A DNA stretch of 53,927 nt from an uncultured Eubacterium sp. (lineage in GTDB: Bacteria > Bacillota > Clostridia > Oscillospirales > Acutalibacteraceae): the NCBI GenBank assembly GCA_905233545.1, contig CAJOEV010000007.1, forward strand, positions 1 through 53,927, given 5' to 3'. Below are positions 1 to 53,927 of this stretch, piece after piece. Under the pieces are notes generated by a model. It worked only from the letters and a program-made list of their open reading frames with translations. It searched no databases and was not told the origin of the DNA. The first letter of the stretch is position 1; every line of letters begins with the position of its first letter. The translations under genes were made by a program, and so were the position numbers.

Positions 1-372
1 AAGTATTATCTTTCGGATTTGTCTTTTTACTTTTCGCTCAATACAGATAATAGAATTAATTACGGCCCTGCACTTGAAAACATAATATATGTTTATGCAC
101 GAAGTCTTGATTATTCTGTAAGCGTTGGAAGAATCGGAAATCTTGAATGCGATTTCATTTTAAGAGATAACGATTTGAACTATTCTTATGTTCAGGTTGC
201 ATATACGATTAACAATGACAAGAAAACGGAAGACAGAGAATATAAGCCGTTAGAAAGTATTTCTGATAATTATCCGAAATATCTGCTTACAACAGATTAT
301 CTCCTTCAGAAGAGAAACGGAATAAAACATGAAAACCTAATAGAATTCATAAAATCTAAATCAAAATTTTAA
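1..372 (+). CDS. C-terminal fragment of a DUF4143-type AAA ATPase (5' truncated by window edge)
   Basis: The frame is open from base 1, so the gene begins outside the window; TTG at 19 is internal. The translation starts KYYLSDLSFYFS and continues with NYGPALENIIYVYA, a CDFIL stretch, YVQVAY and DNYPKYLLTTD. This series is typical of the C-terminal DUF4143 domain of the large bacterial ATPase family (AAA_14 + DUF4143). The family carries an N-terminal Walker-type ATPase and a C-terminal restriction-endonuclease-like fold; its physiological role is not well established. Only about the last 123 residues are visible, so nothing can be said about the ATPase part. The stop at 370-372 is followed by AT-rich DNA with no obvious terminator. 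Family assignment is from recalled motifs. Confidence 0.75.
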   Translation, partial: KYYLSDLSFYFSLNTDNRINYGPALENIIYVYARSLDYSVSVGRIGNLECDFILRDNDLNYSYVQVAYTINNDKKTEDREYKPLESISDNYPKYLLTTDYLLQKRNGIKHENLIEFIKSKSKF

Positions 373-718
373 TAATTAATAATTTATTTTTGAACGGCGA
401 AATATATGATAATATGCCGCGTCGAATAGATAAATGGAGACTTAAAAGAGCAGTAAAGAAAGATGTAAAAAGCAGAAATCAACTTAAAGATTGCAAAAAA
501 ATGAGCAAGAACAATAATAAGGTTTTAAGGTGATTATGCAACTGCACAATTTGATAATGATACATCAGAGACAATGATGTGAGCAATTATTTTTTCTTTA
601 TCGATAAATCCATAAAAGATTAATTGTACAAAAGTATTAATAATCCTTCACTTGCTCTTTAGGCTAAAAAAAGAAAGATATGTAAAATAAAAAATGTGAT
701 TTTCTGGAAATAAAACAA

Positions 719-757
719 CCCTCCAAGAATGTTATACTCCCGGAGGGCTTTTGTTTT
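719..757 (+). terminator. Putative intrinsic terminator
   Basis: The stem ccctcc (719-724) pairs with ggaggg (742-747) across a 17-base loop and is followed by cttttgtttt. The large loop makes it weaker than the other terminators here, and the transcript it would end is unclear. Confidence 0.45.
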
Positions 758-941
758 GATTATCTGTTAATAAACCCAAATATCATTATCGCTTATTGAT
801 TATATCATTGTTAAAATACAAATTCTTTTAGGATTACTACAAAACAGGAGATTTTGACGGGGCAATATTACCGGAGATTGATGTTTCTCATCAATAACAG
901 TACCGGACTTTACAGTCAAAATAAAGAAAAACAAAGTAAAT

Positions 942-970
942 TTGTTTTTTATTTCAATATGTGATATAAT
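942..970 (+). promoter_or_regulatory. Promoter for the Big2 secreted protein
   Basis: A perfect -10 tataat (965-970) lies 17 bases downstream of ttgttt (942-947; only the TTG matches the -35 consensus). The gene start is 32 bases further on, with gaggag (989-994) as its ribosome binding site. Confidence 0.5.
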
Positions 971-1001
971 TATATTATAAAAATATCAGAGGAGTGATTT
1001 T

Positions 1002-1667
1002 ATGAAAAACCGGAAAAAAGTTATTGTTTTGTTTTTGAGTTTGCTTATGGTGTTTTGCGTAACTCCCGTAACGGATTATGCTATTCCGAACACATCAAGC
1101 GTAATTGTTGCCCAGGCAGCTGTGAAACTTAATTATAAAAAGAAAAAGCTTGTTCAGTATGACAGCTTTAATCTTAAGCTTAAGGGCACATCTAAAACGG
1201 TTAAGTGGTCATCGAGCAACAAAAAAATTGCAACTGTTTCAAGTTCGGGCAAGGTTTATGCAAAGAAGCCCGGTAAAGCAACAATAACCGCAAAGGTCGG
1301 AAAGAAAAAGTATAAATGTGTTGTTACGGTTGTTAAATGGTATTCCGAAAACGGAACATGGACGAAGAAAATCGGAAGCAGAACATGGTATTTTGATGTA
1401 AACGATTATACCAGCGTTGAGCCCGGAGAATTGGAATTGGGCGTTGTATATATTTATGCAGGCAAGTCAAATTTCGATAACGACAATATTCTTGCATCAG
1501 GTTATTACCAAAAAATCGGCGCAAATAAGTACAGAGTGGACTATGGAGAGGGCACAATTGATTTCACGGTTTCTTCAAAAAGTATGAAACTTAAACAAGT
1601 CAGCGGAAATTTCTCAGGTGTTAAACTCAACGGAACATTTAAACTTCTTCGCCGTCACTATTCTTAA
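1002..1667 (+). CDS. Secreted protein with a Big2 Ig-like domain
   Basis: This is a 221-residue protein with an N-terminal signal peptide: KNRKK, a hydrophobic stretch to about residue 25, and an AQAA site near residue 39. Residues about 40-108 form a bacterial Ig-like group 2 domain (KTVKWSSSNKKIATVSSSG, then GKATITAKVG and CVVTV). Big2 domains are typical of cell-surface and secreted proteins and usually act as spacers or adhesive modules. The remaining about 110 residues are rich in Trp, Tyr and Gly, look like a small beta-barrel, and match nothing I recognise. There is no LPxTG signal or lipobox. The gene has its own promoter and terminator, so it is probably monocistronic. The surface location is well supported; the function is not. 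Confidence 0.7.
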   Translation: MKNRKKVIVLFLSLLMVFCVTPVTDYAIPNTSSVIVAQAAVKLNYKKKKLVQYDSFNLKLKGTSKTVKWSSSNKKIATVSSSGKVYAKKPGKATITAKVGKKKYKCVVTVVKWYSENGTWTKKIGSRTWYFDVNDYTSVEPGELELGVVYIYAGKSNFDNDNILASGYYQKIGANKYRVDYGEGTIDFTVSSKSMKLKQVSGNFSGVKLNGTFKLLRRHYS

Positions 1668-1686
1668 TATAGTATACATATTTTAT

Positions 1687-1724
1687 CAGTCCCGCGCTTA
1701 ACGGTGCGGGGCTGAATTTTTTTT
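1687..1724 (+). terminator. Intrinsic terminator after the Big2 protein
   Basis: cagtcccgc (1687-1695) pairs with gcggggctg (with one G-T wobble) around a cttaacggt loop and is followed by aattttttttg. It ends transcription before the NAD operon promoter. Confidence 0.8.
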
Positions 1725-1734
1725 GAAAAAACAC

Positions 1735-1763
1735 TTGACAAGATAATATCATTATGATAATAT
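1735..1763 (+). promoter_or_regulatory. Promoter of the NAD operon
   Basis: A perfect -35 ttgaca (1735-1740) is followed after 17 bases by taatat (1758-1763). A gataat at 1755-1760 is an alternative -10 with short spacing. The region between and after the boxes contains the repeated word gataatatca/tgataatatca, which could be an operator for the NrtR-like product downstream; that is inference only. Confidence 0.6.
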
Positions 1764-1793
1764 CAAAATGAAAATAAGAGAGGAGGTGCACCG

Positions 1794-2609
1794 TTGGACT
1801 CAGAAAAAGAATTTCTAAGTGAGTATAATATTGAAGATTTTGACCGTCCATCGGTGACAAGCGATATTGTAATTTTAACAATGCGCTCCCAGAAAGAATG
1901 CAGCTACAGACACGACCCTAATAACAGATTGTCCATTCTTTTGATTAAAAGAGGACAGCATCCGTATAAGGATTGCTGGGCGCTTCCGGGAGGATTTATT
2001 AGCAGAGGGGAAACCATTGAGGAGTGCGCGCTCAGAGAGGTTAAAGAGGAAACAAATATTCTTCCGAGCGCACTGCTTCCGACAGGAGTTTACAGTGAAG
2101 ATAACCGAGACCCGAGGGGCTGGATTATTTCAAATGCTTTCACTTCCGTTATATCTTCGGAAAATATCAATCCTAAAGGGGGAGACGACGCTTCCGACGC
2201 AAGATGGTTTGATTTGAGCTTTGAAGCAAATGACAGCGGAGAATATATGCTGCTGCTGACAAATTCAGATATTAAACTTGTTGCCGTTTTAAAAGAGACC
2301 AAAAGAAGTTTCGGAACAACAAGCTTTGAAATTGTTGAAAACTCATCCCTTGCATTTGACCATGCAAAAATTATCGCATCGTCGCTGAGCACACTGAGAA
2401 GCAGAGCGGATAATCCGCAGATACTGTTTGATTTTCTGCCCGAAAAATTCACCTTTGCCGAACTGCAGAGAGTATATGAAACTATAACGAATGAAACCGT
2501 TCTGACGGCAAACTTCAGAAGAAAAATGTCGGTATATGTTGAACCGACGGAAGAAACAACCACGGGCGCAGGTCACAGACCCGCCCAACTGTTCAGACAA
2601 CGAAAATAA
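1794..2609 (+). CDS. Nudix hydrolase / NrtR-like regulator
   Basis: This 271-residue protein starts at TTG 1794 behind aggaggtg (1781-1788). Residues about 20-160 are a Nudix domain with an almost complete Nudix box at 67-89: G-x5-E-x7-REVKEE, with Asn where the last Gly is usual. The catalytic REVxEE core is intact. The C-terminal region (about 195-255, beginning ILFDFLPEKFTFAELQRVYE) resembles the winged-helix part of NrtR-type proteins, which sense ADP-ribose-like metabolites and repress NAD genes. The protein heads a run of NAD genes, which fits a feedback regulator. Because the Nudix box looks catalytic, it could also simply be an ADP-ribose pyrophosphatase. The next gene's ribosome binding site overlaps its stop codon. 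Confidence 0.75.
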   Translation: MDSEKEFLSEYNIEDFDRPSVTSDIVILTMRSQKECSYRHDPNNRLSILLIKRGQHPYKDCWALPGGFISRGETIEECALREVKEETNILPSALLPTGVYSEDNRDPRGWIISNAFTSVISSENINPKGGDDASDARWFDLSFEANDSGEYMLLLTNSDIKLVAVLKETKRSFGTTSFEIVENSSLAFDHAKIIASSLSTLRSRADNPQILFDFLPEKFTFAELQRVYETITNETVLTANFRRKMSVYVEPTEETTTGAGHRPAQLFRQRK

Positions 2610-2619
2610 GGAGGAAACT

Positions 2620-3621
2620 ATGTATACTAAATTTTTACCCAGCGAATATGTACTTCGCTACAGAAAAGGAAAAATCGTAAAGGAAGGCTTGGGACTTTCA
2701 TTTTTCTATATTGAAAAAAACACTTCAGCTTGCGTGATTCCCGTATCAAACAACAGTGCGGACTTCATCTTTGAAGAGCAGACAAAGGACTACCAGACTG
2801 TATCCGTTCAGGGTCAGCTGACATACAGAATCACCGATTATAAAAAGATTGCAGGAGTTATGGATTTCACGGTTAAGCTCAAAAGCCATGAATACTATAA
2901 CAACCCGATGAACTCTCTTTCAAAGAGAATGATTAATATTGCAGAGGTCATTGTTCGCGGAAAAATCGGCGCAATGAATTTAACAGAAGCGGTATCTTCA
3001 AATGAAACCTTTGCAAATTCTGTTCTCGAAGAGCTTCAGAGCCTGGAAGAAATCAAAAATCTGGGAATAACGATAAACGGATTCTCAATTCTCTCCGTTG
3101 CGGCAAACAGAGAAACACTCCGCGCCCTTGAAGCAAAAACAAGAGAAGAGATATTAAAGAATTCCGATGACGCTCTTTATGAACGCAGAAATGCTTCTAT
3201 TGAACAGGAAAGAAAGGTTAAGGAAAACGAGCTTAACACAGAAATATCGGTTGAAGAAAAGAAAAAGAAGATTCGCGAAACGGAAATCAACACAAAGCGA
3301 ATGGTTCTTGAAAAAGAAAACGAGCTTGAAAGAATAAAAATTGAATCTGAAATAGAGCTTGAGAAAAAGCGCAAGGAGCTTTCAGAGCTTAAGCTTGAAA
3401 ACGCAAAGAAGGATGCGGACGCTCAGGCGTACAGAATCGGAGCGGTTATGGAAGCATATAACAAGCTCAGCAAAGAGGCTCTTGTTGCACTTGCAACTCT
3501 TAATATGGAGCCCGAAAAGATGATGGCTCAGGCATTTGAAAAGCTTGCTGCAAACAGCCAAAAAATCGGCTCACTCAACATTACACCCGACTTTCTGGAG
3601 AGCTTAAAAGCAGGTGCATAA
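2620..3621 (+). CDS. SPFH/band-7 domain protein
   Basis: The start is ATG 2620, placed by aaggagg overlapping the upstream stop codon; an upstream in-frame extension exists but has no such site. The 333-residue protein has an SPFH/band-7 core at about 15-165 (SVQGQLTYRITDY, then IGAMNLTEAVSSNET and LGITINGFSILSV). A long charged helix, probably coiled coil, follows at about 165-270, with a short more hydrophobic tail. No N-terminal membrane helix is visible, unlike stomatin or HflK/C. SPFH proteins form ring or cage oligomers, usually on membranes. Its place between a Nudix regulator and an NAD-kinase-like gene, with a 2-base gap to the latter, suggests it scaffolds or regulates NAD(P) enzymes. 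That role is inference; the fold assignment is firm. Confidence 0.75.
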   Translation: MYTKFLPSEYVLRYRKGKIVKEGLGLSFFYIEKNTSACVIPVSNNSADFIFEEQTKDYQTVSVQGQLTYRITDYKKIAGVMDFTVKLKSHEYYNNPMNSLSKRMINIAEVIVRGKIGAMNLTEAVSSNETFANSVLEELQSLEEIKNLGITINGFSILSVAANRETLRALEAKTREEILKNSDDALYERRNASIEQERKVKENELNTEISVEEKKKKIRETEINTKRMVLEKENELERIKIESEIELEKKRKELSELKLENAKKDADAQAYRIGAVMEAYNKLSKEALVALATLNMEPEKMMAQAFEKLAANSQKIGSLNITPDFLESLKAGA

Positions 3622-3623
3622 TA

Positions 3624-4559
3624 ATGAACAGACTGACTGAAAACAAGATTGTTCTTGTTACTCAGAAAACAAGGCTTGAAGAATTAATTTACAGATATAA
3701 TAATGAAAGCCAGGCAAAATTCTATATCGAACACCGTGGCGGCGATTTTCAGGATTATATTAATGAACACAACACATATAAAGCCGCAGTCAGCGAGGCT
3801 GCGGCTTTTCTTGAAAGCTACGGAAGACTTCAGGTTATCGACAGAGAGCTTGTTCCGAATTTTATTTTCGGAGAAAGGGATACTGTTGTTGCCGTAGGGC
3901 GCGACGGACTGGTTGCAAATGTTCTTAAGTATCTTGACATTCAAAGCCTTATCGGAGTAAATCCCGACCCTAAGCGTTGGGACGGCGTTCTTCTTCCTTT
4001 CAGCGCAAAGGATTTGAAGCTTGTTGTTCCCGAGGCGGTTGAAAACAAGCGCCCGATTAACAGCATATCAATTGCAAAGGCTCAGCTTAACGACGGTCAG
4101 TTTTTATACGGAGTCAACGATTTGTTTATCGGTCAGCGCACCCATGTTTCTGCAAGATATGAGATATCTCTCAATGATAAACACGAGCCCCAGAGCTCAA
4201 GCGGAATAATTGTTTCAACGGGACTGGGCTCAACGGGCTGGCTCAAAAGTATTCTTGCAGGTGCGCGCGGAATAAGCAGTTTTTTCGGCGGATTTGATTC
4301 AATTAATCTTCCCCAAAGCTTCGACAGAAGCTCCGATTGCCTGTATTTCACGGTAAGGGAGCCCTATCCGAGCACATCAACGGGTGCGGATATTGTTTTC
4401 GGAAAATTTGATAATAAATCTCCGCTGACAATCACTTCATATATGCCCGAGGGCGGCGTTATATTCAGCGACGGCGTTGAGGAGGACTATCTGGTTTTCA
4501 ATTCGGGTTCAACTGCAAAAATCTGTTTGGCAGAAAAACAGGGCAGGCTTGTCGTTTAA
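3624..4559 (+). CDS. NAD kinase-family protein
   Basis: This 311-residue protein has the landmark motifs of the ATP-NAD kinase family. VVAVGRDG at 88-95 is the counterpart of the GGDG motif, keeping the Asp but with Arg for the second Gly. GVNDLFIGQR lies near 163-172, matching the family NE/ND motif. STGLGSTG at 198-205 matches the usual STPTGSTA. The N-terminal about 80 residues are longer than in classical NadK. Family members phosphorylate NAD to NADP; the altered motifs leave room for another substrate, and NCBI often labels such proteins sugar kinase. The start ATG is two bases after the SPFH stop, so the pair is probably translationally linked. Confidence 0.65.
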   Translation: MNRLTENKIVLVTQKTRLEELIYRYNNESQAKFYIEHRGGDFQDYINEHNTYKAAVSEAAAFLESYGRLQVIDRELVPNFIFGERDTVVAVGRDGLVANVLKYLDIQSLIGVNPDPKRWDGVLLPFSAKDLKLVVPEAVENKRPINSISIAKAQLNDGQFLYGVNDLFIGQRTHVSARYEISLNDKHEPQSSSGIIVSTGLGSTGWLKSILAGARGISSFFGGFDSINLPQSFDRSSDCLYFTVREPYPSTSTGADIVFGKFDNKSPLTITSYMPEGGVIFSDGVEEDYLVFNSGSTAKICLAEKQGRLVV

Positions 4560-4561
4560 TA

Positions 4562-4590
4562 TTGAAATATACTAAAAAACAGTGTATACT
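4562..4590 (+). promoter_or_regulatory. Internal promoter before nicotinamidase
   Basis: ttgaaa (4562-4567), an exact 17-base spacer and tatact (4585-4590) lie just after the NAD-kinase-like stop codon. A transcript would start near 4597, with aaagga and ATG 4619 following. This would let pncA-nadE-pncB be expressed separately from the first three genes. Confidence 0.65.
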
Positions 4591-4618
4591 GAATTCATTA
4601 ATGCAAAGGACTGATGAT

Positions 4619-5149
4619 ATGAAAAATATATTAGTTGTTGTTGATATGCAAAAGGATTTTGTAGACGGAGCATTGGGCACAAACGAGGCTCAGGGTATTG
4701 TTGATAATGTTGTTAGCGAAATCAAGAACTTTGACGGCAAAATTTTTGCAACCTTCGACACTCACTATGAAAATTATATGCAATCAGCGGAAGGCAAAAA
4801 ACTCCCCGTTGAGCACTGTATAAAGGACACTGACGGCTGGAAGCTTAATCCTTTGGTTGAAGCGGCGCTTAATGCAAAGGGATTCACACCTGTGATTAAA
4901 AATACATTCGGAAGCGTTGATTTGCCCGAGCTGATTAAAGAATATGCAGACGGGGATGATTTCAGAATTGAGCTTATCGGACTGTGCACGGATATCTGTG
5001 TTGTTTCGAATGCACTTCTTTTGAAAGCAAACTTTCCCGAAAAGGAAATCTGTGTTAATGCAAGCTGCTGTGCGGGAGTTTCACCTGCAACTCATCAGTC
5101 TGCTTTGGATACAATGAAATGCTGTCAGATTGACATTATAGGAGAGTGA
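4619..5149 (+). CDS. pncA: Nicotinamidase (isochorismatase-fold hydrolase)
   Basis: The product deamidates nicotinamide to nicotinate, the first step of salvage by this operon. The start is ATG 4619 behind aaagga; the upstream TTG at 4562 is part of a promoter -35 box. The 176-residue protein shows the expected catalytic triad Asp9 (VVVDMQKDF), Lys94 and Cys127 (LCTDICVVSN). Metal ligands Asp47 and His49 lie in FDTHYENY, and His66 in the EHC motif. The length is typical of a small isochorismatase-like amidase. The general family also holds other amidases, but NadE and PncB directly downstream make nicotinamide the likely substrate. Confidence 0.85.
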   Translation: MKNILVVVDMQKDFVDGALGTNEAQGIVDNVVSEIKNFDGKIFATFDTHYENYMQSAEGKKLPVEHCIKDTDGWKLNPLVEAALNAKGFTPVIKNTFGSVDLPELIKEYADGDDFRIELIGLCTDICVVSNALLLKANFPEKEICVNASCCAGVSPATHQSALDTMKCCQIDIIGE

Positions 5150-5152
5150 ACT

Positions 5153-5896
5153 ATGTTTGATGCAAAAAGAGTAAAAGACGAATGCGTAAAGTGGATTCAG
5201 GATTTCTTTGAAAAAAACGGAAAGGGATGCAATGCCGTTGTCGGAATTTCGGGCGGAAAAGACAGCTCGATTGTTGCCGCGCTCTGCGTTGAAGCGCTCG
5301 GTAAGGACAGAGTTATCGGCGTTCTTATGCCAAACGGTGAACAGGCGGATATTGATATGGCAAAGCTCCTTGTTGAGCATCTCGGAATTAAGCATTATAT
5401 TGTTAATATCAAAGACGCTGTTGACGGAATAAAGAAGAATATTCCGTTTGATTTAACTCCTCAAAGTTCAATGAACCTTCCTGCAAGAGTAAGAATGACA
5501 ACGCTTTATGCGGTCTCCCAGAGCAATAACGGAAGAGTTGCAAACACCTGCAATCTCTCCGAGGATTGGGTGGGCTATTCAACCAGATACGGTGATGCAG
5601 CAGGCGATTTCAGCCCCTGCTCAAATCTGACGGTTGATGAAATGAAGCAAATCGGCAGATTAATCGGACTTCCAGATGTTCTTGTTGACAAGGTTCCGAT
5701 AGACGGTCTTTGCGGAAAAACCGACGAGGATAATTTAGGTTTTACCTATGCCGAACTCGACAAATACATCAGAACGGGAGAAATTGAAAACCCCGTTTCA
5801 AAAGAAAAAATTGACCGCATGCATAAGATGAACAAATTCAAGCTTGAGCTTATGCCTGCATTCAACCCGAACATAGAAGTTGAGGCACAGTTATGA
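5153..5896 (+). CDS. nadE: Ammonia-dependent NAD+ synthetase
   Basis: This enzyme converts nicotinate adenine dinucleotide, ATP and ammonia to NAD. The 247-residue length fits the NH3-dependent form, with no nitrilase-type glutaminase domain. The ATP pyrophosphatase P-loop SGGKDS is at residues 33-38. Further family motifs are CNLSEDWVGYSTRYGDAAGDF and LTVDEMKQIGRLIGLP. It lies 3 bases after pncA, and its stop overlaps the pncB start by 4 bases (ATGA). Without a glutaminase partner nearby it probably relies on free ammonia. No nadD (adenylyltransferase) lies in the window, so that step must be encoded elsewhere. Confidence 0.93.
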   Translation: MFDAKRVKDECVKWIQDFFEKNGKGCNAVVGISGGKDSSIVAALCVEALGKDRVIGVLMPNGEQADIDMAKLLVEHLGIKHYIVNIKDAVDGIKKNIPFDLTPQSSMNLPARVRMTTLYAVSQSNNGRVANTCNLSEDWVGYSTRYGDAAGDFSPCSNLTVDEMKQIGRLIGLPDVLVDKVPIDGLCGKTDEDNLGFTYAELDKYIRTGEIENPVSKEKIDRMHKMNKFKLELMPAFNPNIEVEAQL

Positions 5897-7089
5897 GATT
5901 TGAACCCATTATTATTTCTTTGCTGGATACGGATTTATATAAATTCAATATGGACCAGGTGATTTTTCACAAGCACACCGATTTATGCGGAGAATACTAT
6001 TTTAAATGCCGTAATACGGATGTTGTTTTCACACAGGAAATGCTTGATGAAATCAATGCGCAGATTGACCATCTCTGTACCCTTCATTTTACTGAAGAGG
6101 AGCTTGATTATCTTCGCTCAATCCGTTTTATCAAGAATGACTATGTTGAATTTTTAAGACTTTGGAGACCAATCCGCGAATATGTTAAAACCGAGCTTTC
6201 AGAAAACGGCGAGCTTTCGATTGTTGTAAGCGGACCGCTGTTCTCGGCAATGCAGTTTGAAATATTCCTTCTTGAAATAGTTAATGAAGTATATTTCCGT
6301 ATGAAGTTTGATTACGAAGTTCTCAGGGCTTCTGCTGAAGAAAAACTCGAGCAGAAAATCAAGGATTTCAACAGCGGAAAACACACCTTTAAATTTGCTG
6401 AATTCGGATGCAGAAGAAGGCTTTCAAGAGAATGGGAAGACGAGGTTGTTAAGCGTCTTGCTTTTGAAACAAAGAATTGCGTCGGAACTTCAAATGTTTA
6501 TCTTGCAATGAAGTATAATCTGACGCCAATCGGAACATATGCCCACGAGTTTGTTCAGATGTATCAGGGAATTGATAAAATTCCGCTTGCATATACAAAC
6601 TATTATGCAATGAAGGACTGGTATGCTGAATACGACGGCGATAACGGAACAGCTTTGACGGATACAATAACAACCGATTTGTTCCTGCTTGATTTCAACC
6701 GTTCAATGGTGAACAACTATTCGGGCGTGCGCCACGACAGCGGTGACCCGTATGAATGGGGCGAAAAGCTTATCAAGCACTACGAGAAATACGGCGTTGA
6801 CCCGAAATCAAAGCTTCTTTTATTCAGCGACAGCCTCGATTTCGACAGAGCCCAGAAGCTGTTTGATTATTTCAAAGACAGAGCTAAGGTTTCGTTTGGA
6901 ATAGGCACATTCTGTTCTAACGACACTTGCGAAAAGGCACTTAATATTGTTATCAAACTGCAGTATGTTAACGGCAGACCTGTTGCAAAGCTTTCGGATA
7001 CACCATCAAAAGCAATGTGCAGGGATAATGATTATCTTGAATATCTCAAGCGCTCGGTTGAATTCAGAATTCAAAGGGAAACGAAATAA
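5893..7089 (+). CDS. pncB: Nicotinate phosphoribosyltransferase
   Basis: This enzyme makes nicotinate mononucleotide from nicotinate and PRPP (Preiss-Handler pathway). The 398-residue length matches the E. coli-type PncB. The N-terminus SLLDTDLYKFNM is characteristic. His218 in PIGTYAHEF corresponds to the conserved phosphorylated His of the family, and SGVRHDSGDPYEW and the LFSDSLDF segment are also family motifs. It is the last gene of the operon, overlaps nadE by 4 bases and is followed by a terminator. With PncA and NadE it gives nicotinamide to nicotinate to NaMN, then (through an unseen NadD) to NAD. Confidence 0.92.
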   Translation: MRFEPIIISLLDTDLYKFNMDQVIFHKHTDLCGEYYFKCRNTDVVFTQEMLDEINAQIDHLCTLHFTEEELDYLRSIRFIKNDYVEFLRLWRPIREYVKTELSENGELSIVVSGPLFSAMQFEIFLLEIVNEVYFRMKFDYEVLRASAEEKLEQKIKDFNSGKHTFKFAEFGCRRRLSREWEDEVVKRLAFETKNCVGTSNVYLAMKYNLTPIGTYAHEFVQMYQGIDKIPLAYTNYYAMKDWYAEYDGDNGTALTDTITTDLFLLDFNRSMVNNYSGVRHDSGDPYEWGEKLIKHYEKYGVDPKSKLLLFSDSLDFDRAQKLFDYFKDRAKVSFGIGTFCSNDTCEKALNIVIKLQYVNGRPVAKLSDTPSKAMCRDNDYLEYLKRSVEFRIQRETK

Positions 7090-7125
7090 AAAAGTGACCA
7101 GTGGCAAGTGACCGGTGGTCAGAAG

Positions 7126-7158
7126 AAATCTCCCATCTCATTGAGAAGGGAGATTTTT
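7126..7158 (+). terminator. Terminator of the NAD operon
   Basis: aaatctccc (7126-7134) pairs with gggagattt (7148-7156), followed by a short T run. It lies 37 bases after the pncB stop. Confidence 0.75.
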
Positions 7159-7189
7159 GATAGATAATACATAAGGGTGCTACGCACGC

Positions 7190-7270
7190 GGAGCGTCGGG
7201 GTCGCCGCTCCCTACAAATGCAGCGGGAACAATCCCTTTGAAATGTAGGGGACGACGACCTCGGCGTCCC
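7190..7270. repeat. MITE-like element with 27-base imperfect inverted repeats
   Basis: The arm at 7190-7216 (starting ggagcgtcggggtcg, ending ctccctaca) is an imperfect inverted copy of the arm at 7244-7270 (starting tgtagggg, ending ggcgtccc). A 27-base centre separates them. It is non-coding and GC-richer than its flanks. The structure is directly visible; mobility is inference. Confidence 0.6.
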
Positions 7271-7384
7271 GTTATAATCGCGTCGCAGACCCGAAATTCC
7301 TCATTCCTACTTCCTATATTCTAACTATAATTATCGACCGTCAGAAACCGAGAACTCGCAACGCGAAACGCGAAACGCGCAACT

Positions 7385-7424
7385 AAAAAAATAACGGACT
7401 GCCTGAGCAGTCCGATTATTTTTG
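7385..7424 (-). terminator. Terminator of rpsF-ssb-rpsR
   Basis: A perfect 8-bp stem, cggactgc/gcagtccg with loop ctga (7395-7414), is flanked by an A run on the left and T-rich DNA on the right. It can work in both directions; on the minus strand it lies just after the rpsR stop. Confidence 0.85.
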
Positions 7425-7427
7425 TTA

Positions 7428-7661
7428 TTAGTCTGATGTGTAAGGAAGAAGAGCAAGGTGACGAGCTCTTTTGATAGCTGTTGTGAGTTCTCTCTGATGC
7501 TTTGCGCAGGTTCCTGTAACTCTGCGGGGAAGGATCTTTGATCTCTCGGATACAAACTTTCTGAGCTTTGCAACATCCTTGTAATCTATAACTTCAACCT
7601 TGTCGGCACAGAACTGACAAACCTTTCTGCGGCCTTTTCTTGGTCCTTTTACATATGCCAT
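7428..7661 (-). CDS. rpsR: 30S ribosomal protein S18
   Basis: This 77-residue protein has the S18 core: KVCQFC near the N-terminus, [19 protein letters not shown], then [32 protein letters not shown]18 binds S6 and 16S rRNA in the platform of the small subunit. The CxxC plus CAKH residues indicate the zinc-binding version of S18; organisms often carry a second zinc-free copy expressed under zinc shortage. It is third in the conserved rpsF-ssb-rpsR order and is followed by a strong terminator. Confidence 0.97.
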
Positions 7662-7698
7662 GGAATATTTCCTCCTTGTTTATTGGTGAACTTCTGGG

Positions 7699-8142
7699 TT
7701 AGAACGGAAGGTCGTCTTCGCTTTCGCTGTCAACAATTTCCTCAAAATCGCTGTTGTCCGCATTTGAATAGCTCGGAGCAGCCTGAGTGAATTCACGGTT
7801 CTGGAAATCGGTTCCCGATTCAGCCTTTGAACCGCAGAATGAAACGTTGTTAGCAACAACCTCAACTTGTTTTCTCTTATTACCGTCTCTGTCGGTATAA
7901 TTGCTTGTCTGGATTGAACCTTCAACAGCAATCATTGATCCCTTGCGGAAATAACGTGAAATGAATTCCGCAGTCTGTCTCCATGCAACGCAGTCGATAA
8001 AATCAGCCTGGCGGTCTTCGCCCGATCTCTGATAATTTCTGTCGCATGCAACCTGGAAACGAATAACCGAAACTCCGCTCGGAGTTGATTTTAACTCGGG
8101 ATCGTAAGTTAATCTTCCCATTAATGCAACTGTATTAATCAT
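7699..8142 (-). CDS. ssb: Single-stranded DNA-binding protein
   Basis: This 147-residue protein has an OB fold at about 1-105 (MINTVALMGRLTYDPELK, FIDCVAWRQTAEFISRYFRKG). A disordered acidic linker follows, and the chain ends in the DDLPF tip that recruits repair and replication partners. It coats single-stranded DNA during replication and recombination. The position between rpsF and rpsR is the standard Firmicutes arrangement. Its stop and the rpsF stop/start context are only 2 bases apart, so it is co-transcribed from the rpsF promoter. Confidence 0.97.
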   Translation of the reverse strand: MINTVALMGRLTYDPELKSTPSGVSVIRFQVACDRNYQRSGEDRQADFIDCVAWRQTAEFISRYFRKGSMIAVEGSIQTSNYTDRDGNKRKQVEVVANNVSFCGSKAESGTDFQNREFTQAAPSYSNADNSDFEEIVDSESEDDLPF

Positions 8143-8144
8143 AC

Positions 8145-8435
8145 TTATTCTCCTTTAGCTACGATGAGTGAACGGAGAACGCCGTCGGTAATGTTAATTA
8201 CACGGTCGAGCTCTGCAGGGAATGATTCATCACAAGAGAAATTGATAAGAACATAGTAGCCCTCAGCCTCGTAGTTAATCGGGTATGCAAGCTTTCTCTT
8301 GCCCCAATCCTCAACTTCGCCAAGAGTGCCATTCTTAGAAATAAGGTCAGTGAACTTGGTCTTTAAAGCTTCTACTGCCTCGTCACCCTTTGTGAGTGAA
8401 TAAACCATAACGATTTCGTAATTTCTTAATGCCAT
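8145..8435 (-). CDS. rpsF: 30S ribosomal protein S6
   Basis: The start is the ATG at 8435, preceded by aaggaggtg; a 23-residue in-frame upstream extension has no such site. The 96-residue product begins MALRNYEIVMVYS, contains WGKRKLAYPINYEAEGYYVLINF and has the usual ferredoxin-like S6 fold and length. S6 forms a heterodimer with S18 on the 30S platform. It leads the rpsF-ssb-rpsR operon under a consensus promoter. Confidence 0.95.
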   Translation of the reverse strand: MALRNYEIVMVYSLTKGDEAVEALKTKFTDLISKNGTLGEVEDWGKRKLAYPINYEAEGYYVLINFSCDESFPAELDRVINITDGVLRSLIVAKGE

Positions 8436-8506
8436 CTTTAGCACCTCCTTCTGGACATTCGGCGCGATATCTCCTCGCGCAAGGATATTAGCCTGATACT
8501 TCAAGC
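8436..8506 (-). promoter_or_regulatory. rpsF 5' leader, possible S6:S18 autoregulatory RNA
   Basis: The leader can form a stem gcgcga/tcgcgc with loop ggagata, directly followed by CCGAATGTCC. A CCG next to a stem is the hallmark of the known S6:S18-binding rpsF leader motif of many bacteria. The match is by eye and partial; no covariance model was run. Confidence 0.35.
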
Positions 8507-8512
8507 CCTAAC

Positions 8513-8541
8513 ATTATATCAACTTAATATAACGTTGTCAA
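8513..8541 (-). promoter_or_regulatory. Consensus sigma-A promoter of rpsF-ssb-rpsR
   Basis: On the minus strand a perfect TTGACA (8541-8536), an exact 17-base spacer and a perfect TATAAT (8518-8513) are seen. This is the only fully consensus promoter found in the window, consistent with ribosomal protein expression. Confidence 0.9.
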
Positions 8542-8575
8542 TAATTAAATATTGATGTTTTATTATATAAAATTA

Positions 8576-10138
8576 CTATATATTGATGATTTCATTTATT
8601 CGCTTTAAATCCTGTGAAAATCTTCGCTGAGAAATCAGCATAACAAGTGTGTCGCCGTCTTTTAAAACCGTGTCTCCCTTCGGGGTAATCGGAACTTCGT
8701 TTCGCTCAACGGAAACGATAACGCAGTGTTTTCCCCAGTCGATATCTGCAATCTTCTTTTCATTTATCGGACTGCCGATGGGGATGGTAAAGGTTTGAAG
8801 CACCTTTTCGTTTGAAGATGTGTCAAGGGTGGGAGAATCGGTCTTTTCAACTGCTTTTTCAAAGAGAATTGAGTAAAACGGCGCAGTTCCGATTGTGTTT
8901 GCAATTGCGTATGAAATAAAGCTGACCGTTGCAATCGGGAGCAGTGAATTCATATTTCCCGTAAGCTCGAAAACAAGAATAATTCCCGTAAGCGGAGCGC
9001 GCACGATTGAAGCGAAAAGTCCTGCCATTCCGATAATGACGAATTCCTCGAACAAATCCTCATTCAGATTGAGCGTGCCTATTGCAATATTTCCGAAAAT
9101 TGCACCGAGATATGCGCCGAGTATGCAAAGCGGATAGAGTGTTCCTCCGGGTGCGCCCGATGAGAATGAAAATGCACCGAAAAGGAATTTTGCAAGGAGC
9201 AAAACGGCAAGAATTTTAAGCTCGGGGCGCTGGGTTATAAGAAGATTTGCCATGCTGTGACCGCCGCAGAGAATCTGCGGAACATAAAGTCCGATAATTC
9301 CGCTGATTAAAAATACAAAAGCAAGCTTAATCGGATTTGGCAGTTTAATCTTTTTGAAAAGCTTCTGCGCCTTAACCATTATGATGTTGTATGAAGCGCC
9401 GGAAACACCGAAAACAACGCCCATAATAACAAGTAGCCAGTAGTTTCTCAGTGCAAGCGTTGCGGTGTCATAGTGAAAAATTGTGTCCTGACCGAAAAAG
9501 ATTTTTGAAACGTAATCGGCTGTTATTGCCGAAACAATTCCCATAGTCAGAAGCGCTTTGTCAAACGAGTGGTGAAGCTCTTCAAGAACAAACATTGTTC
9601 CTGCAATCGGAGCGTTGAACGCTGCCGCCATACCTGCTCCTGCACCGCAGGAAATCATTCGCAGTTCGGTTGTTTTGTCGCTTTTTGTAATTCTTGCAAC
9701 GCCCTTTGCAGCCATTCCTCCAAGCTGTACTGAAGGTCCCTCTCTGCCGAGGGAGAGTCCGCAGAAAACCGAGGTTGTTCCGCCGATGAATTTTGCAAGA
9801 ATAACCCTCCACCAGTTGAGCGAGAAATAGCCCCGTATTTCACCCGAAACCTGGGGTATGCCGCTTCCTGCAGCATCGGGCTCAAGCTTGTTGATGAATG
9901 AAACAAGTACTCCGAGCAGTGCCGCAAAAACAAGCCAGAGAGCAATTTTTGCGGGTGAGCCCTTGACGAAGTCAAGCACTTTCATAAGTGAGCTTTCGGC
10001 AAACTGCAAAGCATATCTGTATAAAACGCAAATAAGTCCTGAGGCGATACCCACCTCAAGACCTCTTATTATCAGATATATGCTTTCCGTTTTCTTGAAA
10101 CGGAGCTTTCTTATGGTTGTTTTTTCTTTATTGCTCAT
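8576..10138 (-). CDS. ClC-family chloride channel/antiporter with TrkA-C domain
   Basis: This 520-residue membrane protein carries the three ClC selectivity motifs: GSGIP (91-95), GREGP (131-135, with the gating Glu133) and a late GAPGGTLYP segment. AGMAAAFNAPIAGTMFVLEEL is also typical. About the last 85 residues form a cytosolic TrkA-C-like domain (PIGSPINEKKIADIDWGKHCVIVSVERN, then GDTVLKDGDTLVML), a common regulatory addition in Firmicutes. It would move chloride, or another anion such as fluoride or nitrate, probably in exchange for protons since both gating and proton-path Glu residues appear present. The start overlaps the plsY stop by 11 bases. Confidence 0.9.
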   Translation of the reverse strand: MSNKEKTTIRKLRFKKTESIYLIIRGLEVGIASGLICVLYRYALQFAESSLMKVLDFVKGSPAKIALWLVFAALLGVLVSFINKLEPDAAGSGIPQVSGEIRGYFSLNWWRVILAKFIGGTTSVFCGLSLGREGPSVQLGGMAAKGVARITKSDKTTELRMISCGAGAGMAAAFNAPIAGTMFVLEELHHSFDKALLTMGIVSAITADYVSKIFFGQDTIFHYDTATLALRNYWLLVIMGVVFGVSGASYNIIMVKAQKLFKKIKLPNPIKLAFVFLISGIIGLYVPQILCGGHSMANLLITQRPELKILAVLLLAKFLFGAFSFSSGAPGGTLYPLCILGAYLGAIFGNIAIGTLNLNEDLFEEFVIIGMAGLFASIVRAPLTGIILVFELTGNMNSLLPIATVSFISYAIANTIGTAPFYSILFEKAVEKTDSPTLDTSSNEKVLQTFTIPIGSPINEKKIADIDWGKHCVIVSVERNEVPITPKGDTVLKDGDTLVMLISQRRFSQDLKRINEIINI

Positions 10139-10853
10139 TATCAGCTTTCTTTTTCTTACCCGAACCGATTTTGTTTTCCTCGCCTTTTAAAAGGCGTTTT
10201 ATGTTGTCTTTGTGCTTATATAAAACGATAATTGAGAATAAAATTGATATTGCAAGGGCAATCAGTCTGAAAAGCATTTCCTTATCGCCGAAGGTGTTTT
10301 TAGGTGCGATTGAAGGCGGGAAAAATCTATATTCCCTGTCAAAAAGGAAAAACGTGCAAACGGGATAAACGATTGCAAAAAGGATTGATGAAAATGAAAT
10401 GTATTTTGTGATGAAAACAATTGCAAAAAACAGAATAAATCCCAAAACAAACATTCTCCAGTCAAGAATACATATCATAGCCGCGCAAACGGTTACGCCC
10501 TTGCCGCCCTTGAAACCGAAGAAGCAGGGATAGATGTGACCTATAAAACAGAAGAAGCCCGAAACAACCTTGAAGAAGTATTCGTACTTAAAGAATATCG
10601 TCGGTGCAACCCTGCTGAAAATGAGATAAACAACAAGGTATGCAATAATAACTTTTAGAAAATCGAGCACAAAAGCGAGAATTCCATACGCCTTGCCGTA
10701 GGTGCGCACCATATTTGTTGCGCCTGCATTTCCGCTTCCCGAATTTCTTATATCGCCCTTTTTAAGAACCTTGCTCATAATTATTGAAGAGTTTAAGCTT
10801 CCGAAAAGATATGAAAAAACTGCGCTTATTAAAAGCAAAATAACTGTTTTCAT
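10128..10853 (-). CDS. plsY: Acyl-phosphate:glycerol-3-phosphate acyltransferase PlsY
   Basis: This inner-membrane enzyme transfers an acyl group from acyl-phosphate to glycerol-3-phosphate, making lysophosphatidate for phospholipids. The 241-residue protein shows FGSLNSSII, the glycerol-phosphate site motif GSGNAGATNM and FKGGKGV, with about seven hydrophobic segments. The length is slightly above the usual 200 or so because of a Lys-rich C-terminal tail. The start has gagggtg upstream. It overlaps the ClC gene, so the two are one transcript. Confidence 0.93.
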   Translation of the reverse strand: MKTVILLLISAVFSYLFGSLNSSIIMSKVLKKGDIRNSGSGNAGATNMVRTYGKAYGILAFVLDFLKVIIAYLVVYLIFSRVAPTIFFKYEYFFKVVSGFFCFIGHIYPCFFGFKGGKGVTVCAAMICILDWRMFVLGFILFFAIVFITKYISFSSILFAIVYPVCTFFLFDREYRFFPPSIAPKNTFGDKEMLFRLIALAISILFSIIVLYKHKDNIKRLLKGEENKIGSGKKKKADNEQ

Positions 10854-10881
10854 TGAATCACCCTCTGTGTTTGTTAAAAGA

Positions 10882-10910
10882 ATTATAGCAGTGTTTATTT
10901 AAAAAGTTAA
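10882..10910 (-). promoter_or_regulatory. Promoter of plsY
   Basis: On the minus strand TTAACT (10910-10905), a 17-base spacer and TATAAT (10887-10882) lie 29 bases before the plsY start codon. Confidence 0.6.
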
Positions 10911-10972
10911 GTACTTTAAGGGATTTTTATTAATTATTTATATAAAATTAATCTAAAAAAAAAGATAAATAA

Positions 10973-11001
10973 TTGAAAAACGCAGTAAACTGTAATATAA
11001 T
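10973..11001 (+). promoter_or_regulatory. Promoter of degV gene
   Basis: TTGAAA (10973-10978), 17 bases, then TATAAT (10996-11001). An ORF extension upstream of the true start overlaps this promoter, supporting the later start codon. Confidence 0.75.
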
Positions 11002-11029
11002 TAAGCGAAAAAATTTAAGGAGAATGCTT

Positions 11030-11902
11030 ATGAGAGATTTTGTTTTGGTAACAGATTCATCCTGTGATTTAACACAGGAGCTTGCAGAAAAATTTGAATT
11101 AACCGTTGTTCCTTTGACTGTTGATATCGACGGAAAAATATATACTAACTATCTTGACGGAAGGGATATCGGATTCAAAGAGTTCTATGACCGTTCAAGA
11201 GCAAAGGCGGACATAAAGAGCTCATGCCCGAGTCCCGACGCTTTCAAAACTGCGTTCAAGGAAATTCTTGACAGCGGAAAGGATATTCTTTATCTCGGCT
11301 TTTCTTCAGCCCTTTCCGCAACAACCCAGAATGCCAGAATAGTTGCAGAGGAGCTCAGCGAGGAATATCCCGAAGCAAAGATTATTGTTGTTGATTCACT
11401 TTGCGCTTCAATGGGCGAGGGACTTTTCATTAAATATGTTTATGACGAAAAGCAGAAGGGCAAAACAATCGAAGAGGTTGCTCAGTATGCTGAGGATATC
11501 AAGCTTAACATCTGCCATTGGTTTACCGTAACCGACCTTATGCACCTTAAGAGAGGCGGAAGAATCAGCGCAACAACAGCTATTGCAGGAACAGCGCTCA
11601 ATGTTAAGCCCGTTATGCACGTTGACAACGAGGGCAGACTTATCAATGTCGGCAAGGCTCGCGGAAGAAAGGCTTCAATTCAGGCGCTTTTTGACCATAT
11701 GAAAGAGACCATTGAAAATCCGAAGGAGCAGACAATTTACATAAGCCACGGCGACTGTGAGGACGAGGTCAAGGAATTTGCAAAGCAGATTAAAAAAGAG
11801 CTCGGCGTCAAAGAGGTTGTTATAAACATCATCGGTCCCGTTATCGGATGCCACACAGGCGCAGGCGTTATTGCACTCTTCTTCTACGGAACACAGAGAT
11901 AA
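11030..11902 (+). CDS. DegV family fatty-acid-binding protein
   Basis: The start is ATG 11030, 7 bases after aaggag; ATG 11024 is too close to the site. The 290-residue protein has the DegV fold landmarks: FVLVTDSSCDLTQ at the N-terminus, SCPSPDAF, GFSSALSATTQNA and a C-terminal IGPVIGCHTGAGVIALFFYG. DegV/FakB proteins bind a single fatty acid and, with the kinase FakA, feed exogenous fatty acids into phospholipids. No fakA lies next to it, although plsY, which uses acyl-phosphate, is divergently transcribed next door. That is a functional link worth noting. It is monocistronic with its own promoter and terminator. Confidence 0.9.
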   Translation: MRDFVLVTDSSCDLTQELAEKFELTVVPLTVDIDGKIYTNYLDGRDIGFKEFYDRSRAKADIKSSCPSPDAFKTAFKEILDSGKDILYLGFSSALSATTQNARIVAEELSEEYPEAKIIVVDSLCASMGEGLFIKYVYDEKQKGKTIEEVAQYAEDIKLNICHWFTVTDLMHLKRGGRISATTAIAGTALNVKPVMHVDNEGRLINVGKARGRKASIQALFDHMKETIENPKEQTIYISHGDCEDEVKEFAKQIKKELGVKEVVINIIGPVIGCHTGAGVIALFFYGTQR

Positions 11903-11909
11903 CAAAAAA

Positions 11910-11938
11910 GATTGTCGGATTTCCGACAATCTTTTTTT
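11910..11938. terminator. Bidirectional terminator between degV and the cobalamin-regulated gene
   Basis: A perfect 10-bp stem gattgtcgga/tccgacaatc with a 2-base centre (11910-11931) is followed by ttttttt and preceded by an A run, so it serves the convergent genes on both sides. Confidence 0.9.
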
Positions 11939-11940
11939 GC

Positions 11941-14085
11941 TTATTTTGTTTTAACGGTTTTGTAAGCGCTCCAATCGGAATAATACTTTGTTCCGTTTAC
12001 AGTTTTGTATGTTCTTACTTCAACGAAGTATTTCTTATTTGCCTTAAGTCCTGAGACTTTTTTGCTTGTTGTTTTGCTTGATGAAACGGTTTTTGTATTA
12101 TATTTTTTGAAGTTTTTATCTGTTGAATATCTGATTTGATATCCGCTTGTCTGAACGCTTTGCTTGCTCCATTTAGCAGTGAAGCCTTTTTTGTTTGCAG
12201 TAAGCTTTGTGAGTTTTGTTCCCTTTGGATTAATCTTAAAGGTTTTTGTAACGCTTCCGCTGTAATTACCCTTGAAGGTGATTATTGCTTTTGCAGTTCC
12301 GACCTTTTTGTTGTTTGAATATTTAACTGTGTAGTTTGAAGCTGAAACGGTTTTGCCGTTGCTGTCTTTAACGGTAACCTTCGGCTTCTTTTCTGAATTC
12401 GAATAGGTGTATTTAGAGCTTGAAAGGCTGACTGTTTTTGGATAATAAATTGTTGTTTTAGATGTTTTTTCGCAAATAACACAGGTTTTGGTTATACTTC
12501 CGTTTTTCTTTGTTGTTGCCTTAACGGTTTTTGTTTTTATTATTTCCTCAGTGTGTTCAAAGCTTTGAGAGTTAACCTCATTTCTGAAGTATTCAAGGGA
12601 TAAAAGAGCATCCTTGGTTGCATATGCGTTCACTTCATCGGTGTAGCAGAAAACACCGGCTTTATTGCTTTCAAATCCTTCAACAAGGTTTTTATAATAT
12701 GTGAAAGCAGTTTCAATATCACCAACCGATGCAAATGCCATCATTGCAAGCGCGGTTGAATCCGCGTTAACATCGGGAGCCCACTGAGGGTCGCAGTACG
12801 CGCCGTTTTCTTTGGTATATGATTTTATAACAGCTTTTGCGTCTTCAACATATTCAGCATAGCTATCCTTATATTTTGCAATTGAGCTTAAGAAGTGAGC
12901 GGTGTTGTCACAGGAAAATCCCCAGTAGTTGAGTCCGCTGCCCTTAACATAGAAATCTGCAATATATTTATCACAGAGCGTTTTTGCAAAGTTATCACTT
13001 GCAGCTTCAATCGCAGCTCTGTAGTAATACGGATGATAGGAAGCAGTTAAATCAATGCTCTCAAAAGCATCTATAAGATTATACCCCTCAAAATCAGCAG
13101 GGTTAATGCCGAGAATGAAAAGAATCTGAATAACAGCGCCGTAAATTCCCATTTCGCTGTTAAATCCTGCAACAGCAGGAGTAACAAGCTTTCCGCCGTT
13201 TGAATCAAGATTTTCCTTAACGCTTGAAAGAAATGTTTCTTCATATATGCTTGTATCATAGCCCGATTTTAAATATGTTAAAAAGTCAACCGCGTTTTCC
13301 ACGCTGAAGGAATCAATGCCTCCCAAAAGGTATTCAGCACCGCCAAAGGTTTCTTTTTCAACATAATCATAAAGCTGAGTTGAAACATTAATTACACACC
13401 AGGGCGCAAAAATCGGAGCACCGCCGATATTGTTTTCCGTGCTGATTTTATATGTTCCGATTTTATCAAAAGAAAGGGCTATTTCGCCTTTTTCGTCGGT
13501 TGTTCCCTTAACTTCGCCGTTAACTGTTATGCTTGCATTAGCAACAGGAAGAATAACGGGAGCCCAGCTTTCGTCATAACCCTCTTTTTTAAGTGTTAAA
13601 GTAACCTCTTCAGAAGTAAAAGCGTTTTTCTGACGGGCTTCAAAGAAGGTGTATGCATCGCTCCAGCCGACAGCGTCCTGATAAAACATATATTCAACAT
13701 AGTCACCGTCTTTAACCGTGTCATTCAGTCCGCCTGCGTAGTTTGAGCTGACGCGATAAGATAAGGTTCCTGCATCCTTATCGAATGCAGTGAGAATCCA
13801 GCTGCCGTTTATTGTTAATAAATCGGTGCTTCCAAATATATTAAGGTGCGCAGCAATCGTTGCGTCAAGAACTGTGGGTTCATTTCCTTCATCGGTGTAG
13901 CCATATTTATCCGATAAATCTGCCGAAACCTCAATCACTGTGGGTTCCTTGATAAATCCACCGTCATAAACACTGAATTCAACGCTCGCGGATTTTGCTT
14001 CTTCATCTGCAAAAACAGCCGTGCCTGCCCCAAGGCTTGATACAGCAAGAACAATTGATAATAAAATTGATAATGTCTTTTTCAT
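11941..14085 (-). CDS. Secreted transcobalamin-like protein (DUF4430 + alpha/alpha toroid), cobalamin-riboswitch controlled
   Basis: The start is the ATG at 14085, preceded by ggagga. The 714-residue protein has a signal peptide (1-26, ending AVFA). A DUF4430-like beta domain follows (about 36-145; PTVLDATIAAHL, LLTINGSWIL, VKDGDYVEYMFY). Next come a small beta domain (about 180-240), a helical region (about 245-505) with NADSTALAMMAFAS typical of alpha6/alpha6 toroids, a CxxC pair (535-538), an Ig-like module and an FN3-like C-terminus. Mammalian intrinsic factor and transcobalamin consist of a toroid plus a DUF4430-like beta domain that together clamp cobalamin. Here the beta domain comes first, and a cobalamin riboswitch precedes the gene. 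I infer an extracellular cobalamin or cobinamide capture protein. There is no sorting motif, so its surface attachment is unclear. Confidence 0.65.
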   Translation of the reverse strand: MKKTLSILLSIVLAVSSLGAGTAVFADEEAKSASVEFSVYDGGFIKEPTVIEVSADLSDKYGYTDEGNEPTVLDATIAAHLNIFGSTDLLTINGSWILTAFDKDAGTLSYRVSSNYAGGLNDTVKDGDYVEYMFYQDAVGWSDAYTFFEARQKNAFTSEEVTLTLKKEGYDESWAPVILPVANASITVNGEVKGTTDEKGEIALSFDKIGTYKISTENNIGGAPIFAPWCVINVSTQLYDYVEKETFGGAEYLLGGIDSFSVENAVDFLTYLKSGYDTSIYEETFLSSVKENLDSNGGKLVTPAVAGFNSEMGIYGAVIQILFILGINPADFEGYNLIDAFESIDLTASYHPYYYRAAIEAASDNFAKTLCDKYIADFYVKGSGLNYWGFSCDNTAHFLSSIAKYKDSYAEYVEDAKAVIKSYTKENGAYCDPQWAPDVNADSTALAMMAFASVGDIETAFTYYKNLVEGFESNKAGVFCYTDEVNAYATKDALLSLEYFRNEVNSQSFEHTEEIIKTKTVKATTKKNGSITKTCVICEKTSKTTIYYPKTVSLSSSKYTYSNSEKKPKVTVKDSNGKTVSASNYTVKYSNNKKVGTAKAIITFKGNYSGSVTKTFKINPKGTKLTKLTANKKGFTAKWSKQSVQTSGYQIRYSTDKNFKKYNTKTVSSSKTTSKKVSGLKANKKYFVEVRTYKTVNGTKYYSDWSAYKTVKTK

Positions 14086-14098
14086 ATTTTCCTCCAAT

Positions 14099-14127
14099 AA
14101 AAAAACTCTTCCCGGCAGAGAAGAGTT
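14099..14127 (-). terminator. Riboswitch expression-platform terminator
   Basis: On the minus strand AACTCTTC pairs with GAAGAGTT (14127-14120 with 14111-14104), followed by a run of Ts just 14 bases before the start codon. A second smaller hairpin with a T run (ggcat/atgcc, 14142-14154) lies upstream. Both would stop transcription when cobalamin is bound. Confidence 0.75.
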
Positions 14128-14164
14128 GCATAGCGAAAAAAGGCATAAAATGCCGTTTTCAGCC

Positions 14165-14375
14165 GAATTCTTCCGTTGCCCAAGAATATACTGAACGGCA
14201 CTGGAGATTCGAATCTTCAATGCCTATGCAGCGCGTCTCCCGACTTATGATATAGAAGCTTTGCTTCATCGAATCTGCCTTCTCAAGAATTAATCTCAAT
14301 GGCATATCAGATTCTTTTCGTCAAATACGGTAATGGCGGTTGCTCGGGATTCTCACCCGATTCCGTTTGCTGCAA
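14165..14375 (-). ncRNA. Cobalamin riboswitch (AdoCbl-type element)
   Basis: Read on the minus strand, the region has the conserved blocks of cobalamin riboswitches in order. AACGGAATCGGGTGAGAATC and CCGAGCAACCGCCATTACCG come first (14341-14370), then TTTGACG, GAGAAGGCAGATTCGATG, and the B12-box equivalent AAGTCGGGAGACGCGC (14247-14232). A terminator hairpin follows directly before the downstream start. Block order and spacing fit the family; boundaries are approximate. It should switch the secreted protein off when cobalamin is plentiful. Confidence 0.85.
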
Positions 14376-14379
14376 TAAT

Positions 14380-14408
14380 AATATAACATTATACAGTTTA
14401 TTATTCAA
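14380..14408 (-). promoter_or_regulatory. Promoter of the cobalamin riboswitch transcript
   Basis: On the minus strand TTGAAT (14408-14403), 17 bases, TATATT (14385-14380), placing the transcript start at the 5' edge of the riboswitch. A TATAAT a few bases upstream is an alternative -10 without a good -35. Confidence 0.6.
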
Positions 14409-14418
14409 GATGTTATTA

Positions 14419-14447
14419 TTGAATTGTTGATGAAATAATGATATACT
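14419..14447 (+). promoter_or_regulatory. Promoter of DUF4250-radC-hypB
   Basis: TTGAAT (14419-14424), 17 bases, TATACT (14442-14447), ending 34 bases before the DUF4250 start. Confidence 0.65.
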
Positions 14448-14481
14448 AAATTAACAAAATTATTTATCAGTGAGAAAAAAT

Positions 14482-14658
14482 ATGAGTTTACCAAACGACC
14501 CGTTTATGCTTCTCAGCGTTATCAATATGAAACTCAGGGATTCCTATTCGTCTCTTGATGCGCTTTGCGATGATATGAACGAAAGCAGAGAAAAAATTGA
14601 AGAAACCCTTAATAATGCAGGCTTTGAATACGACAAAACAACAAATTCTTTCAGGTAA
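14482..14658 (+). CDS. DUF4250 family small protein
   Basis: This 58-residue protein begins MSLPNDPFMLLSVINMKLRD, continues SSLDALCDDM and ends AGFEYDKTTNSFR, the full pattern of DUF4250, a family of small Firmicutes proteins of unknown function. The helical layout (LDALCDDMNESREKIEETLNNAG) resembles a small helix-turn-helix-like fold. ATG 14482 is chosen over an upstream in-frame GTG because family members begin close to the NDPxMLLS motif; the ribosome binding site is weak. It lies 8 bases before radC, so the two are co-transcribed, but I infer no shared role. Confidence 0.75.
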   Translation: MSLPNDPFMLLSVINMKLRDSYSSLDALCDDMNESREKIEETLNNAGFEYDKTTNSFR

Positions 14659-14666
14659 GAGGAAAT

Positions 14667-15362
14667 ATGGCAGAAATAAGCAGAGAAAAACACAGGGAAA
14701 GAGTAAGACAGGCATATCTCAAAAACTCATTTGAATCAATGAGCGATTCAAATGTTTTGGAGCTGCTGCTTTTTTATGCAATTCCCCGAAAAGATGTTAA
14801 AGAAATTTCATATGCTCTGCTTAACCGTTTCGGCTCGCTTGAAGGAGTGTTTGACGCCGATATGAAGGAGCTTGTTAAGGTTGACGGCGTTGGAGAAAAT
14901 ACGGCAATTCTTATCAATCTTTTTAAGAATATAGATTCAAGGCTTGATAAAAACAAAAATCTTTCTGTAAAGAAAATTGATGATTCGAAAAAAGCGATGG
15001 AGTTTGCGAAAAACGAGCTTTCGAATTTAACAAAGGAAGAAATTCTGATAATAACGCTTGATAACAGTCTGAATGTTATCTCGGTTAACAATGTGTCCCA
15101 GGGCATTTCAAATTTTGCAAGCGTTGAGCCGTACAGAATTATGGAATGCATTTTTAAGGACAATGCATCAAACATTATTATTGCCCACAATCACCCGAAG
15201 GGCAGTGTTGACCCGTCGCATGAGGATATTGATTTCACTCTTGAAATTATTCAGCTTTGCCGAAAGGTTAAGGTGAATGTAAACGACCATATAATAGTTG
15301 GCGCCAACGAAACGCTTTCAATGGTGAGCGACCTCAGATATTCAATGTTTTTTGACCGTTAA
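14667..15362 (+). CDS. radC: RadC family JAMM-domain protein
   Basis: This 231-residue protein has an N-terminal helix-hairpin-helix segment (KVDGVGENTA, about 71-80). A C-terminal JAMM/MPN metalloprotease-like domain carries HNHPKGSVDPSHED, with His174, His176 and Asp187 as metal ligands. RadC was once linked to DNA repair, but its biochemical role remains unsettled; related proteins act in competence and on phage or plasmid DNA. The complete metal motif suggests an active protein. It sits between DUF4250 and hypB with short gaps (8 and 14 bases). Confidence 0.92.
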   Translation: MAEISREKHRERVRQAYLKNSFESMSDSNVLELLLFYAIPRKDVKEISYALLNRFGSLEGVFDADMKELVKVDGVGENTAILINLFKNIDSRLDKNKNLSVKKIDDSKKAMEFAKNELSNLTKEEILIITLDNSLNVISVNNVSQGISNFASVEPYRIMECIFKDNASNIIIAHNHPKGSVDPSHEDIDFTLEIIQLCRKVKVNVNDHIIVGANETLSMVSDLRYSMFFDR

Positions 15363-15376
15363 AAAGGAGAATAATT

Positions 15377-16045
15377 ATGGCAGATTATAAAGTTATAGAA
15401 ATAAAAAAGTCGGTTTTTGAAAATAACGACAGGGAAGCGGACAGGCTCAGAGAACAGCTCAAAGAAAACAAAACATTTCTCTTGAATCTTATGTCCTCCC
15501 CCGGAAGCGGAAAAACAACAACTCTTAAAAGAACCATTGCCGCTTTGAAGGATGAATATAAAATCGGCGTTATGGAAGCTGATATCGACAGTGAGGTCGA
15601 TGCACAGACAATCTCCGAAACGGGCGTTAAAGCAATTCAGCTCCATACGGGCGGAATGTGCCACCTCGACGCCGGAATGACCCTGCAGGGACTTGAAAGC
15701 ATTGAGGCAAATGATTTTGATTTTGTTGTTCTTGAAAATGTCGGAAATCTTGTTTGTCCCGCTGAATTCGATACGGGCGCTTCAAAAAATGCAATGATTC
15801 TTTCGGTTCCCGAGGGCGACGATAAACCGCTTAAATATCCTCTTATGTTCTCAATCTGTGATTGCGTTTTAATCAATAAGATAGATACAAAGAGCGTTTT
15901 TGATTTCGATGATGAAGCAGTTGTTCAGCGAATAAAAAAGCTCAACCCGAAGGCTGAGATATATTTTATTTCCGCAAAAACGGGCGAGGGAATGGACGAT
16001 TGGTTTAACTGGCTGAGAGAGCAGATTAATGATTGGAACAAATAA
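15377..16045 (+). CDS. hypB: HypB-type nickel-insertion GTPase
   Basis: This 222-residue G-domain protein has P-loop SSPGSGKTT (40-48), the switch segment MEADIDSEVDA, GGMCHLDA with Cys95-His96 as the usual metal-binding pair, and NKID for guanine specificity. HypB delivers nickel to [NiFe]-hydrogenase (with HypA) and sometimes to urease. It lacks the His-rich N-terminal tail seen in some HypB. No hydrogenase, hypA or urease gene is in the window, so the client enzyme is unknown. The gene has aaggaga upstream and ends at a strong terminator. Confidence 0.9.
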   Translation: MADYKVIEIKKSVFENNDREADRLREQLKENKTFLLNLMSSPGSGKTTTLKRTIAALKDEYKIGVMEADIDSEVDAQTISETGVKAIQLHTGGMCHLDAGMTLQGLESIEANDFDFVVLENVGNLVCPAEFDTGASKNAMILSVPEGDDKPLKYPLMFSICDCVLINKIDTKSVFDFDDEAVVQRIKKLNPKAEIYFISAKTGEGMDDWFNWLREQINDWNK

Positions 16046-16047
16046 AA

Positions 16048-16080
16048 AATGCGATGGAGAAATCCATCGCATTTTCTTTT
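16048..16080. terminator. Bidirectional terminator after hypB
   Basis: An 11-bp stem aatgcgatgga/tccatcgcatt with loop gaaa (16048-16073) is followed by ttctttt and preceded by an A run. It serves hypB and the convergent Dabb gene. Confidence 0.88.
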
Positions 16081-16369
16081 ATAAACAGTAATCAATTGCA
16101 ACCGAGCTTTCGGCAACGGCGTGCATATGCTTTTTAACAACATTGCAGTGGTAATCATCATTTTGATAATCGTCAAGCGCTTTTGCATCGTCCAAAAGCA
16201 CCTGGAGGATTATGTCGTAGGAACGGGGCGAATGAAGAAAATCAACGCCGACCTCAATTCCGCGGAGCAGAGGAACATTGCCCTGCATTGAAAGAAGAAT
16301 ATCCTTTGTTTTTTCGAGCATTTGCTCGCTGTTGTCTGTTAGCTTAAAGCAAACTATGTGTTTAATCAT
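16079..16369 (-). CDS. Dabb (stress-responsive alpha/beta barrel) domain protein
   Basis: This 96-residue protein begins MIKHIVCFKL, contains GIEVGVDFLHSPRSYDIIL and ends with DDYHCNVVKKHMHAVAESSVAIDY. This is the Dabb ferredoxin-like dimeric barrel pattern. Members are found in stress-induced plant proteins and many bacterial small proteins, where the role is generally unknown; some relatives are cyclases or monooxygenases. A gaaagga site precedes the ATG. It lies 11 bases after the DUF6198 gene, at the end of the purine block, and is probably a passenger in that operon. Confidence 0.85.
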   Translation of the reverse strand: MIKHIVCFKLTDNSEQMLEKTKDILLSMQGNVPLLRGIEVGVDFLHSPRSYDIILQVLLDDAKALDDYQNDDYHCNVVKKHMHAVAESSVAIDYCL

Positions 16370-16380
16370 AACTATTCCTT

Positions 16381-17049
16381 TCAGAATATTTTTTCAAGAT
16401 TTTCAAATCGTGTGAAAAAGTCAATGTGTTTTTGCATCTGCTTATTGAAAAATGCGATTATGTTTCCGTTACAGACTGCAATAATCAGCGTTCCCCAGGT
16501 TACGCCTATGAACTTATGAAAAAGAATAAGTGTTAACGCAATGCTGATTGCAAGAAAAACACCGTCAAAAGCCAGCTTGAATTTTCTTAAATCAAGCTTC
16601 TTTTCTTCAACAACTGTTCTTACAAAATAATCGTATGCACAGGGCGCAAGATATGTGTTCATAAAAAGGGCAACGCCAAGCGAGGTCAAAACCATGCCGA
16701 GAACAAAGATGAGCGCTCTCATCCATATTGCTTCAAGCTGCCAGTCCCTTATGCACCATATGAAAAAATCAAGAATTGAGCCGTATATAATTGCGGTAAT
16801 AAATGAAGTTAAATAGCTCAGTCTGAATTTTCCGACTGCTAAACACATCAGAATCAAAACAAGGGTCTGAACAATGTATTCGGTCTGACCGTATGTTAAA
16901 AAGCTGACTTTCTCGCTGATGATATATGTTGGTGCGGCAATCATTGAAAGCCCGAAATTTGCCTTTGTCATTATCGCAATTGAAAAGGGCATTATAATGA
17001 TTGCAAGAAGAAAAGTCAGCTCTTTTGATAATCTGAATTTCTTATTCAT
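16381..17049 (-). CDS. DUF6198/YczE-like integral membrane protein
   Basis: The start is the ATG at 17049, which overlaps the hpt stop by 8 bases; a longer in-frame extension lies wholly inside hpt and is rejected. The 222-residue protein has five or six hydrophobic helices, including [23 protein letters not shown] cut short here by the motif limit, followed by [16 protein letters not shown] and [10 protein letters not shown]. It resembles the YczE/YitT-type DUF6198 membrane family, whose transport substrate is unknown. Operon position after hpt hints at a purine-related role, but this is weak inference. Confidence 0.7.
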
Positions 17050-17578
17050 AAACTTCTCTTTTAAGCGCTCCGATATAGGGAAGGTTGCGGTAGTGCTGGT
17101 CATAGTCAAGACCGTAGCCGACAACGAATTCATCGGGAACCGAGCAGCCGACATAATCTGCATTGAGGTCAACAACTCTTCTTGCAGGCTTGTCGAGCAG
17201 GGTGCAGATTGTTATTGAGTTTGCGCCCCTTGTTTTAAGCATTTCCGAAACATATTGAAGCGTTCTGCCCGAGTCGAGAATATCCTCGATAAGAAGAACA
17301 TCATATCCCGAAATGTCGATATCAATATCCTTAACAATTTTAACGGAGCCCGAAGAACGGGTTGAAGCGCCGTAGCTTGAAACAGCAAGAAAATCAAGCT
17401 TAAGCGGAAGATTGATGTTTCTTGTTAAATCAGTCATAAAATATATTGAGCCTTTAAGAATTCCGACAACAAGAAGGTTTTTGCCTTCAAAATCCTTTGT
17501 TATCTGAGCGCCGAGGCGTTTGTTAATTTCCTGAAGTTCTTCAGCAGAAACGAGAATTTTTTCAACATCTTTATTCAT
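17042..17578 (-). CDS. hpt: Hypoxanthine phosphoribosyltransferase
   Basis: This 178-residue type I PRTase has the PRPP loop [14 protein letters not shown], the early [17 protein letters not shown] loop and late [17 protein letters not shown]. It converts hypoxanthine and guanine plus PRPP to IMP and GMP. Length and motifs match the bacterial Hpt family. It follows the nucleoside ABC transporter and is in the same transcript as xpt, giving a coherent purine uptake and salvage set. An ataggaga site precedes the start. Confidence 0.95.
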
Positions 17579-17601
17579 AATATTTCTCCTATAATAACTG
17601 C

Positions 17602-17621
17602 CGCCCCTTAGAAAAGGGGCG
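17602..17621. other. Hairpin between the nucleoside permease gene and hpt
   Basis: An 8-bp stem cgcccctt/aaggggcg with a 4-base loop lies in the intergenic gap. The T run lies on the plus-strand side (aagtgttttttt), so on the minus-strand transcript it is an intercistronic hairpin rather than a standard terminator; it may stabilise the upstream mRNA. Confidence 0.6.
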
Positions 17622-17631
17622 AAGTGTTTTT

Positions 17632-18633
17632 TTATCTGTCTTCTCTGAAATACGAGAGTCCGAGTGATGCGGGCGGCTGGTTTTCTTTCTTCTTACGAGC
17701 TGAAACCGCAATAAGAACGATTATCGTTACAACGTAGGGAAGCATTTTGAAAAGCTCCTGCGCCTTGAGGGATAAGCCCGGGACGAAAAGATAAACGATG
17801 TAAAGTCCGCCGAAAATAATCGAAGCGAAAATGCCGAGGTTCGGTCTCCAGATTGCAAAGATAACAAGCGCAATTGCAAGCCATCCTCTGTCGCCGAAGC
17901 CTTCGTTTGACCAAACGCCGTTTGCATAGTCCATAACATAGTAAAGTCCGCCGAGACCTGCGATAATTGAGCCGATGCAGGTTGCAAAATACTTTGACTT
18001 GGTAACGCTGATACCTGCTGCGTCGGCAGTTGCAGGATTTTCGCCAACAGCCCTGAGATGAAGTCCGCCCCTTGTTCTGTTGAGGAAGAATCCGCAGATG
18101 ATTGCAATTATGATTGCGGCATATGCAAGAAATCCGTAGGACAAGAAGAGCTTTCCGAACCAACCCATTGACGAAGCAAAGGGAAGCTTTGTTGAGAAGA
18201 AAGCGCTTGTTCTTGAAAGTGAAACTGAGGGAACATCGCTGTCAACAAGTTTTATGAGCGAAGCTCCGAAGAAGTTACCGAAGCCAACGCCGAAGGTTGT
18301 TAATGCAAGACCTGTTACATTCTGGTTTGCTCTCAATGTTACGGTTAAGAAGCAATAGATAAGTCCTGCAAGAAGCGAACCGATAATTGTGCAGATAAGC
18401 GGAATAAAGATTGCAAGAAAACCGTTTAAAGCGTTTCCGCTTCCGACTGAGTTTTCATAAAGGAAGGCGCCGATAACTCCGCTGATACCGCCGATATACA
18501 TAATACCGGGAATACCGAGATTCAGGTTACCCGATTTTTCGGTCATTATTTCACCTGTTGCACCGTAGAGTATCGGAATGCCCTGCATAACAGCACGGGG
18601 GAATAAAGAAGCTAATGTACTGATAAAAGTCAT
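17632..18633 (-). CDS. Nucleoside ABC transporter permease (YufQ/NupQ type)
   Basis: This 333-residue permease of the branched-chain-amino-acid/BmpA-linked group has [20 protein letters not shown] and [11 protein letters not shown] at the N-terminus and the coupling segment [17 protein letters not shown], plus about eight to ten membrane helices. It pairs with the larger permease directly upstream (1-base gap) to form the channel for purine nucleosides in BmpA/NupN-type systems. The start ATG has aaggagg within the preceding gene's 3' end. Confidence 0.88.
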
Positions 18634-18634
18634 T

Positions 18635-19747
18635 TTACTTTACCTCCTTACTGCTTTTGTTGAATTTGATTTCATAGTTAACAAAGAACTCGCATCCGAT
18701 AATGAAGAACAGGATTATACCCGTTAAGATATCGGAGAAGGATTTGTTAAGTCCGAAGTCGGTTGAAATCTGACCTGCGCCTGCCTCAAGGAAAGCAAGA
18801 AGAAACGCAGTTAAAATCATTACTATCGGATTGAATTTAGCAAGCCAGCTTACCATAATTGCGGTAAAGCCTCGTCCGCCTGCTGTTTCGGTTGTTATTG
18901 TCTGGCTTGTTCCGCTGACAAGAAGGAATCCTGCAACACCGCAAACAGCGCCTGAAAGAAGCATTGTTCTTAAAATAACTTTTTTAACATTAAGTCCGAT
19001 GTAGCGGGCTGTGTTCTGGGATTCGCCGACAACCGAGATTTCATAACCGTGTTTGCTGTATTTAAGGTAAACATACATAAATATTGTAAGTGCAAAAACG
19101 ATTAAGATGTTGATAAGATACTTCTGACCTGCAATCATGGGGAGCCAGCCGTTCTGTGTGCTGGGATTGATGATACCGATTGAGCCCGAGCCCTTCGGGT
19201 TTTCCCATACACGTGAGAAATATGCAACAAGCTGAATTGCAACATAGTTCATCATAAGGGTGAAAAGAGTTTCATTTGTATCAAGTGTTGCCTTGAACAC
19301 AGCGGGAATTAACGCCCAGATTGCGCTTGCGGCAATACTCGCAATAATCATTGTTAAAAGAAGAATAATATTGGGGAGCTTGTTTCCGAATATAATCATA
19401 CAAGCCGCGCTTGCAAGTCCGCCCATAAGAACCTGACCTTCGGCGCCGATATTCCAGAATCGCATTTTGAAGGCAGGAGTAACGGCAAGCGAAACGCACA
19501 GGAGCATTGATAAGCTCTGGAGCAGGTTCCAGATTCTTCTTGAAGAGCCGAAAGCACCGTCAATCATTGTTGCATAAACTCTTATCGGGTTTTCACCTGT
19601 GAGCGCCATTGTAACGATTGCACAAACTATAAGTGCTGCAATAACCGAGCCCAGTCTGATAAGTGTTGCATTGAGCGCAGGCAAGCCCTCACGCTTGGCA
19701 ACATGGAAGAGAGGTTCGCGTTTTTTACTTGTTTTTGTATTACTCAT
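18635..19747 (-). CDS. Nucleoside ABC transporter permease (YufP/NupP type)
   Basis: The ATG at 19747 is chosen because aaggagg lies 9 bases upstream; the alternative ATG at 19756 abuts that site. The 370-residue protein has many membrane helices, a long N-terminal hydrophilic lead, and family segments AFKMRFWNIGAEGQVLMGG, TLMMNYVAIQL and the coupling stretch SVVGESQNTARYIGLNV. It is the partner of the downstream permease in a four-component nucleoside importer. Its start overlaps the ATPase gene end by 8 bases. Confidence 0.88.
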   Translation of the reverse strand: MSNTKTSKKREPLFHVAKREGLPALNATLIRLGSVIAALIVCAIVTMALTGENPIRVYATMIDGAFGSSRRIWNLLQSLSMLLCVSLAVTPAFKMRFWNIGAEGQVLMGGLASAACMIIFGNKLPNIILLLTMIIASIAASAIWALIPAVFKATLDTNETLFTLMMNYVAIQLVAYFSRVWENPKGSGSIGIINPSTQNGWLPMIAGQKYLINILIVFALTIFMYVYLKYSKHGYEISVVGESQNTARYIGLNVKKVILRTMLLSGAVCGVAGFLLVSGTSQTITTETAGGRGFTAIMVSWLAKFNPIVMILTAFLLAFLEAGAGQISTDFGLNKSFSDILTGIILFFIIGCEFFVNYEIKFNKSSKEVK

Positions 19748-21290
19748 TACCGCCATCCTCCTTTGCATTAAGACTCTTTGTCATAAGAAGACCGAGGTCC
19801 TCTTTCTTAGCAGTTTTGCCTTCTACTATACCCGTTACATTACCTGAGTTTATAACCATAATTCTGTCGCACAGAGCAATAAGAACGTCGAGGTCCTCAC
19901 CAACGAAGATTATTGAAACGCCGTCCTCCTTCTGTTTGTTGAGAAGGTTATAAATCATATATGATGAGTTGATATCAAGTCCTCTTACGGGGTATGCAAC
20001 CATAAGAACTCTTGGCTCAAGTGCAATCTCGCGGCCAACGAGAACCTTCTGAACATTACCGCCCGAAAGTCTTCTTACGGGGGTGTTTGTTCCGGGGGTT
20101 TTAACCTCAAGTTCTTCGATAATGTCTTCAGCAAGTTTTTTGGGCTGTTTTCTGCTTAAGAATTCGCCCTTGCCGTTCTTGTATGAACGGAGCATCATAT
20201 TGTCGATAATATCCATATTACCGACAAGACCCATTCCGAGTCTGTCCTCGGGAACGAAGCTCATTGCAACGCCGAGCTTTCTGATTTCTCTTGGAGTTTT
20301 ACCAACAAGCTGCTGTTCAACCTCATCGGTATCTGTGAAGAGGATTGAAGAGCCCTTTTCGGTTTTTTGAAGTCCAGCAATGGATTCAAGAAGCTCTTTC
20401 TGACCTGAGCCCGAAATACCTGCAATACCGAGGATTTCACCGCTGTTTACGGTGAAGCTGACGTTTGTAAGCGCATTCGAGCCATCGTGGTTTTTAACAT
20501 TGAGCTTTTTAACAACAAGTCTTGGCTCGGGGTTTTTGGGGTCTTTTCTTTCAATGTTAAGGTCAACCTTTTCGCCAACCATCATTTCGGTGAGCGAGGA
20601 TTCGGTTGCATCCTTTGTTAAAACGGTGCCAACGTTTTCTCCCTTTCTGAGTGTTGCAACTCTGTCGGAGATTTCAAGCACCTCATGGAGTTTGTGAGTT
20701 ATTATGATAATTGACTTGTTATCCGCTTTCATATTGCGGAGAACATCAAATAATTTGCTTGTTTCCTGGGGTGTTAAAACAGCGGTGGGCTCATCGAGAA
20801 TAAGGATATCCGCGCCTCTGTAAAGCACCTTGATAATTTCAACGGTCTGTTTTTCCGAAACAGACATTTCGTAAACCTTTTTGTCGAGGTCAAGAATAAA
20901 ACCGTATTGGTCAACGATTTTCTTAATATCCTGTTTTGCTTTTTTAATATTGAATTTTTTACCGTCGTCAATGCCGAGAACGATGTTTTCGGCAGCAGAA
21001 AAGATGTCTACCAGTTTGAAGTGCTGGTGAATCATTCCGATTCTGTAGTCGAAAGCGTCTTTCGGTGAAGAGATAACAACCTCTTTGCCGTCAACAAAAA
21101 TCTTTCCTTCATCGGGATAGTAAATTCCCGAAACCATGTTCATAAGCGTTGTTTTACCGCTTCCGTTTTCGCCGAGAATTGCAAGAATTTCGCCTTTGAA
21201 AACCTTAAGGTCAACATTTTTGTTTGCTACTACTTTAGTACCGAAGGCTTTTGTAATGCCCTGTAATTCGAGTGCAATTTTTTCGCTCAT
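19740..21290 (-). CDS. Nucleoside ABC transporter ATPase (double nucleotide-binding domain, YufO/NupO type)
   Basis: This 516-residue protein has two ABC domains. The first has Walker A GENGSGKTT (about 39-47), signature MSVSEKQTVEI and Walker B ILILDEPTAVL. The second has the degenerate P-loop ISGSGQKELL, a strong signature RLSGGNVQKVLVGRE and a degenerate Walker B (VLMVAYPVRGLD). This asymmetry, where the second P-loop lacks the usual GKT, is normal for the simple-sugar/nucleoside uptake ATPase family. It powers the two permeases encoded downstream. The start codon has a ggaggtac site 5' of it. Confidence 0.92.
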   Translation of the reverse strand: MSEKIALELQGITKAFGTKVVANKNVDLKVFKGEILAILGENGSGKTTLMNMVSGIYYPDEGKIFVDGKEVVISSPKDAFDYRIGMIHQHFKLVDIFSAAENIVLGIDDGKKFNIKKAKQDIKKIVDQYGFILDLDKKVYEMSVSEKQTVEIIKVLYRGADILILDEPTAVLTPQETSKLFDVLRNMKADNKSIIIITHKLHEVLEISDRVATLRKGENVGTVLTKDATESSLTEMMVGEKVDLNIERKDPKNPEPRLVVKKLNVKNHDGSNALTNVSFTVNSGEILGIAGISGSGQKELLESIAGLQKTEKGSSILFTDTDEVEQQLVGKTPREIRKLGVAMSFVPEDRLGMGLVGNMDIIDNMMLRSYKNGKGEFLSRKQPKKLAEDIIEELEVKTPGTNTPVRRLSGGNVQKVLVGREIALEPRVLMVAYPVRGLDINSSYMIYNLLNKQKEDGVSIIFVGEDLDVLIALCDRIMVINSGNVTGIVEGKTAKKEDLGLLMTKSLNAKEDGGNE

Positions 21291-21334
21291 ATGTACCTCC
21301 GCAGGTGATTAAATAATCCTTTGATTAAGTGACT

Positions 21335-21366
21335 ACAGCCGTGACTGTTAATACAGCCACGGCCGT
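21335..21366 (-). terminator. Intercistronic hairpin between bmpA-type gene and ABC genes
   Basis: A 14-base stem (acagccgtgactgt with acagccacggccgt) with a TAAT loop is complete on the minus transcript if two G-U pairs are allowed, but not on the plus strand. No T run follows on the minus strand. Such hairpins typically let the solute-binding protein be made in excess over the transporter. Confidence 0.5.
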
Positions 21367-21398
21367 TTTGATTAAATTAAGTCCTCTTTTAAACTAAC

Positions 21399-22676
21399 TT
21401 AGAAAGCAGTGTTAAGAAGAGTAATACCATCAAGAGTGATGTCGAAGTAAGGAGCTGATCTGTATTCAGACTCATGGAAGTAACCGTCTTTAACAACTTC
21501 TGTGTCGCCCTGGTATGCTTCGTCAGTGTCTACGTCAGCCATATAACCTGTAAGAACGCCCTTGTCATCAACAGTTGCGTTGAGATTTACCTTGTTCTTT
21601 TCGTCCTTTGTTACGGTGAAGTTAGCGGTGTCAAATACGTGAATCTTGCCAGCCTCAAGGTCAGCTTTAACTTCGTCAATCTTCTCCTGTGTGCCTTTTG
21701 CAGCAGCTTTTTCGTTTACTTCTGTAAGTTCAACAGAACCTGTTGCGATTGTTCCTGTCCAGTCAGCGTCGATAGCAGTTCCGTTCTGAACGCTCTCAAC
21801 AATGTACTTGAAGTAAGGAGCCCAGTTGATTTTTGAAGAAACGATGAAGGTGTTGGGGCAAGCGTCAACAGTTGAACCGTTGTATGATACATCGGGGATA
21901 CCTGCATTTTCGCAAGCTGTGGGAGCACCCATTGAGTCAGCGTGCTGAGAAATGAGGTCTGCGCCGCCTTCGATAAGAGTCTGAGCAGCTTCTTTCTCTG
22001 CAGTCTCGTCATACCATGAACCTGTGAACTTAACGTCCATAACAACATCTTCGCAAACGCTCTTTGCACCAAGATAGAATGAGGTGTAACCGCTGATAAC
22101 CTCAGCATATGTGTATGCACCGATGTAACCCATCTTCGGAACGTCGCCCTTAAGTTTGCCTGCTTCTTTGATTTCGTTGAGCTTCATGCCTGCAGCAACA
22201 CCTGCAAGATATCTGCCTTCGTAGATTGAAGCGAATGCATTGTGGTAGTTGGAAAGGTTCTCTGTGTGAGCCTTTGTACCTGTTGCGTGGCAGAACTGAA
22301 CGTCTGTGAACTCTTTTGCAGCTTTGATGAGGTAGTCCTCGTGACCGAATGAGTCAGCGAATACGATGTTACAGCCCTGGTCAACAAGGTCAGCAGCAGC
22401 GTCGTAGCATTCGTTGCCCTCAGGAATGTTTGTCTTGAGAACAGATTCAACGCCGAGTGCTTTGCAAGCCTCTTTAGCAGCGTTGATGAAGTTAAGGTCA
22501 TAAGTTGAGTTTTCATCGTGTAAGAAGATGAAGCCAATCTTAACGTCCTTTGCTGTGTCAGCAGCCTTTGTTGTGTCGTCAGTGGTCTCTCCGCCCTTTG
22601 AGCAAGCAACAAATGCGCCTGCTACTGCAAGAACTACTGCGAGGAGAACTGCAACAATTTTCTTTGAAAGTTTCAT
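21399..22676 (-). CDS. bmpA: BmpA/Med-family nucleoside-binding lipoprotein
   Basis: The ATG at 22676 is chosen since ggagga lies just upstream. The 425-residue protein has a lipoprotein signal (KK, hydrophobic stretch, then FVAC with Cys25). A Thr/Asp-rich linker is followed by a BMP-family periplasmic-binding fold (KIGFIFLHDENSTYDLNFI, MGYIGAYTYAEVISGY, GGADLISQHADSMG). It captures nucleosides for the adjacent ABC transporter. The lipid anchor tethers it to the outer face of the membrane. It precedes the ATPase gene with a hairpin in between. Confidence 0.9.
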   Translation of the reverse strand: MKLSKKIVAVLLAVVLAVAGAFVACSKGGETTDDTTKAADTAKDVKIGFIFLHDENSTYDLNFINAAKEACKALGVESVLKTNIPEGNECYDAAADLVDQGCNIVFADSFGHEDYLIKAAKEFTDVQFCHATGTKAHTENLSNYHNAFASIYEGRYLAGVAAGMKLNEIKEAGKLKGDVPKMGYIGAYTYAEVISGYTSFYLGAKSVCEDVVMDVKFTGSWYDETAEKEAAQTLIEGGADLISQHADSMGAPTACENAGIPDVSYNGSTVDACPNTFIVSSKINWAPYFKYIVESVQNGTAIDADWTGTIATGSVELTEVNEKAAAKGTQEKIDEVKADLEAGKIHVFDTANFTVTKDEKNKVNLNATVDDKGVLTGYMADVDTDEAYQGDTEVVKDGYFHESEYRSAPYFDITLDGITLLNTAF

Positions 22677-22743
22677 TTGATTTTCCTCCAATATTATTTT
22701 TTCTTTAATATATTATAAGCCGTTCGGCATTATAACCTTTTTG

Positions 22744-23322
22744 TTAGTCTCTGAATTCAATCTCTCCTGTTTCGTGGTTCATACTCTCAACAATTGCAAG
22801 AGATTCAACCTTGATTCCCTTTTCTCTGAGCTTGTCCCCGCCGTGCTGATAGCCTTTTTCAATAACTATTCCGCAGCCTGCAAGCTCTGCTCCGCCCTGA
22901 TGAACTATGTCAATCAGACCGTTGAGCGCATTGCCCATTGCAAGAAAGTCGTCAACAATAAGAACTTTGTCACCCTCGTGGAGATATTTCTTTGAAACAA
23001 GAACATTGTTTGTTGTTCCGTGGGTGAAGCTTTCAACGGTGCTTGTTAAAACATTGCCGTCGTTATTCTTGGTTTTTGATTTCTTAGCAAAAACAAGAGG
23101 GCATTCAAACTCCCGTGCTACTAACGCACCTATGGCAATGCCCGATGCTTCAATAGTAAGTACTTTGTTTACGCCCTCGTCTTTAAATAATCTATGAAAT
23201 TCTTCTGCAATTTTCTGCAAAAAAACGCAGTCTATCTGATGGTTCAGAAAGCTGTCTACTTTAAGGATGTTGCCCTCATAGACCTCACCCTCAGCTATTA
23301 TCTTCTGCTTTAATAAATCCAT
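22744..23322 (-). CDS. xpt: Xanthine phosphoribosyltransferase
   Basis: This type I PRTase makes XMP from xanthine and PRPP. From ATG 23322 it is 192 residues, beginning MDLLKQKIIAEGEVYEGN as in typical Xpt. The family segments NHQIDCVFLQKIAEEF, LTIEASGIAIG, VLIVDDFLAMGNAL (PRPP loop) and GYQHGGDKL follow. Oddly, the strongest ribosome binding site (ggaggga) lies in front of an in-frame ATG at 23364, which would add MFIIIAYLISAVYL; only a weak ggcggtg precedes 23322. No purine riboswitch, which often controls xpt in Bacillus, is visible upstream. It probably heads the purine salvage transcript. Confidence 0.88.
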   Translation of the reverse strand: MDLLKQKIIAEGEVYEGNILKVDSFLNHQIDCVFLQKIAEEFHRLFKDEGVNKVLTIEASGIAIGALVAREFECPLVFAKKSKTKNNDGNVLTSTVESFTHGTTNNVLVSKKYLHEGDKVLIVDDFLAMGNALNGLIDIVHQGGAELAGCGIVIEKGYQHGGDKLREKGIKVESLAIVESMNHETGEIEFRD

Positions 23323-23570
23323 AAGATACACCGCCGATATAAGATACGCTATTATAATAAACATTCTCCCTCCAAATTTCAACAATTATTTGAGATTGAC
23401 ACCGTTTTTTAATCTTTTTCTAATTATTAATGATAAAACGCAGTGTGAGCCATTTGCCATTTGTTTATTTTGCATATATAACTTTTCAGACTTTTGTATA
23501 TTTTTACTCATTTTTCTTTGATAGTATAATGTGTTATAATAATTAATAACATTATAAAAGGAGTGATTTT

Positions 23571-23900
23571 ATGACAAACAAAGAATTAGCACAGGCAGTT
23601 TTGGAGGCACAGAGCGCGTGCCCCGAATTTAAGGAAGCAGCGCAGAAATTCATTGACTCAATCGGCACAGAAAAGGAGAAGGAAGCTGGCGAAATTCTTC
23701 TTGCAGAAGCAAAAGAGGATATCTGCTTTATCGACGGAACGATTGCGTTTTTTGAAAGCGAAATGGCAGAGAAGATTTTCGGCGCCGAAATCGCAAAAGA
23801 AAAGCTCGCTGCAGCAAAAGAGGCAAAGGCAAACGGCGCAGTTTACTGCAACTGTCCGGGCTGCACAGCGGCGAAAAACATAATTGATAATTTCGAATAA
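23571..23900 (+). CDS. Small conserved clostridial protein with C-terminal CxCPGC motif
   Basis: This 109-residue protein, helical and acidic for most of its length (EFKEAAQKFIDSIGTEKEKEAGE), ends with VYCNCPGCTAAKNIIDNFE. A small set of Clostridia proteins with this layout exists in databases, often mislabelled as Hsp90; the real function is unknown to me. The three clustered Cys suggest metal binding or a redox role. The start has aaggagtg upstream and two TATAAT-like boxes (23525-23530, 23535-23540) without convincing -35 elements. It is monocistronic, with a strong terminator behind. Confidence 0.7.
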   Translation: MTNKELAQAVLEAQSACPEFKEAAQKFIDSIGTEKEKEAGEILLAEAKEDICFIDGTIAFFESEMAEKIFGAEIAKEKLAAAKEAKANGAVYCNCPGCTAAKNIIDNFE

Positions 23901-23912
23901 CTTGCAACTAAA

Positions 23913-23946
23913 AAAGCTGTTTCACGATTTGTGAAACAGCTTTTTC
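23913..23946. terminator. Bidirectional terminator
   Basis: A 13-bp stem aaagctgtttcac/gtgaaacagcttt with loop gattt (23913-23943), followed by a T run and preceded by an A run. It serves the small protein gene and the convergent V-ATPase operon. Confidence 0.9.
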
Positions 23947-24624
23947 TTATCCTGCCTGTTCGGCATCGTGTTGCAGTGCTTTTTGTCTTGCTTCCTCGAG
24001 CATCATTGATTTAACCTTCATAAGTCTTGTTGTCGAGCTTCGCTCGTTTTCATCAAGCTTCATAGTTATATATTTGATTGTTTCCTCATATCTCGGAATC
24101 ATAACATGCTCGAGCGCGTTAACGCGCCTTCTTGTTTTTTCAATCTCGGCGCTCATCAGCGCGCATGATTTTTCAACCTCGGCAAGACGGAGCATTATGG
24201 GCATAATGTCCGAAAGCGACTTAACCGCATCGTCGAGGTCGGAAGAGGTGAAAGCGTAGCCGTAGGAATAAATATCATTTTCGTCCGCTGTTTTGAGCTT
24301 TGCGTCGAATTCGGGAAGAATAACGCTCATAACATTCTTTTCGGTTATTTCAAGGCTCATTTCCTGAGCAGGCATCATAAGCGCAACATCCAAAGCCGCA
24401 TCGCTCATAACCGAGCGCGCAACTGCAATATGCTTATTCGATTCTTTTATTCCTTCTTCAACCTGACGGCGCAATTCCTTGTTTTCACGAACAAGTTCAA
24501 GAAAACGGCGCATTAATTCGTCGCGCTTATCTTTAAGAAGCTTGTGACCCCTTCGTGCGGTTGCAAGCTTTCTTTTCAGATTTGTAAGCTCCATTCTGGT
24601 TGGGTTTACATTCATTACTGCCAT
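23947..24624 (-). CDS. ntpD: V-type ATPase subunit D (central stalk)
   Basis: This 225-residue protein begins MAVMNVNPTRMELTNLKRKL and continues ATARRGHKLLKDKRDELMRRFLE, the conserved start of the D subunit that forms the rotating coiled-coil axle in the A3B3 head. The long N- and C-terminal helices are clear. The ATG at 24624 is used because aaggtg lies 7 bases upstream. It is the last gene of the operon. A 127-base repeat-bearing gap separates it from ntpB, unlike the tight spacing of the other genes. Confidence 0.95.
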   Translation of the reverse strand: MAVMNVNPTRMELTNLKRKLATARRGHKLLKDKRDELMRRFLELVRENKELRRQVEEGIKESNKHIAVARSVMSDAALDVALMMPAQEMSLEITEKNVMSVILPEFDAKLKTADENDIYSYGYAFTSSDLDDAVKSLSDIMPIMLRLAEVEKSCALMSAEIEKTRRRVNALEHVMIPRYEETIKYITMKLDENERSSTTRLMKVKSMMLEEARQKALQHDAEQAG

Positions 24625-24649
24625 AATTTCACCTTAGGAATTGAGAATT

Positions 24650-24735
24650 GAGAGTTGAGAATTGAGAATTTCGGGTGCTGCGCACGGCGATCATATAATC
24701 GGGTGCGGGTGTCCCGCCCACAATTCTTCATTCTT
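24650..24735. repeat. Intergenic repeat unit between ntpB and ntpD
   Basis: A run of gaattgaga / gagttgaga words is followed by tcgggtgctgcgcacggcga (24671-24690) and tcatataat (24691-24699), then cgggtgcgggtgtcccgccc. The tcgggtgctgcgcac core recurs at 38658 and, inverted, at 41951-41976. Confidence 0.7.
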
Positions 24736-24751
24736 CATTTTTAATTCTAAA

Positions 24752-26119
24752 TTAATCGTAGTATTCATCAAGAAGCTCGTCGGAGATACGTTTGAGTTCG
24801 CTTCTTGGGAAGATTTTCAGAAGCTTCCAGCCGATATCAAGAGTTTCCTCAATAGTTCTGTCGGATGAAAAGCTCTGGTTGATATATTCGTTTTCAAATT
24901 CGTCGGCAAATTTTGCGTAAAGCTTATCCATATCGGTAAGCGCTGCCTCGCCGAGAACGACCATAAGCTCTTTTGCGTCCTTACCTCTTGCATATGCCGA
25001 GAAGAGCTGGTTCATTGTGTTTGAATGGTCTTTTCTTGTTTTGCCTTCGCCGATACCCTTATCTTTAAGTCTTGAAAGTGAGGGAAGAACGTCAATAGGA
25101 GGAAGGATTCCGCGGCGGTACAAATCACGCGATAAGATTATCTGACCCTCAGTGATATATCCCGTTAAGTCGGGAATCGGGTGGGTTTTGTCATCCTCGG
25201 GCATTGAGAGAATCGGAATCATTGTGATTGAGCCGTCTTTTCCCTTCTGTCTTCCTGCTCTTTCATAGATTGAAGCAAGGTCGGTGTACATATATCCGGG
25301 ATATCCGCGTCTGCCGGGAACCTCTTTTCGTGCGGCTGAAACCTCACGCAGAGCGTCGGCATAGTTGGTAATATCCGTCATGATAACAAGAACGTGCATT
25401 CCCTTGTCGAATGCAAGATATTCGGCAGCTGTAAGCGCCATTTTAGGAGTTGCAATTCTTTCGATTGCGGGGTCGTTTGCAAGGTTTGAGAACATAACCG
25501 TTCTTTCGATTGCGCCCGTTTCTCTGAAAGACTGAATGAAGAAATCAGATTCTTCAAAGGTGATACCCATTGCAGCGAAAACAACGGCGAATTTTTCATC
25601 CTTGCCCCTTACCTTTGCCTGACGCGCAATCTGAGCGGCAAGCTGAGCGTGGGGAAGTCCCGAAGCGGAGAAAATGGGAAGCTTCTGACCTCTTACAAGG
25701 GTGTTGAGTCCGTCGATTGCAGAAACACCTGTCTGAATGAACTCCTGGGGATATGCTCTTGCGGCAGGATTCATCGGAAGTCCGTTAACATTCATTCTCT
25801 TTTCGGGGATGATTTCGGGACCGCCGTCGATGGGTCTGCCAAGTCCGTCAAATACTCGTCCGAGCATATCTTCGGAAACGCCGAGCTCCATCATTCTGCC
25901 TAAAAATCTTACTTTACTGTTTGAGAGGTTGATTCCCGTTGAAGGCTCAAAGAGCTGAACAAGTGCGTCGGTTCCGTTGATTTCAAGAACACGGCATCTT
26001 CTTGTTTCACCGTTTGCAAGCTCGATTTCGCCGAGCTCGTCAAACTTGACGTTTTCAACCTTTCTTACAAGCATAAGAGGACCTGCTACTTCTTCAACTG
26101 TTCTGTATTCCTTTGGCAT
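24752..26119 (-). CDS. ntpB: V-type ATPase subunit B
   Basis: This 455-residue non-catalytic subunit of the A3B3 head begins [18 protein letters not shown]. It carries [20 protein letters not shown] and [16 protein letters not shown] in place of a true P-loop, then [21 protein letters not shown]. It lines the nucleotide sites together with subunit A. The length is standard. Its start overlaps the ntpA stop by one base. The C-terminal part is the helical bundle typical of the family. Confidence 0.96.
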
Positions 26120-27891
26120 CAGAATTCCTCCTTTGCATTGATAACTTCATTGATATCGGAGTCAAGAAGAGAAAGGGTTTTCTCAAATTCAGCGTCGATA
26201 TCATCTTCCTTGATATACTTGAAACGACCGATTGCTTCTCTTGAAGGAATGGAAACAAGCTTTTCAATGTTTGCATTCATATCAAGAGCCGCAAGCGCTT
26301 TATCGTAGAACTCAAGCACAAGGCTCATCATATAAAACTGCTTTTTAAGCGATGTATAGGTGTCAACCTCGTGGAAGGCAAGCTGGTGGAGGAAGTCCTC
26401 ACGAATACTTCTTGCAGCCTCCATTTTAAGTCTGTCGGTTGCTGAAAGTGCGTCCATACCGACGAGTTTAACAATTTCTTCAAGGGAAGCTTCGTCAGAA
26501 AGAAGTCCCATAATTCTTGTTCTTAAGGTTGTCCACTGAGAATCAACATTGCTGTTGAACCATCTGCCGAGATTATCAGCATAGAGTGAATAAGAGGTCA
26601 GCCAGTTGATAGCGGGGAAGTGGCGCTTGTATGCAAGTGCGGAATCGAGTCCCCAGAAAACCTTAACAATTCGAAGGGTTGCCTGGGAAACGGGCTCGGA
26701 AATATCACCGCCAGGAGGGGATACGGCACCGATAACAGAGAGCGCGCCCTCATGTTCATTGCTGCCGAGAACCTCAACTCTTCCTGCTCTTTCATAGAAC
26801 TGGGCAAGACGCGAACCGAGATATGCGGGATATCCCTCTTCACCCGGCATTTCTTCAAGACGTCCGCTCATTTCACGAAGCGCCTCAGCCCAACGGGAGG
26901 TTGAGTCTGCCATAAGCGCAACTGAATAGCCCATATCTCTGAAATACTCGGCGATTGTTATACCCGTGTATATTGAAGCCTCACGAGCTGCAACGGGCAT
27001 ATCCGAGGTGTTTGCAATAAGAACGGTTCTCTCCATAAGTGATTTGCCCGTATGCGGGTCAATCAGCTCGGGGAACTCGTTTAAAACATCGGTCATTTCG
27101 TTTCCGCGTTCACCGCATCCGATATAAACAACGATGTCTGCCTCTGCCCATTTTGCAAGCTGATGCTGGGTTACGGTTTTACCGCTTCCGAAAGGACCGG
27201 GAATAGCCGCAACACCGCCCTTTGCAATCGGGAAGAGTGTGTCAACAACTCTCTGTCCCGTTATGAGGGGCATATCGGGGGAGAGTTTTTTCTTATAAGG
27301 TCTGCCCTGACGGACCGGCCATTTCTGCATTAATGTAAGTTCAAAGCTTTCTCCGTTTTCGCCCTCAATTTCGGCAATCTTGTCAACAACCGTAAAATCG
27401 CCTTCGCTGATGGCTTTAACTGTTCCGCGCATTCTCGGAGGAACCATAATCTTATGCTTAACGATATCGGTTTCCTGAACATATCCGAGTTCATCGCCCG
27501 CAGAAACTTTGTCGCCCTCCTTTGCTGTCGGGAAGAAGTGCCACTTTGTTTCTCTTGAAAGCGAGGGAACTTCAATACCTCTTTCAAGATTGTTGCCCGA
27601 AAGCTCCATAATCTTTTCAAGCGGTCTTTGAATTCCGTCGAAAATACCTTTGATAAGACCGGGACCGAGCTCAACGCTCAGCGGTTCATTTGTTGATTCA
27701 ACCTCTTCGCCCGTTCCGAGTCCCGAAGTATCCTCATAAACCTGAATTGAAGCCTTGTCACCGTGCATTTCAATGATTTCGCCGATAAGTCTGTGTTCAC
27801 TGACTCGAACAACATCGAACATATTGGCGTCCCTCATATCCTTTGCAACAACAAGGGGTCCCGATACCTTTAATATTGTACCTTTACTCAT
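26119..27891 (-). CDS. ntpA: V-type ATPase catalytic subunit A
   Basis: This 590-residue catalytic subunit has an N-terminal beta barrel, the A-subunit non-homologous insert (about 110-200), Walker A GPFGSGKT (232-239), GCGERGNEM and the Walker B-side [15 protein letters not shown]. It hydrolyses ATP to drive rotation. Length and motifs are standard for bacterial/archaeal A subunits, and it contains no intein. It lies 32 bases after ntpG and overlaps ntpB by one base. Confidence 0.97.
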
Positions 27892-27923
27892 ATTAGTACC
27901 ACCCGTTTACTATATATCTATAG

Positions 27924-28235
27924 TTAGTTTACTATATCCGAGCCTACGGCTCTTTCAACAAATGAGCTAACCTGTTCCATACCCATTCCCGTATTTCCGA
28001 AAACTCCCGGAATCGGAATAATGGCAGGGAGTGGCTCATCATTATATCTGTTTATCTCATTTTTTATCTGAGAAGCAATGTTTTCGGTTATAAATATAAC
28101 TCCGTATCCTGTTTCGGCAAGATTTCTGAGAGTTTTAACCGCCTGTGTGCTCTCTTCAACAGGGAAAATTGTTATACCAAGCGATGCAAATCCGTAGATG
28201 CTGTTTTTATCGCCCATTGCCGCAATTTTATACAT
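27924..28235 (-). CDS. ntpG: V-type ATPase subunit F
   Basis: This small Rossmann-like subunit binds the D axle. From ATG 28235 it is 103 residues (MYKIAAMGDKNSIYGFASLG, then GVIFITENIA and IPGVFGNTGMGM). A GTG three codons upstream is an alternative but sits too close to the ribosome binding site aaagga. The start overlaps the end of ntpC by 8 bases. It is named ntpG after the E. hirae gene at the same operon position (subunit F in the general V-ATPase nomenclature). Confidence 0.9.
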   Translation of the reverse strand: MYKIAAMGDKNSIYGFASLGITIFPVEESTQAVKTLRNLAETGYGVIFITENIASQIKNEINRYNDEPLPAIIPIPGVFGNTGMGMEQVSSFVERAVGSDIVN

Positions 28236-29196
28236 AGCATTCACGCATCCTTTCCCTTATAACATCACCGGATATATGACTCTGCTTTGCCGAAAGAATG
28301 ATTCTCAGACATTTTATCTCCGTTTCCTTTGCAACAAAGTATGCAGCAAGGGGACTGAGTCCGAAAGCGGTCATCTTTGCCTTTTTAACAATGGAAAGCA
28401 GTTTGTCGTCACAGTATTTTTCAAAAGCGGAAGAGCTGTTTTGCAATTCTTCTCTGTAATCCGAAAAGCCCGATGATGCAAGCCATTCAAAGAATTCCTC
28501 TTCGCCCGACAACGCAGCTTCGATTAATGCGCTTTTATTGATTAAGTCATTATCTGCAATAGCTGTGCCCAGAAAAACGGAGCTTTTCTTCGTTCTGATT
28601 GCTCTGTATGCCGTTTTTATATCGGCTGCAAGAGCGTAACTGTTTGCATATTCAATTAACAGCTTATCGCCGCTTTCTTTTGAAAAAGCAATTATTGTTT
28701 CAAGTGTTTTTCTGTCTATAAGCGCGTCGCAAAGCTGAGCATTTCCTGTTTTGGTTATCTGCTCAAACGCTTCCTTTGCAGTGCTGCCGATAAATTCGGG
28801 AAGTGAGTCAAAATCACGGCTGCTTACCAAATCAAGCAGCTTTTTCGGCTCGATAACACTGGGAAGAACAAGATATCCCTCGGCGTCATAATCCATAATC
28901 TCGGATTTAAGAATTGCCTTTAGATTCTGGAAGTCGTTTTTAACAATTAACATTCTGAGAACTTCTGCTTTGTCGGCAGCTTCGTGAATGCTGTTCCAAA
29001 CCTCATTCAGCTCGGCGTCCAGAACCGCGGAATAATCGCCGTCCTCACCAATTTCATAGCCCTTTTCGGCAACAAGCGCAGCTGCTTTTTTATAGCTTTC
29101 TGCATTAATCAGCTGTTCCATATCGCTTTGCGTGAGCAGTGAATTCTCCTTTGCGCGAACAGAGGCAACGGCAAAAAGATAGTTATTGTCTTTCAA
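28228..29196 (-). CDS. ntpC: V-type ATPase subunit C (d-type)
   Basis: This 322-residue all-helical protein begins MKDNNYLFAVASVRAKENSLL and contains SYKKAAALVAEKGYE and FQNLKAILKSEIMDY. It matches the V-ATPase AC39/d (NtpC) family, the funnel-shaped connector between the central stalk and the K ring. Sequence conservation in this subunit is low, but the order in the operon (E-C-F) supports it. Its end overlaps ntpG. Confidence 0.9.
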   Translation of the reverse strand: MKDNNYLFAVASVRAKENSLLTQSDMEQLINAESYKKAAALVAEKGYEIGEDGDYSAVLDAELNEVWNSIHEAADKAEVLRMLIVKNDFQNLKAILKSEIMDYDAEGYLVLPSVIEPKKLLDLVSSRDFDSLPEFIGSTAKEAFEQITKTGNAQLCDALIDRKTLETIIAFSKESGDKLLIEYANSYALAADIKTAYRAIRTKKSSVFLGTAIADNDLINKSALIEAALSGEEEFFEWLASSGFSDYREELQNSSSAFEKYCDDKLLSIVKKAKMTAFGLSPLAAYFVAKETEIKCLRIILSAKQSHISGDVIRERMRECYV

Positions 29197-29211
29197 TTCA
29201 ATTGCCTCCCG

Positions 29212-29796
29212 TTAATCAAACAAAACCGAATTCAGCGCATCTCGGAGCTCATCAAGCTTTGAAGAGGCAATCGCGTCAAACGAGCAGTTGATATCAATGT
29301 CCTCATAAACAAGAATGAAGCCGCCGTCAATATCAACTGAATCGCCCAAAACGATTTCACTGTCTTTAAGTTCTTTGTTTACGCTTTCAACAAAGCCCTT
29401 CGGAAGTCTTTTTTTATCTTTCTCAGACAAGCAAAGTGAGCCCTTCTGGTTTCTTGAATTGCTGATAATAAGCGCTTTGATGATTTCAAAGTATTCGCCA
29501 TCGGGAAGATTTTTTATCTCATCAAGCGATTTTTTCAGTGTTTCATCAATTGTTTCGAGCTTCGATTTAAGCAGAATTTTGCTTTTTGCGAACTCCGATG
29601 AAGAAAGAGCAATCTGCGCCATGCTGTCAAGTTTCTTTGCGGTTTTTTCATCGTTATCCGAAAGAATTTTTTGTGCGCTTTCCTCGGCGTCCTTTATTAT
29701 TTCGTCAGCCTTTTTATTTGCTTCTTCAATAATAGTGCGACAACGGTCATTTGATTCATATTCAATTTGAGAAATGATTTTTTCAAGACCTGACAT
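29212..29796 (-). CDS. ntpE: V-type ATPase subunit E (peripheral stalk)
   Basis: The ATG at 29796 is used, with aaaggtg 6 bases upstream; the GTG at 29805 is part of that site. The 194-residue protein has a long N-terminal helix rich in Ala, Glu and Lys (CRTIIEEANKKADEIIKDAE) and a C-terminal globular part. It forms the EG peripheral stalks with the NtpF-type subunit. The gene lies 11 bases after ntpK and 15 before ntpC. Confidence 0.9.
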   Translation of the reverse strand: MSGLEKIISQIEYESNDRCRTIIEEANKKADEIIKDAEESAQKILSDNDEKTAKKLDSMAQIALSSSEFAKSKILLKSKLETIDETLKKSLDEIKNLPDGEYFEIIKALIISNSRNQKGSLCLSEKDKKRLPKGFVESVNKELKDSEIVLGDSVDIDGGFILVYEDIDINCSFDAIASSKLDELRDALNSVLFD

Positions 29797-29807
29797 ATTG
29801 TTCACCT

Positions 29808-32259
<2,452 letters not shown>

Positions 32260-32311
32260 ATTAACTTTTGCCGTAATTCCTCACCTCGTTTCCAAGTGTG
32301 AAATGTTTTAA

Positions 32312-32623
32312 TTATTTAAGTATGATTTCTTTAACCTTGTCAGTTGCCTGGGGAAGTCTTGAAGCGCTTTTTTCTCTGAGCTGTTTTGAGAGCATTTCGG
32401 CTTCCTTTTCGGCTTCTTCGGTCATTTTTTTGGCATCGCTTTGTGCGCCCTTAACAGCTTTATCATAGGATTCATCTGCATTTGATTTGGCGCTTTCAAC
32501 TATTTCTTTTGCCTTGGCTTTTGCATCGCTGATTATCTTTTCAGCCTCGGCTCTTGCCTGTTTTTCGTTCTGAGAGGCTTCTTCTTCCTTCTTCAAAACA
32601 GAACTGAGCATTTCGGACACCAT
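32312..32623 (-). CDS. ntpF: V-type ATPase subunit G/H (peripheral stalk helix)
   Basis: This 103-residue protein is almost entirely charged alpha helix: KKEEEASQNEKQARAEAEK, then KAKAKEIVESAKSNADESYD. It is the expected coiled-coil partner of subunit E. It is the first gene of the operon, 52 bases before ntpI, with gaaggtga upstream. The assignment rests on composition, length and operon position, since this subunit has little sequence identity. Confidence 0.85.
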   Translation of the reverse strand: MVSEMLSSVLKKEEEASQNEKQARAEAEKIISDAKAKAKEIVESAKSNADESYDKAVKGAQSDAKKMTEEAEKEAEMLSKQLREKSASRLPQATDKVKEIILK

Positions 32624-32653
32624 ATTCTCACCTTCTTATATTTTATCTTTTTC

Positions 32654-32682
32654 AATATAGCACAATAGCCTATTAATTTCAA
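32654..32682 (-). promoter_or_regulatory. Promoter of the V-ATPase operon
   Basis: On the minus strand TTGAAA (32682-32677), 17 bases, TATATT (32659-32654), 31 bases before the ntpF start codon. Confidence 0.7.
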
Positions 32683-32705
32683 TATTAAATATTGATATAA
32701 AATGT

Positions 32706-32734
32706 TTTACTTTTCAGACTTTTTTTGATATAAT
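32706..32734 (+). promoter_or_regulatory. Promoter of the secreted glycoside hydrolase
   Basis: TATAAT (32729-32734) with tttact (32706-32711) 17 bases upstream. It lies back to back with the V-ATPase promoter. Confidence 0.55.
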
Positions 32735-32762
32735 TATCCCAAACAGAATGGGGGAGTAATTT

Positions 32763-35700
32763 ATGAAAAAGACTGCATCATTGATATTGACTGTAATATT
32801 GGTTTTTTCAACATTTAACTTTGCCGTTTTCGCTGACGCAGCTACAACGGTTATAAGCAGAAGTACGGAGCTTTCTGCCGCTTTTAAAAACGGCGGTAAT
32901 TATGAACTCAGCGCATCTGCTTCAATTCCTTTTATGATATATAAAGAGGGAATCACCAAAAACCTGAGCATAAAAGGCAACGGCAAAGAGATGAAGTGCA
33001 GCGGCAACGGAAACGATTCGATGTTTTTTCAGAACGAGTATGCCGTTTCGTCCTTTACTGATGTTGTTATAACGGGCAACACAAAACCCGATGTCGGAAT
33101 CTGGCTCGGCTCGGGCAATATGAGTTTTACAGACTGTGCAATTAAGAATTTTAATATCACGACAAACCGTTATTCAGCTCTTGCAGCGGCTAATGGGACA
33201 AAGCTCACCCTTAAAAACACGGCATTTTCTAATAATAACTCATATGATTTGCAGATTAACGATTCCGCGACGGTTGATATTGCGGGCTCAACCTCGCTTT
33301 CAAAAGTAAGGGTTTCATCAAATTTCTGCAAAATCAATTTCAAAAGCGGTTTTTCGGATAGCTTTGAAATGAATTTTGACAATCCTGTTGCAAAGGAAAT
33401 AGGAACTGTTTCAAGCGACAGCGATATTTCGAATATAACCGTTGCAAACGATAATTTCAGCCTTGAAAACAGGGACGGAAAGCTGTATCTCAAAGCTGAT
33501 AAGGAACCTGAAATTCACTTTGATATGGCGCAGAGAGAAACGCTTTATAAGGGCTCGACGGGCTTCCTTTACGGCGCTGCTGAAATAAACGTTCCCTCAG
33601 TCGATTTGTTATACGGACTTAAGCCCGACACTATGGTTCAGAAGGCATATGCGGGCAAACAGCATCCGACGGGCGACGCAATAAGAACAAGCTCCGCGCT
33701 TCTTGAGGCGGGCGTAAAGGATATGCAGATATATCTTCAGGACCACTATCTTGAATGGCCGTACGACGCACCGTATAAGCAGGTTGAAAGAGAAGTTAAC
33801 GGCGAAATGAAAACAATCACCGTAGTTGATGTTGACAAATATCAGAAGGTCGTTGAAGAAATCCTTTACGGTATGATTTGCGATAAGGTAAATCAGGGCG
33901 ATGAAGGAGCATTTAAGGGCAGTGACGGAAACTATTATAAGCTTAACGGCAACGGAAAGCACTACAGTTATGTTCTTTTCAATGAGCCCAACGATATCTG
34001 GTTCAGCTGGAATGAAGGGCTCGGGGGAAAAGATTTCGAAGGCTTTAAAGAGGCGTGGAATCAGATATATAAGGCTGTTCATAAGATTGACCCCGATGCG
34101 CGATGCGTAGGTCCCAACTATTCGGGATTTGAAGAGGAAAACTATGATTCGTTCCTTGAATATTGCTATAATAACAATTGTCTGCCCGAAATTATTTCGT
34201 GGCACGAGCTTGGCGATATTTCGCTTACGGATTTCAAAAAGCACTACGACAAAATTCAGAATATTGTTGATAAATACTATACCGAAACCGAAAAACCCGA
34301 GCTGTTGGTTAACGAATATGCGCGCCACTATGATATCGGCTCAGTAGGCGGACTTGTAAAATGGCTTGCGATGTTCGAGGATAAGGATATGAGCGGCTGT
34401 ATGGCGTATTGGGCAATGGCAAACACGCTCAATGAAATGGCAGCCGACCAGAATTCCCCCGCTTCAACCTGGTGGGTATATCATTGGTATGCTCAGATGA
34501 CGGGCGAGCAGTGTCCGCTTGTTTCACCTGAATTTGACAAAACTAAATTTTACGGCGTAACCTCATACGACGAGAACAATAATATGGGATATGTTCTTTT
34601 CGGAGGAAATGAAAATGAAAACGGTACCGAAACCGTATATCTCGATAATATTAACTCAACCGATTTGACGAACAGCAATGATGCGATTGGTGTTAAAATC
34701 TACGGCGTTCCGTTTTCGGGACAGCTCGGCGCAAACTACAAGCCCGAGGTGATTTTTGAAGGCAATATCAAAGCCGAGGAAAACTCGCTAAAGATTAAGA
34801 TTAACAACACCGATGAAATGGAGGCGTATTTTGCAGTTCTGACAAAGCCCGAGGACGATGAAACAATCTCCGACGCTTCCGGTCTTGAATTCCCGTATTT
34901 CAGCTATGAAGCAGAAAATGCAGAGCTCCTCGGCGGAGCAACGGCACATTCAAAGGGCGTTTGGTGGGATTTTGCAACCTCGGGAAGAATGAATGTCGGA
35001 AATATCAATAATAACGGCGACGGTGTTTGTTTCACGGTTGATGTTTCCGAAAGCGGATACTATAACGCTTCAATTTTCTATTCTCTCCAGGCTCCGTATG
35101 TCAACCCGAAAACCCTTGTTCCGCAGGAAAGCGGACAGAACAGGGGAATCGGAAAATCCCTTCCGTACGGAATGGAACTCGACGGAAAAACACTTCCGAA
35201 TATCACACTTGAATCAACTGTAACCTGGGCATATAAAAGCCATTGCGACACAAGAATTTATCTCAGCGCAGGTCAGCACAAAATCACATATAAACATATA
35301 AACGGCGACCAGGGCAACAAGGGAAATCTTCAGCTTGTTGCAGCGCTTGACAAGCTCACATTAACCAGGGAAACGGGCTTTGAAAACGACTTTGAAATCT
35401 GCCTTGATGAGATGAGCAATTTCAAGGACGGGGACTCTTACAGAGTTACTGCCGTAGCTCCCGAGGCGGGCTATTACACAGTCAGCGCAGACGGCGAATT
35501 CACACTTAAAAAGCAGTGCATTGACTATGCAAAAGACGCAAAATCCTTCTCAAAATGCAGTGTTTACGACGTTCCCGTCGGCAAAACCGTTTATCTTGCA
35601 AAGGGCGCAAACACGCTTTTTGTTGACGGCAGTGCTTCAATTCTCAGCTTTGAATATGACAGCACGTTGACCTCGGAAAGCTCAAGTGTTATCAACAGCT

Positions 35701-36854
35701 GCGATATAACCACCCACGGCAACAGCCCGACGCTGAAAAAGAACAAATACGCAAACAGCGGATATGTTATTTCCGAGCTTGGAATCGGTCAGAATCCCGA
35801 TAAAAACGATAAGGCGCAGTATAACTATTCAACATTTACACTTAACGCTCCGAGCGAGGGAACATATAATTTTGCAATCCGCTATTCAAACGATGAGCCC
35901 GCTCCGATTATGCAGAAGGCGGACGGCTCAACATATATTCATCCCTATAATATCGACCTTGTTGAAAGATATGCTCAGATTATTGTTAATGGCGGTGAGC
36001 CCGAGACGGCTTATTTCAAAAACACTTTGAGCTGGGATACTTTCAAAACGCTTGATGTTCAGCTCGAGCTCAAAGAGGGCGAAAACGAGATTAAGATTTA
36101 TAACGATAATTCGTATCAGTTCAGCAATCTTGTCAATTCGACAGCTCCCGAAATTGACACAATAACCGTTTCAAAGCTCAGCGGAACAGGGGAAAAGGTT
36201 TCCTTCTACGCTCGAGGAGCAAGCACTAACCATGATTTCCAGGACGGATATCCCTTTGTAACCCCTGCAACAACAACTTCAAACGGCAGGATTGACTGTG
36301 AGCTTGTTTGCCTTGAATGCGGATACAGAAAACAAACAACAACCACTATTTACAAGGTTTCTTCCGTTTCACTTTCAAAAACTGCGTATGCCTATGACGG
36401 AAAAGAGAAGAAGCCGACTGTAACTGTTAAGGATTCAAAAGGCAGAACTATTGACAAGAGATTCTACAGCGTTAAGTATTCCGATAATAAGGCAATCGGA
36501 ACAGCAAAGGTTAAGCTGACTTTCAAAGACCATTATAAAGGAACAAAAACCGTTTCCTTTAAGATAAATCCGAAAAAGACTTCAATAAGCAAGGTAACGG
36601 CGCTTTCAAAGGGCTTCAGAATTAAATGGAGCAAACAATCTTATTCGGGATATCAGATTCAGTATGCAGCGAACAGCTCGTTCAAGAGCGCAAAAACCGT
36701 TAATGTTAAAGGAAACAAAACAACAAGCAAGAGCATATTGAAACTTAAAGCAAAGAAAAAATACTATGTAAGAATCAGAACATACAAAACCGTCGGCGGT
36801 AAAAATTATTATTCCGACTGGTCGGTGAAGAAAGCAGTAACAACCAAGAAATAA
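32763..36854 (+). CDS. Large secreted clan-GH-A-like glycoside hydrolase, multimodular
   Basis: This 1363-residue protein has a signal peptide (1-26, ending FADA), then a beta-helix-like N-terminal region (about 30-245). A catalytic (beta/alpha)8-like domain (about 255-620) contains FNEPND with putative acid/base Glu408 and LLVNEYA with putative nucleophile Glu518. The NEP motif and Glu pair are hallmarks of clan GH-A; the layout is nearest to GH39-like enzymes but I cannot fix the family. A CBM35/CBM6-like module (about 690-865, opening SYEAENAELLGG), another sugar-binding-like module (about 955-1120), a CxxC hairpin and an Ig-like/FN3-like C-terminus follow. The substrate is unknown, probably plant or mucin polysaccharide. 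The TPR gene starts at its stop codon. Confidence 0.72.
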   Translation: MKKTASLILTVILVFSTFNFAVFADAATTVISRSTELSAAFKNGGNYELSASASIPFMIYKEGITKNLSIKGNGKEMKCSGNGNDSMFFQNEYAVSSFTDVVITGNTKPDVGIWLGSGNMSFTDCAIKNFNITTNRYSALAAANGTKLTLKNTAFSNNNSYDLQINDSATVDIAGSTSLSKVRVSSNFCKINFKSGFSDSFEMNFDNPVAKEIGTVSSDSDISNITVANDNFSLENRDGKLYLKADKEPEIHFDMAQRETLYKGSTGFLYGAAEINVPSVDLLYGLKPDTMVQKAYAGKQHPTGDAIRTSSALLEAGVKDMQIYLQDHYLEWPYDAPYKQVEREVNGEMKTITVVDVDKYQKVVEEILYGMICDKVNQGDEGAFKGSDGNYYKLNGNGKHYSYVLFNEPNDIWFSWNEGLGGKDFEGFKEAWNQIYKAVHKIDPDARCVGPNYSGFEEENYDSFLEYCYNNNCLPEIISWHELGDISLTDFKKHYDKIQNIVDKYYTETEKPELLVNEYARHYDIGSVGGLVKWLAMFEDKDMSGCMAYWAMANTLNEMAADQNSPASTWWVYHWYAQMTGEQCPLVSPEFDKTKFYGVTSYDENNNMGYVLFGGNENENGTETVYLDNINSTDLTNSNDAIGVKIYGVPFSGQLGANYKPEVIFEGNIKAEENSLKIKINNTDEMEAYFAVLTKPEDDETISDASGLEFPYFSYEAENAELLGGATAHSKGVWWDFATSGRMNVGNINNNGDGVCFTVDVSESGYYNASIFYSLQAPYVNPKTLVPQESGQNRGIGKSLPYGMELDGKTLPNITLESTVTWAYKSHCDTRIYLSAGQHKITYKHINGDQGNKGNLQLVAALDKLTLTRETGFENDFEICLDEMSNFKDGDSYRVTAVAPEAGYYTVSADGEFTLKKQCIDYAKDAKSFSKCSVYDVPVGKTVYLAKGANTLFVDGSASILSFEYDSTLTSESSSVINSCDITTHGNSPTLKKNKYANSGYVISELGIGQNPDKNDKAQYNYSTFTLNAPSEGTYNFAIRYSNDEPAPIMQKADGSTYIHPYNIDLVERYAQIIVNGGEPETAYFKNTLSWDTFKTLDVQLELKEGENEIKIYNDNSYQFSNLVNSTAPEIDTITVSKLSGTGEKVSFYARGASTNHDFQDGYPFVTPATTTSNGRIDCELVCLECGYRKQTTTTIYKVSSVSLSKTAYAYDGKEKKPTVTVKDSKGRTIDKRFYSVKYSDNKAIGTAKVKLTFKDHYKGTKTVSFKINPKKTSISKVTALSKGFRIKWSKQSYSGYQIQYAANSSFKSAKTVNVKGNKTTSKSILKLKAKKKYYVRIRTYKTVGGKNYYSDWSVKKAVTTKK

Positions 36855-36865
36855 TGGAGAACAAA

Positions 36866-37708
36866 ATGAAAAACGAAAAAGGTTATTTAACCCCCGAGGA
36901 TTATGCAGAGCCGAGATGCCTGCTATGTGATGAGCCCTACGGCGTAACGCCCGAGGTTAAAAGCGTTCCTCAGCAGAGAATTATTCAGAAAATGAACGAT
37001 TATATGAGTCGCCGCGATTATGCGGGGGCAGAGCGCCATCTTAAATACTGGCTTGAAGAGGCAAGGCTCGGCTTTGACAAGGGCGGAGAGCTTCTTATCC
37101 GAAATGAGCTTGTTGGTCATTTTCGAAAAACAGCTAACAAAGAGGGTGCATTTGAAAGTGCAAAGGAAGCGCTCAGACTGATTAAAGAGCTTGATTTTGA
37201 AGAGAATGTTTCCGCAGGAACAACCTACACGAATATTGCAACAGCATATAATGCATTCGGCGAAAACGAAAAGTCAATTGAGCTTTTTGAAAAGGCGAAA
37301 AAGGTGTACGAAAGCAACAAAAATACTGCGCCCGAGCTTCTCGGAGGGCTGTATAACAATATGGCGCTTACCTATACCGCACTCGGTGAATACGGCAAGG
37401 CTTTCGAGCTTTATGAAAAGGCGCTGGGTGTTATGGAGAATGTTGAAAACGGAGAGCTTGAGCAGGCGATAACCTATCTTAATATGGCGGATTTAAAAGA
37501 GGCAGAGCTCGGAAATGAAAAGGCGGAAAGCATTGTTTTTGACTATCTTGACAAGGCGCAGGAGCTTCTTGACACACCGTCTGTCAAACGCGACGGATAC
37601 TATGCATTTGTATGCGAAAAATGTGCACCGAGCTTTGAATATTACGGCTATTTTCTTGTTGCAAAGGACTTAAAAAAACGTGCGGAGGATATATATGAAA
37701 GGGATTGA
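36866..37708 (+). CDS. TPR-repeat protein with terminal CxxC motifs
   Basis: Start ATG 36866 is preferred (ggag 6 bases upstream); ATG 36854 overlaps the previous stop codon. The about 280-residue cytosolic protein has a CLLCDEPYG motif near the N-terminus and three to four tetratricopeptide-like repeats (about 60-230; TYTNIATAYNAFGENEKSIE, YNNMALTYTALGEYGKAFEL). A C-terminal CEKCAPSFEYYGYF completes it. TPRs mediate protein contacts; the two CxxC pairs could bind zinc or a cluster. It overlaps the DUF4037 gene by 14 bases, so the two products probably work together. The combination is seen in other Clostridia but its function is, as far as I know, undescribed. Confidence 0.75.
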   Translation: MKNEKGYLTPEDYAEPRCLLCDEPYGVTPEVKSVPQQRIIQKMNDYMSRRDYAGAERHLKYWLEEARLGFDKGGELLIRNELVGHFRKTANKEGAFESAKEALRLIKELDFEENVSAGTTYTNIATAYNAFGENEKSIELFEKAKKVYESNKNTAPELLGGLYNNMALTYTALGEYGKAFELYEKALGVMENVENGELEQAITYLNMADLKEAELGNEKAESIVFDYLDKAQELLDTPSVKRDGYYAFVCEKCAPSFEYYGYFLVAKDLKKRAEDIYERD

Positions 37709-38636
37709 GCTGTCAAAGGCGTTTTATGAGGAATACGGAAAGCCCATGCTTGAAAACGAATTCTCCGATATTCTGCAATATCTTGCCGTCGGTGTTTTCG
37801 GAAGCGGCTCAGAATGCTTCGGATTTGATGACGAAGTTTCAATCGACCACGATTTTGAGCCGGGGTTTTGTATCTTCCTTCCCGACGAGGATGTAGTGGA
37901 CAGAAAAACCGCGTTTGCCCTTGAACGGGCATATGCAAAGCTCCCGAGGGAGTATATGGGCTTTCGGCGTTCACTTATGAGCCCCGTCGGCGGAGCGCGC
38001 CGCGGAGTTTTAAGAACAAGCGAATTCTTTGAAGAAAAAATCGGAAGCAAGACGGGCGAGCTTGACAAATTTGAATGGCTTAGCATTCCCGAACAGTCCC
38101 TTGCCGAAGCAACAAACGGGGAAATGTTCTTCGATTATTTCGGCGAGGTTTCAAAAATCAGGGAGAGCCTTAAAAGCTATCCTGATGATATAAGGCTGAA
38201 AAAACTTGCAGGCAATCTGCTTTTAATGGCGCAGTCGGGGCAGTATAATTATAAAAGATGTATTGACCACGGCGAAAGCGCAGCGGCTCAGCTTGCGGTT
38301 TTTGAATTTGTTAAAAGCGCAATGCAGGTTATATTTCTTCTTAATAACGCATATCAGCCGTATTACAAATGGAGTTTCCGCGCGCTCAGAGCATTGCCGA
38401 AGCTTTCACTCGACGCGGAGATTATGGAATTCCTTTTAACAAGCTCCAACGATGGTGACAATGCCGAGGAGAAGTACTATGCTATTGAGGGCATTGCAGC
38501 GGATGTCATTGATGAGCTTGTTGAGCAGGAACTTACAAGTGCAATTTGCGGTGACCTTGAAAAGCACGCATATTCGGTAAACGACAAAGTAGCTGATTCC
38601 GAAATCAGAAATATGCACATTCTTGCAGCAATATAA
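37695..38636 (+). CDS. DUF4037 nucleotidyltransferase-fold protein
   Basis: ATG 37695 has ggagga 6 bases upstream. The 313-residue protein shows VGVFGSGSECFGFDDE (GSGSE at 36-40) followed by IDHDFEPG (Asp51, Asp53), a pol-beta-type nucleotidyltransferase motif with hG-S and D-x-D. The rest is helical and matches DUF4037. The carboxylates look intact, so it may transfer a nucleotide to an unknown acceptor such as a protein, antibiotic-like molecule or RNA. The overlap with the TPR gene suggests that partner supplies specificity. Function is undetermined. Confidence 0.72.
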   Translation: MKGIELSKAFYEEYGKPMLENEFSDILQYLAVGVFGSGSECFGFDDEVSIDHDFEPGFCIFLPDEDVVDRKTAFALERAYAKLPREYMGFRRSLMSPVGGARRGVLRTSEFFEEKIGSKTGELDKFEWLSIPEQSLAEATNGEMFFDYFGEVSKIRESLKSYPDDIRLKKLAGNLLLMAQSGQYNYKRCIDHGESAAAQLAVFEFVKSAMQVIFLLNNAYQPYYKWSFRALRALPKLSLDAEIMEFLLTSSNDGDNAEEKYYAIEGIAADVIDELVEQELTSAICGDLEKHAYSVNDKVADSEIRNMHILAAI

Positions 38637-38657
38637 TATGTTGCGAGTGCCGAGTTT

Positions 38658-38685
38658 TCGGGTGCGCGCACGGCAGTTATATAAT
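38658..38685 (+). repeat. Copy of the tcgggtgctgcgcac intergenic repeat
   Basis: tcgggtgcgcgcacggcagt followed by tatataat, 22 bases after the DUF4037 stop. It differs from the copy at 24671 by a 2-base deletion and single-base changes, and is preceded by a gcgagtgccgagtt word. Confidence 0.7.
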
Positions 38686-38711
38686 AGGTAACAAATAAAA
38701 GGATATATAAT

Positions 38712-39404
38712 ATGAAAATTCACGGATTACAAAAAATGACACTTCTCGACTTTCCGGGGCATGTTGCATGTACGGTTTTTCTCGGCGGCTGCGATTTTCG
38801 CTGTCCGTTCTGCCATAATTTTGAGCTTGTTGACGGAACTGAAAAGCCGATTATGGATGACGGCGAACTGATTTCCTTCCTTGAAAGCAGAAAAGCCCTG
38901 CTTGACGGAGTTGCAATAACGGGTGGCGAGCCCTGTCTTCATAAAGATTTGAAAGAGCTTATAATAAAAATCAGAAATGCGGGCTATCCTGTTAAGCTTG
39001 ACACAAACGGAAATCACCCCGAGCTTCTTAAAGAGCTGATTGACGAGGGACTTGTTGAATATGTTGCAATGGATATCAAAAACAGCGAGGATAAATATGC
39101 TTTGACCTGCGGACTTGATGAAATTGATATGTCCCCGATAAAAGAGAGCATTTCGATTCTTATGAATTCAAATATTGCCTATGAATTTCGCACAACAGTT
39201 ATTAAGGAATTCCACGAGGAAAACGATTTTTACAAAATAGGCGAAATGATTAAGGGCGCAAAAGCATATTATCTTCAAAGATTCACCGACAGAGATTCTG
39301 TTCCCTACGGAAATCTGACCTCGCCGCATCCCGATGAAATGCGCGTTTTTGCCGAAATTGCACGCAAATACGTTGAAAATACAAATTTGCGCGGAGTTGA
39401 CTAA
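38712..39404 (+). CDS. nrdG: Anaerobic ribonucleotide reductase-activating radical SAM protein
   Basis: This 230-residue radical SAM protein has the cluster motif CDFRCPFC (CxxxCxxC), preceded by TLLDFPGHVACTVFLGG, and an SAM-binding TGGEPCL. It resembles NrdG/PFL-activase proteins and generates the glycyl radical on NrdD. The next gene is nrdD, which supports the assignment. It has an aaagga site and starts 75 bases after the DUF4037 gene, with a repeat between. The chain is longer than the E. coli protein (about 154), as usual for the NrdG2-like clostridial form. Confidence 0.88.
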   Translation: MKIHGLQKMTLLDFPGHVACTVFLGGCDFRCPFCHNFELVDGTEKPIMDDGELISFLESRKALLDGVAITGGEPCLHKDLKELIIKIRNAGYPVKLDTNGNHPELLKELIDEGLVEYVAMDIKNSEDKYALTCGLDEIDMSPIKESISILMNSNIAYEFRTTVIKEFHEENDFYKIGEMIKGAKAYYLQRFTDRDSVPYGNLTSPHPDEMRVFAEIARKYVENTNLRGVD

Positions 39405-39420
39405 CAACTATATATTGTGT
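39405..39420 (+). promoter_or_regulatory. NrdR box 1 (putative)
   Basis: caactatatattgtgt fits the NrdR consensus core CwAtATaTwGtgt. It begins immediately after the nrdG stop and lies upstream of the nrdD promoter. Confidence 0.6.
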
Positions 39421-39445
39421 ATTACGAAAAGAATCAACAAAAATT

Positions 39446-39461
39446 TTAGAATATATTGTAA
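39446..39461 (+). promoter_or_regulatory. NrdR box 2 (putative)
   Basis: ttagaatatattgtaa matches the NrdR core except for the first C and the last bases. It lies 41 bases (about four helical turns) from box 1 and ends 8 bases before the -35 of nrdD. Confidence 0.5.
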
Positions 39462-39469
39462 AAAACATA

Positions 39470-39498
39470 TTGACAAAAGCCTCTCTTAATGATAGAAT
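39470..39498 (+). promoter_or_regulatory. Promoter of nrdD
   Basis: TTGACA (39470-39475), exactly 17 bases, TAGAAT (39493-39498). It separates nrdD expression from nrdG. Confidence 0.8.
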
Positions 39499-39557
39499 GT
39501 TTTTCGCAGTCAAAAATTTTAGGACGACGAAGAATACTATCAGAAGAGAGGTTTATT

Positions 39558-41951
39558 ATGTATCAGGTAATTAAAAGAGACGGCAGTGTTGCTGACTTTA
39601 ATATCAGCAAAATAAGCTCTGCTATCGCAAAAGCATTTGATTCGCAAAACAGAAATTATCATCAGAGCATTATCGATTTAATCGCGCTTCACGTAACCGC
39701 TGATTTCGAAAACAAGATTGAAGACGGAAAAATCTCGGTTGAAGCTATCCAGGACAGCGTTGAAAAAGTTCTCTCGGAATCGGGCTATGCCGATGTCGCA
39801 AAAGCTTATATTCTCTACAGACGCCAGAGAGAAAAGGTAAGAAATATCAACTCTGCTCTTCTTAACTACAAGGAGATTGTTGATAACTATCTTAAAATCA
39901 ACGACTGGAGAGTTAAGGAAAACGCAACTGTAACATATTCAGTAGGCGGTCTTATTCTTTCAAACTCGGGTGCCATTACAGCTAACTACTGGCTCAGTGA
40001 AGTATATGACGATGAAACCGCAGATGCCCACAGAAATGCCGATATTCATATTCACGACCTCTCAATGCTTACCGGTTACTGTGCAGGTTGGAGCTTGAAG
40101 CAGCTCATCCAGGAAGGTCTCGGCGGTGTTACGGGCAAGATTACATCTTCACCTGCAAACCACCTTTCAACTCTCTGCAACCAGATGGTGAACTTCCTCG
40201 GCATTATGCAGAACGAATGGGCAGGTGCTCAGGCATTCTCATCATTCGATACTTATCTTGCTCCCTTTGTTAAGGTTGACAACCTCACTCAGAAAGAGGT
40301 TAAGCAGTGCATTCAGAGCTTCGTTTACGGTGTTAACACTCCGTCCCGTTGGGGAACACAGGCTCCGTTTTCAAATATAACTCTTGACTGGGTTGTTCCA
40401 AACGACCTTAAAAACCTTCCCGCTCTTATCGGCGGCAAGGAAATGGATTTCACTTATGGCGACTGCCAGAAGGAAATGGATATGGTAAATAAAGCCTTCA
40501 TCGAAATTATGATTGAAGGCGACGCAAACGGAAGAGGATTCCAGTATCCCATCCCGACATATTCAATAACTCGCAGCTTCGACTGGAGCGAAACAGAGAA
40601 CAACAAGCTCTTATTTGAAATGACTGCAAAATACGGAACTCCGTATTTCTCAAACTATATCAATTCGGATATGGAGCCCAGCGATGTTCGTTCAATGTGC
40701 TGCAGACTTCGTCTTGACCTTCGTGAGCTTCGCAAGAAGAGCGGCGGATTCTTCGGCTCGGGTGAATCAACAGGCTCAATCGGTGTTGTAACAATCAACC
40801 TTCCGAGAATTGCTTATCAGGCAAAGGACGAAAAGGATTTCTATGAGCGTCTTGACCGTCTTATGGATATTGCAGCGCGTTCACTCAAAACCAAGAGAAC
40901 TGTTATAACAACTCTTCTCGACCAGGGACTCTATCCGTATACAAAGAGATATCTCGGAACATTTGCAAACCACTTCTCAACAATCGGTCTTATCGGTATG
41001 AACGAGGTTGGACTTAATGCAAACTGGCTTAAAGCAGACCTCACCGATGCAAAGGTACAGAGATTTGCAAGAGATGTTCTCAATCATATGAGAGAGCGCC
41101 TTTCGGATTATCAGGAAATGTACGGCGACCTTTACAACCTTGAGGCAACTCCAGCAGAGTCAACAACCTATCGTTTTGCTAAGCACGATAAGGAGGATTT
41201 CCCGGACATCATCACTGCAAATATGAACGGAACTCCTTACTATACAAACTCATCACATCTTCCTGTCGGATATACAGAGGATATCTTCTCTGCTCTTGAT
41301 ATTCAGGATGACCTTCAGACACTCTACACCTCAGGAACTGTTTTCCATGCATTCCTCGGCGAAAAGCTTCCCGATTGGAAGGCTGCAGCAAATCTTGTTC
41401 GCAAGATTGCGGAAAACTACAAGCTTCCTTACTACACAATGTCTCCCACATACTCAGTATGTAAGGACCACGGCTACTTAACAGGCGAGCAGTACACCTG
41501 CCCGATTTGCGGAGCTAAAACAGAGGTTAACAGCCGTATCACAGGCTACTATCGTCCGATTCAGAACTGGAACGACGGTAAGGCTCAGGAATATAAGGAC
41601 AGAAAGGTTTACAACATCGGCAGATCAAAGCTCACCCACACAGGACCGAATCCCGCTCCCGTTGACTATGTTGAGCCCGAAGCAATTGCAAACGATGCAG
41701 CTGCTGCAGCTGATGTTGATGCAAACATCATCCTCTTCAAGACCGCAACCTGCCCCAACTGTAAGGCAGCAGGCGCACTTCTTGACAAGGCAGGCGTTCA
41801 GTACACAGCTCTTAATGCGGATGAGCAGGCAGAGCTTGTTGCAAAGTTCGGAATCAAGCAGGCTCCGACACTCATCGTTATGAACGGCGACGATTCATTC
41901 GAAAAATTCCGCGGTGTTTCAGACATCAAGGGTTGGTTAATGAATCAGTAA
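39558..41951 (+). CDS. nrdD: Class III anaerobic ribonucleoside-triphosphate reductase with fused thioredoxin-like domain
   Basis: ATG 39558 (gagagg upstream) gives 797 residues; a 23-residue upstream extension overlaps the promoter and is rejected. The chain has an N-terminal ATP-cone (YQVIKRDGSVADFNISKI, 1-90), the glycyl-radical core with active-site candidates in TGYCAGWSLK and MCCRLRLDLRELRK, and a zinc knuckle (YTCPICGAK). The radical loop RITGYYRPIQNWNDGK puts the glycyl radical at Gly663. An Ala-rich linker leads to a thioredoxin/glutaredoxin-like domain (about 720-797) with CPNC (732-735) and IKQAPTLIVMN. The fused domain is probably the reductant-delivery module, in place of formate. 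It reduces NTPs to dNTPs under anoxia, after activation by NrdG. Confidence 0.93.
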   Translation: MYQVIKRDGSVADFNISKISSAIAKAFDSQNRNYHQSIIDLIALHVTADFENKIEDGKISVEAIQDSVEKVLSESGYADVAKAYILYRRQREKVRNINSALLNYKEIVDNYLKINDWRVKENATVTYSVGGLILSNSGAITANYWLSEVYDDETADAHRNADIHIHDLSMLTGYCAGWSLKQLIQEGLGGVTGKITSSPANHLSTLCNQMVNFLGIMQNEWAGAQAFSSFDTYLAPFVKVDNLTQKEVKQCIQSFVYGVNTPSRWGTQAPFSNITLDWVVPNDLKNLPALIGGKEMDFTYGDCQKEMDMVNKAFIEIMIEGDANGRGFQYPIPTYSITRSFDWSETENNKLLFEMTAKYGTPYFSNYINSDMEPSDVRSMCCRLRLDLRELRKKSGGFFGSGESTGSIGVVTINLPRIAYQAKDEKDFYERLDRLMDIAARSLKTKRTVITTLLDQGLYPYTKRYLGTFANHFSTIGLIGMNEVGLNANWLKADLTDAKVQRFARDVLNHMRERLSDYQEMYGDLYNLEATPAESTTYRFAKHDKEDFPDIITANMNGTPYYTNSSHLPVGYTEDIFSALDIQDDLQTLYTSGTVFHAFLGEKLPDWKAAANLVRKIAENYKLPYYTMSPTYSVCKDHGYLTGEQYTCPICGAKTEVNSRITGYYRPIQNWNDGKAQEYKDRKVYNIGRSKLTHTGPNPAPVDYVEPEAIANDAAAAADVDANIILFKTATCPNCKAAGALLDKAGVQYTALNADEQAELVAKFGIKQAPTLIVMNGDDSFEKFRGVSDIKGWLMNQ

Positions 41952-42078
41952 TATAATCGCTGTGCGCAGCACCCGACACTTTTCACTATTATCTCTTCTC
42001 TTAAAGAGAAAAGTGAAAGGTGAAGAGTGAAGAGAGAAGAGTACTATAGGGAGGGTCTCCGTGCCCTCCCATAATTTT
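41951..42078. repeat. Repeat-bearing intergenic region between nrdD and the flavoprotein
   Basis: It begins at the nrdD stop with an inverted copy of the repeat (atataatcgctgtgcgcagc then acccga, 41951-41976), continues with a gaagagtgaagagagaagag purine string, and ends in a hairpin gggaggg (42049-42055)/ccctccc (42064-42070) before ataattttt. The last part may act as a weak terminator after nrdD. Confidence 0.65.
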
Positions 42079-42095
42079 TGATTGGAGATAAATTT

Positions 42096-43010
42096 ATGTA
42101 CGATATAATTGTTGTTGGCGGAGGACCCGCAGGAATGACGGCGGCGCTCTACGCTCAGAGAAACGGCAAAAGCGCGCTTGTTATTGAAAAAGCGGGCTTC
42201 GGCGGTCAGATAACCCATTCACCAAAGGTTGAAAACTATCCCTCAAGACTCTCAATGAGCGGAAATGAATTTGCGGACGAGCTCTTTTCCCAGATACTTG
42301 AACAGGGCGCCGAATTCGAAATTGAAACCGTTTGCGGTATTGAGGACAAGGGCGATTATAAAGTTGTTTTAACTGAAGAGGGAAGCGCATTTGAAGGCAA
42401 AGCCGTTATTATCGCAACGGGCGTAAAACACAGAATGCTCGGTTTGGAAGGTGAAAACGACCTTGTGGGCGAAGGTATTTCCTTCTGCGCTGTTTGCGAC
42501 GGCGATTTTTATAAAAACAAAACCGTCTGCGTTGCAGGCGGAGGAAACTCAGCGCTTCAGGAAGCAATTCTTCTTTCGGATAAATGCTCAAAGGTAATAA
42601 TGCTCCAGGATATGCCCTATTTCACAGGTGAGCAGAGACTTCAGGATGTTCTTTTTGCAAGGGAGAATGTTGAAGCCCACACGGGAGTAAAAATTGAAAA
42701 GCTCCTCACCGAAAACGGTGAATTCTGCGGCGTTGAGATTTCAAAAGCAGAAACGGGCGAAAAGCAGATTGTTAATTGCGACGGACTTTTTGTTGCAATC
42801 GGTCTTGTTCCCGAAAACGAGCCGTTTAAAGAGCTTGCAGAGCTGAATGACTATGGCTATTTTGATTCGGGCGAAGCATGCACAACAAAAACACCCGGTA
42901 TTTTTGTTGCAGGGGATTGCAGAAGCAAAATGATACGCCAGATAACAACCGCCGCAGCGGACGGAACAATCGCCGCTCTTGCAGCTTGTAATTATATTAA
43001 TCAGCAGTAA
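42096..43010 (+). CDS. Thioredoxin-reductase-like flavoprotein, probable reductant source for NrdD
   Basis: ATG 42096 has ggaga upstream. The 304-residue protein has the FAD-binding GGGPAGM (N-terminal), the redox-active CAVC (131-134), a second dinucleotide fold GGGNSALQEAI (148-158), and the C-terminal AGDCRSKMIRQITTAAADG. Overall it is a low-molecular-weight TrxR. However, the HRRxxxR NADPH-phosphate motif after the second fold is missing: it reads LQDMPYFTGEQR (170-181). The electron donor may be ferredoxin or another carrier, as in known pyridine-nucleotide-independent thioredoxin reductases of Clostridia. Adjacent NrdD carries the thioredoxin-like substrate domain. Confidence 0.82.
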   Translation: MYDIIVVGGGPAGMTAALYAQRNGKSALVIEKAGFGGQITHSPKVENYPSRLSMSGNEFADELFSQILEQGAEFEIETVCGIEDKGDYKVVLTEEGSAFEGKAVIIATGVKHRMLGLEGENDLVGEGISFCAVCDGDFYKNKTVCVAGGGNSALQEAILLSDKCSKVIMLQDMPYFTGEQRLQDVLFARENVEAHTGVKIEKLLTENGEFCGVEISKAETGEKQIVNCDGLFVAIGLVPENEPFKELAELNDYGYFDSGEACTTKTPGIFVAGDCRSKMIRQITTAAADGTIAALAACNYINQQ

Positions 43011-43013
43011 TTT

Positions 43014-43046
43014 AAAACGCATCGAAAGCTTTCGATGCGTTTTTTA
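43014..43046. terminator. Bidirectional terminator after the flavoprotein
   Basis: A perfect 15-base inverted repeat, aaaacgcatcgaaag with ctttcgatgcgtttt (43014-43043), followed by Ts. It serves the flavoprotein gene and the convergent azlD. Confidence 0.9.
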
Positions 43047-43364
43047 TATCAGATATTTAATTATCAGTTCCGCTATGAAAACGCCCGTTGAAGCGCCGAG
43101 AGCAACGGTCAGGAGCCCTCTTTTGAAATATGCGAGAATGAGCGCAATGCAAACGCCCGCGATTGCAGAAGCGATATGGTCGGTTGCAAAGAATACGGCG
43201 GGAATTGTCATAACGCTTAAAACCGCGTAGGGCATATAGTGAAGAAACGACAGGAAAAACCTGTTTTCAATTTTCTTTTTTATAAGAACAAGCGGAATTG
43301 CCCTGACGAGATATGTCACAAGCGCCATTGTTAAAAGGTAGGGAAGAAAGACATCAATTTTCAT
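43044..43364 (-). CDS. azlD: AzlD branched-chain amino acid exporter subunit
   Basis: ATG 43364 gives 106 residues with three or four hydrophobic helices (VFLPYLLTMALVTYLVRAIP, YAVLSVMTIPAVFF). This is the small AzlD partner of AzlC in branched-chain amino acid (and analogue) export. It overlaps azlC by 11 bases; the aggaggc site lies inside azlC. Confidence 0.88.
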   Translation of the reverse strand: MKIDVFLPYLLTMALVTYLVRAIPLVLIKKKIENRFFLSFLHYMPYAVLSVMTIPAVFFATDHIASAIAGVCIALILAYFKRGLLTVALGASTGVFIAELIIKYLI

Positions 43365-44091
43365 TTTGCTGTGCCTCCTTCTTCTCATCAATCGGGAAAA
43401 GAGCAGCCGCAGCAGCGCTTGCAATAACTGAGCAGATAATTATAACAAATCCGCTCTGAACCTGTGAAAGCAGGGGAACAAATCTGAAAAGGCAGCTCAG
43501 AACAATTGCGAAAGCCACGCAGAAAAGAACATGTTTGTTTTCCTTTGCAGGCGGAACAACAATTGCAATAAACATTCCGTAAATAGCAATTCCGAGTGCT
43601 GAAATAAGCATTGCGGGCAGAATATTGCCTGCAACAGCGCCCACAATAGTTCCTGCGCTCCAGCCCAGCCACGGGGTTAAAATCAAGCCGAACATATATT
43701 TTCTGCCGACGCTTTCTTTTGATGACGCAACGGCAAAAACTTCGTCGGTGTTGACAAAGGCTATGATAAATCTGTCAGCAAGCGAAATGCTTTCATCAAG
43801 CTTCTGGGACAGCGTTATGCTCATCAGCGCATATCGAAGATTTATGATGAACTGACTTGCCGCAAGTTCAAAAAGAGTTCCGCCCGAAACAATAATAGGA
43901 ACGGCGGCAAGCTGACCTGCGGAGGTAACATTCGTCATTGAAATCAAAAGCGCTTCAAGCGAGGTCAGCCCGTTTGAAACAGTGAAAATTCCGAATGCAA
44001 AGGCAACCGAAAAGTAGCCCAGGCAAATCGGAATTCCATCGATTATTCCTTTTAAAAATGTGTTTTCTTTAATGTTGTTTGCTTTTTTCAT
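43354..44091 (-). CDS. azlC: AzlC branched-chain amino acid exporter subunit
   Basis: The 245-residue membrane protein opens with MKKANNIKENTFLKGIIDGI and has PICLGYFSVAFAFGIFTVSNG, FIINLRYALMSITLSQ and WLGWSAGTIVGAV. This matches AzlC/YgaZ family exporters. With AzlD it would expel excess Leu/Ile/Val or toxic analogues. ATG 44091 has no ribosome binding site; the -10 of a TTGACT promoter ends only 7 bases before it, so the mRNA may be leaderless. An in-frame upstream extension runs through the promoter and is unlikely. Confidence 0.88.
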   Translation of the reverse strand: MKKANNIKENTFLKGIIDGIPICLGYFSVAFAFGIFTVSNGLTSLEALLISMTNVTSAGQLAAVPIIVSGGTLFELAASQFIINLRYALMSITLSQKLDESISLADRFIIAFVNTDEVFAVASSKESVGRKYMFGLILTPWLGWSAGTIVGAVAGNILPAMLISALGIAIYGMFIAIVVPPAKENKHVLFCVAFAIVLSCLFRFVPLLSQVQSGFVIIICSVIASAAAAALFPIDEKKEAQQNEN

Positions 44092-44098
44092 AGCTAAG

Positions 44099-44127
44099 AT
44101 GTTAACATACTGTTTGCTGTAAGTCAA
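44099..44127 (-). promoter_or_regulatory. Promoter of azlCD (leaderless transcript candidate)
   Basis: On the minus strand TTGACT (44127-44122), 17 bases, TAACAT (44104-44099). The predicted start is one or two bases from the ATG at 44091. Confidence 0.55.
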
Positions 44128-44138
44128 GCATACGCTAA

Positions 44139-44170
44139 TCCCTAACACCTAACCCCTAAAACCTAAAAAA
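44139..44170. repeat. Short CCTAA-type direct repeats
   Basis: Words cctaacac, cctaacccctaaaa and cctaaa follow each other between azlC and the rubrerythrin terminator, similar in style to the other simple intergenic repeats of this window. Confidence 0.6.
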
Positions 44171-44188
44171 CGCCCGAAGGCGTTTTTT
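44165..44188. terminator. Terminator of rubrerythrin
   Basis: aaaaaacgcc-cgaa-ggcgtttttt, symmetric, overlapping the last base pair of the rubrerythrin stop on the minus strand. Confidence 0.85.
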
Positions 44189-44735
44189 AATAATTCTCTT
44201 CGTGAATTTCGAAAAAGCTTTGCGGATGTGCACAAACGGGGCAGATTTGCGGTGCCTTTGTTCCTACAACGATATGTCCGCAGTTTCTGCATTCCCAGAT
44301 TTTAACTTCGCTCTTCTGGAAAACTTCGTTCATTTCAACGTTTTTAAGAAGCGCGCGGTATCTTTCCTCATGTGCCTTTTCAATAGCGGCAACCATTCTG
44401 AATTTTGCTGCAAGAGCCTTAAAGCCTTCTTCCTCGGCTGTTTTTGCAAAGCCCTCATACATGTCGGTCCATTCAAAGTTTTCGCCTTCGGCTGCTGCTT
44501 CAAGATTTTCGGGTGTTGTGCCGATTCCCTGAAGCTCTTTGAACCACATTTTTGCGTGTTCCTTTTCGTTATCCGCTGTTTTTAAGAAGAGTGCCGAAAT
44601 CTGCTCGTAGCCCTCTTTTTTTGCAACAGAAGCGAAATAGGTGTATTTGTTTCTTGCCTGGCTTTCACCTGCAAAAGCTGCTTCAAGGTTCTTTTCTGTT
44701 TGTGTTCCTGCATAGGGATTTGATTTGTTTGCCAT
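44187..44735 (-). CDS. rbr: Rubrerythrin
   Basis: This 182-residue protein has a ferritin-like di-iron four-helix bundle at about 1-140 ([41 protein letters not shown]). A C-terminal rubredoxin-like FeS4 site follows ([13 protein letters not shown]). It reduces hydrogen peroxide with electrons from reduced rubredoxin or NADH-linked donors, protecting an anaerobe from oxygen exposure. It is monocistronic under its own promoter, with aaggagg at the start. No PerR-like operator was recognised by eye. Confidence 0.96.
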
Positions 44736-44768
44736 AAATTTTTCCTCCTTGTTTATATATTTGTATAT

Positions 44769-44797
44769 ATTTTACCATAATTTTCTAAAATTATCAA
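44769..44797 (-). promoter_or_regulatory. Promoter of rubrerythrin
   Basis: On the minus strand TTGATA (44797-44792), 17 bases, TAAAAT (44774-44769), 34 bases before the start codon. Confidence 0.7.
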
Positions 44798-44801
44798 TTA
44801 T

Positions 44802-47159
44802 TTATTTCTTAAGCTTCTTTTTAGCTTCAAGCTCTTCTTTTTCAGCGGCTATTTTTCTTTCTCTCTCTCTTTCAGCCTCTTGTTCTTCTCTTTCCGCCTC
44901 AGCCTTTGCCTCATCGTAAAGAGCAGCGATTTCGTCGAGTTTGGTATAGTTTTCAGCCTGCTTTAAAAGCTTTTCAGCATCGTTATACGGCTTTGCTGCG
45001 CGATCAAATTTTGCAAATTCATCCATAAGAGCTTTTGCTTCCTTCTGAATTGCCTTTTTCTGAGCAACATACTCCTTGGCTTTTGCCTTGTCGCCTGCCT
45101 GGTTTGCTTCGTAAATCATTTCGTCAAGCTCATCTTCTTTATCAAAGAGAGCGGTAAGAGCGTTCATATCGGGTTTAACAAAGGCGTTAACGCTTCCGTA
45201 GTATTTATCATATGCCTTCTTTGCGGAGCGCTTGCTTTTTGCGAGCTCTTTTCTGAAGGAGCGGAATTCCTTTTCCTCCTTCGTGCTCTTCGGAAGTGCC
45301 TTTGCAGCGGCGATTTCCTCGCGTACGCCTTCAAGGTTTATGTGGTTGATAAAGTCAAGTCCCTGGGAGTAGATATCGCGGTAAACCTCGAGCTTGTGTT
45401 TGCCGAGCTCGCTTTCAAACTTATCAAGCTCTTCGCAGACAAACTTCGAGATTTCAATATCCTCGTTGAATGCAATTGCTTCTCTGTATGCCTTCTTAGC
45501 TTCCTTTTTCTCTGATTTCGGAGCGCTGAGATAATCATTCTTGCTGATTTCTTTAGGCTGGGCAACTGCCATTTCTCTTGCGTTTTCAACAAGGTCAATT
45601 GCCTCAACAAGCTGACGGTTTTTGAGCGCGCCGTTTGCGTAGTCCTCAAAGAGCGCGCGTACCTGAAGAACGCGGATAACGCTCTTTTGTTTCTTCTCAT
45701 CAAAGTCATAGAAGAAATAGGGAACAACATTGAGGAATGCGCCGACTGCCGACATAATTATGAGGGCGGGAAGGAATTTATAAAGAAGTCCGGGCTCACC
45801 GCTGTTGATATCAAGAATATCAAAGGGCTTTTCGTATCCGTTGCCTTCATAAATGCCGAATTTTTCCTGAATTGCAGGAAGAACAACCGAGGTTGCAAGA
45901 GTTACGATATTGCCGATTGTTGCAACTGCGGCAAACATACCGTCGATTCTCTCGCCCGATTTATACTGCTGGAAGTCGCGTATATCAGCCTGAATTGCAG
46001 GGGTTGTTATCTGTTCAACCGAGCCGAACAGATAGTTTGCCCATACGCATCCGACAAGCCACCAGAATGAGCGGACATTTACAATCATCAAAAGAATGCA
46101 AACAACATTCATCATATTAACGGTTATCAAAACATTCTTTTTGCCGAATCTCTTAACAAAAAACGGAGCAAAAAGCATTCCCCAGAGCGAGGCGTTGCCG
46201 ATAACCGTCCATGCGATTCCGTACTGTGCGCCGTTAACCGTATGACCGTAACTCTGGTTATAGAGAAGAATGTTTGCATATGCAAGCTCAAGGAAGCCCA
46301 GCCATCCCGCAAGTGCGATAATCCAGAAATACTTGTTTTTGGCAACCTCTTTGAGCGAGTCCATAAAGCTAATCTGAATTGTGTGGGTTTTTGCCTGAAC
46401 GATTTTTTCCTTTGTGTTTGCCCATACAACGATTGTAAGCGCAATACCGATTACGGCATAAATCGGATAGGTTATTCTGTAAACAATAAGATTTGTCTGG
46501 TTGTTATCGGCAAAAATCTGAGCGATAACGGGGTTAAGAACGTTCATTATCGAAGGCGCAAGCGAATAAACAACCGCCTTGATTGCAAGAACATCAGTTC
46601 TTTCCTGTGTGTTTGGCGAAAGAACGTGAATAAGGTTTTCATATGCGTCTCTGAAGAAATTGAAGAAGAAATGAAGTCCGAGATTACATATGAAAACAAC
46701 CGTTGCTTTTATCAGATAGCCTTTTTCAAATCCGAAAAGTTCACCCGGGAACAGCTTATACATCTGCTCGTACGGGAACCAGACATAAACCAGCGCAATA
46801 AGCGTTGTGGGAATACCCATTGAAAGCAGATACGGTCGGTATTTACCGCCTTTTCCTCGCGTGTTATCGACCATATTCGCCCTGATTGCAGTCATCGGAA
46901 TATTAAGAATGGTTGCGATAAGATAGATGATATATGAGTGGGTGGGGCCGACTCCGATTGCGTTGCTGACGATTATATTCGTTGTGCTGACAATAAGAGT
47001 TGAGCCAAGCTGAATAATGAAGTATGCTCCGATACCGCCGAAAGAGTAGGCAACAACTTCCTTGAACGGCATATATTTGCCTGTTGGAGGTTCTTTCCAA
47101 TAGTATTTGACATTATTTATCAGAGCTTTTGCTTTTTGAGCAGTACTTTGATCAGACAT
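44802..47159 (-). CDS. MFS/GPH-like transporter with a long C-terminal charged helical tail
   Basis: The 785-residue protein has about twelve hydrophobic segments in residues 1-500 (SFGGIGAYFIIQLGSTLIVS, RGKGGKYRPYLL, FNFFRDAYENLIHVLSPN). The D-N-T-R-G-K-G-G-K-Y-R-P stretch is reminiscent of the glycoside-pentoside-hexuronide (GPH) symporters. About 285 residues follow that are very rich in Lys, Glu and Ala and mostly helical (AEREEQEAERERERKIAAEK near the end), probably a cytosolic coiled-coil domain. Ordinary GPH/MFS transporters stop near 450-500 residues. The solute is unknown. It has its own promoter and a palindrome at the start site. The stop is followed by the rubrerythrin promoter. 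Confidence 0.75.
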   Translation of the reverse strand: MSDQSTAQKAKALINNVKYYWKEPPTGKYMPFKEVVAYSFGGIGAYFIIQLGSTLIVSTTNIIVSNAIGVGPTHSYIIYLIATILNIPMTAIRANMVDNTRGKGGKYRPYLLSMGIPTTLIALVYVWFPYEQMYKLFPGELFGFEKGYLIKATVVFICNLGLHFFFNFFRDAYENLIHVLSPNTQERTDVLAIKAVVYSLAPSIMNVLNPVIAQIFADNNQTNLIVYRITYPIYAVIGIALTIVVWANTKEKIVQAKTHTIQISFMDSLKEVAKNKYFWIIALAGWLGFLELAYANILLYNQSYGHTVNGAQYGIAWTVIGNASLWGMLFAPFFVKRFGKKNVLITVNMMNVVCILLMIVNVRSFWWLVGCVWANYLFGSVEQITTPAIQADIRDFQQYKSGERIDGMFAAVATIGNIVTLATSVVLPAIQEKFGIYEGNGYEKPFDILDINSGEPGLLYKFLPALIIMSAVGAFLNVVPYFFYDFDEKKQKSVIRVLQVRALFEDYANGALKNRQLVEAIDLVENAREMAVAQPKEISKNDYLSAPKSEKKEAKKAYREAIAFNEDIEISKFVCEELDKFESELGKHKLEVYRDIYSQGLDFINHINLEGVREEIAAAKALPKSTKEEKEFRSFRKELAKSKRSAKKAYDKYYGSVNAFVKPDMNALTALFDKEDELDEMIYEANQAGDKAKAKEYVAQKKAIQKEAKALMDEFAKFDRAAKPYNDAEKLLKQAENYTKLDEIAALYDEAKAEAEREEQEAERERERKIAAEKEELEAKKKLKK

Positions 47160-47170
47160 ATTTTACTCCC

Positions 47171-47198
47171 CTAAAATAGATTTATAAATCTATTTTAG
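47171..47198 (-). promoter_or_regulatory. 28-base perfect palindrome, likely operator
   Basis: The half-site ctaaaatagattta (47171-47184) is followed by its exact reverse complement taaatctattttag (47185-47198). It overlaps the -10 and the expected transcript start of the transporter gene, which is a typical repressor site position. The T-rich ends make a terminator less likely, since ggggag and the start codon follow. Confidence 0.65.
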
Positions 47199-47220
47199 CA
47201 TATATGCCTTAAATATTCAA
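47192..47220 (-). promoter_or_regulatory. Promoter of the long-tailed transporter
   Basis: On the minus strand TTGAAT (47220-47215), 17 bases, TAAAAT (47197-47192), with ggggag 5' of ATG 47159. Confidence 0.65.
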
Positions 47221-47226
47221 TGTTTA

Positions 47227-48990
47227 TTAAGCTGACTGCCCAACTTCTTTATTGCTTGAGCTTTCATTTGCCGACAAAGCGATTTTATAAACACAGGCAA
47301 GGCAGGGAATGATGTTGAAAACAGAGAGCGAATCGGTGAAGGAAATAATGCTCTCAAAATCCTCAATCTCCTCCTCAATGCTTTCACTTGTTATGATGAT
47401 AACATTGGCGCCGCGGTTTTTCAGACGATAAATATCATTCATCTCAGCTTTAAATCGCTCCTTATCCGTTATCAAAGCAAAAACAGTACCCGATGCAAGA
47501 AGTTCTGCGGGATAATCGCTGAGCTCACGGGCGCAAACAGCCTGAATTCGCTTCTTTGTTGTTTCCCGAATGATTTTTTCAGCCTCAAAACAGACTGAGC
47601 TGTCGTAATTTGCCGAGGTTAAATAGATTTCATTACTGTGCTCAAGCACTGCTGCGGCAGCTTCAAGCTTGGGGGAGTTTTTGATAACGGCGGAAACTAT
47701 TCCCGAAAGCATTTCAACCATTTTCACTGAAACTCCGAGATATAAATCCGAAACAATACCGAGCTTTGAGCTTAAATAGAATGAAAAAAGACAGAGAGTT
47801 AAATAATCCGATATGAATGCACAAACGGGAAGGCTTTTGTTGTTTTCATTTCCCGTTATGATTGAATGATTGCATTCTCTTGTAAGCGCGGAGCTTTTGT
47901 TTTCGGTTACGGCAACGGTTTTGGCACCGTAGCGTTTTGCGTTTTTCACGGCGCTGAGCGTTGCTCTGCTTTCTCCGCTGTCACAAATAGCAATAACAAC
48001 TGTGTTTTTATCAATCGGAGTGTTTGAAAGCAAAAAGCTTTTTGAGTCATATGCAAGGGTTGTAATACCGCAGTAGGTTTCAAAAAGTCCCCTCGAAGCA
48101 AGCGCAACATTCTTTTCATTGTCTTGACCGATTAATATGATTTTATCTATTTTATCTATATATCTGCTCCCGAGCTTCAAAAAATCGAAGTTTATTTGTT
48201 GATTTAAAACAAAGCGGCTGTAAATTTCTTTAACAGCTAAAGGACAGCAGTATATCTCGTCACTGAGAAGGTAATTGTTAACGCTGTAGTTTGCACCGGC
48301 AATGTTTTGGAAGCTCTTTTTTACCCTTCTCATTTTTGAATCGAAAAAGATAATTCTATCCTGCAAAAGCTTTGCTGTTTCTCCGCTTTCAAGGACAATG
48401 TATTTTTCACAGAAGGGAATAAGTGCGGAAAGCTCGCTTGAAACAAAGCTTCCCGTTGAAGAAATCCCGATAATCAGTTTTGAATTTCCGCTTTTTGCAA
48501 ATATAGCGTTTTCGTCAGCGGATATGAATGCAAAGGAGGGCTGAGTGCCGAGCATCTCATAAACCTTTTCACTAAGGGATATTTTGTTTTTTTCATCCAT
48601 AATGCAAAGGCACGCAAGAAGCAAATCCTCGTGCGTCAGAATCGGAAAGGGCTCGGCGCTCCATTTTTTCAGATTGTTGAAGTTTTCAATTTCCCCATCC
48701 ATAACGGCGGCAAAGGCTTCATTTGAGGACGGCGGTGCAGTTATTGAAGAAGCTTTGATTTTTTCTTCCCTTGAGCACTGGGCAAGTCCGATTTTTGATT
48801 CACTTTCAAGCTGTCTGGATTTTTGATAGAGTTCGGCGGGGGAGCCTTTGATTTTGAAGGTTTTAAAAAAGTTTTCTTCCTTTAAAACCACACCCGCCAT
48901 ATCCTGTCCTGCGTTTTTCAGCCCCGCAAGCCCGGATAAAAGAATATCCTTTGCATTGTTTTTGCCGATATATCCGAATAAATTACTCAT
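47227..48990 (-). CDS. GlmS-like pseudoenzyme (degenerate glutaminase + two SIS domains)
   Basis: This 587-residue protein has the overall GlmS layout: N-terminal Ntn-glutaminase-like domain (MSNLFGYIGKNNAKDILLSG, clearly akin to GlmS MCGIVGYIG) and two SIS domains (VVIAICDSGESRATL in the first). The N-terminal catalytic Cys is absent: Ser-Asn follow Met and no Cys lies nearby. The YRGYDS-type segment reads NAGQDM. GPEIGVASTK is replaced by GNENNKSLP, ELKHGP by ELSDYP, and the C-terminal PRNLAKSVTVE is lost. Both active sites therefore appear lost. It lies 5 bases after spoIIE with its ribosome binding site overlapping the spoIIE stop, so it is probably co-expressed at sporulation. Function is unknown; it may be a sugar-phosphate sensor or partner of GlmS. 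Confidence 0.78.
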   Translation of the reverse strand: MSNLFGYIGKNNAKDILLSGLAGLKNAGQDMAGVVLKEENFFKTFKIKGSPAELYQKSRQLESESKIGLAQCSREEKIKASSITAPPSSNEAFAAVMDGEIENFNNLKKWSAEPFPILTHEDLLLACLCIMDEKNKISLSEKVYEMLGTQPSFAFISADENAIFAKSGNSKLIIGISSTGSFVSSELSALIPFCEKYIVLESGETAKLLQDRIIFFDSKMRRVKKSFQNIAGANYSVNNYLLSDEIYCCPLAVKEIYSRFVLNQQINFDFLKLGSRYIDKIDKIILIGQDNEKNVALASRGLFETYCGITTLAYDSKSFLLSNTPIDKNTVVIAICDSGESRATLSAVKNAKRYGAKTVAVTENKSSALTRECNHSIITGNENNKSLPVCAFISDYLTLCLFSFYLSSKLGIVSDLYLGVSVKMVEMLSGIVSAVIKNSPKLEAAAAVLEHSNEIYLTSANYDSSVCFEAEKIIRETTKKRIQAVCARELSDYPAELLASGTVFALITDKERFKAEMNDIYRLKNRGANVIIITSESIEEEIEDFESIISFTDSLSVFNIIPCLACVYKIALSANESSSNKEVGQSA

Positions 48991-48995
48991 AATTG

Positions 48996-51107
48996 TCAGT
49001 TCCTTTCAAGAGTTGCAAAAATTATGCTCATATCATCAGTATTTCTGCCGTCATCCTTTTTAACGGCTTGCTCAAGTATGTACTGCGCCTTTTGCTGAGG
49101 AGATAATTCACTGTTTGAAGCAAGAAGCTCACTCAGCCATTTATCTCCGAGGTCATATATTCCGTCGCTCATCAGTGCAAGTGAATCGCCGAGCTTTAAA
49201 ACACCGCCCCGTTTTGCAAATTCAACGCCCCTGAGTATTCCTGCGGGCATTGAAGAAAGCTCACATTTTATTACTTCTTTGTTTTTGATAAAAAAGCTTG
49301 CAGGTGCGCCCGCCTTGAAAAGCTCGCATTTTCCGGTGAACATATCAATGCTTGCAATGTCAAGCGTTGCAAGGCTTTCATCATTGCTTTTAACAAGTAG
49401 AGCGCAGTTGACTATTTTAAGCGCGCTGTCGAAACCGAATCCTGCATTAATAAGCTTTGATATCAGTCCTGCGCCCATTGCGCCGTCGAGCGCTGCACGC
49501 GAGCCCTTGCCCATTCCGTCGCTGATTATAAGAATACAGTGTCCTTTGTAATCATTAATAATCTTAACCGTGTCACCGCAGAGATTTCCTTCGGCGCAGT
49601 GCTGAGCAAAGCCGATATTAAGTCTGTAGTTCGGGCGTTCAAAAAACGAAAGCATTGTTTCATCCTTGAAATTGGTTATTATTCCCGATGTGAAGTATCT
49701 TGAACATATTCTTCCGATTTCGTTTTGAAAAACGGGATTGTTCAGGTTTTTGCAGTCGGATGAGGCAAGAATTTCAACGCGCATTCTTGAAAACTTGTCC
49801 TCAATTGCCGAGATGTTTTTCGGGTAGATATCATATCCCGCAAGAAGCCGTCTTATTTTATCGCAGGCATTTTTGTCAAAGGTTTCGGATTCGTCAAATT
49901 CAAATGCCAAATCTTCAAGCATTCCTGAAATTGAAAAGAACTGGTCGGAGGCAACCATTCTTATCTGGTTTGTTTTTTCAAGAATAATTTCGCGCCTTAT
50001 GTATTCCTCTTCACTGATATTCAGCTTGTTTATTTCATTTTCTTTTCTGGTTATTTCGTTGATTTTTTCACGAACTTGTTCAACGCTTTCACTGATTGCC
50101 GACATAGCCGAGGAAGCAAAACGAAGCTTTAAAACAAGGCTCTGGCGCAGTGCGCTGTCGGAATTAATTTCATCCATACCGATGCTTTCAATTTTTGCAC
50201 AGAGCTTTGAGGGAAGAAGCAAAAAAATTAAAACACCGAGAGCGCCTTCAAGAAAGAGGGGGAAGGCGATAATGCTCTCCGAGATAATACAGAAAAAGGA
50301 AAATGAACACAGATAGCTTATTCCTGCGGCAAGACTTGAGCTTTCCGAGAAAAGCGACGCTGTAAGATAGGAGAAGGCAAAGGCGCCGACAATAAAAAGT
50401 GAATCTGCATCAATAACGGAAAAAGCAAAACCGAAGGCGAGAGAGAAAATCATTCCCCACTTATGATTTCCCATTTTTATCAGTGCAAGTGAAACGGCAA
50501 CGGCAATTGCCCTTGCAGGCGCAAACCCCCGAATGTTAATAAACGAAAGGTTCATAAGAAGTATTGAAGCAGAAATCATAATACAGCAGATTTCATTAAA
50601 CGGAAGTGCCTTGAATCTTATTTGTTTCAAGCTTGAATTAACGCTTTTATAAAAGAAATATGCCCCTCCGCAGCAGAGAATTGCCTCACCAATCAGAATG
50701 AGATACTGGGTATATACGCTCTGCATTCGAAAATGCATAACAAAACCGCTTACAAAATCCGCAAGAAAAGCGATTGTTATCGGAAAAGCGGGACGCTCAT
50801 TCAGTTCAAATATACTTGCCGCAATTGCACCGATAAGAGCAAAAACAGCGCCTGCAAAATATCTTGCAAACGAAGTGTTTATTCCGCCAACTGCAAAACC
50901 AAGAAAGGCTCCGAGAAATGAAAATAAAATATTTTTTCCTTTTGAAACACAGATAATTGAAATCCCGAAGGGGTGAAGGCTTTTTGCAACGCTTCCTATG
51001 CTCATAATAAATCCCAGCAAAAAAAACAGCGCGCATTCAAAAAAAGCTTTCGTGTTTTTACTTTCAAATATTGGCTTTTTCGACTCAATTCTTTCTTTAA
51101 CAGGCAT
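48996..51107 (-). CDS. spoIIE: Stage II sporulation protein E (SpoIIE phosphatase)
   Basis: This 703-residue protein has an N-terminal block of about ten membrane helices (to about 310), a linker with coiled segments, and a C-terminal PP2C-type phosphatase. Its metal Asp motifs are LCGDTVKII, LIISDGMGKG, LALMSDGIYD and NTDDMSIIFA. SpoIIE sits at the polar septum and dephosphorylates SpoIIAA to activate sigma-F in the forespore. Motifs and layout match well. Its presence shows that the genome carries sporulation genes. No Spo0A or sigma-H site was recognised with confidence in the upstream 159 bases. It starts the operon with the GlmS-like gene. Confidence 0.93.
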   Translation of the reverse strand: MPVKERIESKKPIFESKNTKAFFECALFFLLGFIMSIGSVAKSLHPFGISIICVSKGKNILFSFLGAFLGFAVGGINTSFARYFAGAVFALIGAIAASIFELNERPAFPITIAFLADFVSGFVMHFRMQSVYTQYLILIGEAILCCGGAYFFYKSVNSSLKQIRFKALPFNEICCIMISASILLMNLSFINIRGFAPARAIAVAVSLALIKMGNHKWGMIFSLAFGFAFSVIDADSLFIVGAFAFSYLTASLFSESSSLAAGISYLCSFSFFCIISESIIAFPLFLEGALGVLIFLLLPSKLCAKIESIGMDEINSDSALRQSLVLKLRFASSAMSAISESVEQVREKINEITRKENEINKLNISEEEYIRREIILEKTNQIRMVASDQFFSISGMLEDLAFEFDESETFDKNACDKIRRLLAGYDIYPKNISAIEDKFSRMRVEILASSDCKNLNNPVFQNEIGRICSRYFTSGIITNFKDETMLSFFERPNYRLNIGFAQHCAEGNLCGDTVKIINDYKGHCILIISDGMGKGSRAALDGAMGAGLISKLINAGFGFDSALKIVNCALLVKSNDESLATLDIASIDMFTGKCELFKAGAPASFFIKNKEVIKCELSSMPAGILRGVEFAKRGGVLKLGDSLALMSDGIYDLGDKWLSELLASNSELSPQQKAQYILEQAVKKDDGRNTDDMSIIFATLERN

Positions 51108-51201
51108 TTTTTTAATATCCTAACTCTCGTTTTCTAATATGATATATAATCAGCACTGCGAAAAATGTCTTAATAAGGCTTTTGTTTTTAATAATATTGT
51201 G

Positions 51202-51230
51202 TTGCACTTAGTATTTTTCAATGTTATAAT
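51202..51230 (+). promoter_or_regulatory. Promoter of the GH3 glycosidase
   Basis: TATAAT (51225-51230) with ttgcac (51202-51207) 17 bases upstream; the -10 is perfect and the -35 weak. Confidence 0.55.
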
Positions 51231-51266
51231 ACAAAAGAATGTTCTATATGAAAGGCAGGGCTTTTT

Positions 51267-53693
51267 ATGGATATCAAGGAAAAACTTTTTTCATCGGTGA
51301 ACAGAATAACGGGCGCTTTTGCCGCAACTGCTCAGGAGCAGAACGGAAAGGTTGAAGCAAACGAAAAAATCGGCAAAAAAATAAACGCCCTATCAAGACA
51401 GGCGGCTGCCGAAAGCGCAGTTCTTCTTAAAAATGACGGAACGCTTCCGCTCAAAAAGGGAAGCCGTGTTTCTGTTTTTTCAAGATTGCAGAAGGATTGG
51501 ATGTTTGTCGGCTACGGCTCGGGCGGAGACGTTAACTGCAACAAGAAAGTCAGCCTTCTTAAAGCTCTGAGGAAATGCGAGGATATCGAAGTTAACGAAG
51601 AGCTTGCAAAGCAATATGAAATATTCTGCAAGAAAAACCCTGTGAACACTCTTGCCGTATGGGGAACCTGGGAGTTTTCTCTCAGCGACATAAAGCTTAA
51701 GAAAAATATGGTTGAAGAGGCAAAGCAAAACAGCGACGTTGCCATTTACATAATTGGAAGAGGAACGGGCGAGGACAGGGACGCTGCTCTTGAAAAGGGA
51801 AGCTATTACCTTTCGGACGCAGAGCTTGCAAACCTCGATATGATAACAAAGTGTTTTGACAAGGTTGTTGTTCTTCTTAATATCGGCAATATGATTGATT
51901 TGGCGTGGGCTGATAGCTACGGCGATAAAATCAGTGCAATTCTCTGCGTATGGCAGGGAGGAATGCAAAGCGGAAATGCTGTTTGCGATTTGCTTACGGG
52001 CAAGGCTTCCCCAAGCGGAAAGCTCAATGATACCGTTGCAAGAAGCTATTTTGACTATCCCTCAAGTGATAACTACGGCGATAAGAATATCAACGTTTAT
52101 GAAGAGGATATTTTTGTCGGTTACAGATATTTTGAAACCTTTGATAAAAACAGTGTACTCTTCCCCTTCGGCTTCGGACTCAGCTACACCGATTTTGAAA
52201 TTCAGTGCAAAGAAGCAAAGGCTGTTGACAACGGCTTTGAGTTTACTGTTGAGGTTACAAATACGGGCGGCGCAAAAGGCAAAGAGGTTGTTCAGCTCTA
52301 TGTTGAAAAGCCCGTAGGAAAGCTCGGCAATCCTGCAAGAGAGCTTGTTGCATTTGCAAAAACAAAGGAGCTTGAGCCCAAAGAAAGTCAGGAGCTTAAA
52401 CTTTTTGTTGATATCTATCAGCTTGCTTCATATGATGACTGCGGTTCAACCAACCACGCAGGCTGTTACGTTGTTGAAAAGGGCGATTATAAATTCCACA
52501 TTGGCGCAAACTCGAGAGACAACGAAGAGATTTTCAATTTCTATCAGGAAGAAAACTTTATTTATTCTCAGCATAAGCAGGCTGCTGCGCCCCAGGAGCA
52601 TTTTGACGTTTACCATGCCGAGATTATCGACGGGAAAGCCGTTTTAAGAAAAAAGCCCGTTGCAAAGCAGAAATATGACCTTGCAACAAGAATTCTCAAC
52701 AATATGCCCGCCGATATTCCTCAGGTCGGCGACGTTGGCTATAAGCTCATAGATGTAAAAGAAGGCAGAGTTACAATGCAGGAATTTGTAGCTCAGCTCA
52801 GTCTTGACGAGCTTGAAGCAATAACCAGGGGCGATTATACTATGGACAGTCCTCTCGGCGCACCGGGTAATGCGGGTGCTTGTGCAGGTATTCTTGAATC
52901 TCTCAGAGAAAAGGGAATTCCTGCAGTTATAACAACCGACGGTCCCTCGGGCATAAGACTCAAGAGCAACTGCTCGCTTATTCCGATTGCCGTTGCGCTT
53001 GCCTGCACCTTCAACACAGAGCTTATTGAAGCACTCCATACAGAGATTGCAAAGGAAATGGCGGACAGGGGAACGGATATTCTTTTAGCTCCAGGACTTA
53101 ATATTCACAGAAATCCGCTTTGCGGAAGAAACTTTGAATATTTCAGCGAGGACCCGTATGTCAGCGGTAAAATGGCTGCTGCTGCAGTAAGGGGGATTCA
53201 GAGCGGAGGATTATCTGCCTGCCCGAAGCATTTTGCCTGCAACAATCAGGAGCTCAACCGAGTTAAGAACGATTCAAGACTTTCGGAAAGAGCGCTCAGG
53301 GAAATCTATCTTAAAGGCTTTGAAATCTGCGTTAAGGATGCTCAGCCGAAAAATATTATGACGTCATATAATAAGATAAACGGCGTATGGGGACACTATA
53401 ACTACGATTTGTGCACAACTATTCTCAGAAATGAGTGGGGCTATAAAGGAAATGTTATGACCGACTGGTGGATGCAAAAATCAAAAAGCCCCGAATTCCC
53501 CGTTATGCGCGACCACGCATACAGAGTCCGCGCTCAGGTTGACCTCTTTATGCCGGGCGGCGACAGAGTAACCAACAGAAAGCCCGACGGAACCTGCCTT
53601 GCTTCCTACGGTAAGCAGTACGGCATAACCCTTGGAGAGCTCCAGCGCAGCGCTATGAATGTTCTTAATATGGCGATAAATACAAAATTATAA
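51267..53693 (+). CDS. GH3 family glycosidase with reversed domain order (beta-glucosidase-like)
   Basis: The 808-residue protein begins with what is normally the C-terminal GH3 domain (about 30-290; AAAESAVLLKNDGTLPLKKG, then GSGGDVNCNKKVSLL). A fibronectin-III-like domain follows (about 310-415; FEFTVEVTNTGGAKGKEVVQ). The usual N-terminal (beta/alpha)8 domain (about 510-790) comes last. That domain carries PSGIRLKSN, LLAPGLNIHRNPLCGRNFEY, SACPKHFACNNQE and nucleophile Asp733 in VMTDWW. This swapped order is known from Ruminococcus albus and Butyrivibrio glucosidases. No signal peptide is seen, so it probably acts on imported oligosaccharides. Exact substrate is undetermined. Confidence 0.9.
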   Translation: MDIKEKLFSSVNRITGAFAATAQEQNGKVEANEKIGKKINALSRQAAAESAVLLKNDGTLPLKKGSRVSVFSRLQKDWMFVGYGSGGDVNCNKKVSLLKALRKCEDIEVNEELAKQYEIFCKKNPVNTLAVWGTWEFSLSDIKLKKNMVEEAKQNSDVAIYIIGRGTGEDRDAALEKGSYYLSDAELANLDMITKCFDKVVVLLNIGNMIDLAWADSYGDKISAILCVWQGGMQSGNAVCDLLTGKASPSGKLNDTVARSYFDYPSSDNYGDKNINVYEEDIFVGYRYFETFDKNSVLFPFGFGLSYTDFEIQCKEAKAVDNGFEFTVEVTNTGGAKGKEVVQLYVEKPVGKLGNPARELVAFAKTKELEPKESQELKLFVDIYQLASYDDCGSTNHAGCYVVEKGDYKFHIGANSRDNEEIFNFYQEENFIYSQHKQAAAPQEHFDVYHAEIIDGKAVLRKKPVAKQKYDLATRILNNMPADIPQVGDVGYKLIDVKEGRVTMQEFVAQLSLDELEAITRGDYTMDSPLGAPGNAGACAGILESLREKGIPAVITTDGPSGIRLKSNCSLIPIAVALACTFNTELIEALHTEIAKEMADRGTDILLAPGLNIHRNPLCGRNFEYFSEDPYVSGKMAAAAVRGIQSGGLSACPKHFACNNQELNRVKNDSRLSERALREIYLKGFEICVKDAQPKNIMTSYNKINGVWGHYNYDLCTTILRNEWGYKGNVMTDWWMQKSKSPEFPVMRDHAYRVRAQVDLFMPGGDRVTNRKPDGTCLASYGKQYGITLGELQRSAMNVLNMAINTKL

Positions 53694-53770
53694 TTACGAA
53701 TTTCGCTTTCTCACTTCGTTCGGTTATTCGGTTAATTATAGTTTTATACAAAGAGAATTATTATAACAAC

Positions 53771-53803
53771 AAAAGGATTTGGCGTTTTGCCAAATCCTTT
53801 TTT
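53771..53803 (+). terminator. Intrinsic terminator after GH3 gene
   Basis: aaaaggatttggc (53771-53783) pairs with gccaaatcctttt (53789-53801), followed by Ts. Confidence 0.88.
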
Positions 53804-53828
53804 CTGTTGGTCTTAAACACAGACTAAA

Positions 53829-53847
53829 CCCCCAGTTCTACTGGGGG
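53829..53847. mobile_element. IS200/IS605-like terminal hairpin (putative element end)
   Basis: CCCCCAG (53829-53835), loop ttcta, CTGGGGG (53841-53847): a 7-bp perfect hairpin without a T run. Similar C-rich hairpins mark the ends of IS200/IS605-family elements, where the Y1 transposase acts. No transposase is visible before the window ends, so the call is tentative. Confidence 0.35.
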
Positions 53848-53927
53848 AATAAAAACGCTTTAGTAAAAACAAAACAGGCGAGCTAAAAGCAAGCCGGACT
53901 ATAAAAGCAGAAGTGTTTTCAATTTGA

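Follow-up and report, generated by a model that had tools for sequence, protein, structure and literature searches.

Why should the gene of a large, apparently secreted protein lie directly behind a cobalamin riboswitch, and what would such a protein do for the cell? The question is raised by a stretch of 53,927 nucleotides (hereafter the window, the whole of the DNA that was analysed) on contig CAJOEV010000007.1 of an uncultured Eubacterium sp. of the family Acutalibacteraceae, a gut-type Gram-positive bacterium, in which an initial annotation had proposed B12-controlled capture of corrinoids outside the cell by the protein here called P0001. In this study, we argue that P0001 is a cobalamin-repressed extracellular corrinoid-capture protein that would feed an ECF importer, a reading to which we assign a probability of roughly 80%. 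The two domain types of human B12 carriers, secretion and a B12 riboswitch come together in one gene, and therefore it appears that B12 is probably caught outside the cell when it is scarce.

The cobalamin riboswitch claimed to precede the gene was confirmed with the RF00174 covariance model. The match is full length (model positions 1-189), lies at 14213-14413 on the minus strand and scores 70.9 bits (E = 1.5e-15), where 31.5 bits is the gathering score. In a search made with RF00174 only, it is the sole match (E <= 0.001) in the assembly of the source genome, which comprises 2,231,579 bases (2.23 Mb) in 76 contigs and is 97.6% complete. The interval between aptamer and start codon holds an intrinsic terminator hairpin of 10 pairs followed by a T run (14104-14127, minus strand), as had also been claimed, and the order on the minus strand is aptamer, terminator (14127-14104), GGAGG site and start codon (ATG, 14085); that is, a terminator of the kind that forms the expression platform of an RF00174 riboswitch precedes the P0001 gene. 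The hairpin was found by a terminator scan and is present in the predicted fold of this stretch, the energy of which is only modestly better than that of shuffled sequences (z -1.65). A second, weaker terminator-like hairpin of 5 pairs and a T run was found by the scan at 14142-14154 on the same strand, and on both strands together the interval 14000-14670 holds three terminator-like sites compared with a mean of 0.3 after shuffling. Moreover, the same riboswitch is found 5' of a relative's gene at locus L032, where a terminator is recognisable too.

P0001 is encoded by an open reading frame of 714 residues at 14085-11941 on the minus strand, which carries all the protein features given below. 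The length agrees with the initial annotation, whereas the secretion signal, a signal-peptide-like N-terminus of residues 1-26 (14008-14085), was recognised by eye only. It is followed by an SLBB/DUF4430-like beta domain (residues ~33-155, 13621-13989; alignment with relatives and hhalign), a CarboxypepD_reg-like beta-sandwich (~158-232, 13390-13614), an alpha/alpha toroid (233-511, 12553-13389; extent by profile), a CxxC motif (535-538, 12472-12483) that the alignment shows to be kept in L032 and L003, an Ig/MBG-like stretch discerned by eye (~549-617, 12235-12441) and a fibronectin type III (FN3) domain (621-696, 11998-12225). The CxxC, Ig-like and FN3 modules had been noted at the outset, as had the place of the beta domain before the toroid, the reverse of the animal order, and all of this was found again. 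FN3 (PF00041) alone exceeds a Pfam cut-off on P0001, and an NCBIfam scan of the protein reported nothing, DUF4430 included. The beta-sandwich lies below the Pfam cut-off; matches to CarboxypepD_reg (E up to 10) occur in 15 of 16 family members, the best at 7e-5 and that of P0001 itself at 0.061.

The assignment of the two core domains is carried by profile-profile comparison. With hhalign, a comparison of the toroid of the P0001 family with those of 11 proteins in which a toroid is fused to DUF4430 gave 99.8% (E 1.5e-28, 259 columns), in agreement with the alpha/alpha toroid first proposed. The window-type beta domain aligned at 93.6% (E 2.1e-7, 83 columns) to a DUF4430 profile made of 19 domains from the relatives' operons, chosen by motif or by eye, all 19 of which match Pfam DUF4430 at E <= 0.01 (best 9.5e-24); a mismatched control gave 0.2%. 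The DUF4430-like identity claimed for the beta domain is thus upheld at the level of profiles but not by a Pfam call on P0001, and a weak Pfam DUF4430 match was obtained in one of 16 family members (E 0.046). By these comparisons the toroid is more strongly supported than the DUF4430-like beta domain. The predicted fold rests on them because AlphaFold, run with two sequences only (those of the window and L032), gave no usable model (the core reached a pLDDT of 39.6, the beta domain one of 34.5). The toroid part of that low-confidence core model has 12 helices, and Foldseek returned no match to it at E <= 0.001 (14-3-3, TPR and designed proteins were listed). Profile searches of the PDB with the beta and toroid families gave no significant sequence match to the solved animal carriers; transcobalamin was not reached significantly, and the best hit was 5no0 at E 0.62.

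The C-terminal part of P0001 appears to have a more general role. A second large protein of the window, the 1363-residue product of the open reading frame 32763-36854, has the same Ig-FN3 module (55% identity, 179 residues), and its Ig-like part matches MBG_3 below the cut-off; therefore, the module is not peculiar to the function proposed for P0001. This recurrence fits a general surface module, one that probably retains P0001 at the cell surface.

Relatives of P0001 (E <= 0.001) were detected in 29 of 300 genomes of the same family, its own genome included. A scan of named genomes added a single relative, L032, from an Oscillospiraceae metagenome-assembled genome, which is 79% identical in the best segment, and none was found in the viral contigs and phage records scanned. 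The 29 relative loci considered here are those of the 28 other genomes of the family plus L032. A cobalamin-clan riboswitch at gathering level lies 5' of the gene and on its strand at 10 of the 29 (L003, L004, L007, L011, L013, L014, L016, L029, L030 and L032), which confirms in related genomes, L032 and L003 among them, the pairing of riboswitch and gene seen in the window. Sub-threshold riboswitches of the clan were found at a further seven loci (L008, L015, L018, L019, L020, L022 and L023), those at L015 (E 0.055) and L019 (E 0.075) being weak, and the available stretches of the other 12, some of which end at contig ends, show none.

Several relatives carry ECF genes beside the gene of the surface protein. 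At L041, L042, L044 and L049 the operon runs from an SLBB protein through a toroid+DUF4430 protein, EcfT and a fused EcfA to an S component; the EcfT of L041, for which Pfam gives no match at E 0.001, is named by its kinship with a protein on contig 24 of the source genome, which Pfam calls CbiQ. At other loci the two halves of the clamp lie on separate genes: at L047 and L040 a DUF4430 lipoprotein-like protein is encoded beside a toroid-only protein whose tail is sortase-like (tails judged by eye), and at L056 a dockerin-bearing double toroid has both ECF genes and the gene of a DUF4430 lipoprotein as neighbors. Members of the toroid family carry FN3, dockerin and choline-binding modules. This gene context in the relatives points to B12 uptake and, with the cobalamin riboswitch and the domain pair both present in the window, speaks for the controlled corrinoid capture that the initial annotation had suggested.

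The distribution of the beta domain among toroid proteins was also tabulated, for the 31 distinct proteins of the loci examined, some of which had been used for profile building and which are not a random sample. Thirteen have a DUF4430 domain of their own and 18 do not. A separate DUF4430 gene lies within 2.5 kb of 10 of these 18 (one of the 10 is divergent), the window-type beta domain is fused to three (that of the window, G071 and G285), and neither form accompanies the remaining five, including G034, where the interval between riboswitch and toroid gene is partly N and which was counted as being without a DUF4430 gene, and G088 and G231, which lie near contig ends.

The source genome holds one toroid of the P0001 family and one window-type beta domain, both within the P0001 gene. 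Its sole DUF4430 match (PF14478, E 2.7e-18) is encoded on contig 32 and is lipoprotein-like, with 241 residues. EcfT and a fused EcfA of the relatives' families are encoded on contig 24, where leave-one-out profiles recover the EcfT (with the other 14 as profile) at E 1e-73 and the EcfA at 3e-146, and an S component (EcfS) of the relatives' family is encoded on contig 19 (E 6e-66). The ECF genes are therefore on other contigs than the surface protein, unlike in the relatives above, and no cobalamin riboswitch was found in the surroundings of the DUF4430 lipoprotein, EcfT/EcfA or EcfS genes. The genome thus has the components of an uptake chain, but at scattered sites, and among these components only the capture protein was found behind a cobalamin riboswitch. 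With regard to the use of B12, one protein with a B12-binding domain (PF02310) was found in the genome; it is MetH-like, its best NCBIfam match being metH (E 1.9e-115; 386.8 bits against a cut-off of 1010.85, with a partial sequence compared). Neither CbiC nor a FecCD (BtuC-type) permease was found there.

These parts suggest the following course of events. At low levels of cobalamin inside the cell, the terminator would remain unformed and P0001 would be made and secreted. A corrinoid would then be held in its toroid outside the membrane, and the toroid would be closed by a beta-grasp domain, either the N-terminal one of P0001 itself or that of the DUF4430 lipoprotein-like protein of contig 32. 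The corrinoid may be handed to an ECF importer composed of the EcfS of contig 19 and the EcfT/EcfA of contig 24, and once imported would supply the MetH-like enzyme. The import step proposed here resembles the ECF-type cobalamin import of ECF-CbrT (PMC5997447); unlike our reading, the ECF-CbrT account, in the part consulted, names no extracellular capture protein.

Given that a DUF4430 lipoprotein-like protein is encoded elsewhere in the genome, P0001 might receive the beta half of its clamp in trans. It is conceivable, though we would bet against it, that transcobalamin is in effect split here, so that a toroid protein of the surface or wall and a DUF4430 lipoprotein of the membrane share one riboswitch-repressed clamp from which the ECF S component receives B12. 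This reading draws on the 10 of 18 toroid proteins above that lack a DUF4430 domain of their own and have a separate DUF4430 gene nearby. Both ingredients are in the source genome, where the genes of the toroid protein and of the DUF4430 lipoprotein-like protein are unlinked.

Among other explanations of the locus, the one that survives best is that the ligand differs from B12, being cobinamide, another tetrapyrrole or a chelate of cobalt or nickel, and that control by cobalamin reflects an economy of cobalt or of alternative cofactors. The putative S component has its best named matches among riboflavin and folate S components, a reviewer's caveat published with the 2007 study of the SLBB superfamily allows for varied ligands (Burroughs et al., 2007; PMC1796856), and a gene for the nickel-insertion protein HypB lies on the opposite strand, 1.3 kb past the P0001 start codon. 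Against this, the pair of toroid and DUF4430 domains is that of B12 carriers, a B12-binding MetH-like protein is encoded in the source genome, where neither CbiC nor FecCD was detected, and the relatives' operons, several of them under cobalamin riboswitches, join toroid/DUF4430 proteins with ECF genes. We consider another ligand unlikely. A nickel locus was considered because HypB adjoins, and no other support for it was found.

It is more improbable still that the toroid belongs to a relative of terpene-cyclase-like enzymes, or to an adhesin, with the SLBB-like domain in a structural role. Squalene-hopene and terpene cyclases do supply the PDB and Pfam matches of the toroid family, the terpene/squalene-cyclase-type toroids of the PDB being matched at E 5.8e-5 by the P0001 toroid family and at E 1.4e-12 by the DUF4430-fused toroids, and the FN3, dockerin and choline-binding modules of family members also count towards this view. 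However, secretion is ill suited to terpene cyclases, and the toroid family goes together with cobalamin riboswitches and with DUF4430 genes.

The association of putative corrinoid-capture domains with cobalamin control was also approached from the riboswitch side. An RF00174 search of 80 genomes of the family gave 62 matches in 52 genomes (four of the 62 below the gathering score), and co-directional genes were scored in the DNA downstream of every match (at most 9 kb), six of the 62 stretches offering less than 1.5 kb. An SLBB/DUF4430 gene was found behind 25 of the 62 riboswitches, a toroid gene behind 12 and either behind 28; when EcfT or EcfS genes are counted as well, the number is 39, many of the EcfS matches being weak and to short S-component-like proteins. 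Since homology to the window had served to find the loci from which the profiles were built, we also give the count without the five profile-building loci: an SLBB/DUF4430 gene or a toroid gene then follows 23 of 57. TPP riboswitches treated in the same way (of 79 matches, the first 40 in the list, five with stretches under 1.8 kb) gave none in 40 (Fisher p 8e-7, cobalamin vs TPP). All four families were missing behind 23 of the 62 cobalamin riboswitches. At three of those 23 (L142, L150 and L154) the first gene encodes a small lipoprotein that resembles DUF4430 by eye and has no profile match. That the riboswitch of the window serves some other transcript, with P0001 a mere neighbor, as these 23 riboswitches before other genes in sister genomes might suggest, is very hard to reconcile with a terminator directly 5' of the GGAGG site and ATG of P0001 and with the same riboswitch-gene pair in L032 and L003.

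The concept of a B12 scavenger of this kind is not new, because such proteins were predicted by Burroughs et al. (2007; PMC1796856). In the part of their account drawn on here, bacterial fusions of SLBB and toroid domains in either order are predicted to scavenge B12, fusions to Ig domains and operons with CbiO/CbiQ-like genes are described, and the SLBB-toroid fusion is proposed to have been transferred from bacteria to animals (PMC1796856). The set of P0001 shares with those proteins a secreted SLBB domain, an N- or C-terminal toroid, Ig domains and linkage to CbiO/CbiQ-like genes; P0001 differs from them, as far as that part goes, in having a divergent beta domain with a beta-sandwich of its own behind it. 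Unlike that part of the 2007 account, the present one notes riboswitches and toroid and beta halves on neighboring genes. The same source describes in animal transcobalamin, intrinsic factor and haptocorrin a toroid and a DUF4430-type beta-grasp domain within one secreted protein (PMC1796856), to which P0001 bears a likeness. It differs from these carriers in that the beta domain comes first, in its additional beta-sandwich, CxxC, Ig-like and FN3 parts, and in being bacterial and riboswitch controlled.

BtuG, from Gram-negative bacteria, has another fold than the one predicted for P0001 and is linked to TonB-dependent transport. The two are alike in that this Bacteroides surface lipoprotein stands for the capture of B12 at the surface of gut bacteria, as is proposed for P0001 (PMC6143338). 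In Clostridioides difficile, three cobalamin riboswitches are reported to precede cob/cbi genes, an ABC system and an ECF transporter for cobalt, a repertoire that, as described in the part of the source consulted, differs from targets of the P0001 type (PMC11477304). In the open-access literature, covered mostly by titles and summaries, we found no report of a connection between cobalamin riboswitches and DUF4430/toroid proteins and none of a split two-protein clamp.

To our knowledge, extracellular corrinoid capture in Gram-positive gut bacteria is poorly defined relative to Bacteroides. The presence of SLBB or toroid proteins behind 28 of the 62 cobalamin riboswitches examined in this family ties a domain-based prediction made in 2007 to regulation, and through this link a single purified protein and a single reporter would suffice to test the prediction. 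The finding is also relevant to the proposal, made in the same 2007 account as far as we have drawn on it, that such bacteria were the source from which animals obtained their B12 carriers.

The Ig-FN3 module that forms the C-terminal part of the transcobalamin-like B12 protein has a second copy in the window (36309-36839, +; 55% identity over 179 aa), inside ORF 32763-36854, whose 1363-aa product also gave a CBM35 match below the cut-off. Near the B12 protein gene lies a gene for the nickel-insertion GTPase HypB (TIGR00073; 15377-16045, +), and no further hyp gene was found among the ten adjacent ORFs tested.

Among the loci fetched from other genomes, a motif devised for the present analysis located a gene directly 5' of SLBB (beta-grasp) surface genes at six loci (L063:1001-1279, L051:7422-7697, L042:9136-9528, L067:385-708, L122 and L151). 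Its product is small and basic and carries a homing-endonuclease-associated repeat, which corresponded to PF18780 in both of the two proteins tested. It is possible that this small protein is a regulator. Secreted PQQ-like beta-propeller proteins recur in seven riboswitch/ECF loci (L060:9503-10834, L105, L107, L118, L124, L125 and L158), the single protein tested having a PQQ_2 match and the remaining loci being assigned by eye.

A single operon in L041 has two cobalamin riboswitches (7556-7707 and 10312-10452), one 5' of an SLBB gene and the other 5' of the gene for the ECF importer component EcfT. At another locus, the L029 protein (1288-3330) combines two toroids with a dockerin and is encoded behind a cobalamin riboswitch, which suggests putative B12-binding units on a cellulosome-like scaffold.
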